Source of the DNA: a virus
Strand: one strand, 5' to 3'
DNA: 39,683 nucleotides
Virus record (IMG/VR): IMGVR_UViG_3300037222_000196
Location: 1-39,683 of that record
Within the stretch, counting starts at the first letter, position 1, and each line of letters begins with the position of its first letter. Shown here one piece after another: positions 1 through 39,683 of the stretch. Both the position numbers and the translations under genes were made by a program. The notes under the pieces were generated by a model, which made no database searches, was not told the origin of the DNA, and worked only from the letters and a program-made list of their open reading frames with translations.

Positions 1-210
1 ACCATCACGCATGGGTCTGTTGTCTACTGGCGTTTTTGTGCTTGGCGGCACAGGTGATCCAATAACAGGCAACGTTGTCAATGACACAGGACTTTCCCGC
101 CTCAGTGGCGCATCCCTCGCCATCGGCAACGGGACTGCTGGGGACTTCTCTGGCAGTCTGAAGCTGACAGGACTGAATGTTCAGGGAAGTCAAACAGGGC
201 CATATTCTGT
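1..210. repeat. Left copy of the terminal redundancy (circular overlap)
   Basis: Bases 1-210 reappear at 39474-39683. The only difference is position 128 (A) against 39601 (G), which changes an Asn codon to Asp in the tail fibre. The reading frame of the fibre gene continues exactly across the overlap. This is what a circular or circularly permuted phage genome gives when assembled. A true fixed terminal repeat is possible but less likely, because the overlap lies inside a gene. Confidence 0.95.
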
Positions 211-535
211 TTCTCTGACGGCACAAGCAGCCACTATTGCTGCAACCAATCTCGTGGCTACACCAGTCACCACGGCGCTTTATGAGATCACGTACTACCT
301 GAACGACACGACGGCGGGCACTAGCGGAACGGTGTCCTTGACCATAACGTGGAATGACGGCGGCTCACAGACCTTTACCAGCAGCAATGTAACTTTCGGC
401 ACGCTGGGTGCATACGTCAGTGGCGCTATTGTTGTCAAGGCCACAAGCGGCGCAATTCAATATGCGACGACCGTTACCAGCGCAGTCGGAAGTCCTGCGT
501 ATTCTCTGGACATACGTGTCAAGCAGCTGGCGTAA
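2..535 (+). CDS. Tail fibre protein, C-terminal part (5' end lies at the right end of the window)
   Basis: This is the end of the gene that starts at 38311. Joined across the circular overlap, the protein is 565 residues. The visible part holds the third copy of a fibre repeat (S-L-A-I-G-N-G-T followed by G-D-F-S-G-S-L-K-L), then a Thr/Ser/Ala-rich beta domain ending in D-I-R-V-K-Q-L-A. It should sit at the virion tip and bind the cell surface. The stop is TAA at 533-535. The same frame stays open for a further 54 codons after it, to a TAA at 698-700. The virion role is family-based inference. Confidence 0.85.
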   Translation, partial: PSRMGLLSTGVFVLGGTGDPITGNVVNDTGLSRLSGASLAIGNGTAGDFSGSLKLTGLNVQGSQTGPYSVSLTAQAATIAATNLVATPVTTALYEITYYLNDTTAGTSGTVSLTITWNDGGSQTFTSSNVTFGTLGAYVSGAIVVKATSGAIQYATTVTSAVGSPAYSLDIRVKQLA

Positions 536-702
536 CACTTCACTGACACGGGGACTCGTGCAGCGGCAGGTATTAGAGAAGAGGGAGCCATAGCCTACGG
601 GCAGGGGAACGTTGACTCTTTAAGGAGTGCGGGGATCGGGGGCTCTCGTGCTCAAAGCAGAGGTTCTACCGAACTTCACATCAAACTGGAGGCGATGTAA
701 CA

Positions 703-936
703 ATGAGCATCTTAGTGGTTTCAAACCTGATAACTGGACTGCTTTCCACAGCAATAGGTGGAGCAGCGGTCGCAGTCTATTATCGCAGATTTTCCGTGTT
801 ACGCACCGAAGTTACGAAGCTTGTCGCTGAGGATGTGAACAAAGTCCTTAACGACCTGCGGGCGGATGAGAAGAACGCGGCGATTCACCCCTATGCTCTG
901 TTGCAGAGAGTGAAAAGCGAACTTGCAAAATTGTAA
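703..936 (+). CDS. Small single-span membrane protein, possible lysis protein
   Basis: The product is 77 residues. Residues 2-27 are hydrophobic and Gly/Ala-rich and form one likely membrane span, followed by Tyr-Arg-Arg and a charged helical tail rich in Lys, Glu and Asp. A GGAGG lies nine bases before the ATG. The gene sits alone between the tail fibre and the portal, where podoviruses often keep lysis genes, so a holin or spanin-like role is conceivable. Length and topology are the only support, and no endolysin is recognisable nearby. I do not recognise a named family. Confidence 0.6.
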   Translation: MSILVVSNLITGLLSTAIGGAAVAVYYRRFSVLRTEVTKLVAEDVNKVLNDLRADEKNAAIHPYALLQRVKSELAKL

Positions 937-944
937 GTAGAAAT

Positions 945-966
945 CGGAAAAATCCGTAGTTTTCCG
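945..966. terminator. Hairpin between the small membrane gene and the portal gene
   Basis: CGGAAAA at 945-951 is complementary to TTTTCCG at 960-966, with an 8-base loop. The stem is AT-rich and no clean U-run follows, so it may be a weak terminator or an RNA processing site rather than a strong intrinsic terminator. Confidence 0.35.
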
Positions 967-1027
967 GTGAACTGCTTCATTAATGCAAGTTAATTCCAAA
1001 CTACGTGAACAAGAATAGAGGCCAGGT

Positions 1028-3208
1028 ATGGCAGCAGGAGATTTCAACACACTACCACTCGCGGAACTGGGTCAGATTCGTATCATCGATCTGCCCGGTG
1101 CAGTCCCTCCTGGCGAACTCGCCCTCCCCATCGGCCAAAATGACGTTGGATTCCCTGATCAGGAACGTTCCGATGTCAGTATGCTCAAGGAGGCGACACA
1201 AAACCGCCTTCTTTCTGAAGCATTTGAAGCCTCTCGCGGCCTAATCGGCAACTGGAACCTCGCCGAACTCATGCTTCGCGCCTATGTTGAGCCAATCAAG
1301 TGGAAGGGCAGTGATCAATACCGCTCTCACTTGGGCTTACCCATCCTAGCAGAGCATATGTACAGCATGTTGGGTGTTGTTCAACAGACTCTCTTTGCTG
1401 GATACAACCCTTTCTCTCTCGATCCCACTTCGGGCACTGATATAGACACCGCCGCCGCCGAAACTGCCTTGGTTCGCGCTCAATTCAAGATGGCAGGCTT
1501 CAAAGGCATGACTTTCAAGCAGGAAATGCGCCATGTGACCTATGACGGCCTGCTTTACGGTACCGGCGCGGCCCATTATGGCTGGGAAACCTATCGTCTT
1601 GAAGTCAAAAAGATGCGGAACAAGCATCAGGGCACAAGTGTTGCCGTCGAAGGGGGAGCAGTCAATATTCCCCAGGGTGCGACTGATGACATCGAAGAAT
1701 ATGTTGATCACATCATTGAATTCAATCAGGCCAAGTTCGAGCACGTTCCCATCCGTCGTCTCCGCGTAGATCCCTCCTGCCGTCGTGAAATAGCCACCGC
1801 TGGTTGGGCCGGTCGTCTGATTTATGTCAGCACTTATTGGTTGGACCAGCATCGTGACACGGAAGGATACGACATTCCCAGTCGCGAAGACCTCATCAAG
1901 CTGACCACGCCACAGAAGCAGGACACCACCAGCGTCAATGTTCTGGATACCCAGGGTGCCAACACTGGAAACCCGATCTTCCAGCAAGCTGTGACGCCGC
2001 AGAAGGCGTATCCGGAGAACTACGATTACAGCAAGTCTGATCCTCTGGCTAAGGAATGGGAGATTTTCGACTACTGGACTCCTACCCGTCATTGCATGGT
2101 GCTGGAAGGACAGAAACAGATCTTCAACGGATCGCATACTGAGGGAAAGGTTCCGTTCCTGAGCTTCACATTCCGTGAGGCTCCCGATAGCTTCTACGGC
2201 TATGGGATGGGCTTCTGGCTAACCGACTATCAGCGCATAGCGCAAGGGTTGGTGAACGCTTTCTTCGATGACGTCAACCTGAACTTGATGGGAACCTACA
2301 CAACCGACGCGGGCATGAACAACACCGCTCAGGCGCAGTGGATCTTCCCTGGCAAGATCATGAAGACCGATCCGGGTAAGAAGATTGAGCCTTTGACTCG
2401 CAACAGCATCGGGATGGAACCTCTCGGAATCATCGAGCAGGTCAAGTCTTGGGCCGTGGCGATCTCCGGCGCGGGCGTCAATGCCCAAGGCGTCAACCCT
2501 GGTAAGACGGGTGATATGCGCACGGGCGCGGGCGTTGAAGCCATGACTTCCGGCGAGAACGTCAAATCCACAGATTTGATTGACCAGATTTCAGATCTCA
2601 TGTTTGTGCCGTTCATCGAATACATTATCCGGCAGAACCACAAACTGAAGCCGTCTCAGATCAAGACTTGGCTCAGCGATGAGCTTGCTGCCTCTTACAA
2701 GAAGGTTGATCCGCTGTCTGTCATCAATGGACAGTATAAGGTGACGGTCTCTGCTGCTTCGCGCCTCAGGGCGCGTCAGCAACTGAACCAGGTCATGGGC
2801 TTCATCCAGACTTTGGTGCAGGCACCGGGCACGGTAGAACTGCTGGGAGTTCAGGCTCTCAAGTTCGACGCGGCGGAGTTCCTCAAAGCCGTTTTGGATA
2901 GCTCTGGTGTTCCGTACCGCGAGAATTTCATCAAGCCGATGTCCGATGAGGACAAGCAACGTTACGCAGCTTCGCAGAACCAGCCGCCTCCGATGGCACA
3001 GAAGGTTCAGTTGGAGACAGATGCCAAGAAAGAGGTTGATAACAACCAGGCGGAGAACCGCATGCTGTTGGAGACCGCTAAACACGTCAACCAGTCGAAG
3101 CAGAACGAACAGACTCATGGGCAATCACTAGAACAGGATGCCCTGAATCGTGTTCAGAGACAAGGTTTGATGGCCAGTGACAAAGCCGCCGGAGGAGCTC
3201 AAGAATGA
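1028..3208 (+). CDS. Portal protein (podovirus-type head-tail connector)
   Basis: The 726-residue protein stands first in a portal, scaffold, capsid series, as in many podoviruses. The N-terminal half carries features of podoviral portals: an early helical part with a W-K-G-S-D-x-Y-R-S-H-L-G-L-P stretch, then a body ending in polar, Gln-rich helices (from about residue 640). It would form the dodecameric ring through which DNA is packaged by the terminase and ejected into the tail. A GAGG lies six bases before the ATG. The last codons overlap the next gene by ATGA, which indicates translational coupling. The call rests on size, order and overall sequence look, and I cannot run a profile search. 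Confidence 0.8.
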   Translation: MAAGDFNTLPLAELGQIRIIDLPGAVPPGELALPIGQNDVGFPDQERSDVSMLKEATQNRLLSEAFEASRGLIGNWNLAELMLRAYVEPIKWKGSDQYRSHLGLPILAEHMYSMLGVVQQTLFAGYNPFSLDPTSGTDIDTAAAETALVRAQFKMAGFKGMTFKQEMRHVTYDGLLYGTGAAHYGWETYRLEVKKMRNKHQGTSVAVEGGAVNIPQGATDDIEEYVDHIIEFNQAKFEHVPIRRLRVDPSCRREIATAGWAGRLIYVSTYWLDQHRDTEGYDIPSREDLIKLTTPQKQDTTSVNVLDTQGANTGNPIFQQAVTPQKAYPENYDYSKSDPLAKEWEIFDYWTPTRHCMVLEGQKQIFNGSHTEGKVPFLSFTFREAPDSFYGYGMGFWLTDYQRIAQGLVNAFFDDVNLNLMGTYTTDAGMNNTAQAQWIFPGKIMKTDPGKKIEPLTRNSIGMEPLGIIEQVKSWAVAISGAGVNAQGVNPGKTGDMRTGAGVEAMTSGENVKSTDLIDQISDLMFVPFIEYIIRQNHKLKPSQIKTWLSDELAASYKKVDPLSVINGQYKVTVSAASRLRARQQLNQVMGFIQTLVQAPGTVELLGVQALKFDAAEFLKAVLDSSGVPYRENFIKPMSDEDKQRYAASQNQPPPMAQKVQLETDAKKEVDNNQAENRMLLETAKHVNQSKQNEQTHGQSLEQDALNRVQRQGLMASDKAAGGAQE

Positions 3209-3618
3209 TAACTCTTGATAATCCGTACGAAGCACGCACGACTCTTCCAATTGATCGGGCGAACCGTTTGCTCGCTCTTCGTGGCCATCCGGGATTCCAA
3301 GACCTTATCGCGATCTCTCTTCAGACCGTGAAGGCGGCGGAAGCCGCCGTGGTTGACTATGACGGATGGGATAAGGATGAGTTAGTGGCGCGGAGCATTG
3401 CTTTCCGCGCTGCGAAACGGTCCCACGAGATGCTTTTCGTGAACATGGCCGCTGTGATTCAGAACGGCATCACGGAAGCTGTGCAGCTCCGAGATGAACA
3501 GGTGGCTGCGCTGCCCAACGACAAAAAGAGTGCTGAGATGGCCGATGAGCTTCGTGCTCTGGTGCTGGAACAGATGAAGGATGACAAATACGAGACCCGC
3601 ATCCCGGGTTCTTACTAG
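3205..3618 (+). CDS. Portal-adjacent helical protein with a terminase-like C-terminal tail
   Basis: This 137-residue, mostly helical protein starts inside the portal stop codon and ends eight bases before the scaffold ribosome binding site. I do not recognise its family. Its last nine residues are Y-E-T-R-I-P-G-S-Y, preceded by an acidic K-D-D-K. The large terminase (8164-10641) ends with Y-D-T-R-I-P-G-S-Y, preceded by K-E-D-E-S. The two stretches use different synonymous codons, so the match is held at protein level. A shared docking or tail peptide is the natural inference. The protein may be a head-completion or portal-associated factor. Confidence 0.75.
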   Translation: MITLDNPYEARTTLPIDRANRLLALRGHPGFQDLIAISLQTVKAAEAAVVDYDGWDKDELVARSIAFRAAKRSHEMLFVNMAAVIQNGITEAVQLRDEQVAALPNDKKSAEMADELRALVLEQMKDDKYETRIPGSY

Positions 3619-3628
3619 GAGAAACAAA

Positions 3629-4597
3629 ATGCCAGAAGCAATTGAAATGCGCCCCGAAGGTGTTGAACTCGAAGTCAACGACGATATGACCAAGGCGTTG
3701 GAAGCCGCCGTCTCGCCGGAGGAAATCAAGCAGATCATCGCACAGGAAGCGGCGAAGCAGAATATCGTCATTCCTCGTGACAATAAAGGTCGCTTCGTTC
3801 CGGTGGCGGAGAAGAAAGAAACCGCTCCTGCTGACAAGAAGGACGACGAGACTTTCGTCTATTCCGATGATTTCTCAATTGGTGGGAAGGACTACCACTT
3901 TGAAGGTGACTCTCCTGCCGACATCAATCGTCAGGTGAAGGCTGCCATCGCCGCTCATGAGAACGCCACCAAGCCGGTTCAGCAACAGACCGCAACCGTC
4001 GATGGGGCCAAGGCGAAGCAGGACGAACTCCTGGCTCTGCAACTCGATGTTATGAGTGGCAAGATCACCATGGACGAATACATCGTCAAGTCTGGCGCTG
4101 TCGACAAGTATCTCCAGAGCAAAGGCATCAACACTAGTGAACTGAAAGAGTTGGTGGATGAGAAGAAAAACGCCAAAGAAGTCGGTTCCTGGGAAGCGGC
4201 CACGGCTGAATTCCTGAAGTTGGAAGGAAACGATTGGCCCGGTGGTGACCAGAACCTCAAAGTCATGGGGTACAAACTGGCGGAGTTGGGTCTCAATGGC
4301 AAGCCGTCTGCTGACAGTCTGCAAAAGGCGTATGACGCCATGAAAGCGGACAACATGGTTTTCGCGGTTGCCCCACCGGCAGAAGAGCCGAAGCTCAAGA
4401 AGAAAGCAGCCAGTTCATCGGCTTTCGGAGTTAGCGGTGGCGATAGTCGCAGAGACGCGGCGCAAGTTCATACCTCAGCAGTGGTTCCTACGATCACCCC
4501 GGATATGTCTCCTCGGGACATAATGGAAGCCTTCAAAGCGGCAGCTCAGGCACAGGGAATTCATCCTGACGAGTTGATTAGGCAGGCGCAAAGATAA
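3629..4597 (+). CDS. Scaffolding protein
   Basis: The 322-residue protein is rich in Lys, Glu, Asp, Ala and Gln, with no predicted globular hydrophobic core and long helical stretches. It lies directly upstream of the major capsid gene, the usual place of podoviral scaffolds. It contains a D-N-K-G-R-F-V-P stretch near residue 50 and a C-terminal helix with M-S-P-R-D-I-M-E-A-F near residue 300, of the kind that binds capsid subunits. The start at 3629 is chosen because an AGGAG lies seven bases upstream. An earlier in-frame start would overlap the preceding gene deeply. It should guide procapsid assembly and leave before packaging. Confidence 0.75.
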   Translation: MPEAIEMRPEGVELEVNDDMTKALEAAVSPEEIKQIIAQEAAKQNIVIPRDNKGRFVPVAEKKETAPADKKDDETFVYSDDFSIGGKDYHFEGDSPADINRQVKAAIAAHENATKPVQQQTATVDGAKAKQDELLALQLDVMSGKITMDEYIVKSGAVDKYLQSKGINTSELKELVDEKKNAKEVGSWEAATAEFLKLEGNDWPGGDQNLKVMGYKLAELGLNGKPSADSLQKAYDAMKADNMVFAVAPPAEEPKLKKKAASSSAFGVSGGDSRRDAAQVHTSAVVPTITPDMSPRDIMEAFKAAAQAQGIHPDELIRQAQR

Positions 4598-4598
4598 A

Positions 4599-4640
4599 TT
4601 TTCTAACTACGCCACCCCTCATTAGTGAGGTAATTTTCTT
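4599..4640 (+). promoter_or_regulatory. Leader of the major capsid gene with SD-containing hairpin
   Basis: The leader starts TTTTCTAACTAC at 4599-4610 and then holds the hairpin CCTCA-TTAG-TGAGG at 4617-4630. The GAGG of the 3' arm is the Shine-Dalgarno sequence, ten bases before the ATG. The opening 12 bases, the C-rich middle, the GAGG and the AATTTT are repeated before the gene at 11456. This may be a promoter with leader or a translational control element. Confidence 0.55.
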
Positions 4641-5639
4641 ATGCCAAGCCTAGCACCCGGCGTCCAGTCGAATACTCTGGCAGCCTTTCCGCAAATTGCT
4701 TACGACCGAACCGCCGTTATGGAATGGCAGTTCAATACACCGGCCCTTGAAGAGCTCTGCGACTTCCGTCCGCTAGCTCGCCGTTCTGGCCGCACGATTC
4801 AGTTCTATGGTCAACAGCCCTTCGCCGCCGCCTCCGGCTCGGTCTCGGAAGCTGTTCCGCCTCCGTCCCTCAGCTTGTCTCAGGTTTTCAGCGATGCGTA
4901 TGCTGATGAATTTGCTGACTGGCTAGGAATCGACAACGTGGCTCAGTCGATGTTCCTAGCTGACGTCACGCTGGATGCTTCCCGCAACCTGTCCTACCGT
5001 GGAGCATTGACTGGCAACTCGGTTGCCTTCAACGCATTCGAGTCCGCTGCCGCCGCGCAATCCGCCGCCCGCATCGATCTCTCCGACAACCAGTTCCTGC
5101 TTTCCAACACGATCCGCAAGGGTGAGGCTCAGTTGATGGGCAACGCCGTCCCGGGCCGCGATGGTGGAATGTACTCGACCGTAATGCATCCGTTCATGGT
5201 TTATGACTTCATGTCGGACAACAGCGCGGGTTCGGCTGTCGATACACTGAAGCGTTCTGATTCCGGCGCTGCCGTCCTGAAGGGCGACATGGCGCGTGGC
5301 TATCAGGTTCTGGAATGGGCTGGATGCCGCATTATCCGCACCCCAACCGTTCCGTCTTACTCGAACTATCCGTCCAGTGGCAAAACAGGCTATGCCTGCT
5401 ACACCGTAGGCCGCGAAGCGATGCTGGCTTCTGAGCTGATGGGACAGAAGGTTCCGCGCAACCCGAGCTTCAAAGTCAACGTGAAGTATTTCGGGGACAA
5501 CGACATCGACCTGTCCAACCCCTGCCTCCAGACTCGTGCGATCGTCTCGTATGACTGGTTCCTGGGTGTTGTGGCCCGTCCGAACACCAACGGCACTCCG
5601 GGCTTCCGCCGCGTGCGCGCTGAAGTTTCGGCTGTCTAA
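4641..5639 (+). CDS. Major capsid protein
   Basis: The 332-residue protein follows the scaffold and precedes a strong terminator. Features fit an HK97-fold capsid protein of the podovirus/N4-gp56-like kind: an early E-W-Q-F-N-T-P-A-L-E-E-L region, an F-R-P-L-A-R-R-S-G-R stretch, a histidine/methionine motif M-H-P-F-M-V-Y-D-F near residue 183, and late V-S-Y-D-W-F. It would form the icosahedral shell. The isolated leader before it and the terminator after it suggest it is expressed strongly as its own unit. Exact family assignment needs a structure-based search. Confidence 0.8.
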   Translation: MPSLAPGVQSNTLAAFPQIAYDRTAVMEWQFNTPALEELCDFRPLARRSGRTIQFYGQQPFAAASGSVSEAVPPPSLSLSQVFSDAYADEFADWLGIDNVAQSMFLADVTLDASRNLSYRGALTGNSVAFNAFESAAAAQSAARIDLSDNQFLLSNTIRKGEAQLMGNAVPGRDGGMYSTVMHPFMVYDFMSDNSAGSAVDTLKRSDSGAAVLKGDMARGYQVLEWAGCRIIRTPTVPSYSNYPSSGKTGYACYTVGREAMLASELMGQKVPRNPSFKVNVKYFGDNDIDLSNPCLQTRAIVSYDWFLGVVARPNTNGTPGFRRVRAEVSAV

Positions 5640-5646
5640 CTTTCTA

Positions 5647-5682
5647 GGGCGGTTATCGCTATAGCCGCCCAAAGAACTTTTT
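5647..5682 (+). terminator. Terminator after the major capsid gene
   Basis: GGGCGG-T-TAT at 5647-5656 pairs with ATA-G-CCGCCC at 5661-5670 around a CGCT loop, giving a ten-base stem with one G-U pair. A T-run follows at 5678-5682. It lies eight bases after the capsid stop codon. Confidence 0.75.
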
Positions 5683-5696
5683 GAAAAGGAAAAACC

Positions 5697-6326
5697 ATGA
5701 ACTCACCTCTCGTTATCGCAGCGCAAGTAGCTGGAAGCATCCAGAACACTCTCGCAGCTAATGCCACTGGCACCAGCACAACCGAAACCGCATTTCAGGT
5801 CAATGGCAACTCCATTGCCGGCATCGCGGCTAAGGTTTCTCCTGTTGGTATCGGCAACACCGGCATTTTCGTCGCTGGACAGTATGCTCTGAGCACGCTC
5901 GCGAGCACGGGTCTCCCGTTCCGCGTTCGTCTCTGGGGCTTTGCCAAGAGCGGCGGCACACAGAACTTGACTATCGCTCTCTACCAGGTGCCTGCGGCTT
6001 CCATTTCTGGCCTGACTGCCACGTCCTTCACGGGCGCGACTGCCATCGCCACAACTGGCGCCAAGGCTGTGAACTCGACTTCGGGCGCATTCTACCTTGA
6101 CGTAATTTGTCAGGGCGTGGCCGAATCGACGACCGCTGTAACTCTTCAGGGCGTCCAGGGCGTCGCCGTTGTCAACAACAGCGCCGTTGCTGCAGCCGCG
6201 ATCACTTCGGTGGCCAGCCTGCAGGGTGAACCTGACTTCAACTTCTTCGTTACCTCGACCCTTTCGGGCGGCAACACGGGAGATGTGGTCACACTGTCCG
6301 GCCTCCAGATCGAGCTGGTCGGGTAA
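5697..6326 (+). CDS. Probable head decoration or minor capsid protein
   Basis: The 209-residue product is rich in Ala, Gly, Ser, Thr and Val with almost no charge, typical of a beta-structured virion surface protein. It has no signal peptide and no catalytic motif. It is a single-gene unit between two terminators (5647-5682 and 6350-6388), next to the capsid gene, which is where many phages keep decoration or head-fibre proteins. AAAAGGA lies just before the ATG. I do not recognise the family, and the virion role is from position and composition. Confidence 0.65.
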   Translation: MNSPLVIAAQVAGSIQNTLAANATGTSTTETAFQVNGNSIAGIAAKVSPVGIGNTGIFVAGQYALSTLASTGLPFRVRLWGFAKSGGTQNLTIALYQVPAASISGLTATSFTGATAIATTGAKAVNSTSGAFYLDVICQGVAESTTAVTLQGVQGVAVVNNSAVAAAAITSVASLQGEPDFNFFVTSTLSGGNTGDVVTLSGLQIELVG

Positions 6327-6349
6327 GATTTTCTCCTAAGAAAGAACTT

Positions 6350-6388
6350 AAGGGGCGAAGCGGAACCTTCCGCCCGCCCCTTTTGTTT
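6350..6388 (+). terminator. Strong intrinsic terminator
   Basis: The outer stem AAGGGGC (6350-6356) pairs with GCCCCTT (6376-6382). An inner stem GCGGAA/TTCCGC forms within it, and TTTTGTTT follows. This is a textbook rho-independent terminator for the unit ending at 6326. Confidence 0.85.
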
Positions 6389-6400
6389 AAGAAGGACGAC

Positions 6401-7057
6401 ATGGATCAACTTCCCGCAAACTTGATATTCCAGAAGCCCCTCGGGTATTTAGTCCGTCATGGTTCGACCGAGGCCAATACTGATAACTGCTTTCGCGGCT
6501 GGATTGATTTTCCTCTAGACGATGAGGGTCGTCAGGCTGCGGAGGCCGTCCAGAACTTCTTCTCATACGAACGGTTGGGCCGGGTGTTCTGCTCTGATCT
6601 AAGTCGCGCTGTCCAGACAGCACAGTACATCATGGATGGTGGAAATGTCTGTTGCCCGTATCTTTCTGTAGAACCGTCCTTGCGCCCTTGGAACATCGGG
6701 GACTTCGCTGGACAGAAGAAATCGAAGGCCACTTTGGACAAATTCCACAAGTATGTGGAAGATTCATCCCTTGTGATTCCTGAAGGTGAATCCCTGGATC
6801 AATTCCGTCATCGCAACCAGATCATCATGGATTATTTGGCTGTTCCCTACGAGGGATACCCGAACGTCATCGTCGCTCACACCTCCAACCTCACGGCTTG
6901 CCAGCATTGCGCCGAAGAACAGAACGAAGCGCAGGAAGAGGAATCGGACATCGTCGGACCCGGTGGCATAGTTGCCGTCTATCTCATCAACAACCAATTG
7001 CAATTTGTTCCGCGCCTTGGCAGTATTAGTGTATCAGAACCAACTGGAGTGTCGTAA
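6401..7057 (+). CDS. Histidine phosphatase superfamily protein (phosphoglycerate-mutase-like)
   Basis: The 218-residue protein has the signature R-H-G at residues 19-21 (V-R-H-G-S-T-E-A-N), a second catalytic Arg in S-D-L-S-R-A-V-Q-T-A near residue 69, a glutamate in P-E-G-E-S near 122 and the second His in V-A-H-T-S near 153. These are the residues that take and release phosphate in this superfamily. The ATG at 6401 is preferred over an upstream TTG because GAAGGA lies before it. The substrate is unknown. It stands just after a terminator in the head module, which is unusual, and may act on sugar or nucleotide phosphates with the glycosyltransferase at 10613. Confidence 0.85.
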   Translation: MDQLPANLIFQKPLGYLVRHGSTEANTDNCFRGWIDFPLDDEGRQAAEAVQNFFSYERLGRVFCSDLSRAVQTAQYIMDGGNVCCPYLSVEPSLRPWNIGDFAGQKKSKATLDKFHKYVEDSSLVIPEGESLDQFRHRNQIIMDYLAVPYEGYPNVIVAHTSNLTACQHCAEEQNEAQEEESDIVGPGGIVAVYLINNQLQFVPRLGSISVSEPTGVS

Positions 7058-7612
7058 GTGGCGAACGTGCTGCCTTCACATTTCGATTCCGCTGATTTCC
7101 TGCCCGCTGAACAGGCCATAGCCCGTTACAAAGCAGAGAAAATCGAGCCTCAACTCGATAAGTATCGTCTCTGGGATCATGAATCCTTCAAGGATTTCGA
7201 GCAGCGCAAGGGCAAAGTGGTCCACTCCAGCCGATTCATTCACAAGCTCCGTCAGTTGAACCCCCGTATTATCGTTCAACGTCAGATCAACTATCCTGAC
7301 GACTGGGGTCTCTACATACATCGTGATAACCATCTCGTGTATCTGACAGGTCTCAGCAAGGGATGGCTTACTGAGTTCTCCTACACTACCGTGGATGAGG
7401 CGAACCTGCCTTCCGATCCACGGTGGGGTTGGAGACATGTGTTGGTTCGTCTGATGAGCAAAGGCGTTCTCTCCTGGGCTACCGTACTGCGGGAGTTCGG
7501 CAATTGCCAGAACGCTAACTCAGATCGTTGGATGATGTACACGCAACCTTTCCGCAGCCGCCAGGCCAGCGGTATCGTCCATGGGAATCTGAAAGCTCAC
7601 TTCGTTGATTGA
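7058..7612 (+). CDS. Conserved-looking hypothetical protein, 184 residues
   Basis: It begins with GTG directly after the phosphatase stop codon, with GGAG nine bases upstream, so the two genes form one operon. The protein is soluble, mixed alpha/beta, rich in Trp, Arg and His (for example W-G-L-Y-I-H-R-D-N-H and W-G-W-R-H-V-L-V-R-L). It has no signal peptide, membrane span or motif I can name. Its place before the terminase genes may mean a head-related role, but nothing in the sequence proves it. Confidence 0.6.
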   Translation: MANVLPSHFDSADFLPAEQAIARYKAEKIEPQLDKYRLWDHESFKDFEQRKGKVVHSSRFIHKLRQLNPRIIVQRQINYPDDWGLYIHRDNHLVYLTGLSKGWLTEFSYTTVDEANLPSDPRWGWRHVLVRLMSKGVLSWATVLREFGNCQNANSDRWMMYTQPFRSRQASGIVHGNLKAHFVD

Positions 7613-7628
7613 CGCTTTCCACAGATTC

Positions 7629-7681
7629 GTTAATTCGTATTAAAAACCAAATATGGGTTGCTCACATAGAGGTCCAATTCT
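7629..7681 (+). promoter_or_regulatory. Palindromic site and leader before the terminase unit
   Basis: TTAATTCGTATTAA at 7630-7643 is an imperfect palindrome. The same site with one base changed (TTAATGCGTATTAA) lies at 32649-32662, before another gene cluster. Both are followed by AAAA(A)C. Downstream, CACATAGAGG supplies the Shine-Dalgarno sequence nine bases before the ATG at 7682. The site looks like an operator or promoter, but neither role is proven. Confidence 0.45.
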
Positions 7682-8152
7682 ATGGCTGAGCCGAAACCTG
7701 TAACTCCTGAAGATCCCAACCGTGCAATGATCCGTGACGTCGTCAAAGAATTGTTCAAGGAGATGGGTCCCATCCTCCAGTCCATCGCCCTGACGCCGGA
7801 GAAACTCCGCGAGGCTCAGAAGCCTTATGAGGATCCCCTCCAGATCGCCCGCGAACTACACGAACAAGAGAACTGGCGGCAGCAGGAGCGCGACAAGGAG
7901 AAAAACAAAGCAGACCTGCAGGCGCACTGCACCCACAAGGACAAGAACGGCAAGTGGAATGTCAGTTTGCAACACAACTGGCACGACATGCAGCCTCGCG
8001 GTATCTGCAAGATCTGTGGATTGTTCATTCACCCGGCTTACTGGGATTTCCGCCCGGAAGCTGACGCCAAGGGCGTCGTGAAGGACAAGGCGTACATCGT
8101 TCCAGAGCACAAGCTCTATTACATCGTGCGGGAACTCGAAACCTTCTCCTAA
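7682..8152 (+). CDS. Terminase-adjacent zinc-binding-like protein
   Basis: The 156-residue protein has a charged helical N-terminal half rich in Glu, Lys and Gln, then a Cys/His set (H-C-T-H near 80, C-K-I-C-G and I-H-P near 120) that could hold zinc. It ends 11 bases before the large terminase start, so it is probably co-expressed with it. Position would allow a packaging accessory role. The sequence does not look like a classic small terminase, and a better TerS candidate lies at 36522. I do not recognise its family. Confidence 0.6.
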   Translation: MAEPKPVTPEDPNRAMIRDVVKELFKEMGPILQSIALTPEKLREAQKPYEDPLQIARELHEQENWRQQERDKEKNKADLQAHCTHKDKNGKWNVSLQHNWHDMQPRGICKICGLFIHPAYWDFRPEADAKGVVKDKAYIVPEHKLYYIVRELETFS

Positions 8153-8163
8153 ACCGGAGCGCC

Positions 8164-10641
8164 ATGAAGGCTCCCTACAAAGTAGATATGCAGAACTTCC
8201 CGTCCGGATTCATCCGGGCGTATGAGGCTCTGTCCCCCGAAGCCAAGGAGAAATGGCTCGCTGACCGCTACCGGGCGCTCACGGACGGTCTCTACCTTGG
8301 CTCCGAAGTCTTAGGCATGGACTTTCAGGACATCCCTCATCGCTGGCTATTCGCCAAAATGCTCAAGAAACAACCGGGCATTCCTCTCTATGACCTGGAC
8401 ATAGTCAAAAAGAAGCGGATGATCCTGTGGTCTCGAGGTACCTTCAAGACCTCGGCTGTCATCGTAGAGATCGCCCAACTCATTCTCAATTATCCCAGCA
8501 TCCGTATCTGCTTCCTAACGGGCGGCGATATGCTGGCCAAGCGCCAACTAGACCGCGTGAAGCGCGTCTTTGAGCGTCCCACCAAGAAATTCCGTGAACT
8601 ATTCCCAGAGTTCTGCGGCGAAAAGCTCGGCAACATGAGTGAGTTCACGGTTCCTTGTCGCAAAGACGACATGTTCGCCGAACCGACCATGGCGACTACT
8701 ACAGCCCGTAGCGTCAAGGCCGGGTCCCACTTTGATGTGATCTTCGTAGACGACTTGGTCAACGACCAGAACTATCGCAGCATCAAGGCTCTCCAGAAAT
8801 GTATTCAGGACTACAAGGACGTCTGCCCGTTGCTCGCTCCTGATGGTTTCATCTACGTCACGGGCACGCGGTACTCGTTCGGGGATTTGTACGAGAACAT
8901 CCAAGAACTGATCAAGAAAGAGATGGAAGAAGTAGGTACGAATCCCTGGATAGTGACCATCAAATCCTGCTGGGTCAAGATCTGCAAGACTTGCGGGCAC
9001 AGGGACATCGAGCATGACTTCGACAGCAACTTGATCGAGCATCCCTGCGCTCTCAAGTGTAAGTGCAAGCAGTTCGTGGATAGCGGCGGCCAGAGCGTTC
9101 TCTTCCCGAAGTTCCGCTGCCGTGACGGACGTACAGAGGGGCACAGTCCAGAGTTCCTGAACGCTGAGCGAATCCGTCTAGGCGCAGAGTTCTTCGCTTG
9201 TTTCCCCGCTGGATCTCCAGTGCTTCGCGCAGACTGGACGGAAACTCCTGTTGAGAAGTTGAAGGTGGGAGATGAGATTGTTGGATTCTCTAAAGGACTT
9301 GAAAGGGCTGTGGTCCAACATGTTCACGTGGAACGCTCCAAAGTGGTGAGAATAACCACGAACACCGGCAGGGTGTTCTGTTGTTCTCCTGACCATAAAT
9401 TTCTCCGGGAGCCAAATGGAATGCCTCGAAAGTATGGGATTCTTTACCTGGGAAGTGAAGTTGTATCCGTGTACAAACCTGCTCCTTCCCCCTCAGCTTC
9501 TCAACAAAGAGATCTCGATTGGCTAGGGGGAATCTTAGATGGAGAAAGTGATGGGACGGGTATAGCTCAATCGCTCAAGGCTAATCCTGAAGTTCACAAA
9601 AGAATCGGAGAGGTCCTCAATCGTTTAGACATAGACTTTAATCTAGCCGCAGGCCGTGGGGGGTATTCAGATACGCCTTGTGATATTTTTGAAATGAGAG
9701 GAGGACGTTCTCTTCTCGTAAGGCTATTACGCGATTGTAATATGGCAAAAATATCAAGATTTGTGAAGTCCTTATGGTCTTCTTCAGGGCACATCGCAGA
9801 AACCTCAGGTCGAGGGGGACGCGGTCACTCTCTAGAAAGAGTGATCAGAATAGAAGATCTGGGTGAAGACACAGTCTACAATATTCAAAGCAGTTCTGGG
9901 AACTTTGTATGTCATGGTTGCGCGGTCAAGAATTGTCAGTATGAAAACAATCCTATTGCCTCAGGCGAACAGACGTTCACGGAGGAGCTACTCGGGAAGC
10001 AGACCGTTTGGCATGAGAATCAGTACCCTACCGCGCTTCAGGCTCATTGCTTCATCGTTGGTGACTTGAGCTATGTTGGAGACGACCATCGAGACTTGAG
10101 CGTCCTCTACGTTGTGCGTTACTTCATGGGACAACTCTATGTGGTAGATTGCGATTTTGGCAAGTGGGATTCATGGTCTACAGCGCAACATCTCTTCGCG
10201 CTCATTCTGAAGCATCGCCCGCACATCATCTGGTTGGAGCGGTTCTTGGGCTGGGAAGCCTATCAGACTGTCTTCGACATCTTCGCCCGCGACAATAACA
10301 TCCAGAAGTTCCCGGTCGAATGGCACAAGATGACCAACCTGGAGGGCGCGAAGCGCGTCCGCATCGGCGCTATCAAAGGCGTATTGAGTCAGCGACGTCT
10401 TTGGATTGTTGGACTCATCTTGGGTTATGAGCAGCTCTGTGATCAACTAAAGAAATGGCCGAAGTTAGGCCGCCATGATGACTTCGCAGATTGTCTGGGC
10501 CTAGTCTGTGAGGTTCCATCGGGCTTCCAGTTGGACAAACTGCCGAAGATAGCGGATGGCAGTAACCAATCGTTTATCCGCAAACTCCATCAGGTGAAGG
10601 AGGATGAGTCGTATGACACCCGTATCCCCGGTTCCTACTGA
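8164..10641 (+). CDS. terL: Terminase large subunit with an in-frame intein
   Basis: The precursor is 825 residues, or 580 after removal of the intein (residues 346-590). The packaging ATPase has a Walker A variant S-R-G-T-F-K-T-S at 90-97, Walker B I-F-V-D-D at 193-197 and a coupling motif G-T-R-Y at 234-237. The RNase H-like nuclease after the intein shows G-D-L-S-Y at 633-637, with later acidic residues in I-W-L-E-R-F and H-D-D-F-A-D. Between the two domains, seven Cys at 269-319 suggest an added zinc ribbon. The enzyme docks on the portal, pumps DNA and cuts genome ends. It ends in Y-D-T-R-I-P-G-S-Y, shared with the portal-adjacent protein. Confidence 0.92.
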   Translation: MKAPYKVDMQNFPSGFIRAYEALSPEAKEKWLADRYRALTDGLYLGSEVLGMDFQDIPHRWLFAKMLKKQPGIPLYDLDIVKKKRMILWSRGTFKTSAVIVEIAQLILNYPSIRICFLTGGDMLAKRQLDRVKRVFERPTKKFRELFPEFCGEKLGNMSEFTVPCRKDDMFAEPTMATTTARSVKAGSHFDVIFVDDLVNDQNYRSIKALQKCIQDYKDVCPLLAPDGFIYVTGTRYSFGDLYENIQELIKKEMEEVGTNPWIVTIKSCWVKICKTCGHRDIEHDFDSNLIEHPCALKCKCKQFVDSGGQSVLFPKFRCRDGRTEGHSPEFLNAERIRLGAEFFACFPAGSPVLRADWTETPVEKLKVGDEIVGFSKGLERAVVQHVHVERSKVVRITTNTGRVFCCSPDHKFLREPNGMPRKYGILYLGSEVVSVYKPAPSPSASQQRDLDWLGGILDGESDGTGIAQSLKANPEVHKRIGEVLNRLDIDFNLAAGRGGYSDTPCDIFEMRGGRSLLVRLLRDCNMAKISRFVKSLWSSSGHIAETSGRGGRGHSLERVIRIEDLGEDTVYNIQSSSGNFVCHGCAVKNCQYENNPIASGEQTFTEELLGKQTVWHENQYPTALQAHCFIVGDLSYVGDDHRDLSVLYVVRYFMGQLYVVDCDFGKWDSWSTAQHLFALILKHRPHIIWLERFLGWEAYQTVFDIFARDNNIQKFPVEWHKMTNLEGAKRVRIGAIKGVLSQRRLWIVGLILGYEQLCDQLKKWPKLGRHDDFADCLGLVCEVPSGFQLDKLPKIADGSNQSFIRKLHQVKEDESYDTRIPGSY
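9199..9933 (+). mobile_element. Intein with one LAGLIDADG-type motif inside the terminase
   Basis: The intein is residues 346-590 of the precursor (245 residues). It opens with Cys346 in C-F-P-A-G-S-P-V-L and has K-V-G-D-E-I at 367-372. A block B-like S-P-D-H is at 408-411 and an endonuclease motif L-G-G-I-L-D-G-E at 454-461. It ends N-F-V-C-H-G-C-A-V-K-N590, followed by Cys591 of the terminase. Removal rejoins A-E-F-F-A to C-Q-Y-E-N-N-P, the normal terminase join before the nuclease. The penultimate residue is Lys, not the usual His. Arg codons AGA/AGG and AT-rich stretches differ from the flanking gene, which fits acquisition by homing. Only one LAGLIDADG motif is clear, so the endonuclease would act as a dimer or be decayed. 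Confidence 0.88.
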
Positions 10642-11407
10642 TCCCGATATGCAGCTGGTGGGTATCCCTCTCCCCAGTCTGACGGCCATCTGTCTGACTG
10701 CTAATCGCCCTGAGTATCTCCCTCTTGCCATAGAGTGCTTTCTCCTCAGCGATTATCCCAACAAGAAACTTCTGGTTTTGGATACCGGCAACGATCCCGT
10801 GAGTGATTTCGGCTTGATTCCCAGTGATCCTCAAATCACCTACATTCACTCTCTTCCTTTGAGCCATGGAGCATTACTGAACACAGCCGTACAGCGGTCT
10901 GATAGTGACATCTGTGTGATTACCGATGATGATGATTGGTACCCGCCCTCCCGCATAACAGAACAAGCTCGTGCTCTCGAGGAATCGGAAACCGCCGCTC
11001 TCGTAGCCTATCGGAAGATGTTGTTCTATGAGGTGGAAACCGGAGATGTTTATCAGTACACCGGTCCTGATTGGTACGGAACAGGGAATAGCCAGTGTTT
11101 CTACCGTTCCTTCTGGGAGCTCAATCCCTTCTCAGAACAGCCGTGCCCGGATACTCTCTTCTGGGAAGCTGCTCGTAAGCAAGGTGTCACTCTTGTTCTG
11201 GGGGATGGCCTGATGGTGGCCCGAGCGCATCGGGATAGCACCTGCCCACCCTGCTGGCGTGCACATAACTTCCAGAGAATTGAGACCCCTGTTTTTCCCG
11301 AGGGGTTTGAACTCACGCCTAAGGACATCAAGGAGCTGACTCCACAGAAGCATCCTTACGCTCAAGGCTTGTTGACGTACCGACCCAAATTGAGGCCCCT
11401 CACATAG
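10613..11407 (+). CDS. Family 2-like glycosyltransferase (GT-A fold)
   Basis: The 264-residue protein starts with a nucleotide-sugar binding fold (L-T-A-I-C-L-T-A-N-R-P-E-Y-L) and has the metal-binding acidic motif I-T-D-D-D-D-W-Y-P-P near residue 105. This is the D-x-D of GT-A enzymes that transfer sugar from UDP- or GDP-sugars. The start at 10613 is favoured over the ATG at 10604, because the AAGGAGG at 10597-10603 touches the first ATG but stands nine bases from the second. The gene overlaps the end of the terminase gene. It could decorate virion proteins, DNA or host surface sugars. The acceptor is unknown. Confidence 0.8.
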   Translation: MTPVSPVPTDPDMQLVGIPLPSLTAICLTANRPEYLPLAIECFLLSDYPNKKLLVLDTGNDPVSDFGLIPSDPQITYIHSLPLSHGALLNTAVQRSDSDICVITDDDDWYPPSRITEQARALEESETAALVAYRKMLFYEVETGDVYQYTGPDWYGTGNSQCFYRSFWELNPFSEQPCPDTLFWEAARKQGVTLVLGDGLMVARAHRDSTCPPCWRAHNFQRIETPVFPEGFELTPKDIKELTPQKHPYAQGLLTYRPKLRPLT

Positions 11408-11416
11408 ATGCCACTT

Positions 11417-11455
11417 GTTTTCTAACTACCGCACCCTATAGCGAGGTTCAATTTT
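11417..11455 (+). promoter_or_regulatory. Leader with TTTTCTAACTAC and CTATAG-cGAGG
   Basis: This 39-base stretch starts GTTTTCTAACTACCGC, has CCCTATAGCGAGG at 11434-11446 and ends TTCAATTTT before the ATG. GAGG is the ribosome binding site at nine bases spacing. The order and bases match the leader of the major capsid gene at 4599-4640 over most of their length, although the downstream proteins are unrelated. Confidence 0.55.
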
Positions 11456-11983
11456 ATGCCCGTTGCATGGTCCAAAGGTTACACTTCTTCAGCACGTCTT
11501 GCGGTTCCCGTTTCTGCTTACCAGAGCATCCAGTCCGGCGATTTCGGTGTGACACAACCCGCGATCCCGACCTTGGCGACGGCGACTTCAGCCGTCTGGT
11601 ACATCCAGGTCTCCTCGGCTTTCCGCGTCTACAAGCCGGTTCAGGTGATTCGTCCCGCGCAGAATCTTGATCCCAGCGGCATTCTTGTGGGCAACTTCCA
11701 GTGCGTAGCTCCGGTTGATCCAGGCCGCCTGACGGCGATCACCTCTGCCAGCAACACGTACATGTACATCCAGGGTTTCCTGTACCTCTGCACTACGTCA
11801 GGAACCACGGCTGCCAAGATGCCGGTTCTGAACCAGGCTGCTGGCGCGACTACGACTGACGGCACCGCCGTCTGGACGTCGCAGGGCCGCCAGGTGCTCA
11901 TCGAAGCACAGGTATACAGCGTGAAATCGCAGTCACCAGCCGTTGGACCGACCGCGCAGGAATACGGCCTGTTCCAACAATGA
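11456..11983 (+). CDS. Minor virion protein, head-tail region
   Basis: The 175-residue product is rich in Ala, Ser, Thr, Val and Gln with few charges, in keeping with a beta-rich structural protein. It has no signal or membrane segment. It shares its leader sequence with the major capsid gene and is followed by its own terminator, so it is probably made in large amounts. It lies just before the adaptor-like and nozzle-like genes, so it may be a head-completion, decoration or tail-base protein. I do not recognise its family. Confidence 0.65.
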   Translation: MPVAWSKGYTSSARLAVPVSAYQSIQSGDFGVTQPAIPTLATATSAVWYIQVSSAFRVYKPVQVIRPAQNLDPSGILVGNFQCVAPVDPGRLTAITSASNTYMYIQGFLYLCTTSGTTAAKMPVLNQAAGATTTDGTAVWTSQGRQVLIEAQVYSVKSQSPAVGPTAQEYGLFQQ

Positions 11984-12016
11984 TCAAAGAATTGTAGCAG
12001 TCCGGGAGAGAGCATC

Positions 12017-12055
12017 AAGAGGGCGGGGCGAATACGCCCTGTCCTCTTTTCTTTG
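12017..12055 (+). terminator. Terminator before the adaptor-like gene
   Basis: AAGAGG (12017-12022) pairs with CCTCTT (12043-12048). An inner GGGCG/CGCCC stem with an AATA loop lies within it, and TTCTTTG follows. It closes the unit that ends at 11983. Confidence 0.75.
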
Positions 12056-12087
12056 TTCGCTATAGAAACGGGTACAGGTACCTAAAA

Positions 12088-13452
12088 ATGTCCAATCCTT
12101 TGATTACACAGACTACCACCCTTGGAAAAATTGCGGATGGTTTAAGGATTCACACCAAGCTGCAGAACTTCTTCGGCATCGGTGGCGTGAACGGCGAGCC
12201 GATGTCAAGCATCGCAAATCGCGTGATGCAGATGTTGCTCACCAAGCGCATGCCTTGGACCTTCAACGTGGATGAGTATGCTCCATTCCCCTGGGGAACC
12301 GGCAACTTCATGGTGTGTCAGCCTGGATTCCAGGACATCAAATTCGCGGGTGCGTCGGTCTTCGTTCTGCTCCCACAGTCTTTCAATGGTCTGACAAGCA
12401 ACATGCCCGTGGGCGGCGTCGGGGTTGATCTCCAGTCCACTGTGAAGACAATTGATGGCAACACTTACACGTATCCACCGATCAACGGCGGAACTAATGC
12501 CGTGAGCATCGATCCTGTAACTGGGATCATCAGTGTGCAGACGCTCGATCCTCACCCCTATCAGACGCAGAGCATCGGCGGCCCACAGGCGTTCCTGACC
12601 GGCATCGTCAACCCGGCCTTCAACTCTGTCTACACATACAACAACATCATCAGCACAGCGCGATGGACGCAGGGATTCAACTTTGTCGCGCTTGACGGTC
12701 CGAACAACTTCACGCTTCAGGGCATTCAGGGGCAGCAATACGCTTCGCTGACCGCGATCAGCGCAACGAATGGCATCACCACGGTGGCGGTGCCCAACGC
12801 GATGTCGAAGGGTGATGTGATGACTTTCTCGTCCGTGGCAACAAACACGGGCTTGAACAGCGTTACGGTCACGCTTCTCACCGCTTCGAGCACGCAGGTG
12901 ACGTTTGCCACTCCTGACGGACTGAATATCACCAACGGTGCAGATACCGGCTACATCTTTGCGGCCCCCTCGGGCGCGGCGGGTATCTTCAACTTCAGTT
13001 GGCTACAAGCAGCTGACGTATTTGACATGAATTCGCTGGCGTTCCCGCCACCTATTGACCAGGCGAAGGCTGTTCATCGCAAAGCGAAGGAATACACGAC
13101 CACAGGCGACAAACTCGAGATCGCTCCGGTCGTCGATTACAACAACGGTGTGATCAAGTTCCGTCTCACGGAGCCTCTAGGAACCTATCCCTGGGGATTC
13201 TGTCTCAGCATCCAGCGCCGTGCATCTACCATGAGCCAACGTGGTGACGTCTTCCCGTGGCCCGATGAGCTACAGTTCGTCATCTTTGAGATGTGTCTGT
13301 GGCAGGGAATGCGACAGGCTTACGGTATCAGCTCTGCCGAAACCATGGCACAGATGCAGATCGCAATGGGTGCGGTTATGGCTGCTCTAGAGTCGCAGGA
13401 TCGTGAAGATAACACTCAGTCACTCACTCCTGACTGGTCTCTAATGCGGTAG
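12088..13452 (+). CDS. Tail adaptor-like protein (head-tail connector) with inserted beta module
   Basis: The 454-residue protein has an N-terminal helical part with I-A-N-R-V-M-Q-M-L-L and a C-terminal helical part with P-D-E-L-Q-F-V-I-F-E-M-C-L-W-Q-G-M-R-Q-A-Y and an acidic tail D-R-E-D-N-T-Q. These resemble the all-helical adaptor (T7 gp11-like) that sits under the portal. Between them, residues about 219-297 form a beta module whose pattern recurs in the proteins at 13535 and 37730. The gene directly precedes the nozzle-like gene, as adaptor and nozzle do in T7-like phages. The call is by pattern and order, not by search. Confidence 0.6.
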   Translation: MSNPLITQTTTLGKIADGLRIHTKLQNFFGIGGVNGEPMSSIANRVMQMLLTKRMPWTFNVDEYAPFPWGTGNFMVCQPGFQDIKFAGASVFVLLPQSFNGLTSNMPVGGVGVDLQSTVKTIDGNTYTYPPINGGTNAVSIDPVTGIISVQTLDPHPYQTQSIGGPQAFLTGIVNPAFNSVYTYNNIISTARWTQGFNFVALDGPNNFTLQGIQGQQYASLTAISATNGITTVAVPNAMSKGDVMTFSSVATNTGLNSVTVTLLTASSTQVTFATPDGLNITNGADTGYIFAAPSGAAGIFNFSWLQAADVFDMNSLAFPPPIDQAKAVHRKAKEYTTTGDKLEIAPVVDYNNGVIKFRLTEPLGTYPWGFCLSIQRRASTMSQRGDVFPWPDELQFVIFEMCLWQGMRQAYGISSAETMAQMQIAMGAVMAALESQDREDNTQSLTPDWSLMR

Positions 13453-13481
13453 GTAAGATTTACTAGGTAGATTTTACCTAC
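13449..13481. promoter_or_regulatory. Perfect-type hairpin sharing the ATTTTACCTAC motif with the 32 kb repeat region
   Basis: GTAGGTAAGAT (13449-13459) pairs with ATTTTACCTAC (13471-13481) around an 11-base loop, with one G-U pair. Its left arm includes the stop codon of the adaptor gene. The right arm matches the TTTTACCTAC repeated at about 32146-32207. It may be a terminator-like element or an operator. Confidence 0.5.
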
Positions 13482-13534
13482 TACAAACAGCTTTCCGAAC
13501 CTCTATTAGAGCCTTGCTCTAACAGAGACAATTC

Positions 13535-16500
13535 ATGCCAAAACCACCGACTCCGCGTCCAGTGGAAATTCCTTTCTTCGGAACGGGTTTCTATACCTAT
13601 CGCAGCCAGCTGTACATGCCCTTCCGCTCGATGGGCGTGAACATCATCAGCTATCACGACAGCGTTCTGGATGGCGCGGACTTCGAGCTTACTGATTTGA
13701 TGGAATGGCAGCAGCGCCCCGGCTTCACCAAGTTCTGCACGCAGAAGCTTGCCACAGATGAGGTCATCAATCAGTTCTACTCCGCGCGAGCACTTAATTC
13801 GACTCTGTTGCCCTTGTTTGATTCCAACCAGAGATTGGCGACGTTTGGTGCCAATAGCATCACCACACTTTACAACAAAAGCACGACAGATCCAGGGTTT
13901 ATCACACAAGTCGGTGACACCACATATTTCTGTGATGGAGCCGACGCTATTCGTTACGATCAGATTTATGGCGTAGGCCCCATTGGCATCTCTACTCCTA
14001 CTTTCTCGCCATCTGCAGCAACCGTGGGTGGTTGGTCTCCCAGCACTTTCTATCCTCTCAATTCTGTCCTACTGGATTACAACGGCAACGTGGAGTACAC
14101 CGGAACTTACATTTCTGGTGTTTCCGCAACAGCCAACAGTGGGGTCATAAATCCGCTCACCGTGGCCCAGGTAGGCAGCGGGTGGAATTACACATCTAAA
14201 CTCGTCAACCCGACGGGAGCCAATCATCCCCTCGGTAACGCGGCACAGTCAAATGACGTGACGTCGATGGTCTACATCAACAACTCCTCCGGCGGAGTTC
14301 CCTCGGCCAACCAGGTCCCTGCCTCTGCCATCGTGCTGGGTGTCGCCGTGAACTTTTGGGGCAACGCAGAATATGGATCCGATACGACGGGTTACATTCG
14401 TGTCCGTTTACTCAACGGTACCACACAGCTTGGGCAATCAAAGGATGTACAGGTACCCCAGGGGACACACAATGGGGTAGGGAACTTTGCCAGTGTTACT
14501 CCAGGCGGCGCATATGACCAGTGGGGTAATCAGCCCATTTTGACCCCCGCCATCGTTAACAGCGGAAATTTCGGCATAGGATTTTCTGCCCCGTTTGGAC
14601 GGGTGTACGGTTACAACGTGACGTGGACAGTGTATTACACTTTCCCCGGCAGTGGTTCAGGCACCAGTGGCACCAGCGGACCTTCTCTCCCTGTGTGGTC
14701 AGCCATCCCCGGTAGTTCAACACCGGATGGCTCCTCTCTTCGCTGGCAGAATCTGGGCTCGATAGGTCAATGGCTACCTGGTGTGGCTTACACATTCCCG
14801 AGTGTTATTCTGGATCCCTACGGCAACCTACAGCTCTTAACTGGCGCTCCATCTGTGGCTGTTTACAATGACAGTTCAACATATGGCAGCGGTGACGTTG
14901 TAGCGTACGGTGGGTTATTTTGGACGTCGCAGCAGTCACAATCGGGAAATCCTCCGAATAGTAGCACCACGAAATCAACTTCCAGTGGCAGCACAACCAC
15001 TTTTGACTACAACTGGGTCCAAACGGGTAATCCCATCACCAGCGGTAGCATCAACCCACCTTGGAGTCTCACTCCGCAAACCGTGACCATAGATGGACCC
15101 TTGACTTGGACGAACATTGGGCCAGGAACCATTGTTGTGAGCGCCGGGTACTCCTGGGGCGTGTGTGTACGCACGTTGGATGGGCACTTGAGTACAATGA
15201 CCAGTCCGACGTTAAACACCGGCCCAATCCTAGGTGGGGCAGCGTTGGCCCCAACACAGACGAGCGCTTGGAGTCTGACTTCAAACCAGGCAACATTCCT
15301 AGGCAACCAAACATTTACAGTTGGGGAATTTATCTACATCACAGGGCTCACGGTAGGCACCTTCATGAATGAGCTACCGTTCAAAGTAGTCGCAGCGGTT
15401 CCCCCGGGCAACTTCATCATCACCAAAATTGCTCTAACCAGCAACACGGTGACTATCACCTGCAGCAACTCGCTTATTGCAGGGCAAAAGGTGACTATCT
15501 CGGGCGTGGGAACGGCGACTTGGCTTAATGGTGCTACCTTGACTGTGCTAGCTACCGGCCTGACAAGTGCACAATTCACGGCAAGTTTTACCCACGCAAA
15601 CTACGGCAGCACGTTGGACATCGGTACTGTAACCTCGGTCTCTCAGTTCACCATTGGCGTGACTCATGCTGATGTCAGCACTGTGTACGAGGTAGGAACC
15701 GTCATCCCCGTTGTGGCGCTTGTGTCGGGACAAGGTCTCGCTGATTCACGCACAACATACTCCACAAGCATCTCTGAGGTGGGGGTTGTAAACGGATTGG
15801 TCACGATCACCGCGAACAACACCTTCTTTCCTGGCACCACAGTGCAACTCAGTGATGTGAACACAGCGACATTTCTCAATGGTCTTTCCGCTATTATCGA
15901 GACTGCCACTCCCACTCAATTCACAGTCCAGCTTTTCGGCACCCAAGCGAACCTGAACTACACGCAAGTCGGCGATACGGGCACAGCCACGTTTGCCAGT
16001 CTTGAAGTTTATCGCACGGCGGACGGTGGGGGCATCTGGTATTATGCGGGAGCAATCATCAATCCAGGTGCAGGGAATGCATGGCAATTTGTAGACGTGA
16101 TTCCTGACATTGACTTGACGACTGATCTTGTAGCACCGATAAGTCATCTCAACGACCCACCCGTAGGACAACCGGGTTCAATTGCCGCTCCCTCAATACC
16201 GGGAACTGTGCTTGCTTACTGGCAAGGGCGTCTGTGGATGGCATCAGGTCAGTATCTCTACTTTGACGCGGGTATCGACTGCCTCAATGGTGATCCCCAC
16301 CAATCGTGGCCGCCTGCGAACCGCTTCGAATACGCAGGGCAAATTGTCGCATTGACACCATTGGGACATGGTGGAATGTTGGTTTGGATGAGTGATCGTC
16401 TGGGCATCGTTGTAGGCGGCCCGCAGACGCTGACTTTCTACCCCGACACAATCATGCACAATTTCGGCATCGCTTCGGCAAATGCCATCTGGCAGGACGG

Positions 16501-17266
16501 TCAAACTCTGCATCTTATCAGCACGCAGGGGCAATCGTACCAGATGACTCTCAGAGAGAAGGAGTTAGAGGGACATTACATCAGTGATTTCATCGCCACC
16601 AACTTCCCACCCGCTGCATCTTACGTCACGGTACATCGCAATGGCAATGACGTCGGGTTGTTCCTGGCCAACGGCGCAACTACGGTACTCCGCCACGGCA
16701 TCAATATTGGGGCGTGGTCAGTGCCTTACTACCCTGTGGGTGGCGTAGGTGCTCTAGCAAGTGTGGAGACAACCGTAGGCTTCTATTCGCTGTTGGCAGC
16801 TCCAACAGCGCCCGCTGGTTACATCATGGCGCGAAACTTGAGTGCCTGGGCTGATCTAGGTGGTCCATACACTTCAGCGTTCGCGACTAACGCCTGTGGC
16901 ATCACCATCGGCAGCATCACGCTCTCGACGCCGGGAGAGGCTCTCTATCCGGTCCAGCACATCATTGGATATTTCGATGCTGTGGGGGTTAACGGTCTGG
17001 TGGATCAGCCTTCTATTGCCATTTTGCCCAACGAGATCAAGGGAACCAGTGGAATAGGTTTCATCCCGCTTCCTCAAGATCAGATCATACCGGAACCGCC
17101 AACGGGAGCTTTGCCCAGCACGACGCTTCAGCAGCTCCGCTTCCCCGTGAATATGATGAATTCACAGGCGTCACAGCTTATGCATCATCTTCAGGTAAAA
17201 ATTACGTTCCCGAGCACCAATGCGCCCCACACCATCAAGGCGCTGGCAATCAAGGCGGATGACTAA
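13535..17266 (+). CDS. Giant tail nozzle-like beta-propeller protein
   Basis: The 1243-residue protein opens with E-L-T-D-L-M-E-W-Q-Q-R-P-G-F-T, like the start of podoviral nozzle proteins (T7 gp12-like). The C-terminal part has further propeller-like blades, for example V-L-A-Y-W-Q-G-R-L-W-M-A-S-G near residue 890. The middle is much enlarged. Residues about 578-823 hold three related beta modules with a T-F/W-L-N-G core, and earlier parts are Gly/Ser/Thr-rich. It would form the distal tail tube or nozzle. At well over a thousand residues it exceeds the roughly 800 usual for T7-type nozzles because of these insertions. AGAG in the leader hairpin precedes the ATG at 13535. Confidence 0.65.
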   Translation: MPKPPTPRPVEIPFFGTGFYTYRSQLYMPFRSMGVNIISYHDSVLDGADFELTDLMEWQQRPGFTKFCTQKLATDEVINQFYSARALNSTLLPLFDSNQRLATFGANSITTLYNKSTTDPGFITQVGDTTYFCDGADAIRYDQIYGVGPIGISTPTFSPSAATVGGWSPSTFYPLNSVLLDYNGNVEYTGTYISGVSATANSGVINPLTVAQVGSGWNYTSKLVNPTGANHPLGNAAQSNDVTSMVYINNSSGGVPSANQVPASAIVLGVAVNFWGNAEYGSDTTGYIRVRLLNGTTQLGQSKDVQVPQGTHNGVGNFASVTPGGAYDQWGNQPILTPAIVNSGNFGIGFSAPFGRVYGYNVTWTVYYTFPGSGSGTSGTSGPSLPVWSAIPGSSTPDGSSLRWQNLGSIGQWLPGVAYTFPSVILDPYGNLQLLTGAPSVAVYNDSSTYGSGDVVAYGGLFWTSQQSQSGNPPNSSTTKSTSSGSTTTFDYNWVQTGNPITSGSINPPWSLTPQTVTIDGPLTWTNIGPGTIVVSAGYSWGVCVRTLDGHLSTMTSPTLNTGPILGGAALAPTQTSAWSLTSNQATFLGNQTFTVGEFIYITGLTVGTFMNELPFKVVAAVPPGNFIITKIALTSNTVTITCSNSLIAGQKVTISGVGTATWLNGATLTVLATGLTSAQFTASFTHANYGSTLDIGTVTSVSQFTIGVTHADVSTVYEVGTVIPVVALVSGQGLADSRTTYSTSISEVGVVNGLVTITANNTFFPGTTVQLSDVNTATFLNGLSAIIETATPTQFTVQLFGTQANLNYTQVGDTGTATFASLEVYRTADGGGIWYYAGAIINPGAGNAWQFVDVIPDIDLTTDLVAPISHLNDPPVGQPGSIAAPSIPGTVLAYWQGRLWMASGQYLYFDAGIDCLNGDPHQSWPPANRFEYAGQIVALTPLGHGGMLVWMSDRLGIVVGGPQTLTFYPDTIMHNFGIASANAIWQDGQTLHLISTQGQSYQMTLREKELEGHYISDFIATNFPPAASYVTVHRNGNDVGLFLANGATTVLRHGINIGAWSVPYYPVGGVGALASVETTVGFYSLLAAPTAPAGYIMARNLSAWADLGGPYTSAFATNACGITIGSITLSTPGEALYPVQHIIGYFDAVGVNGLVDQPSIAILPNEIKGTSGIGFIPLPQDQIIPEPPTGALPSTTLQQLRFPVNMMNSQASQLMHHLQVKITFPSTNAPHTIKALAIKADD

Positions 17267-17784
17267 TGAGCATCTACGACATACTCGCTGCCAAACTTCA
17301 GGCTCAGCAAGCCACCACAGCCATCCCTGTGTCCATGTCCGGTGGTAGCATGTCGAAGCCAAGGGAGGCGATCGAGATCCCGGAAGGACCGAACATCACG
17401 CAACAGGTACAGCAACTGCGTGTTCCAACGTTGCCCTCACCGATTTCTACCCGGCTGCGTCCTCAGCCGCCGCGTCAGATCATCAGTGTGCCAAAACCAG
17501 TGCAGAATATTCGCATCCAGCGTAGCCCCATCGCAGGGACAAACAACGTTCGCGTGGATGTGCGTTTCGAGCGGGACCCGGCTGATACCAGCTTCCAGCA
17601 GGCGAACGTCTACCTGAAGCAAGGGGCTGGGAATCACAACTTCATGGCGCAGACCACGGGAACAACTGCCTCCTTTGTTACCAGCCGCTCATCGGCTTCT
17701 TCTGTGGTCACGGTACAGACCGCTAGTAACACCGGTTCGAATCACATCGAGCATAGTCCGTCCCGCTCCGTCAACCTGCTCTAA
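17266..17784 (+). CDS. Small tail or ejection-module protein with beta C-terminal domain
   Basis: The 172-residue product starts inside the stop codon of the nozzle-like gene (TAATG), so the two are translationally coupled. Residues 1-80 are Pro/Gln/Ile-rich and probably extended, with repeated P-x-P and R-x-P. Residues about 85-165 look like a small fibronectin-like beta domain (V-R-V-D-V-R-F-E-R-D-P then Ser/Thr-rich strands). It is likely a tail protein that binds the nozzle. I do not recognise a named family. Confidence 0.6.
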   Translation: MSIYDILAAKLQAQQATTAIPVSMSGGSMSKPREAIEIPEGPNITQQVQQLRVPTLPSPISTRLRPQPPRQIISVPKPVQNIRIQRSPIAGTNNVRVDVRFERDPADTSFQQANVYLKQGAGNHNFMAQTTGTTASFVTSRSSASSVVTVQTASNTGSNHIEHSPSRSVNLL

Positions 17785-17797
17785 TTCTCCGACTTTA

Positions 17798-17815
17798 CAC
17801 CCCATAGTAGGGGTG
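17798..17815 (+). promoter_or_regulatory. Hairpin covering the ribosome binding site of the GNAT-like gene
   Basis: CACCCC (17798-17803) pairs perfectly with GGGGTG (17810-17815) around ATAGTA. The GGGG of the 3' arm is the only purine-rich site before the TTG start at 17820, so folding should limit initiation. Confidence 0.5.
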
Positions 17816-17819
17816 CCCC

Positions 17820-18308
17820 TTGTTAGAATTTAATTCTGAACGTCTGAAAGGTTTCACAGTCAGGTTGGCAGAACCCGAGGATTCTCCGGATTTTGCTTGC
17901 TGGGTTGCCGAAAATTCCCAGATTCCTCAGAAAGATTTACTCTCCGCAACTAAGGATAAAAACCCGACAACGGTAGTTCTTGTCGTTGAGAAAAATGGCA
18001 AACGTGTCCTCTTTGTCCCTGTCTATTGCCAGATGAACATTGGCTTCCTAGGATTTAATCCGGATGCCAGCAAGGCAGAGAAGTTACTTGGCATGGAATT
18101 CATGGAGTTTGCTCTGTGTGGTTGGGCGGGTGGACATGGTGTCAACGAGATCACAGTGCAAACGGCTAAAGACTACCCTGTTGCCCGTTGGGCTATTCAA
18201 CACGATTTTGAGCCAGAGAACAGACAAACTTACAAGTTGAGAGTCCCAGAAGTCCTTGAGCCTGAACTGTTAGAGCAGTTAAGGGAGGCCATGGCATGCG
18301 GAAAATAA
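17820..18308 (+). CDS. GNAT-like acyltransferase fold protein
   Basis: The 162-residue protein has the typical first strand and helix of phage GNAT-fold proteins (F-T-V-R-L-A-E-P-E-D-S-P-D-F near residue 12) and a central strand-turn M-N-I-G-F-L-G-F near 72. The core glycine-rich acetyl-CoA loop is weak (C-G-W-A-G-G-H-G), so activity is uncertain. The only plausible start is TTG at 17820; the next Met is at residue 72. A hairpin holds the ribosome site. It lies between tail and ejection genes, where podoviruses often carry such a protein. It overlaps the next gene by 13 bases. Confidence 0.65.
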   Translation: MLEFNSERLKGFTVRLAEPEDSPDFACWVAENSQIPQKDLLSATKDKNPTTVVLVVEKNGKRVLFVPVYCQMNIGFLGFNPDASKAEKLLGMEFMEFALCGWAGGHGVNEITVQTAKDYPVARWAIQHDFEPENRQTYKLRVPEVLEPELLEQLREAMACGK

Positions 18309-18967
18309 TTAGCGCTTCAGAAATCTTCATCCAACGACTTGACCGTTGGTGCTATTGCTCCGCTGCCAATCCGACGGAAGAAGCCAACTTGAAAAGTCAA
18401 ATGGAAATGACATCCATGCTGAAGGAAGATTATTCAGTCACGTTCGCGAAGAATCAGGCCATCCTCGGCAATTTGACCACCACTCTCAACAATCAGATTG
18501 CAAAGCCACAAGGTTACGCGCCGGATGAGTTAGCCGCGATGCGAACACAGGCGATGGATACGACCACTCGTCAGTTTGCCGGGGCTAAGGCGGGCGCGGC
18601 GATTGGCGCGGCGCGTTACGGCGGCGACGTTGCCAGCGGTGTTACGGCTCAGACAGTGGGTGGAGTTGCTGCGACTGAAGCCGCGACTCAGGCAAGTGAG
18701 CAAAGCGCCATCACGCAATCGAACGCTGCCTTGAAGCGTCAGAATTACTGGAAAGGCATTCAAGGACTTCAGGACGTTGCGTCCGGATACAGCCCAACCG
18801 GATACGCCGGAGCTGAGATCGGTTCCAGCAACGCTACAACATCAGCCGCAAAAGAAGTCAGCGCGGAAAAGGAACAAGGATTCCAGAACGCCATGGCCAT
18901 GGTCAAAGCTGGCACCAGCATCGCCACCGGCGCTATGGGCGGCATGGGCATTGGAAACTTCGGTTAA
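18296..18967 (+). CDS. Probable internal virion (ejection) protein, small
   Basis: The 223-residue protein is rich in Ala, Gly, Gln, Ser and Thr, with a helical, weakly hydrophobic Gly-rich part (G-A-K-A-G-A-A-I-G-A-A-R-Y-G near 100) and a Gly/Met-rich end. AAGGGAGG seven bases upstream supports the ATG at 18296. It overlaps the GNAT-like gene and is followed closely by two larger helical genes. This matches the ejection-protein block of podoviruses, whose members leave the capsid ahead of the DNA and line a channel across the cell envelope. The function is by analogy. Confidence 0.6.
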   Translation: MRKIISASEIFIQRLDRWCYCSAANPTEEANLKSQMEMTSMLKEDYSVTFAKNQAILGNLTTTLNNQIAKPQGYAPDELAAMRTQAMDTTTRQFAGAKAGAAIGAARYGGDVASGVTAQTVGGVAATEAATQASEQSAITQSNAALKRQNYWKGIQGLQDVASGYSPTGYAGAEIGSSNATTSAAKEVSAEKEQGFQNAMAMVKAGTSIATGAMGGMGIGNFG

Positions 18968-18976
18968 AGGATGGTT

Positions 18977-20851
18977 ATGGCAGATCAAGCACAAGCACCA
19001 GAAACAGCCGCGCTACCTCAGGCACCCACAGCGCCGCTCCCTACTCCTGTGCCTCCGGCTCCCGACATCAGCAATCTGGCCGGGGTCCGGAATCCTCCGG
19101 TGGGAGTCCCACAAGGGACAGCTCCCGCACCGGCATGGGCACAACGTCATGCTGGCCTAGTCAAAATGCTGGCTGGTTTAACTGTCGGCATCGATGCTGC
19201 GGCGACTTCGATGGCTACCAAAGGTCAAGAAGGCGGTGTCGAAGAAGTTCAGAACTACTTCCTGAAGCAGCAGCAAAATCAACGTGCTCAGCAACAGGCT
19301 GGTATCGAGAAACAAAAGGCTGCCCAAGAAGCCGATGAGCATGATTTGCGCATGAAAACCATGAACGCCAACATGCAAATCAATATGGCCTCCTTCGAGC
19401 ACAACGTCAAGATGTGGGAAGGCGAGGAAAAGCAGAGCATGCTTAGAACTCGCGAAGAAATGACCAAGTCCATCATGGAAGCTCCTCAATTTGCGGGGAT
19501 GAGTGATGAAGAGTTAGCAGCATACACCGGCCTATCTCCTGAGGAGAGAAGTGGAAAGGCTAATCCCAACGCTGGTCAAACAATGGCCAATCAGCCGGGA
19601 GTTATCACCAACACATTTACAAAAGAGCAAGACCAATCCTCTGTGATGAACAATACAGTGTCTGGAATTCCTCCAGGGAAGACACTTGGTGGCGATTACA
19701 TGCCCGTGGTTGGCGGAGGGCACGGGAACAATGGACACATCACTTTGATCCCTGCTGACAATCCGATCCTGGATCGACCTGCTCCTCAACCCATGAAGAC
19801 CGCGTTCCGAAATGCTTTAGACCTTGCGGAGAAACAAGCGGCAGCGGCAGGTGTTGATAAAGACCCAAGATTTGTGCAGGCCGATGCTAACGCCCAAAAC
19901 ATCATCAAGCAAATAGATGCGGGCAACCCTTCGCTGCGCCAGATGCAACAGCTCTATTTCTCCACCATTCCGACGATGACTTCCCTAGTTTCTAACAAAA
20001 TGTCTGCCAACAAAATTGAAAAGGAGAACGCCGAAAATCAGGAGACACAGATCAGGGCTAAGCAGACTGCTCAAGCTGATGTGGCTTATCAGGCCCAACA
20101 TCAAAAGGGGGAAGATTTCAACAGCTGGCAGACTCGTGTCAATGAAGAAGCCAAACGCAAAATTGATGAGGGCGACCCCAAAGCTGCGTCGGACATGATC
20201 AAGGCTGGTCTGATGGCTCCTTCCCAGGTGCTGGGACGCGTAGGAGCGTCTCGTCCGTTCCAGCAAGCGGTCATTCGTGAATTAGGTGGGTCGACCAATC
20301 TAATGAAGGCAGAAGCGCAGTATCGTTATGCCGAAAACCCACAGACTCAGAATACCCTGAACATGATTCAGGCTATGAATGATAAGGGTGGTTCAATCGA
20401 GATTGCCCAAACACAGTTCAATGCCATTCCTGGCAAGATTGATAACCAGGCATGGAACAAAATCGTGCAGGGTACACAAACTCAGTTCGGTGGGAAAGAC
20501 ATCGTTGGATTCCGTACCGCTATGTTGGGCCTCGCGGATGAGTATTCAAAGGTCATGGGTGGCGGTGTTTCGTCAGATACAGGACGCAAACAAGCTCTGG
20601 ATCTGATTGGAGAGGCTTACAGCAAAGGCCAGGGAGCGCGGGCTATTGACGTTATTCATCAGGACATTGCTGCTCGTAAGAAAGCCATCGTCGGTGATAA
20701 CCCGACACTTCAAGCTATGTTCCCGGATGCCCCGCTGCCTAAGACATCGACCAAGACACCAGCACAAGCTCCAAGTGATGAAGTGCTTAAGAATGGCGTG
20801 GTTATCGGTTACGTGGTCGAGGGGAAATACGTTGCGTTGGAGAGCAAGTAA
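18977..20851 (+). CDS. Probable internal virion (ejection) protein, coiled coil
   Basis: The 624-residue protein has a Pro/Ala-rich start (P-T-A-P-L-P-T-P-V-P-P-A-P) and then long Gln/Lys/Glu/Ala helices, especially near residues 85-165, that should form coiled coils. No enzyme motif is visible. The ATG at 18977 is preferred to that at 18971, since AAAGG stands six bases from it. It is coupled to the next gene by TAATG. It corresponds by position to T7-type internal core proteins. Confidence 0.6.
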   Translation: MADQAQAPETAALPQAPTAPLPTPVPPAPDISNLAGVRNPPVGVPQGTAPAPAWAQRHAGLVKMLAGLTVGIDAAATSMATKGQEGGVEEVQNYFLKQQQNQRAQQQAGIEKQKAAQEADEHDLRMKTMNANMQINMASFEHNVKMWEGEEKQSMLRTREEMTKSIMEAPQFAGMSDEELAAYTGLSPEERSGKANPNAGQTMANQPGVITNTFTKEQDQSSVMNNTVSGIPPGKTLGGDYMPVVGGGHGNNGHITLIPADNPILDRPAPQPMKTAFRNALDLAEKQAAAAGVDKDPRFVQADANAQNIIKQIDAGNPSLRQMQQLYFSTIPTMTSLVSNKMSANKIEKENAENQETQIRAKQTAQADVAYQAQHQKGEDFNSWQTRVNEEAKRKIDEGDPKAASDMIKAGLMAPSQVLGRVGASRPFQQAVIRELGGSTNLMKAEAQYRYAENPQTQNTLNMIQAMNDKGGSIEIAQTQFNAIPGKIDNQAWNKIVQGTQTQFGGKDIVGFRTAMLGLADEYSKVMGGGVSSDTGRKQALDLIGEAYSKGQGARAIDVIHQDIAARKKAIVGDNPTLQAMFPDAPLPKTSTKTPAQAPSDEVLKNGVVIGYVVEGKYVALESK

Positions 20852-23025
20852 TGGCCGCTGCCGTCCAAATTGAAAAACCTTTGCAGAGTGGAGCAACCGA
20901 TAACCCTGATGCTCCTCAGCCTGATGTTGCCCGGAATGAAGCGAGCTCTGAGGCTGCAGGATTTCCCGTGCGCCACATAGAAGGTTTGCCCGAAGGTGCG
21001 ACGGTTCGTCCCTTGGCGACCCCAAAAATTCAGGGATTGCCCGAAGGTGCGACGGTTCGTCCTATTGTTCGTCCTGACTTCGCCCAGAACCCTCCGGGCG
21101 TGCAGCGTCCGGATGTCGGTATGCAACAGGTGGACATTACAGGCAAGCCTGTCAATACCCAAGCAGCGCTGGCTGGTGTTCCGGGCGGAAGTCCCAATGT
21201 CCAGCCAGCGACCGGACCGGCTGCCGACATAGCAATGGGCATGGGCAAGGGCGCTGGAGAGACTCTTCACACCGCTGGCGCGGTAGCTGGGAAAGTCCTA
21301 CCTCAAACTTGGGGCGACCAGCTAGGATTACCCACATCCTTCAAGGAACCCGACTATCTCAAATCAGAAAATGGTTATGAAACAGCGGGCAAAGTGGGTG
21401 AGAACATTGCTGAGTTTGTGCTTGGTGACGAGGCCCTAAAAGGCTTGGCACTTACCGAGCGGATTGGACTCGCACAAAAGTTGGCGGGTCTCGCGAAGAA
21501 CTCACCCTATCTCGCAAAGATACTTGAATTGGGAGTAAATGCCTCGCGCACTGGAACGGTGGGCGGCGTGCTAGCCTTAGCCCATGGAGCAACGCCTGCT
21601 GAAGCCGGAGAAGCCGCGATTGGAACAGGGCTACTCGGTGGCGCGTTGGAACTTCCGGGAGCATTGCGTGACGTTTATACGGCACCAGTCGCCGCCGCCA
21701 GAACAGCACAAGAAGGCATAGCCAAAATCGCAGGTGAGCGAGCCACAGAAGTGGCGGGTAAAGCTATCGAAGCTACTCCGACCGCTGCCGATCCCTATGC
21801 GTTACGAGCAGTAAGTGAAGCTCAAGTCGGAACATATAAAGAGGGCGCAAACGAACTCGATAGATTAAGCGCGGGTAAATTTTCTCAAGCTCAAGAAGAC
21901 ATCCAAGCCGCACGAAACGATTTTTCGGTCGATGGACGCAAGGCATACCGGGAAGCCACGGACCGTCTAGAGGGAATTGTCAACCTCTTCAAGCCCGCAC
22001 TCACCGCAAAGGGAATCGATGCCGATGCGATGAATGCGAGCTATCGGGCTGCGATGGCGAATACCCGCATCGCGAGCAAGCTCATGCCAACCACGGAATC
22101 GGCGGCAATTTCAAAATTTTCCCCTGAAGGTGGGCTCGCTTCTCAAGTTAAGCATGGCAAACAACTTCAAGAAGCCATCCTCGACCTCGCTCAGAACGAG
22201 AAAGACTTGTTAGGCAAGGCTGGTTATACCTCCGAAGACATCAACAACATGACGAAGCTTGCCCGCGCCATTCCCGATGCTTCGGGCTCCAAAGGACTCG
22301 CACTTCTAAACCAGATTTTGGGAAAAGGACGTTCCCGACTTCCCGGAATTATGGGCGAATTGGGTACAACTGGATTAGGGGGGGCTATTGGTTATGGCAA
22401 AGGTGCAGATCAAGACAAACTGCAATCAACGCTAGAAGGAGCGGCAATTGGGGCGGCTTTCCCGATGGCTTTGAGTTATATCATCAAAAATCCTAAAGCG
22501 ATGGATGCTTTGATACGCGGAGATGAGAGTGCGGCAACAAAGGAACTTGAACCTATTTGGCCGAAATTACAAGACCTCTGGAAGGATCAAGAAGGTTCGC
22601 TCAAGATTCCATTTACGGGGGGAAGGAAGACTGCGTCGGCTGCGGGGCTCACCGAAACCGAGGAACGGGCCAAGGCGTTCACTACGGCACAAGCACCTTA
22701 CACGCAGGTGCCAAAAGTGGAAGAAGTCGCCCGCAATGCTAGCACAAAGCCCTTTGAAGTCACCGACGAAGATGTCAATGACTTCCTCAACAAGATAGGT
22801 GCGGGGCATCCAGCAGCGGGCACAAACGTGGAGTTGGTAAAACCCCACGCTGCTCCCAAATTCACAGGCGCTGAGACCCAGGCGGCTGCTAAGGACTTCC
22901 TGGAGAAGCTGGCTATGCGTCAGGCTGACGAAGCGGCTTATGAGAAGGGCGGCGGTGCGGTGTCCACCATCACTCATCACTATGAGCCAAGAACCGGAAA
23001 AGTAATCAAATTAGGAGAGAAATAA
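20851..23025 (+). CDS. Probable large internal virion (ejection) protein
   Basis: The 724-residue protein begins with a polar linker that holds the peptide G-L-P-E-G-A-T-V-R-P twice, 17 residues apart (near 46 and 63). Then come Gly/Ala-rich helical stretches that could insert in membrane (near 135-150, 230-275 and 505-545), and long polar helices. No lysozyme or protease motif is seen. It starts in the stop codon of the preceding gene and its own stop overlaps the next start, so three genes form one coupled unit. A role in the trans-envelope ejection channel is inferred. Confidence 0.6.
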   Translation: MAAAVQIEKPLQSGATDNPDAPQPDVARNEASSEAAGFPVRHIEGLPEGATVRPLATPKIQGLPEGATVRPIVRPDFAQNPPGVQRPDVGMQQVDITGKPVNTQAALAGVPGGSPNVQPATGPAADIAMGMGKGAGETLHTAGAVAGKVLPQTWGDQLGLPTSFKEPDYLKSENGYETAGKVGENIAEFVLGDEALKGLALTERIGLAQKLAGLAKNSPYLAKILELGVNASRTGTVGGVLALAHGATPAEAGEAAIGTGLLGGALELPGALRDVYTAPVAAARTAQEGIAKIAGERATEVAGKAIEATPTAADPYALRAVSEAQVGTYKEGANELDRLSAGKFSQAQEDIQAARNDFSVDGRKAYREATDRLEGIVNLFKPALTAKGIDADAMNASYRAAMANTRIASKLMPTTESAAISKFSPEGGLASQVKHGKQLQEAILDLAQNEKDLLGKAGYTSEDINNMTKLARAIPDASGSKGLALLNQILGKGRSRLPGIMGELGTTGLGGAIGYGKGADQDKLQSTLEGAAIGAAFPMALSYIIKNPKAMDALIRGDESAATKELEPIWPKLQDLWKDQEGSLKIPFTGGRKTASAAGLTETEERAKAFTTAQAPYTQVPKVEEVARNASTKPFEVTDEDVNDFLNKIGAGHPAAGTNVELVKPHAAPKFTGAETQAAAKDFLEKLAMRQADEAAYEKGGGAVSTITHHYEPRTGKVIKLGEK

Positions 23026-23678
23026 TGCCTGACAACACCATAACTCCTGATACCCATCACATCATTGATATGGGGAAAGGCATTGGAACCATAGCTGTGC
23101 CAAAGACGACACCTTTGGAGCATGTGAATTCTATTGCTCAGAAAGTCTATGAGGCGCACCAGCCAGCAAACGATGAAGCTCCCGCGTTGGAGAATCAACC
23201 GGCACCTAAGATGCCTGACTTGCCTGCGGCCATTCCTGCGATGCCAAAAGAATTGGCGTATGAAAATCCTGAATTTCAGAAAACTTCTCAGGAAATCTGG
23301 AAGCTCCAAGGCTATGGACAACGGGAGACGGAATCGGCTTTCATAGTACACGGAGTTAGGCCAGATAAATCACTCATCGTGAGACGTGTTGAGGATTCTA
23401 TGCAACGACACCACGATAGCTTCCCAGTGATGATCGGTGACACCGCTGTAGTTCACACGCATCCCAATTCAGTCGATTGGAAGCCATCAGATGATGACAA
23501 GAGGGTTGCTAATGAAAAGGGGATTGATATGTATGTCCTCTCTCAAAAGGGATTGACTCTTTATAAACCCCACACGAAAGAGCCAGTTCTCATTGCCGGT
23601 CCAGAATATCTGACTCCTGCAAAGATCACCGCCAAGATCAAAGGGTTGGAAGGATTGTCCGCTCCAGCAGGAAAATAA
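23025..23678 (+). CDS. JAB/MPN-like metalloprotease-fold protein
   Basis: The 217-residue protein has a Pro-rich N-terminal half (P-A-P-K-M-P-D-L-P near 63) and then a domain with V-V-H-T-H-P near residue 146 followed by K-P-S-D-D-D. This H-x-H-P...S-x-x-D pattern is the zinc-binding signature of JAB/MPN proteins, which cut isopeptide bonds or act in phage tails as part of cell-wall-directed proteins. A glutamate in E-T-E-S-A-F-I-V upstream could complete the site. It is the last gene of the coupled ejection block. A role in processing or wall penetration is possible. It is the nearest thing to a lysis enzyme here. Confidence 0.7.
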   Translation: MPDNTITPDTHHIIDMGKGIGTIAVPKTTPLEHVNSIAQKVYEAHQPANDEAPALENQPAPKMPDLPAAIPAMPKELAYENPEFQKTSQEIWKLQGYGQRETESAFIVHGVRPDKSLIVRRVEDSMQRHHDSFPVMIGDTAVVHTHPNSVDWKPSDDDKRVANEKGIDMYVLSQKGLTLYKPHTKEPVLIAGPEYLTPAKITAKIKGLEGLSAPAGK

Positions 23679-23689
23679 TCGCTACGGGA

Positions 23690-23715
23690 ACACTATATCA
23701 GTGAGGTGGTACTTT
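23690..23715 (+). promoter_or_regulatory. Leader hairpin with SD before the gene at 23716
   Basis: CACT (23691-23694) pairs with AGTG (23700-23703) around ATATC. GAGG follows at 23703-23706, nine bases before the ATG. It belongs to the same leader family as those at 4599 and 11417. Confidence 0.4.
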
Positions 23716-24123
23716 ATGGCTTCAACAGCGGCAATCACGGATCAGGCAAAACAGGATTGGCTTAACGGCGTCCACCAACCCGGTGACACTTACACGGTCG
23801 CGCTCTACAATCCGGGCGCGCTGGATAAGACCACGACTGCCTACACGTCTTCTGGCGAGACTTCCGGGACCGGCTACATTGCGGGCGGAATGGCTCTCTC
23901 TGGGTTCGCAGTCGGCCTCAGCACTGACACTGCCTACCTGACTTTCACCAATCCGGCTTGGGCAAGCTCCACGTTCACCGCATCGACCGCTCTCATCTAC
24001 AATGCCTCGCGCAGCAACAAGGCGCTGGCTGTGCTGACATTCTCGAGCACCAGCTCGACGAACGGCACATGGACTCTCGTTCTTCCTGCGGCGGGCGCAA
24101 CCTCGACGATCACTATCGCCTAA
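23716..24123 (+). CDS. Minor virion protein of a common phage family
   Basis: The 135-residue product fits a widespread family of small phage structural proteins. Its N-terminal helix reads A-I-T-D-Q-A-K-Q-D-W-L-N-G and is followed by strands with V-A-L-Y-N-P-G-A-L, T-S-G-T-G-Y-I-A-G-G and A-L-I-Y-N-A-S-R-S-N-K-A. The ATG at 23716 is used rather than an upstream GTG, because GAGG stands at nine bases. The family is often found among tail genes of podoviruses. Its exact site in the particle is not known to me. Confidence 0.75.
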   Translation: MASTAAITDQAKQDWLNGVHQPGDTYTVALYNPGALDKTTTAYTSSGETSGTGYIAGGMALSGFAVGLSTDTAYLTFTNPAWASSTFTASTALIYNASRSNKALAVLTFSSTSSTNGTWTLVLPAAGATSTITIA

Positions 24124-24136
24124 CGGAGCGTGCTAA

Positions 24137-25576
24137 GTGAGCATCGCTCTCCGACAATCCAAACTTGGCGGGAATAAATCCAGTGGTACTTCTCCCGCCA
24201 CGTCATCCGCGGTGGGGTTTGCTTCAAACACCCTAAGCGACAGTCTGCTCCTGTGTGTGGTTTGGGCAGACGTGGTCCACTCGAATTCTTCTGGAACTGC
24301 GCCCAATATCAGTGTACCTGTTACATCGGGTTTCACTTGGACTCTTGCCGCCAATGGGGCATCTTACGCTGATACCTCCAACACTCTGGGTGGGAGGGTC
24401 AGCGTCTATTACATCGAAGGCGCGGGTGCGATGGCAAGTACCACCACGACCACTGTGATGTCATCTGCTGGAACAGTGAATTCCCTCAGCGTTCAGTTTT
24501 CTCTCTATGAGTTTACGGGTGTTGTTACCAGCGGGTCTCTCGAGACTAGTGATGATCTCATCTCGCAAACTAGTTCCACTGCTGCTCCTAATACCGCCAA
24601 CTTGAGCACTTCAAATACGGATCTGATCCTCGTTAGTTACATCGCTGAGGGCGGTGAAAGTTCGCACGGAACCAACTTCACCCTCGGCATCGCAGCTACA
24701 GCCTTGGGTGGTAGTGGCAATACTCAATACATTCTGAATCAATCCTCGGGCAGCATAGCCACGGCCTTTGGATCAGCGGTAATGCCGAATTGGGGTTGTG
24801 CGGCGGTCGCGTTCAAGTCGACATCCATCGCGGGGAATGCTACACCCTCCGGTGTCTCAGCAACGAGTGCGGTCCACGCCCCAACAATCACCGCCTTGGC
24901 CAATGCATCTCCGACTGGTGTGCACGCCACGGCATCAGTCCACGCCCCAACAACCACCGCCTCGGCCAATGCATCTCCGACTGGTGTGCACGCCACGGCA
25001 TCAGTTCACCCCCCTGCGACCACGAGCGATGCAAATCGCACAGTGACGGGCGTCCGAGCGACATCCAAAGTTGGTACAGCAACTGCGGTTGCAGGCGTCG
25101 GGGGTGCTCCACTGGGAGTGCACGCGACCAGCGCCGTGGGAACAGCAACAGCTACCGGCATAGGCAACGCTTCACCATCTGGTGTTTCTGCGACTAGCCA
25201 TATTCACGCGCCCACGGGCAAAGGTGATGCGAACCGTGCTACCACAGGTGTAAGCGCCACGGCATCAGTAGGAACAGCGCAAGGGTCAGCAGCCGCCCAC
25301 GGCAACCCTTCTGGTGTGTCAGCCACCGCCCAGGTTGGCACCGCCGTAGTTCACATCGGCACAGTAGCATCTCCAGCGGGCGTTCACGCGACCTCTCATG
25401 TGGGTACTGCAACTCCCCAGGGGATCTCCAGAGCAGTGGCGGCGGGCGTAGGATGCCAAGCCAGAGTCGGCAGCGCCAGCGTCACAGCAACATGGACAAG
25501 CCTTGCTGCAGCGGAATTGACAATTAGAGAAGCCTTAAGTATAGGCGACATTGTCGTAAGTCAGGATCAGCCATGA
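24137..25576 (+). CDS. Surface or tail protein with ten tandem beta repeats
   Basis: The 479-residue protein has an N-terminal lectin-like beta domain (residues 1-230, with V-S-V-Y-Y-I-E-G-A and S-L-Y-E-F-T-G-V-V) and then about ten repeats of some 22 residues built on G-V-x-A-T-x-x-V-G/H-T/A-A/P (residues about 235-455). Two neighbouring repeats are almost identical in DNA (66-base unit, 24901 and 24967), a sign of recent duplication. The end is a short charged helix. The start is GTG with GGAG eight bases upstream. It overlaps the next gene by ATGA. It may be an adhesin or fibre shaft. Confidence 0.7.
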   Translation: MSIALRQSKLGGNKSSGTSPATSSAVGFASNTLSDSLLLCVVWADVVHSNSSGTAPNISVPVTSGFTWTLAANGASYADTSNTLGGRVSVYYIEGAGAMASTTTTTVMSSAGTVNSLSVQFSLYEFTGVVTSGSLETSDDLISQTSSTAAPNTANLSTSNTDLILVSYIAEGGESSHGTNFTLGIAATALGGSGNTQYILNQSSGSIATAFGSAVMPNWGCAAVAFKSTSIAGNATPSGVSATSAVHAPTITALANASPTGVHATASVHAPTTTASANASPTGVHATASVHPPATTSDANRTVTGVRATSKVGTATAVAGVGGAPLGVHATSAVGTATATGIGNASPSGVSATSHIHAPTGKGDANRATTGVSATASVGTAQGSAAAHGNPSGVSATAQVGTAVVHIGTVASPAGVHATSHVGTATPQGISRAVAAGVGCQARVGSASVTATWTSLAAAELTIREALSIGDIVVSQDQP

Positions 25577-25881
25577 GCTTAAGCACAATCTTCACCGGAA
25601 CCGACGGAACAATCAGCGTCAGCGGATTGGTGCTGCTCCCTGCTGGCACGCCCGTCACCGGGGCTACGGCTCTAGGAACGCTCAGAGACGCTCAGGGCAA
25701 CGTCGTCTCAGGCTGGGATGGTATCGCACTGCAGGATCAAGGCGGTGGAACCTATACGGCTGCATTCCCTGCCTCCATCGTTCCCGCAGTTGGCTACTAT
25801 GAGTTCACCGTTGTACTGACGAAGTCCGGTCTCACTCTCACAGTGGAGCGTGACATCCAGGTTGAGGAGAACGAAGTATGA
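25573..25881 (+). CDS. Small Ig-like virion protein
   Basis: The 102-residue product reads as one beta-sandwich: strands with A-T-A-L-G-T-L-R-D-A-Q-G-N-V-V-S-G-W, then G-G-G-T-Y-T-A-A-F-P-A, Y-Y-E-F-T-V-V-L-T and L-T-V-E-R-D-I-Q-V. This layout is common in small phage structural proteins. It is coupled to the repeat protein before it by ATGA and is the last gene of the late strand. It overlaps the end of the oppositely oriented methylase gene by 44 bases. Confidence 0.7.
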   Translation: MSLSTIFTGTDGTISVSGLVLLPAGTPVTGATALGTLRDAQGNVVSGWDGIALQDQGGGTYTAAFPASIVPAVGYYEFTVVLTKSGLTLTVERDIQVEENEV

Positions 25882-27083
25882 AGACCCCTTGATGAGTGAT
25901 ACGCGCCTCAGCGATGGCGCAATACTCAGCACTCATCTCCACTCCAATGACCTCGTCCCATCCAGCCTTCACACAGCCAATGATTTCGCTTCCGCTGCCG
26001 GAGAACGGCACTAGAATGCGTCTCTGAGCCACCGAGGAAGCCGGTAGGATAAGTTTGGCGAGATACTCACAGAGCTTGATGGGCTTGACGCAGGGGGTGA
26101 TTGTTCCTCGTTTCACATCCACCATTGCGTTCCCCCGGTGATGCCTTGGCCGTGTAAAAGAAGCGTGATGCTCCGCCGGAATCGTTCATCTGCCGTGATG
26201 GGGCATCGGCATCTGGTTGAAATGCTCCAAACTGTGACGGGCCGCGCCCACCTTCCGGGTAACATCCACCTGGACGATTACCACTCTGCTCATCCACCAT
26301 TGGTGCGGTGTCTTCGTCCAGGATTACGTTAGCAGGGTAGCGTCCGAGGCCCACGACGATAGACTTGTTGCTGCCGATGCCGCCGTCCTTCTTCCCACCT
26401 ATCCGTGTATCCTCTTCCCCGGTAGGTTTCACCATCATTGTTCCGCCAGACACTCCCACGCGGCATCCATCAATATTCAGGCAGGACGTTCCGTATTTCA
26501 GAGCGCATTCCGCGTGGGATAGATTCTTATGCGGTGCGATGAAAGCGAGACAGGGTTCCCATGCTGGCTTGAGCTGATTGGTCTTGTAACCAACCCATGC
26601 CTTTGCTTCGTCGGATGCTGCGGATGTAGTTTCCTCTACAGACACTTTAGGATTATTGGCACCGTAGGAATCTCCCTTGATGTCGTGGAACTTCGCCATC
26701 CCAGTCACAGGACGCGTCTTCTTCAACTTCTTGTCAATCAGCAAATCCATCGCCGTAGCCTTCGGGAATCCCTGACCGTGTAGCCACATCAGTGTATCCC
26801 AGAGCTGGAAGCCAGCATCTTCCATACCAGCGGCCAGACGATGCCAGGTGCGCGTTCCGCCGAACATCAAGACGATTGCCCCCGGATGAAGCAGAGGCAT
26901 CAAACATAGTCCCCAGCGACGAACCTGTTCCTGGAAGTCAGCGTTAGTCCCGTGAGAGTCCCAGTCTTCCATGAAGCTGATGCCATATGGAGGGTCGCAA
27001 AGGATGGCGTGGAACTTCTCACCTATGTAAGACGCGGCCCATTTCTCGATTGTTGCGTTGTTGATTTCGACAGTTTGCGGCAT
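25838..27083 (-). pseudogene. Beta-class DNA methylase (N4-C or N6-A), split by one extra base
   Basis: The first part (27083 to about 26095) has the catalytic D-P-P-Y near residue 31 and ends in N-G-G-C-E-T-R-N-N-H-P. In another frame the protein goes on as C-V-K-P-I-K-L-C-E-Y-L-A-K-L, with the cofactor motif P-F-S-G-S-G-S-E and an end at 25838. The frames meet at a run of five G on the plus strand (26093-26097); four would give one protein of about 414 residues in the order IV-X-I. As written, the catalytic and cofactor parts are separated. Causes could be a homopolymer error, a true loss, or a +1 frameshift. An SD-like GGGGGA before an ATG at 26123-26125 might also start the second part alone. 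Confidence 0.85.
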
Positions 27084-27425
27084 CTAGATAGTCCGCATTT
27101 CAGGAATCGCTGCTGCTATCCTCAGACAGCGACTTCCGTCTCTGACGAGATTTGTTTTTTCAACAAATCCAGCTTCGACAAGCTCTGTCACCCGGCCAGA
27201 CACCTTGTGAAACTCTTTCCCGAGCCGGGCAGCAATCTCTTTGCCACTGATTGGCTGGTGCCTCTTGATGGTCTCCAGAACCTCAATCTGACATTCCGCT
27301 AGATGCCGGAGCTTAATCTCCCACGCCACCTTGCTTTCCTGATTGCCACGTCCTCGTGACAAGTCTCCGTTCGTGTCTCTACGATATGGATCTTGCGCTG
27401 TGATTGGAATTACAGTATCTACCAT
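27084..27425 (-). CDS. Winged-helix DNA-binding protein
   Basis: The 113-residue protein has a basic N-terminal arm and then a winged helix: Q-I-E-V-L-E-T-I-K, P-I-S-G-K-E-I-A-A-R-L-G, K-V-S-G-R-V-T-E-L-V-E-A-G-F-V. AAGGAG stands five bases before the second ATG (27425). The stop codon touches the methylase start, so both are co-expressed. It could control the methylase or early genes, in the manner of MarR-like or phage winged-helix regulators. Confidence 0.7.
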   Translation of the reverse strand: MVDTVIPITAQDPYRRDTNGDLSRGRGNQESKVAWEIKLRHLAECQIEVLETIKRHQPISGKEIAARLGKEFHKVSGRVTELVEAGFVEKTNLVRDGSRCLRIAAAIPEMRTI

Positions 27426-27467
27426 CATAACTCCTTTGGTGTGGGCCGCTCTAACCGGGCGGCTTTT

Positions 27468-27923
27468 CTATTTGCCTCGGAGAACCCACATACAAATGTC
27501 GTCAGCGCATCCGGTGTGCATCGGAGTGTTGTCTTCTGTGGCAAGCCACTTCACGGTTCCAAGATTTCGAATCTCAGCACCTGCGGCCTGACCAAGCAAC
27601 ATCGCGAATCCATGTTGCGGATAGACCAAACAGACCGTCTTGCCCTTCTTCCATTGCTCAATGGCTTTGCGCGTCCAGGCCGTGATGCCCTTCTTCTTAC
27701 CATCGGAGCCAAGGACAGTTCCGAACGGTGGATTGACATAATTGACCTGTCCCCACTCGCAAGTCATGCCATCAAATCCTTCTGGCTTGGGATACGGACA
27801 CGGGTCAAAGTCAAAGTGGAATTCGGCATCAAGCTGAGCGTAGAGATCAGGAGGAGTGAGCCAGTAGTGTTTCCCGTCAGGAGGGTATCCCGTGGCAAAC
27901 CGATTGTTGTTGTCGCTCTTCAC
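27468..27923 (-). CDS. dam: Dam-type phage DNA N6-adenine methylase
   Basis: The 151-residue protein matches the short phage Dam family: Y-W-L-T-P-P-D-L-Y-A-Q-L near residue 20, F-D-F-D-P-C-P-Y-P near 38, Y-V-N-P-P-F-G near 62 (the N-P-P-F catalytic motif) and V-C-L-V-Y-P near 97. It methylates adenine, probably to protect phage DNA from host restriction. The start is GTG, with GAGGAG six bases upstream. It is part of a minus-strand operon with the winged-helix and second methylase genes. Confidence 0.88.
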   Translation of the reverse strand: MKSDNNNRFATGYPPDGKHYWLTPPDLYAQLDAEFHFDFDPCPYPKPEGFDGMTCEWGQVNYVNPPFGTVLGSDGKKKGITAWTRKAIEQWKKGKTVCLVYPQHGFAMLLGQAAGAEIRNLGTVKWLATEDNTPMHTGCADDICMWVLRGK

Positions 27924-28043
27924 ATATGTCTCCTCACGGTTCTATTCCCGTTCCAAACTTTATTGAGCAAGCAGCACCCGATTCTTGAACCCAGACCATC
28001 GGACGGCAGATGAAATTTCGAGGCTATCCCTATCCCCGCTGGA

Positions 28044-28520
28044 TTATGCCGTCTGCTTGCTCAATCTCTTTGCTTCCAACCAGCGCGTATACCCGGCGCG
28101 GATCGCAATCTTGGTTTTCTCAGACATCGGAATGTGTGTGGTACCCGGCATGCGCCCCACGTGAGTGTTATGCGGGATATTCCGTGTGTAAGCGTAAGCA
28201 TGAACTTGATTTTCCGTGAGACCCAGGCGACGCCCTACTTCTCCCAAAGTCATGTTTGGATTATCGCGTAGCGTCTGCTCTAGGACGGCGGCCTCTTTTG
28301 GATGTTGAGCCCAGTACCGGCAGATCTGCCCGGACTCCATCCGAGAGTGTCCTACTTCCAGGCAAAGATGACTGACGCGGCATTGGGAGATACCGAACCT
28401 CTTCCCAATTTCCGTCTGGGTTAGCTCAGGATGCTTGCGGGCGTACTCGACGATTTTGTCGGCTCTGATCATAATGTATTGAGGCACCGGGTACTGACCA
28501 ACCTGGACAAGGTCCGGCAC
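28044..28520 (-). CDS. Double helix-turn-helix regulator
   Basis: The 158-residue protein has two HTH units: L-T-Q-T-E-I-G-K-R-F-G-I-S near residue 34 and M-T-L-G-E-V-G-R-R-L-G-L-T near 90, each followed by a recognition-helix-like stretch. The C-terminus is basic. It is first in the minus-strand operon and lies opposite the early plus operon, the classic place of a divergent regulator. The start is uncertain: GTG at 28518-28520 or the internal ATG 16 codons later, neither with a strong ribosome site. Confidence 0.7.
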   Translation of the reverse strand: MPDLVQVGQYPVPQYIMIRADKIVEYARKHPELTQTEIGKRFGISQCRVSHLCLEVGHSRMESGQICRYWAQHPKEAAVLEQTLRDNPNMTLGEVGRRLGLTENQVHAYAYTRNIPHNTHVGRMPGTTHIPMSEKTKIAIRAGYTRWLEAKRLSKQTA

Positions 28521-28690
28521 GGCCTGCGTGAAGCTGTATTTCCCCGGTGCCTCTTAATTGAGTCTTTCGTAATTGGGAAACTTGCTTCATTAGTGTTTGC
28601 AATGATATTTCGCTAGTTAGTTCGGAAACCAAAATATCCGGTTCAGGGTGTAGAAGCAAATTAAATCAGCAAGACACAAGGAGAAATGTT
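28521..28690. promoter_or_regulatory. Divergent control region between the regulator and the early operon
   Basis: This AT-rich 170-base gap separates the minus-strand regulator from the plus-strand early operon. It holds the 13-mer TCGCTAGTTAGTT at 28610-28622, found again in opposite orientation at 31758-31770 inside a second promoter. TTGCTT, 16 bases, then GATATT (28604-28609) is a weak plus-strand promoter candidate next to it. AAGGAG lies before the ATG at 28691. Confidence 0.45.
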
Positions 28691-28984
28691 ATGGAAGTTT
28701 CACTTCTGATTCAGCAATCCAAACCCCTCATTGAACTCTGGAAGGCTCTCGTTGGAGACGAGAAAGATTTTGTGCCTACTCAGCGCCAGTTCCTTATTTG
28801 GCTGTCAATGTACGACGTGGCAACGGTGGAGAAGGGCATTTCCCGAACTGCTGTCTGGCAGGAGAGCACTCAGGATCTCGGGAAGGCTATAAGCCGGACC
28901 ATCTCTGATTATGTCCGCTATGCCAGCAGTGTGATGGCCACAGCCAAGCGTGATGCCGCAGCCAAGGCGGTGTCCCGTGGCTAA
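28691..28984 (+). CDS. Early operon hypothetical protein, 97 residues
   Basis: It is the first gene of the plus-strand early operon, with AAGGAG before the ATG. The protein is helical and soluble, with a Trp/Phe-rich centre (Q-F-L-I-W-L-S-M-Y-D) and a basic Ala/Lys-rich end. No motif is known to me. Its last eight bases overlap the start of the replisome-organiser-like gene, so the two may work together. Confidence 0.65.
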   Translation: MEVSLLIQQSKPLIELWKALVGDEKDFVPTQRQFLIWLSMYDVATVEKGISRTAVWQESTQDLGKAISRTISDYVRYASSVMATAKRDAAAKAVSRG

Positions 28985-29741
28985 CCGCATTGTCAGTGAC
29001 ATCACCTACAAGTCTAGGAAGGTCCGCCAGATTCAACCTCCAGAGTTGCGTCCAGAATATGTCTGGATCATTCCTCTCTTCAACGGGCACGGAGTCTGTG
29101 AGTTTGACGCGGAAAGTATTTGGGCCGATGCCTACGCTCTGAACCGTCCCGGTTGGGATTCGGACAAGGTCAAACAGATGCTGGACGAATTAGTCCGTGT
29201 GGAGCTACTTGCTACTTGGGAAGAGGATGGGCATACCTGGGCTTGGTTGGTCGGAAGTGACAAACCTGGTTTGTTACCAAAGCCTTCCGAGCGAAATGTA
29301 CGTGAACGTCGCCCACCAGCCGCCCTTTTGCAGCGGCACTCCAGCGGGGACTCAGCGGCACAGCCGCCAATAGGTATTGGTACTGGTTCTGGTTTTGGTA
29401 CTGGCTCAGGTACAGGTAATGATGCTGTTGCTGAGACAGAGACAGGACATAATTCTCACACAGGAGAAGAAGAAGAACCCCGTGAAGAGAACGAGGACCT
29501 AGTTCGCTGGTGGGCTTCCACCCTGTCCACCGCATACAAGGGCAAGGACCTCACCCCTGCGTTGATGCCGAAGGCCCAGGCGTCCTGTTTCAAGTACCTG
29601 GCTTCCGCTGGTCCGTCCGGGCGCAAGAAGATTCTGAAAGCGTTCGCGGCGTCCCTGGAAGGCGAGGTCTTCATGGAACCCGACGACAACGTTGAGTTAT
29701 CCAAAGAGTCCACAAGCAAGGCGTTCGAAATAGAGGATTGA
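28977..29741 (+). CDS. Replisome organiser-like protein
   Basis: The 254-residue protein has an N-terminal winged-helix pattern like phage replication-initiation proteins: V-W-I-I-P-L-F-N-G-H-G-V near residue 27, then W-A-D-A-Y-A and V-K-Q-M-L-D-E-L-V-R-V-E-L-L. A Gly/Thr linker (G-S-G-F-G-T-G-S-G-T-G near 145) and a Glu-rich stretch lead to a C-terminal helical domain with W-W-A-S-T-L and A-F-A-A-S-L. The GTG at 28977 is chosen because AAGGCGG stands just before it; an ATG at 28950 is possible. It may bind the origin and call the host helicase. It is the only replication-type gene I can see. Confidence 0.55.
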   Translation: MANRIVSDITYKSRKVRQIQPPELRPEYVWIIPLFNGHGVCEFDAESIWADAYALNRPGWDSDKVKQMLDELVRVELLATWEEDGHTWAWLVGSDKPGLLPKPSERNVRERRPPAALLQRHSSGDSAAQPPIGIGTGSGFGTGSGTGNDAVAETETGHNSHTGEEEEPREENEDLVRWWASTLSTAYKGKDLTPALMPKAQASCFKYLASAGPSGRKKILKAFAASLEGEVFMEPDDNVELSKESTSKAFEIED

Positions 29742-29743
29742 TT

Positions 29744-29986
29744 ATGGCTTGCACCTGCGGTCTAGCAACGAAACAAGGCTTCTGCCCCTACTGTGACAAG
29801 ACTTCTGTGTCTGTCCCTGTTCAACGATTCACCTCCCCAGTTCCGCCGCGCCCCTCCGTCGGAGGTTCCCGGTTGATCCATTGTGGAGAGTGTGGGCAGT
29901 TGTTCGACCTGATTGGTTGGAAACCCGGCGAAGCCATAGACGGTGTTGCCTTCTGTAATTCCTGCGCGTTCACGTTGGAGGATTGA
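29744..29986 (+). CDS. Small zinc-ribbon protein
   Basis: The 80-residue protein has four cysteine pairs: C-T-C at the start, C-P-Y-C, C-G-E-C near 48 and C-N-S-C near 70, enough for two zinc ribbons with a Pro/Ser-rich link. AGAGGA lies six bases before the ATG at 29744, which is preferred over the TTG at 29738. It follows the replisome-like gene directly. Such proteins often bind nucleic acid or act as adapters. The precise role is unknown. Confidence 0.7.
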   Translation: MACTCGLATKQGFCPYCDKTSVSVPVQRFTSPVPPRPSVGGSRLIHCGECGQLFDLIGWKPGEAIDGVAFCNSCAFTLED

Positions 29987-29987
29987 T

Positions 29988-30188
29988 ATGGCTAAATCCA
30001 CAAGATGGCGAATGGTCGACGGTGTTTTGAAGAATACGCGCCACGCACTTCACGCCCAAGATTCCTGTCTGATGGACAACGTAGTCTTCGCTCCGAAACA
30101 GCGGGAGGCACAGTTCCGGCAAGTGTTCGGCGATCCCATAGCCCGACGGGTCAAGGAAATGTTTGATATGTGGGAGGTTGGATTTTGA
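29988..30188 (+). CDS. Early operon hypothetical protein, 66 residues
   Basis: The small protein is basic at its start (A-K-S-T-R-W-R) and helical at its end (R-R-V-K-E-M-F-D-M-W). The ATG at 29988 has GGAGGA close upstream, at the end of the zinc-ribbon gene, so it is expressed from the same message. It resembles no named family I know. A nucleic-acid or enzyme inhibitor role would be typical of such early genes, but it cannot be told here. Confidence 0.55.
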   Translation: MAKSTRWRMVDGVLKNTRHALHAQDSCLMDNVVFAPKQREAQFRQVFGDPIARRVKEMFDMWEVGF

Positions 30189-30238
30189 TAGCGGAACGCT
30201 AGCGGCACTTCCGGATACAAGGCAGGAGGTTATACCAA

Positions 30239-30682
30239 ATGAAGACACACAAACATTGGTGCGAGATTAGAGGACACGAGTTCCTTTGCAACAAGGAACA
30301 CGAACCGGGCTATCCCTACGTGGAAGACGGCAATCCGATCGAGCTGCGCTCAAGGGATTGTCCTGAGTGCAACAAGTTCAACCTGTATGGCTTCCTGACC
30401 TTCACTCTGCCACGCGCATTGCGTATCGCAAGGTATCGCAGCTGGACATTCCTAACACGGCCATACTGGAACTGGCGCTGCGCACGTCTCAAATGTGAGA
30501 AGTGTGGTGAGAGGATTCCCAAAGGCTGCGCACGCATCTATGCCGTCTTAGGATTCCCCGAGTACACCTGCCTGAAATGCACTCCTCCCTGTCCTCCGGA
30601 TTGCGAAGGATGTCGCGTGGAACGCGAAGCACGGGAAGCCGGTGGCTGGGCCATCTCGTTGCAGCATGAGGAGCAGCAATGA
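30239..30682 (+). CDS. Cysteine-rich zinc-binding protein, 147 residues
   Basis: The protein has many Cys/His: C-E-I-R-G-H near 8, C-P-E-C near 40, C-E-K-C-G near 85, and a last set C-L-K-C-x3-C-x3-C-x2-C near 117-131. Several zinc clusters are likely. AGGAGG lies nine bases before the ATG. The centre is rich in Arg and Trp. It overlaps the next gene by ATGA. It is probably a regulatory or nucleic-acid-binding early protein, with no family name seen. Confidence 0.65.
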   Translation: MKTHKHWCEIRGHEFLCNKEHEPGYPYVEDGNPIELRSRDCPECNKFNLYGFLTFTLPRALRIARYRSWTFLTRPYWNWRCARLKCEKCGERIPKGCARIYAVLGFPEYTCLKCTPPCPPDCEGCRVEREAREAGGWAISLQHEEQQ

Positions 30683-30885
30683 ACTGGACTGAAGTCTGGA
30701 GCCGCAAGCAAGTGGAAGACTGGATTCGTCGCGGTCTCACCCTGCAAGGTATCCAGGATGAGACGGGCATAGGCCGACTCCATGTTGAGATTCTTCTACA
30801 GTGTTACTGGCCAGCGTCAGAGGGCAGCATAGGCCGCGTTCGGAAGGTCTTGGGCGTCGTTCGGCCCAACGGGAGGAAGCAGTGA
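30679..30885 (+). CDS. Small helix-turn-helix-like protein, 68 residues
   Basis: The protein reads like a single short HTH (V-E-D-W-I-R-R-G-L-T-L-Q-G-I-Q-D-E-T-G-I) with a basic end. It is coupled to the preceding zinc protein by ATGA and is the last gene of the early plus operon, ending just before a hairpin region and the convergent minus-strand genes. It may be a transcription factor of the switch from early to late genes, but this is inference. Confidence 0.55.
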   Translation: MNWTEVWSRKQVEDWIRRGLTLQGIQDETGIGRLHVEILLQCYWPASEGSIGRVRKVLGVVRPNGRKQ

Positions 30886-30887
30886 GG

Positions 30888-30935
30888 AGTTAAACACCAC
30901 GTGGTTAACTGGCTGGGTGTTTGTGTTTTACCAAT
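30888..30935. terminator. Bidirectional terminator-like inverted repeats between convergent units
   Basis: AAACACC and GGTGTTT flank an 18-base loop that also holds the palindrome CCACGTGG, and GTTAA/TTAAC arms surround it. GTGTTTT follows on the plus strand. It lies between the ends of two converging genes at 30885 and 30905, where a two-way terminator would be expected. Confidence 0.45.
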
Positions 30936-31138
30936 GAAGTGATGCCGTCATCATCATGACGCGTCTCTCTTTGATCATTGTCACTCATGATGGGAACCCG
31001 CCTCCTGAGATGATCAGTAGCGTCTTTATGACTGGACTTCCTCCATCCACGTTTGTTCCTCCCGCCCTTGGCGGATGCGGCTAGACGCCGCGCCCGTTGC
31101 TCGGGAGTTTCATCTCGGAATCGTTTCATGATGCTCAT
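30905..31138 (-). CDS. Small basic protein, 77 residues
   Basis: The protein is highly charged, with A-K-G-G-R-N-K-R-G-W-R near residue 24 and a His/Lys-rich end, so it probably binds nucleic acid. GGAGGA stands six bases before the ATG, which shares its first base with the stop codon of the gene at 31138-31680. The two make a small minus-strand operon transcribed towards the early genes. I do not know its family. Confidence 0.6.
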   Translation of the reverse strand: MSIMKRFRDETPEQRARRLAASAKGGRNKRGWRKSSHKDATDHLRRRVPIMSDNDQRETRHDDDGITSLVKHKHPAS

Positions 31139-31680
31139 CAGTATTCCTCCGGCACTTCATAGATGCTTCTTGTCGATCGCGCAACAGCGTGCTTAGCTGC
31201 GAATTCCTGGGCGTCAAGTCCCAGATCTTTGATAGCCAGATCCAGATTTACCACCTGGGTCGGGCTGTTCGGATAATTGCTATTCTCCACGACGTAATCG
31301 TAGGAGTCAGGACTCAGTCTCTTCTTCAAAGCGGGAACCGTTACACCCAGCAGCTTCGCCAGAACCGTCTTCTTGACCAATTGCCACCGGAGCAAATCTG
31401 AGAAATTGACGGAGTCAAGTATCGCACTCCATTCTTCTTCTTTGCCGGCTAAAAACATCCAGTCAGCGCGTCCTTTGCCCGGGAGTCGTGAGACGTTGTC
31501 GTGATCAGCATAGCGTATCGTGTAGCTACCCTCGTCACACTCGTTGTGCAGAACGGGAAAGTCAAACTCCGGCTTGATCTGCTGATAGACTGATCCTCCC
31601 ATGGACTCGTGGAGATTAACGGAATAGCCCGCCGCGAGTGCTCGTGTTTGGATTTCATTTTGTATTTCTAGGATGCTCAT
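31138..31680 (-). CDS. Hypothetical protein, 180 residues, first of a two-gene minus-strand unit
   Basis: The soluble protein has an N-terminal mixed alpha/beta part (Y-S-V-N-L-H-E-S-M-G-G, then W-M-F-L-A-G-K-E-E-E-W) and a helical part near residue 100 with V-L-A-K-L-L-G-V-T-V-P-A-L-K-K-R-L that could be an HTH. GGGAG precedes the ATG. A good minus-strand promoter lies about 60 bases upstream and contains the 13-mer repeat also present at 28610. It may be an early regulator. No family is recognised. Confidence 0.6.
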   Translation of the reverse strand: MSILEIQNEIQTRALAAGYSVNLHESMGGSVYQQIKPEFDFPVLHNECDEGSYTIRYADHDNVSRLPGKGRADWMFLAGKEEEWSAILDSVNFSDLLRWQLVKKTVLAKLLGVTVPALKKRLSPDSYDYVVENSNYPNSPTQVVNLDLAIKDLGLDAQEFAAKHAVARSTRSIYEVPEEY

Positions 31681-31744
31681 TTGTGATCTCCCATCTTGAG
31701 CCTCAATACTGTGATTTCCAATGTTGGCTCTGTATTATGTTAAG

Positions 31745-31773
31745 AATATACTATTTTAACTAACTAGCGACAA
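31745..31773 (-). promoter_or_regulatory. Sigma70-like promoter with 13-mer operator in its spacer
   Basis: On the minus strand, TTGTCG (31768-31773) is followed by 17 bases and TATATT (31745-31750), four and five matches to the sigma70 consensus. It would drive the genes at 31680-30905. The spacer holds TCGCTAGTTAGTT (31758-31770), repeated at 28610-28622 on the other strand. Confidence 0.55.
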
Positions 31774-31880
31774 TTGATTGGAGTATGAGCTTCTGCTCCT
31801 GCGTGAATGTGAGTTCGATTTCGGTGGTCATCAGGCCCTGTGCCATCTCTCTTGTCTGTTTAGGTGTCATGTCTTCAGTC

Positions 31881-31932
31881 TACTGAGACCAGACGCAGAA
31901 CAGCTATACTGAGACCAGACGCAGAACAGCTA
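31881..31932. repeat. 26-base tandem repeat, two perfect copies
   Basis: The unit begins TACTGAGACCAGACGCAGAA and ends CAGCTA. Copies lie at 31881-31906 and 31907-31932 without any mismatch. It is outside any gene. Confidence 0.9.
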
Positions 31933-32139
31933 TCAATCCCTTCAGTAACAGCAAACCACATGAGTCTCCAGAAGACTCGTCACAAAGCACCCGGCTTCAG
32001 CTCTGGGTGTTTGTGTCTATATGTGAATGTCTCCTGTCTCCTGTCTGTGTCGAAATGCTATGTCCATGTCCTTGAACCTGATGCATGTGGTAATTGGCTG
32101 CAGTAACTAGATAGTAACTGTAGTCCACTTTCGCGCCGC

Positions 32140-32207
32140 GTAATTTTTACCTACCACAGAACAGAACACACACCACGTAAATTTTACCTACCACGTAAAT
32201 TTTACCT
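32140..32207. repeat. Three GTAAATTTTAC-type palindromes, two in an 18-base tandem repeat
   Basis: The 11-mer GTAAATTTTAC (arms GTAAA/TTTAC) lies at 32177-32187 and 32195-32205, inside the 18-mer ACCACGTAAATTTTACCT repeated at 32172-32189 and 32190-32207. A variant GTAATTTTTAC lies at 32140-32150. Each is followed by CCTA. They look like protein-binding sites. Confidence 0.75.
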
Positions 32208-32216
32208 AGTGACAGA

Positions 32217-32252
32217 ACAGACATCAATACAGACATCAATACAGACATCAAT
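32217..32252. repeat. 12-base tandem repeat, three perfect copies
   Basis: ACAGACATCAAT occurs at 32217-32228, 32229-32240 and 32241-32252, directly before the 10-mer array. It is iteron-like. Confidence 0.9.
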
Positions 32253-32290
32253 CATGGTCAATCATGATCAATCATGGTCAATCATGGTTT
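32253..32290. repeat. 10-base tandem repeat CATGGTCAAT, three and a half copies
   Basis: Copies lie at 32253-32262, 32263-32272 (one base changed, CATGATCAAT) and 32273-32282, with a partial copy from 32283. It abuts the 12-mer array. Confidence 0.9.
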
Positions 32291-32565
32291 GGATTGAGGA
32301 CCAATTCTAGTCCTTCCAGTCTCAGGCGCGGAATCGGCTAAGTGTTCGTATCTAATGGACTTCAATTTTTCACACCTAATTCTCTGTGTTGCCACATTCA
32401 GGCGCGAAGCGCCACAATGCAATGAGACAATAATCCGGATTGGCCCCGTGACAAGCTTCGCAATCCAAAAAGACACGGGACTTGAGATGCGTCAGCATCA
32501 TCCGCATGCTTGTGCTGTGTTGGAAACCATTGAGAACAAAGAGGTCCCATTCGAAGCATGGGTGT

Positions 32566-32581
32566 GGGGGGTGTTCCCCCC
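32566..32581. other. Perfect G6/C6 hairpin
   Basis: GGGGGG (32566-32571), TGTT, CCCCCC (32576-32581). No U-run follows, so it is not a standard terminator. It lies directly after a 30-base stretch that is repeated near 33165. Confidence 0.6.
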
Positions 32582-32717
32582 GATGACGCCGTCTGTCTGC
32601 ATCGCCTTCGCGTCCTACAGTCGCCTCTCTCATTAACCAACACACTAGTTAATGCGTATTAAAACTATCCCACCCATATCAGAGACACACAGTATTCAGT
32701 TTCTTAGGAGAACACAG

Positions 32718-32918
32718 ATGAACCCGTTCAAAGCACAGATGGTCGCCTTTCGGGAACAGAAGAAGAGAGATGATGCCAATCTCAAACGATTCCTGCTCAG
32801 TCTCATTTGCACCTGCCCTCGGAAAGTGTATTGGCCAGGGACAACGACGATCAAGCATGTGGGTCATTGTCCTCTCGCAGAGAAGCAACTTAGGAGAACA
32901 AACAATGAGTCAATTTGA
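32718..32918 (+). CDS. Small Cys/His protein, 66 residues
   Basis: TAGGAG lies before the ATG at 32718. The protein has a basic N-terminal helix (F-R-E-Q-K-K-R-D-D) and C-T-C near residue 29 with H-V-G-H-C near 50, a possible zinc site. It opens the cluster of very small genes that follows the repeat region and the TTAATGCGTATTAA palindrome. Its leader (TTAGGAGAACA) is nearly the same as that of the next gene. The function is unknown. Confidence 0.6.
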   Translation: MNPFKAQMVAFREQKKRDDANLKRFLLSLICTCPRKVYWPGTTTIKHVGHCPLAEKQLRRTNNESI

Positions 32919-33123
32919 TTCGAAAGAAGTTGTAGATCGCGGCATCACCTGGCAATGCATTCCGCTGGAGGCTGGATGGTGGCTGGCTGAAACCCCCGGC
33001 AATGGTGCTGGTGTCCTTCAGCGCCTCTGTGAACCATCCTTTGAAGGGTTGCTTCTGGCAATGCATTCCTCTGATGTCGACAACCCACGGATTGATGCTG
33101 TGGCATTCGCGAGGATCGCGTGA
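32905..33123 (+). CDS. Hypothetical protein, 72 residues
   Basis: The small soluble protein has W-Q-C-I-P-L-E-A-G-W-W-L near residue 15 and reads as a compact alpha/beta fold. TTAGGAG lies just before the ATG, inside the end of the previous gene. It overlaps the next gene by four bases. It may be a host-takeover protein, the usual content of such arrays, but no family is visible. Confidence 0.55.
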   Translation: MSQFDSKEVVDRGITWQCIPLEAGWWLAETPGNGAGVLQRLCEPSFEGLLLAMHSSDVDNPRIDAVAFARIA

Positions 33124-33332
33124 GCATTTCTTCTCGCAAAGATGGTGCACCTGAAGAACTCTACCACAATGAGGTCCCATTGAGAGCATGGGTGTGGGGG
33201 TCACCTGAAGAACTCTACCCTGTTACTCAGATCGTGGTCCAGGATGGGGTCACGTACAAGGTTCCTCTGGATCAGATGAAAGATGGGGGAGCAGCCTTTA
33301 TCAGGTCCCACTATGGAAAGAGGATCGCATGA
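33120..33332 (+). CDS. Hypothetical protein, 70 residues, with internal repeat
   Basis: It starts with GTG in the stop of the preceding gene. The peptide P-E-E-L-Y occurs twice (near residues 11 and 29), from an 18-base DNA repeat at 33148 and 33202. Between them lies E-V-P-L-R-A-W-V-W-G, whose DNA resembles 32536-32572. The remainder has V-V-Q-D-G-V-T-Y-K-V, beta-like. The function is unknown. Confidence 0.5.
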   Translation: MSISSRKDGAPEELYHNEVPLRAWVWGSPEELYPVTQIVVQDGVTYKVPLDQMKDGGAAFIRSHYGKRIA

Positions 33333-33442
33333 TACATCATATGTCGCCGTTCCCGCGTGTCTTCTACAAAAACTACCCCGAGGCACCTGTACGCCCTGGA
33401 CTGACCATCACCATTGCAGTAGAGAAGCAGAGGGAGAAATAA
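33329..33442 (+). CDS. Very small protein, 37 residues
   Basis: ATG at 33329 overlaps the preceding stop by ATGA, with AGAGG five bases upstream. The frame runs to a TAA that shares one base with the next start. The peptide M-I-H-H-M-S-P-F-P-R-V-F-Y-K-N-Y is followed by a short beta-like stretch T-I-T-I-A-V-E-K. The tight joins on both sides are the reason to accept it. The function is unknown. Confidence 0.5.
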   Translation: MIHHMSPFPRVFYKNYPEAPVRPGLTITIAVEKQREK

Positions 33443-33642
33443 TGAGCCGTGCATTGACCCCTATCGTCCTGGTCAGCCTCATGGCCATCGTCACGCCGCC
33501 TGAGGCCGCCAACATCGAGTACAGAGATGGCTTCCTGCGCGTCGCTGGTCGTGCGCAATTCGATCTGGGAAAGCTGACCGAACTCATCAACAACTATTCC
33601 AACATGCCGGGTATTCCGGCTCCACAGGAGACAAAACAATGA
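33442..33642 (+). CDS. Small secreted or membrane-anchored protein, 66 residues
   Basis: The N-terminus M-S-R-A-L-T-P-I-V-L-V-S-L-M-A-I-V is a signal-peptide-like hydrophobic helix, followed by P-P-E-A-A as a possible cut site. The mature part would be about 43 residues, mixed charge. GGGAG stands upstream of the ATG, within the end of the preceding gene. It could act at the envelope, for instance in superinfection exclusion or lysis timing. It is coupled to the next gene by ATGA. Confidence 0.6.
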   Translation: MSRALTPIVLVSLMAIVTPPEAANIEYRDGFLRVAGRAQFDLGKLTELINNYSNMPGIPAPQETKQ

Positions 33643-33842
33643 ATGAACTTGACGCGACGTTCCAAGAAATGGTTATGGACAGATTCACCCGATTGAACGA
33701 GATTCGGGAAATGGATCGGGTGCTTGAATCAGGAAAGACCGACATACTCGTGGATCTTCTGCGGCGAGTTACCGACATACTCGTGGATCTTCTGCGGCGA
33801 GTTAAGGTTTTGGAGGACAAGAAAGGAGATCCCTCATTATGA
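33639..33842 (+). CDS. Small coiled-coil protein with an 11-residue duplication
   Basis: The 67-residue protein is a charged helix. The segment T-D-I-L-V-D-L-L-R-R-V occurs twice in a row, made by a perfect 33-base tandem repeat (33738-33770 and 33771-33803). Eleven residues equal three helical turns, so the duplication keeps the hydrophobic face in register. It probably self-associates. It is coupled to its neighbours on both sides. The function is unknown. Confidence 0.6.
   Translation: MNELDATFQEMVMDRFTRLNEIREMDRVLESGKTDILVDLLRRVTDILVDLLRRVKVLEDKKGDPSL
33738..33803 (+). repeat. Perfect 33-base tandem duplication inside a small gene
   Basis: The two copies are identical (33738-33770 and 33771-33803) and in frame. 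The lack of any silent difference points to a very recent event. Confidence 0.9.
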
Positions 33843-34097
33843 TGAAAGCATTCGTAATCTGGTTTCTTTGACGGCAAGTACACATACGCCTGGGGCACGG
33901 ACACCGCTGATGCGACGGAGAGGTATCTCCGCAACTGGGCCAATGGCATCCGTGAAGTGAACCCTTGCGATGACTACCGGGATGCTTTACCCCCGGCGCA
34001 GTACCTTCCCTCTCAGAGAAATGCCACCTGGGGCGATGAGGAACCCGAACCGATCCCTGGGACTCCGCTGTACCCAGGGGTGAAATTCCATGCCTAA
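33839..34097 (+). pseudogene. Small gene broken by one extra base
   Basis: From ATG 33839 the frame gives ten residues (M-M-K-A-F-V-I-W-F-L) and a TGA at 33869. If one T of TTTCTTT (33863-33869) is removed, it continues as W-F-F-D-G-K-Y-T-Y-A-W-G to a TAA at 34095-34097, 85 residues in all. The continuation is protein-like (R-Y-L-R-N-W-A-N-G-I-R-E and P-P-A-Q-Y-L-P-S-Q-R) and overlaps the next ATG as these genes usually do. A sequencing error or a recent mutation are the two explanations. Confidence 0.65.
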
Positions 34098-34344
34098 AGT
34101 CACCAGCATCAATGGAACTCTCAGAGATCCCGGCTCCCAGTGGTCCCTGGCTTACATCAGGAAAGAGGGCAGTTTCATTTCCCTCCTCTACGATGCGGAA
34201 CATACCACGCTGGAGGTCATCTACAACGACCAGGGGCGAGAAATTTTCCGTGTGGAGCGGGAGTATGTGCTGGCACCCCGTCCGGAGCCACTCAGTTTCC
34301 GGGAGAAACTCAAACTGGTTTGGAAGATTTTCAAGGAGAAATAA
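34090..34344 (+). CDS. Hypothetical protein, 84 residues
   Basis: The protein has beta-strand-like parts (G-S-F-I-S-L-L-Y, T-L-E-V-I-Y) and a basic helical end (F-R-E-K-L-K-L-V-W-K-I-F-K-E-K) that could bind a membrane face or nucleic acid. Its start overlaps the end of the broken gene before it, with AGGGG upstream. It stands two genes before the chaperonin. No family is recognised. Confidence 0.6.
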   Translation: MPKVTSINGTLRDPGSQWSLAYIRKEGSFISLLYDAEHTTLEVIYNDQGREIFRVEREYVLAPRPEPLSFREKLKLVWKIFKEK

Positions 34345-34345
34345 C

Positions 34346-34642
34346 ATGGGACAAACGAACACAACCACGATCACACGCACCTGTGACGTCTGCCAGAAGT
34401 CTGTCAGTCTGGTACAGGGTCATACCACAGCGGAACAACTGAAGGCGGCGGCGGGTTGGTTCGTCGTCATGCAGGAGCATTGGCTGAAAGAGGACCAGTT
34501 GCAGTCGATGGCCAAGCTGGCTTGCAGCAAGACCTGCGCTCTTCAAATCCTGCATCGGGACATGACGGATCTGCCGAAGACTGAATTCACGTGTCCGATC
34601 CCGGCTGCTGAACCTCTGGACATGACGAAGCTGGCGAACTGA
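34346..34642 (+). CDS. Small zinc-finger-like protein, 98 residues
   Basis: C-D-V-C near residue 13 and C-S-K-T-C near 61 form a possible four-cysteine zinc site around a helical centre (A-E-Q-L-K-A-A-A-G-W-F-V-V). AAGGAG precedes the ATG. Its stop overlaps the groEL start (TGATG), so it is made from the same message as the chaperonin and may be a partner or simply an upstream gene of the operon. Confidence 0.65.
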   Translation: MGQTNTTTITRTCDVCQKSVSLVQGHTTAEQLKAAAGWFVVMQEHWLKEDQLQSMAKLACSKTCALQILHRDMTDLPKTEFTCPIPAAEPLDMTKLAN

Positions 34643-36258
34643 TGAGCAAGAACCTGGATTATGGCAATGCGGCGCGGGAGAACATCCTCCGGGGTGTGGA
34701 CTTCCTTGCGGATGCGGTAAAAGTTACGCTCGGCCCCAAAGGTCGGAACGTTGCCATTGGACGGCGGCTGCTGGGTCTTCCCCCGCAAGTGACCAAGGAC
34801 GGTGTCACTGTGGCCAACTCCGTGAATCCTTCTGATGCCCGGATGCAGATCGGCTCCGATCTCACTCGTGAAGCCGCCAACCGCGCTGTATATGCGACGG
34901 GTGACGGCACCACGACTGCCACCGTGCTTGTGCAGGGGATGGTTCATGCCGGAACAAATTTCATCGAGAAGGGAACCGATCCCTGGTCTCTCAAGCGCGG
35001 CATGGACAAAGCTGCTGATCTGGTGATTGAGCAACTCCGCACTCTGGCGCGGCCCATTGATGATCCTAAGCAGACGTTCCACGTTGCCAACATCTCGTCT
35101 AACTATGACAACTTCATCGCGACCAAAGTCTGTGAAGCGTTTGAGAAGGTTGGTGTGGATGGCGTCGTCTCTGTAGAAGAGTCGGGCACCGTGCTCACTG
35201 AACTGAAGATGACCTCGGGAATCCAGTTTCGATCCGGCGGATTCATGTCGTCTACGTTCGTGACTGATCTGGAGCGGTTTGAATGCGTCTATCAAGATGC
35301 TCTCGTTCTGCTGTTTGAGGGACGCATTGGATCTGCAAGATCTCTCGCTCCTCTCTTCGCGCAAGTAGCCAAGACTGGGAAACCCTTCCTCTGTGTTGCT
35401 GGGGATTGGGAACAGGATGCCCTGGCCCTGTTGGTTGCCAATCGTCAACGCTCCAATGCTCCGGTGGTCGGTGTCAAAACCGGAGCTTACACAGAACGAC
35501 GTCGTGATTTGCTGCGTGACATCGCGGCTCTCACGGGCGGCACCGCCGTGCTGGACGATAGCGGCACCCGACTTGAATCGGTGACTCTCGAGATGTTAGG
35601 CCAGGCCAAGCGCATTGTGGTCAGCGACAAGGACACCACGATTGTGGAAGGTTACGGCAAGGTGGAGGATGTCAAAGCGCGTATCTCAGAGATTCGCACC
35701 AAGCTGGAAACAGCCAAGGGTGTGGACGAACTCTGGTTGAAGCAGCGCCTGGGGCAACTCACGGGTGGCATCGCTCTCATCCAGGTTGGGGGAACCACCG
35801 AGACAGAGATGCGCGAGCGCAAGGATAGATTCGATGACGCCGTAGGCGCGACCCGCTGCGCAATCGCGGAGGGATATGTACCGGGCGGCGGGTTGGCTCT
35901 TCTGAAAGCACAAGCCCGAATTTTCGAGACTCTCGAGGGTGACGAGCAGGCTGGGCTGGTTGTCGTATCCCAGGCCTGTGCTGAACCTATGAAGCAGATC
36001 GTCAAGAATGCAGGATTCAATCCGGAAGAGATCCTGATCAAAGTTATGGGGGATCCCACTTACCGTCTACCCCAAGCAGACTTTGGCTTTGATGCTAAGA
36101 CCGGAGAGTATGCTCCGCTGATTGAGCGCGGGATTATCGATCCTCTCAAGGTTGTAGTCGAGGCCTTCAGGAATGCAGTAGCCACGGCGGGGATGATTCT
36201 GACTACCGAGTGTCTCTGCACAGAAGTGGAGGTGCAACATGTTCCGGCCACTGTATGA
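34642..36258 (+). CDS. groEL: Phage chaperonin GroEL
   Basis: The 538-residue protein is a full-length group I chaperonin: V-T-L-G-P-K-G-R-N-V near 28, ATP-site aspartates in T-K-D-G-V-T (53) and G-D-G-T-T-T (88), the catalytic Asp at 399 in D-D-A-V-G-A-T-R, and G-Y-V-P-G-G-G near 411. It would form a ring that folds phage proteins with GroES. In the apical substrate face the E. coli stretch with Tyr199, Tyr203 and Phe204 reads G-G-F-M-S-S-T-F here, so one aromatic is lost and one residue added. The Gly-Gly-Met tail of bacterial GroEL is absent. groES follows, the reverse of the usual host order. Confidence 0.97.
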   Translation: MSKNLDYGNAARENILRGVDFLADAVKVTLGPKGRNVAIGRRLLGLPPQVTKDGVTVANSVNPSDARMQIGSDLTREAANRAVYATGDGTTTATVLVQGMVHAGTNFIEKGTDPWSLKRGMDKAADLVIEQLRTLARPIDDPKQTFHVANISSNYDNFIATKVCEAFEKVGVDGVVSVEESGTVLTELKMTSGIQFRSGGFMSSTFVTDLERFECVYQDALVLLFEGRIGSARSLAPLFAQVAKTGKPFLCVAGDWEQDALALLVANRQRSNAPVVGVKTGAYTERRRDLLRDIAALTGGTAVLDDSGTRLESVTLEMLGQAKRIVVSDKDTTIVEGYGKVEDVKARISEIRTKLETAKGVDELWLKQRLGQLTGGIALIQVGGTTETEMRERKDRFDDAVGATRCAIAEGYVPGGGLALLKAQARIFETLEGDEQAGLVVVSQACAEPMKQIVKNAGFNPEEILIKVMGDPTYRLPQADFGFDAKTGEYAPLIERGIIDPLKVVVEAFRNAVATAGMILTTECLCTEVEVQHVPATV

Positions 36259-36529
36259 CCAAGTGTTAGTTGCTGACGTCAATCATGAGCAGATGCTTGA
36301 TGGCATTGTGTTACCAGAAACCTCCAAGGAAGATGTTCTCTTCTCCAAAGTAATCGCGATTGGTGAAGGCTACATACAACTAGACGGTTCTCTGCGTCCT
36401 CTAAGAGTTGCTGTGGGAGATCTGATCGCAAGAGGAATGTACTCAGGAATTTCTATGCGGTTGGAGGGCATGGAGTTTCGTTTGATTCAAGAAGGCGAGT
36501 GTCTCGGGAAAGTGGTGTCCAATGGCTGA
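36239..36529 (+). CDS. groES: Phage co-chaperonin GroES
   Basis: The 96-residue protein has the beta-barrel pattern of GroES (R-P-L-Y-D-Q-V-L-V) and a mobile loop with G-I-V-L-P at 22-26, the same core that binds GroEL. A full roof-and-barrel end follows. It starts within the last 20 bases of groEL, with GGAGG six bases before the ATG, so the two subunits are made in step. It caps the GroEL ring. It can be expected to work with the phage GroEL and maybe the host one. Confidence 0.93.
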   Translation: MFRPLYDQVLVADVNHEQMLDGIVLPETSKEDVLFSKVIAIGEGYIQLDGSLRPLRVAVGDLIARGMYSGISMRLEGMEFRLIQEGECLGKVVSNG

Positions 36530-36986
36530 AGAAATCGAATCTAAGAGAATGGGCTGGGAAGAGCTCTCCCGGACGCCGGAGTTCGCAACGTTGACAAAGA
36601 AGCAACAGCTCTTCATGTGCACTTACATCTCGAACGGCTACAACGAGATTTCTGCCATTCGCACGGCATACAACTGCAAGAATGACAACTCTGCAAAAGT
36701 CATGAGCTACCCGCTCCTGCGCAACTTCAACATTTGTCTCGTTCTAAGCATTCACTTCGGCAGCGATCAGAGAGAAGCATTCCTGGCCCGTCTGCAACGT
36801 GACATTGCGAAGGGTAACATCTCGGACTCCTTGCTGAGAGCGTACACGCTGTACGCTGAGGTGCGCGGTTGGCATGGGTATGGAAACGCGAAACCGAGGT
36901 CAACATCAGAGAAGATAGAGGCCCAAGTTGAACCCGAGAAGAAATCAGAACCCAACTCTTTCGACCTGAGTGGATTTGAACGCTAA
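36522..36986 (+). CDS. terS: Probable terminase small subunit
   Basis: The 154-residue protein has L-T-K-K-Q-Q-L-F-M-C-T-Y-I-S-N-G-Y near residue 24, then E-I-S-A-I-R-T-A-Y and S-Y-P-L-L-R-N. This is the usual N-terminal HTH of small terminases (L-T-x-K-Q-x-x-F and A-x-x-A-A-x-x-A-G-Y-S patterns). The middle is helical and the end is polar. It should bind the packaging start site and hand DNA to the large subunit. It overlaps groES by eight bases. In most phages TerS adjoins TerL; here TerL is about 11 kb away across the circle. Confidence 0.7.
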   Translation: MAEEIESKRMGWEELSRTPEFATLTKKQQLFMCTYISNGYNEISAIRTAYNCKNDNSAKVMSYPLLRNFNICLVLSIHFGSDQREAFLARLQRDIAKGNISDSLLRAYTLYAEVRGWHGYGNAKPRSTSEKIEAQVEPEKKSEPNSFDLSGFER

Positions 36987-36999
36987 AGGAACCTCAGTT

Positions 37000-37290
37000 A
37001 TGGCACCTATCAAGGGACTGCAACAGCTGGCAAGCAAGAAACCTACGGGAGAGATCGGAACCAAGGCTTCCGGTTTTTCAGAAGGTGGTCCGTTCTCCTG
37101 CAACAATTGTGTGCACATGACTCACAAGAACAACGTGGATGTCTGCTCGCATCCGAAGGTGAACTCTGACCCGGAACTCAAAGATGAACCCCGCGAAGGC
37201 GGTCTGATCATGGTTGATTTTGATGACTGTTGCCGGTATGTCCGTCCGCCTGAGGAAGCCAAAGAAGAGGCTGAAGAACATGCCTCCTGA
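37000..37290 (+). CDS. Cysteine-cluster protein, 96 residues
   Basis: The protein carries C-N-N-C-V-H near residue 29, C-S-H-P near 44 and D-D-C-C-R-Y-V-R-P near 71, a Cys set that could hold zinc or an iron-sulphur cluster and is met in small phage proteins. The ATG at 37000 has AAAGGA upstream; an earlier TTG is possible but deep in the previous gene. It ends in a Glu-rich tail. It overlaps the next gene. The role is unknown. Confidence 0.65.
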   Translation: MAPIKGLQQLASKKPTGEIGTKASGFSEGGPFSCNNCVHMTHKNNVDVCSHPKVNSDPELKDEPREGGLIMVDFDDCCRYVRPPEEAKEEAEEHAS

Positions 37291-37450
37291 GGAGATTTTC
37301 CACAAGTTCAAGCACGGTATTCCCATGTCCAACGGGAGAAAGATCAAATCTCTTGCACAGGCTAAGGCGATAGCCTCCCAGTACAGCGGCAAAGGAGAAG
37401 AGAAGAAAACTGGACGAGAAGGTCTCAAGAAGCGGGCGAAGTCCAAATAA
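37280..37450 (+). CDS. Small basic phage protein, 56 residues
   Basis: The protein reads F-H-K-F-K-H-G near residue 7, then M-S-N-G-R-K-I-K-S and A-Q-A-K-A-I-A-S-Q-Y, the pattern of a common family of tiny phage proteins with an A-I-A helix. It has a Lys-rich end. AAGAGG precedes the ATG at 37280. It overlaps the end of the cysteine-cluster gene. It may bind DNA or a virion protein. The function of the family is not known to me. Confidence 0.6.
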   Translation: MPPEEIFHKFKHGIPMSNGRKIKSLAQAKAIASQYSGKGEEKKTGREGLKKRAKSK

Positions 37451-37461
37451 CTCAACTTCCC

Positions 37462-37484
37462 GAACTTCTATAGGAGCAAGTTCT
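37462..37484 (+). promoter_or_regulatory. Leader hairpin with CTATAGGAG in its loop
   Basis: GAACTT (37462-37467) pairs perfectly with AAGTTC (37478-37483). The ten-base loop is CTATAGGAGC, holding the Shine-Dalgarno GGAG. The ATG is at 37485. Confidence 0.5.
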
Positions 37485-37721
37485 ATGGCGAATCTAGCCT
37501 CAGCACTGAAGGGTCTCAAAGAGCCAGCAAAGGCTTCCAAGAAGGTTGATCTTGGCAAGGCGGGATCTTTCAAGATTCATCCAGGCAAACTGCACAGTGC
37601 TCTGCACATTCCGCAGGATCAAAAGATTCCGGTTTCCAAACTGGAGCCGAAACGCAGCGACAGCTCGGAACTGAAGCATGAAAAAGCCAGTGCTAAAGGC
37701 TTTCGTGCGATGAAGCATTAA
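37485..37721 (+). CDS. Small phage protein with F-K-I-H-P-G-K-L-H motif, 78 residues
   Basis: The protein is basic and has G-S-F-K-I-H-P-G-K-L-H-S-A-L-H-I-P near residue 27, followed by K-I-P-V-S-K-L. This pattern recurs in small virion-linked or accessory proteins of many phages. Its ribosome site lies in the loop of a leader hairpin. It may be a capsid-associated peptide, but no direct proof is at hand. Confidence 0.65.
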   Translation: MANLASALKGLKEPAKASKKVDLGKAGSFKIHPGKLHSALHIPQDQKIPVSKLEPKRSDSSELKHEKASAKGFRAMKH

Positions 37722-37729
37722 GGAGCATC

Positions 37730-38299
37730 ATGAGCATTCTACACACACTTGTAGCAGTATCAGCGACCGCAGGCACCCCGACTCCGATTCACACCGGCAC
37801 CGTCATCGTCGCTTCATCGTTCTCTATCTCGAAAGGCATCGCCACGATTGTGCTGAATGCTGCTTCGCTTCCGAGCGTGGGTTACAACCGTGGGCAGCAG
37901 GTGACTCTGTGGGGATTCACCACAGCGACTTATTTCAATGGGGATACCGTCACGGTCATCGCGAACGATTTTGCTCAAGTGTCTTTCTCATTCGCCACGA
38001 CTTATGCTGATGTCAACTCGACCAGCGACGCCGGCAATACAGCAGCCGTACCGTTGGACAAGCAACGCGCCGTTCGCATCGAGGCCGATCAGAACAACTC
38101 GACCCACAAAATCTATGTCGGCGATGGTTATGTGACGGCACCGGGAGTTAGCCCGGTCACTGCGGGACGATACACTGCCTGCCTGGCTCTGGCCGGACAG
38201 ATCAGTGTCGAACTCGTTGGGGACAACATCGACGCCAGCCGTATTTTCATTGACACGGACAGCACGGGAGCCACAGTTCAGGTCACCCTCATCAACTAA
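37730..38299 (+). CDS. Tail or surface protein with shared beta module
   Basis: The 189-residue product has a beta module at about residues 30-107 (I-A-T-I-V-L, G-Q-Q-V-T-L-W-G-F, T-A-T-Y-F-N-G-D-T-V-T-V, Y-A-D-V-N) that matches three modules of the nozzle-like protein and one in the adaptor-like protein. A second beta domain follows (V-R-I-E-A-D-Q and I-D-T-D-S-T-G). GGAGCATC precedes the ATG. It lies directly before the tail fibre, so it is probably a fibre adapter or tail-tip part. Confidence 0.65.
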   Translation: MSILHTLVAVSATAGTPTPIHTGTVIVASSFSISKGIATIVLNAASLPSVGYNRGQQVTLWGFTTATYFNGDTVTVIANDFAQVSFSFATTYADVNSTSDAGNTAAVPLDKQRAVRIEADQNNSTHKIYVGDGYVTAPGVSPVTAGRYTACLALAGQISVELVGDNIDASRIFIDTDSTGATVQVTLIN

Positions 38300-38310
38300 G
38301 GAGGACCTAA

Positions 38311-39683
38311 ATGACAAAAACGCTAATCGTAACCTCCCACGGCTCGGGATCCTTTTGGTCACAGCTCGCCCAAGTTCTTGCGAACGGTCAGGTTGTACCT
38401 TGGATTGATGCCGGTATCTCGCGCCTCGGATCTGATTCCCTTGCTATCGGTGATGGTGTCAATGGTGACACTTCTGGACTCCTAACTCTCAGCACTCTCT
38501 TTGCTTCCAATGTAGACACTGTCAATTTGGTTATCACGGGAACTTTGACGGATGCTTTCGGATCTGTTGGCACAAACGGGCAATTACTCAGTAGCACAGT
38601 CACTGGGACCAAATGGACTGCTCCCCCATCTCCCGGAACATTCCCCCAAACCATTGCAGCAGTCGCCAGCAAGTGGATCAGTAGTTTTGATGCCACCACA
38701 GGAGATTTCGGGGTATCTCAACCGACCTTCACCGACCTCGCTGCTCACCCCACGACCTTGTCCGGGTACGGCATCACGGATGCCCTCCCGCTCGCTGGCG
38801 GCACGCTCACGGGCGCTTTGCTGTTCAGTCTTGACAACACGCATGACGTCGGTGCCTCTGGAGCCACGCGGCCTCGCACTATCTTCGTGGGCACATCGGT
38901 AATAGCCCCCGTGGGCACCTTCGCCACGAGCATCCAGATAGCGGGAGCGACGGCCATCACGGGACAAAGCGGAACTGGCGGCACTGTCGTGATGACCGCA
39001 AGCCCCACATTCACGGGTACGCTCAACGCCGCAGCGATTTCGGCGACGGGAACCGTTGCCTTGGCGACTGGACAACCCATCAGTTGGAACGCCGACTCTG
39101 GTATCTCTCGACTGGCAGCTGATTCACTCGCCATTGGCAACGGTACGCAAGGAGACTTCTCTGGCAGCCTGAAAACTCAGACTTTGTTGCTGAGTGGTTC
39201 TACAGCAAGCACGTGGCCGCAACTTCAGATTGTCAATAACGACAACGGGAACACAGGCAGAGCGGGATTTTTGTTCACGAACAATGTCGGCGCACAGTTT
39301 GGTTGTACAGTTTTTGGCAATGGCTGGGCCTCTGCTTTAGCCAGCAGTGCATTAATATACGGCGTTGATTCGACAAGTGGCCAGCCCACTAGATTTTTTG
39401 GTTTTTGCTCCAGCGGGCAAGCGCCTACTGGCGGTACAACGCCAATCTACTTTTTAGCGGGTGGATATGCTGCACCATCACGCATGGGTCTGTTGTCTAC
39501 TGGCGTTTTTGTGCTTGGCGGCACAGGTGATCCAATAACAGGCAACGTTGTCAATGACACAGGACTTTCCCGCCTCAGTGGCGCATCCCTCGCCATCGGC
39601 GACGGGACTGCTGGGGACTTCTCTGGCAGTCTGAAGCTGACAGGACTGAATGTTCAGGGAAGTCAAACAGGGCCATATTCTGT
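38311..39683 (+). CDS. Tail fibre protein, N-terminal part (continues at window position 211)
   Basis: AAGGAGG lies six bases before the ATG. The gene is open to the window end and finishes at 535 after the overlap, 565 residues in all. It carries fibre signatures: T-D-L-A-A-H-P-T-T-L-S-G-Y-G-I-T-D-A near residue 140, P-L-A-G-G-T-L-T-G-A-L, and three copies of S-R-L-x3-S-L-A-I-G-D/N-G with G-D-F-S-G-S-L-K after two of them (nt about 38415, 39104 and 39565). The N-terminus should anchor to the tail and the end should bind the cell. Base 39601 (G) gives Asp where base 128 (A) gives Asn. Confidence 0.85.
   Translation, partial: MTKTLIVTSHGSGSFWSQLAQVLANGQVVPWIDAGISRLGSDSLAIGDGVNGDTSGLLTLSTLFASNVDTVNLVITGTLTDAFGSVGTNGQLLSSTVTGTKWTAPPSPGTFPQTIAAVASKWISSFDATTGDFGVSQPTFTDLAAHPTTLSGYGITDALPLAGGTLTGALLFSLDNTHDVGASGATRPRTIFVGTSVIAPVGTFATSIQIAGATAITGQSGTGGTVVMTASPTFTGTLNAAAISATGTVALATGQPISWNADSGISRLAADSLAIGNGTQGDFSGSLKTQTLLLSGSTASTWPQLQIVNNDNGNTGRAGFLFTNNVGAQFGCTVFGNGWASALASSALIYGVDSTSGQPTRFFGFCSSGQAPTGGTTPIYFLAGGYAAPSRMGLLSTGVFVLGGTGDPITGNVVNDTGLSRLSGASLAIGDGTAGDFSGSLKLTGLNVQGSQTGPYS
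39474..39683. repeat. Right copy of the terminal redundancy
   Basis: It is identical to bases 1-210 except for one base (39601 G against 128 A). It shows the contig closes into a circle of about 39,473 bp. Confidence 0.95.

Follow-up and report, generated by a model that had tools for sequence, protein, structure and literature searches.

A short C-terminal peptide with the consensus [DE]-[STN]-R-[IVLP]-[PA]-G-[ST]-[YF] is shared by two proteins of an uncultured podovirus-like phage family, the large terminase subunit (TerL) and a small helical protein encoded between the gene for the portal and that for the putative scaffold (hereafter the small post-portal protein). Judged from sequence comparison, RxxG[ST][YF] qualifies as a short linear motif that is portable and conserved at the protein level, since it is found on TerL in one clade and in about four further places inside a clade whose TerLs otherwise end in sequences such as GCGTGIVC. 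Both tails were recognized in the window, that is, the whole stretch of DNA analyzed here, a 39,683-base virus record from IMG/VR (Table 1).

Table 1. Positions in the window of the two motif-bearing genes and of the head and packaging genes discussed in the text.
Feature	Position	Strand	Remarks
Portal protein	1028..3208	+	phrog_1216 portal, E 5e-19; 64 homologous loci; putative receptor for both tails
Small post-portal protein, 137 aa, helical	3205..3618	+	Between portal and scaffold genes; the 3205 start overlaps the 3' end of the portal gene
YETRIPGSY, C-terminal motif of the small post-portal protein	3589..3615	+	Followed by TAG
Putative scaffold protein	3629..4597	+	Precedes the major capsid gene; homologous to the corresponding gene in relatives; no PHROG match
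Major capsid protein	4641..5639	+	phrog_1357, E 2e-10
Large terminase subunit (TerL) with intein	8164..10641	+	phrog_38, E 4e-38; homologues 47-74% identical
In-frame TerL intein, 245 aa	9199..9933	+	Residues 346-590; begins with Cys, ends Val-Lys-Asn, followed by Cys
YDTRIPGSY, C-terminal motif of TerL	10612..10638	+	Followed by TGA
Small terminase subunit (TerS)	36522..36986	+	phrog_51, E 2e-6; without the motif, C-terminus SFDLSGFER

The tails lie exactly where a preliminary description of this DNA had placed them, with eight of nine residues common to both. Their conservation had been attributed to the protein rather than to a DNA copy, and this holds: 5 of the 27 bases differ, four of them synonymously, and both tails are kept in homologues. 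The flanking DNA has identical bases at only 22 of 60 positions upstream and 12 of 60 downstream. The two proteins, said to be otherwise unrelated, are aligned by BLASTP over the last ~40 residues only (E 9e-5) and by profile-profile comparison over the last 16 columns only. No further protein of the window has the tail, as had also been claimed; when ORF ends were scored, the two carriers each reached 38, and the next best reached 9.

Searching IMG/VR with one window protein at a time returned no relatives, and neither the cultured phages searched with small post-portal proteins nor the GTDB species genomes gave a match. Relatives were instead reached by scanning DNA for the motif pattern and then searching with profiles. 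The scan recovered seven IMG/VR contigs with a TerL gene encoding the ending YDTRIPGTY, one of which yielded the small protein too; profiles from these contigs led to TerLs at 47-63% identity, and a portal profile led to 64 portal-bearing IMG/VR loci, with a homologue of the small post-portal protein adjoining the portal gene in 56. Removal of near-identical contigs left 47 small post-portal proteins and 47 TerLs for counting carriers, and 15 near-complete relatives together with the window formed a set of 16 genomes and 1259 gene-like ORFs. The gene order in relatives is TerS, one gene, TerL, portal, small protein, scaffold, and capsid. Comparison with L028 and L036 showed that terL lies upstream of the portal gene in relatives and downstream of the capsid genes in the window, whose TerL keeps its tail despite this location and the intein. 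A gene (6383-7057) that by eye looks histidine-phosphatase-like also sits within the head-gene cluster of the window and has an apparent counterpart in L017 and L028.

The motif was searched as [DE]-x-R-x-x-G-[ST]-[YF(H)] at or near the C-terminus, and proteins were classified as carriers if [RKQ]xxG[ST][YFH] occurred no more than 30 residues from the end, other ORFs being counted from 60 aa upward. It was present in 46 of 47 non-redundant small post-portal proteins (39 exactly at the end, 7 with residues after it), in 17 of 47 non-redundant TerLs (12 terminal, 5 with ten residues beyond it), and in 8 of the 2252 remaining ORFs of portal-bearing loci; the strict form [DE]xRxxG[ST][YF] was found in 39/47, 17/47, and 0/2252, respectively. 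Fisher tests of the enrichment gave p values (~1e-86 for the small protein and ~7e-25 for TerL) that are too strong because homologues are not independent, and the confinement of the motif to two genes stands independently of them. The same restriction was seen across the 16 near-complete genomes, in which no third carrier was found among the 1259 gene-like ORFs. The motif is thus neither frequent at the ends of other proteins nor peculiar to the window, as the tails recur in homologues of both carriers, and the earlier reading withstands both observations.

Preferences at each position agree between the two proteins: an acidic residue two before the Arg, I/V/L/P after it, and then P/A, an invariant Gly, S/T, and Y/F. 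Among homologues at 47-74% identity, both tails are retained in most of the window's clade, where the TerL and small-protein tails read, respectively, YDTRIPGSY/YETRIPGSY (window), YDTRIPGTY/YDTRIPGTY (L028), YDTRIPGTY/YETRVSGTY (L071), YDTRIPGTY/NETRIPGTY (L108), and DETRIAGSY/GETRTPGSF (L040). Matching of the two tails within genomes appeared significant when pairs were shuffled freely (p 0.02) but not when they were shuffled within clades (p 0.43), and co-variation is therefore not claimed. On the small protein the motif occurs in every lineage, the deepest included, and its sole clear loss is in one phage represented by several contigs (L029, L030, L031, L032, L036), whose small protein ends QTRNEGAAVCQ, with no tail in another reading frame, and whose TerL retains the motif. 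The preliminary description had also stated that both motifs end at the last residue; this is correct for the window but is no rule for the family, since some relatives have 1-16 further residues after the motif in the small protein, or 10 in TerL. A PDZ-like arrangement, with the motif as the last residues, accordingly does not hold for seven of the 47 small proteins or for five TerLs, and recognition of a free C-terminus is not required.

The small post-portal protein belongs to no Pfam or PHROG family and has no sequence relative in the PDB. Its AlphaFold2 model (pLDDT 78.5) contains four helices (14-27, 29-50, 57-102, and 106-127) followed by a tail block with a pLDDT of about 51; in L040, L041, L043, and L044 the last long helix is absent and the tail is kept. 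A fold search gave no trustworthy PDB match, and no adaptor fold of the SPP1 gp15 or HK97 gp6 type was among the matches listed (Foldseek, VIA-align), helical models being prone to unspecific matching. Weak BFVD matches were to uncharacterized phage proteins, among them accessions whose lengths, 76 and 118, suit the CHOED and RiverRider proteins. Phage tf gp68 (about 80 aa), RiverRider gp78, and CHOED_090 occupy the same position between portal and scaffold genes, but the phage tf and CHOED proteins, unlike the small post-portal protein, are without the motif. In TerL, residues 566-574 and 576-579 of the AlphaFold2 model have pLDDT values below 50 and no secondary structure, so that in both models a low-confidence, presumably flexible C-terminal peptide follows a folded core. 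The motif lies within tails predicted to be disordered, and the linkers in them vary.

The ATPase and nuclease core of the window TerL shows full-length homology to the TerLs of the group (phrog_38; 47-74% identity). The protein owes its length of 825 aa to an intein, which gives weak Intein_splicing/Hint Pfam matches and is absent from all aligned TerL relatives, with no copy in nine relatives. The intein holds a LAGLIDADG-like stretch, LDWLGGILDGESD, and is weakly similar to intein-bearing genes of Mycobacterium phages.

The TerL tails themselves are of at least three alternative kinds. Type A, in the window clade, has RxxG[ST][YF] at the end; type C has it followed by ten residues ending WK, mostly DPxxxWK; and type B has GxG[TSN]G[ILF] instead (e.g., GCGTGIVC or GGTGSGLVSG). 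Three other kinds were also seen. On both the portal tree and a tail-free TerL tree, type A forms one clade and type C occurs in about four places inside the type B clade. Five changes of tail state were counted on the portal tree and five on the TerL-core tree, with direction not fixed and with terL gene exchange as a possible source of inflation. The RxxG[ST][YF] tail is thus variable and does not define the family for TerL, being absent from 30 of 47 TerLs (about 60% to two thirds), whose small proteins nevertheless keep RxxGSY. A frameshift relation between types B and C was ruled out by reading all three frames, and sister comparisons, which had low power, identified no portal column tracking TerL tail type at p<0.01. 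From L076 to L123, the tail GxG[TS]G[IL]V(C/S) is strongly conserved and confined to TerL, and it may resemble the GG[IL]VL of GroES mobile loops. Two further conserved elements were observed: an intergenic sequence after terL of types B and C (L100, L082, L117, L103), AAGACTTTTC...CATAAGTAGAG, which may be a regulatory signal, and an acidic tail on TerS itself (FDLSGFER, FDLSDFESDK, and FNLGDFEEE in the window, L009, and L004).

A motif that is flexible and portable, and that two packaging-stage proteins display, suggests a docking peptide. The reading we favor, to which we give about an even chance, is that a single receptor at the portal vertex accepts both tails, the likeliest candidate being a pocket of the portal protein. 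The small post-portal protein would occupy or prime the portal site during head assembly or head completion, and TerL would dock at the same site for packaging, the two either alternating or sharing twelve equivalent sites with the five-subunit motor. TerLs of the other tail type would dock via a different peptide. A common docking signal had been proposed earlier, and its bases in protein-level conservation, restriction to two genes, and recurrence all stand. The shared tail is not obligatory, given the TerLs with other tails and the lineage that keeps it on TerL alone. Use of a shared site cannot be obligatory either, in view of the type B TerLs and of the L036-lineage small protein without the motif. 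It is conceivable, though rather doubtful, that the small protein, on which the motif is widespread, is the occupant of the portal site and that TerL has copied its tail about five times, replacing another, so that both compete for one set of portal sites.

The choice of the portal as the most likely receptor follows precedents in phages lambda, P22, and SPP1. The tail of lambda TerL differs in sequence from that of the window TerL, and we know of no second lambda protein that shares it. Lambda TerL (gpA) has its tether, like the window TerL, at the extreme C-terminus after the nuclease domain (PMC4856287, PMC9026076), and without its last five residues it cannot dock on the portal (PMC4856287). 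In P22, gp4 inserts an extended C-terminal tail between portal subunits; gp4 and the terminase touch different parts of the portal, however, and no motif shared by them is described (PMC5290284). In SPP1, the terminase and gp15 occupy the same pocket of the gp6 portal clip one after the other, and gp15 no longer binds when its five C-terminal residues are replaced (PMC9701221). Such sequential use of a portal pocket is the mechanism proposed here, although the account, as far as consulted, reports no tail sequence common to the SPP1 pair, unlike the pair in the window (PMC9701221). SPP1 gp15 resembles the small post-portal protein in its small size, four helices, and C-terminal tail, but the latter has no sequence match to gp15 and no fold match to it among the matches listed, and differs in the position of its gene between those for portal and scaffold.

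Other receptors were weighed against the portal. The common partner could be the scaffold or the major capsid protein, met in the procapsid: in relatives holding the region, the gene for the small protein is preceded by the portal gene and followed by the putative scaffold gene, and scaffold and capsid genes accompany it. Yet TerL, by textbook accounts, works from outside the shell at the portal vertex, a place where no scaffold is exposed, and the tails of lambda and SPP1 bind the portal, which makes this alternative unlikely. We also think it improbable that one carrier is the receptor of the other, with the TerL tail folding back, the tail of the small protein competing with it, and motor assembly being regulated in this way. 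The confinement of the motif to these two proteins fits such mimicry, which would also explain its repeated gain in TerL, but the TerL tail is unstructured and of low confidence in the model, and small proteins retain the motif where TerL has another tail.

Partners beyond the head and motor proteins appear more remote still. Short C-terminal motifs on unrelated proteins often bind a host factor or act as protease or turnover signals, here on two proteins needed only transiently; we regard this as very unlikely, because several relatives carry 1-16 residues after the motif and because only two genes, both of the packaging stage, encode it. That the motif serves as a handle for the GroEL of these phages, or for another chaperone, is hardly more credible: a GroEL gene occurs in 16 of the 21 related records searched, the window (34642-36258) among them, but chaperonin clients are, as general knowledge, seldom selected by a conserved C-terminal peptide, and the major capsid protein, a typical client, is without the motif. 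Finally, the near-identity of the two window tails might be taken for chance or for a recent gene conversion or DNA copy between the 3' ends. The five base differences, the unlike flanks, and conservation over deep divergence refute this, and a chance origin of the shared tail, judged on the enrichment over other ORFs and on its retention in both proteins of homologues at 47-74% identity, has a negligible probability.

As far as searched, the motif is new in literature and databases, and the type of mechanism is already known; the open-access literature yielded no tail or linear motif shared by a terminase and a head protein. Only fragments are known, from a few model phages, of the way in which terminase docks on the portal and of what keeps the site occupied or frees it before and after packaging. 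A peptide of nine residues common to the motor and a second protein offers a minimal reagent for locating the docking site and testing competition, and the natural variants, which number more than 40 and include cases of loss and replacement, serve as natural controls. The pattern of tail loss and replacement points to docking tails being modules that are exchanged in evolution, and if the small protein does occupy the portal site in competition with TerL, the shared tail would act as a switch, encoded in the sequence itself, for handing over the portal site in genome packaging.
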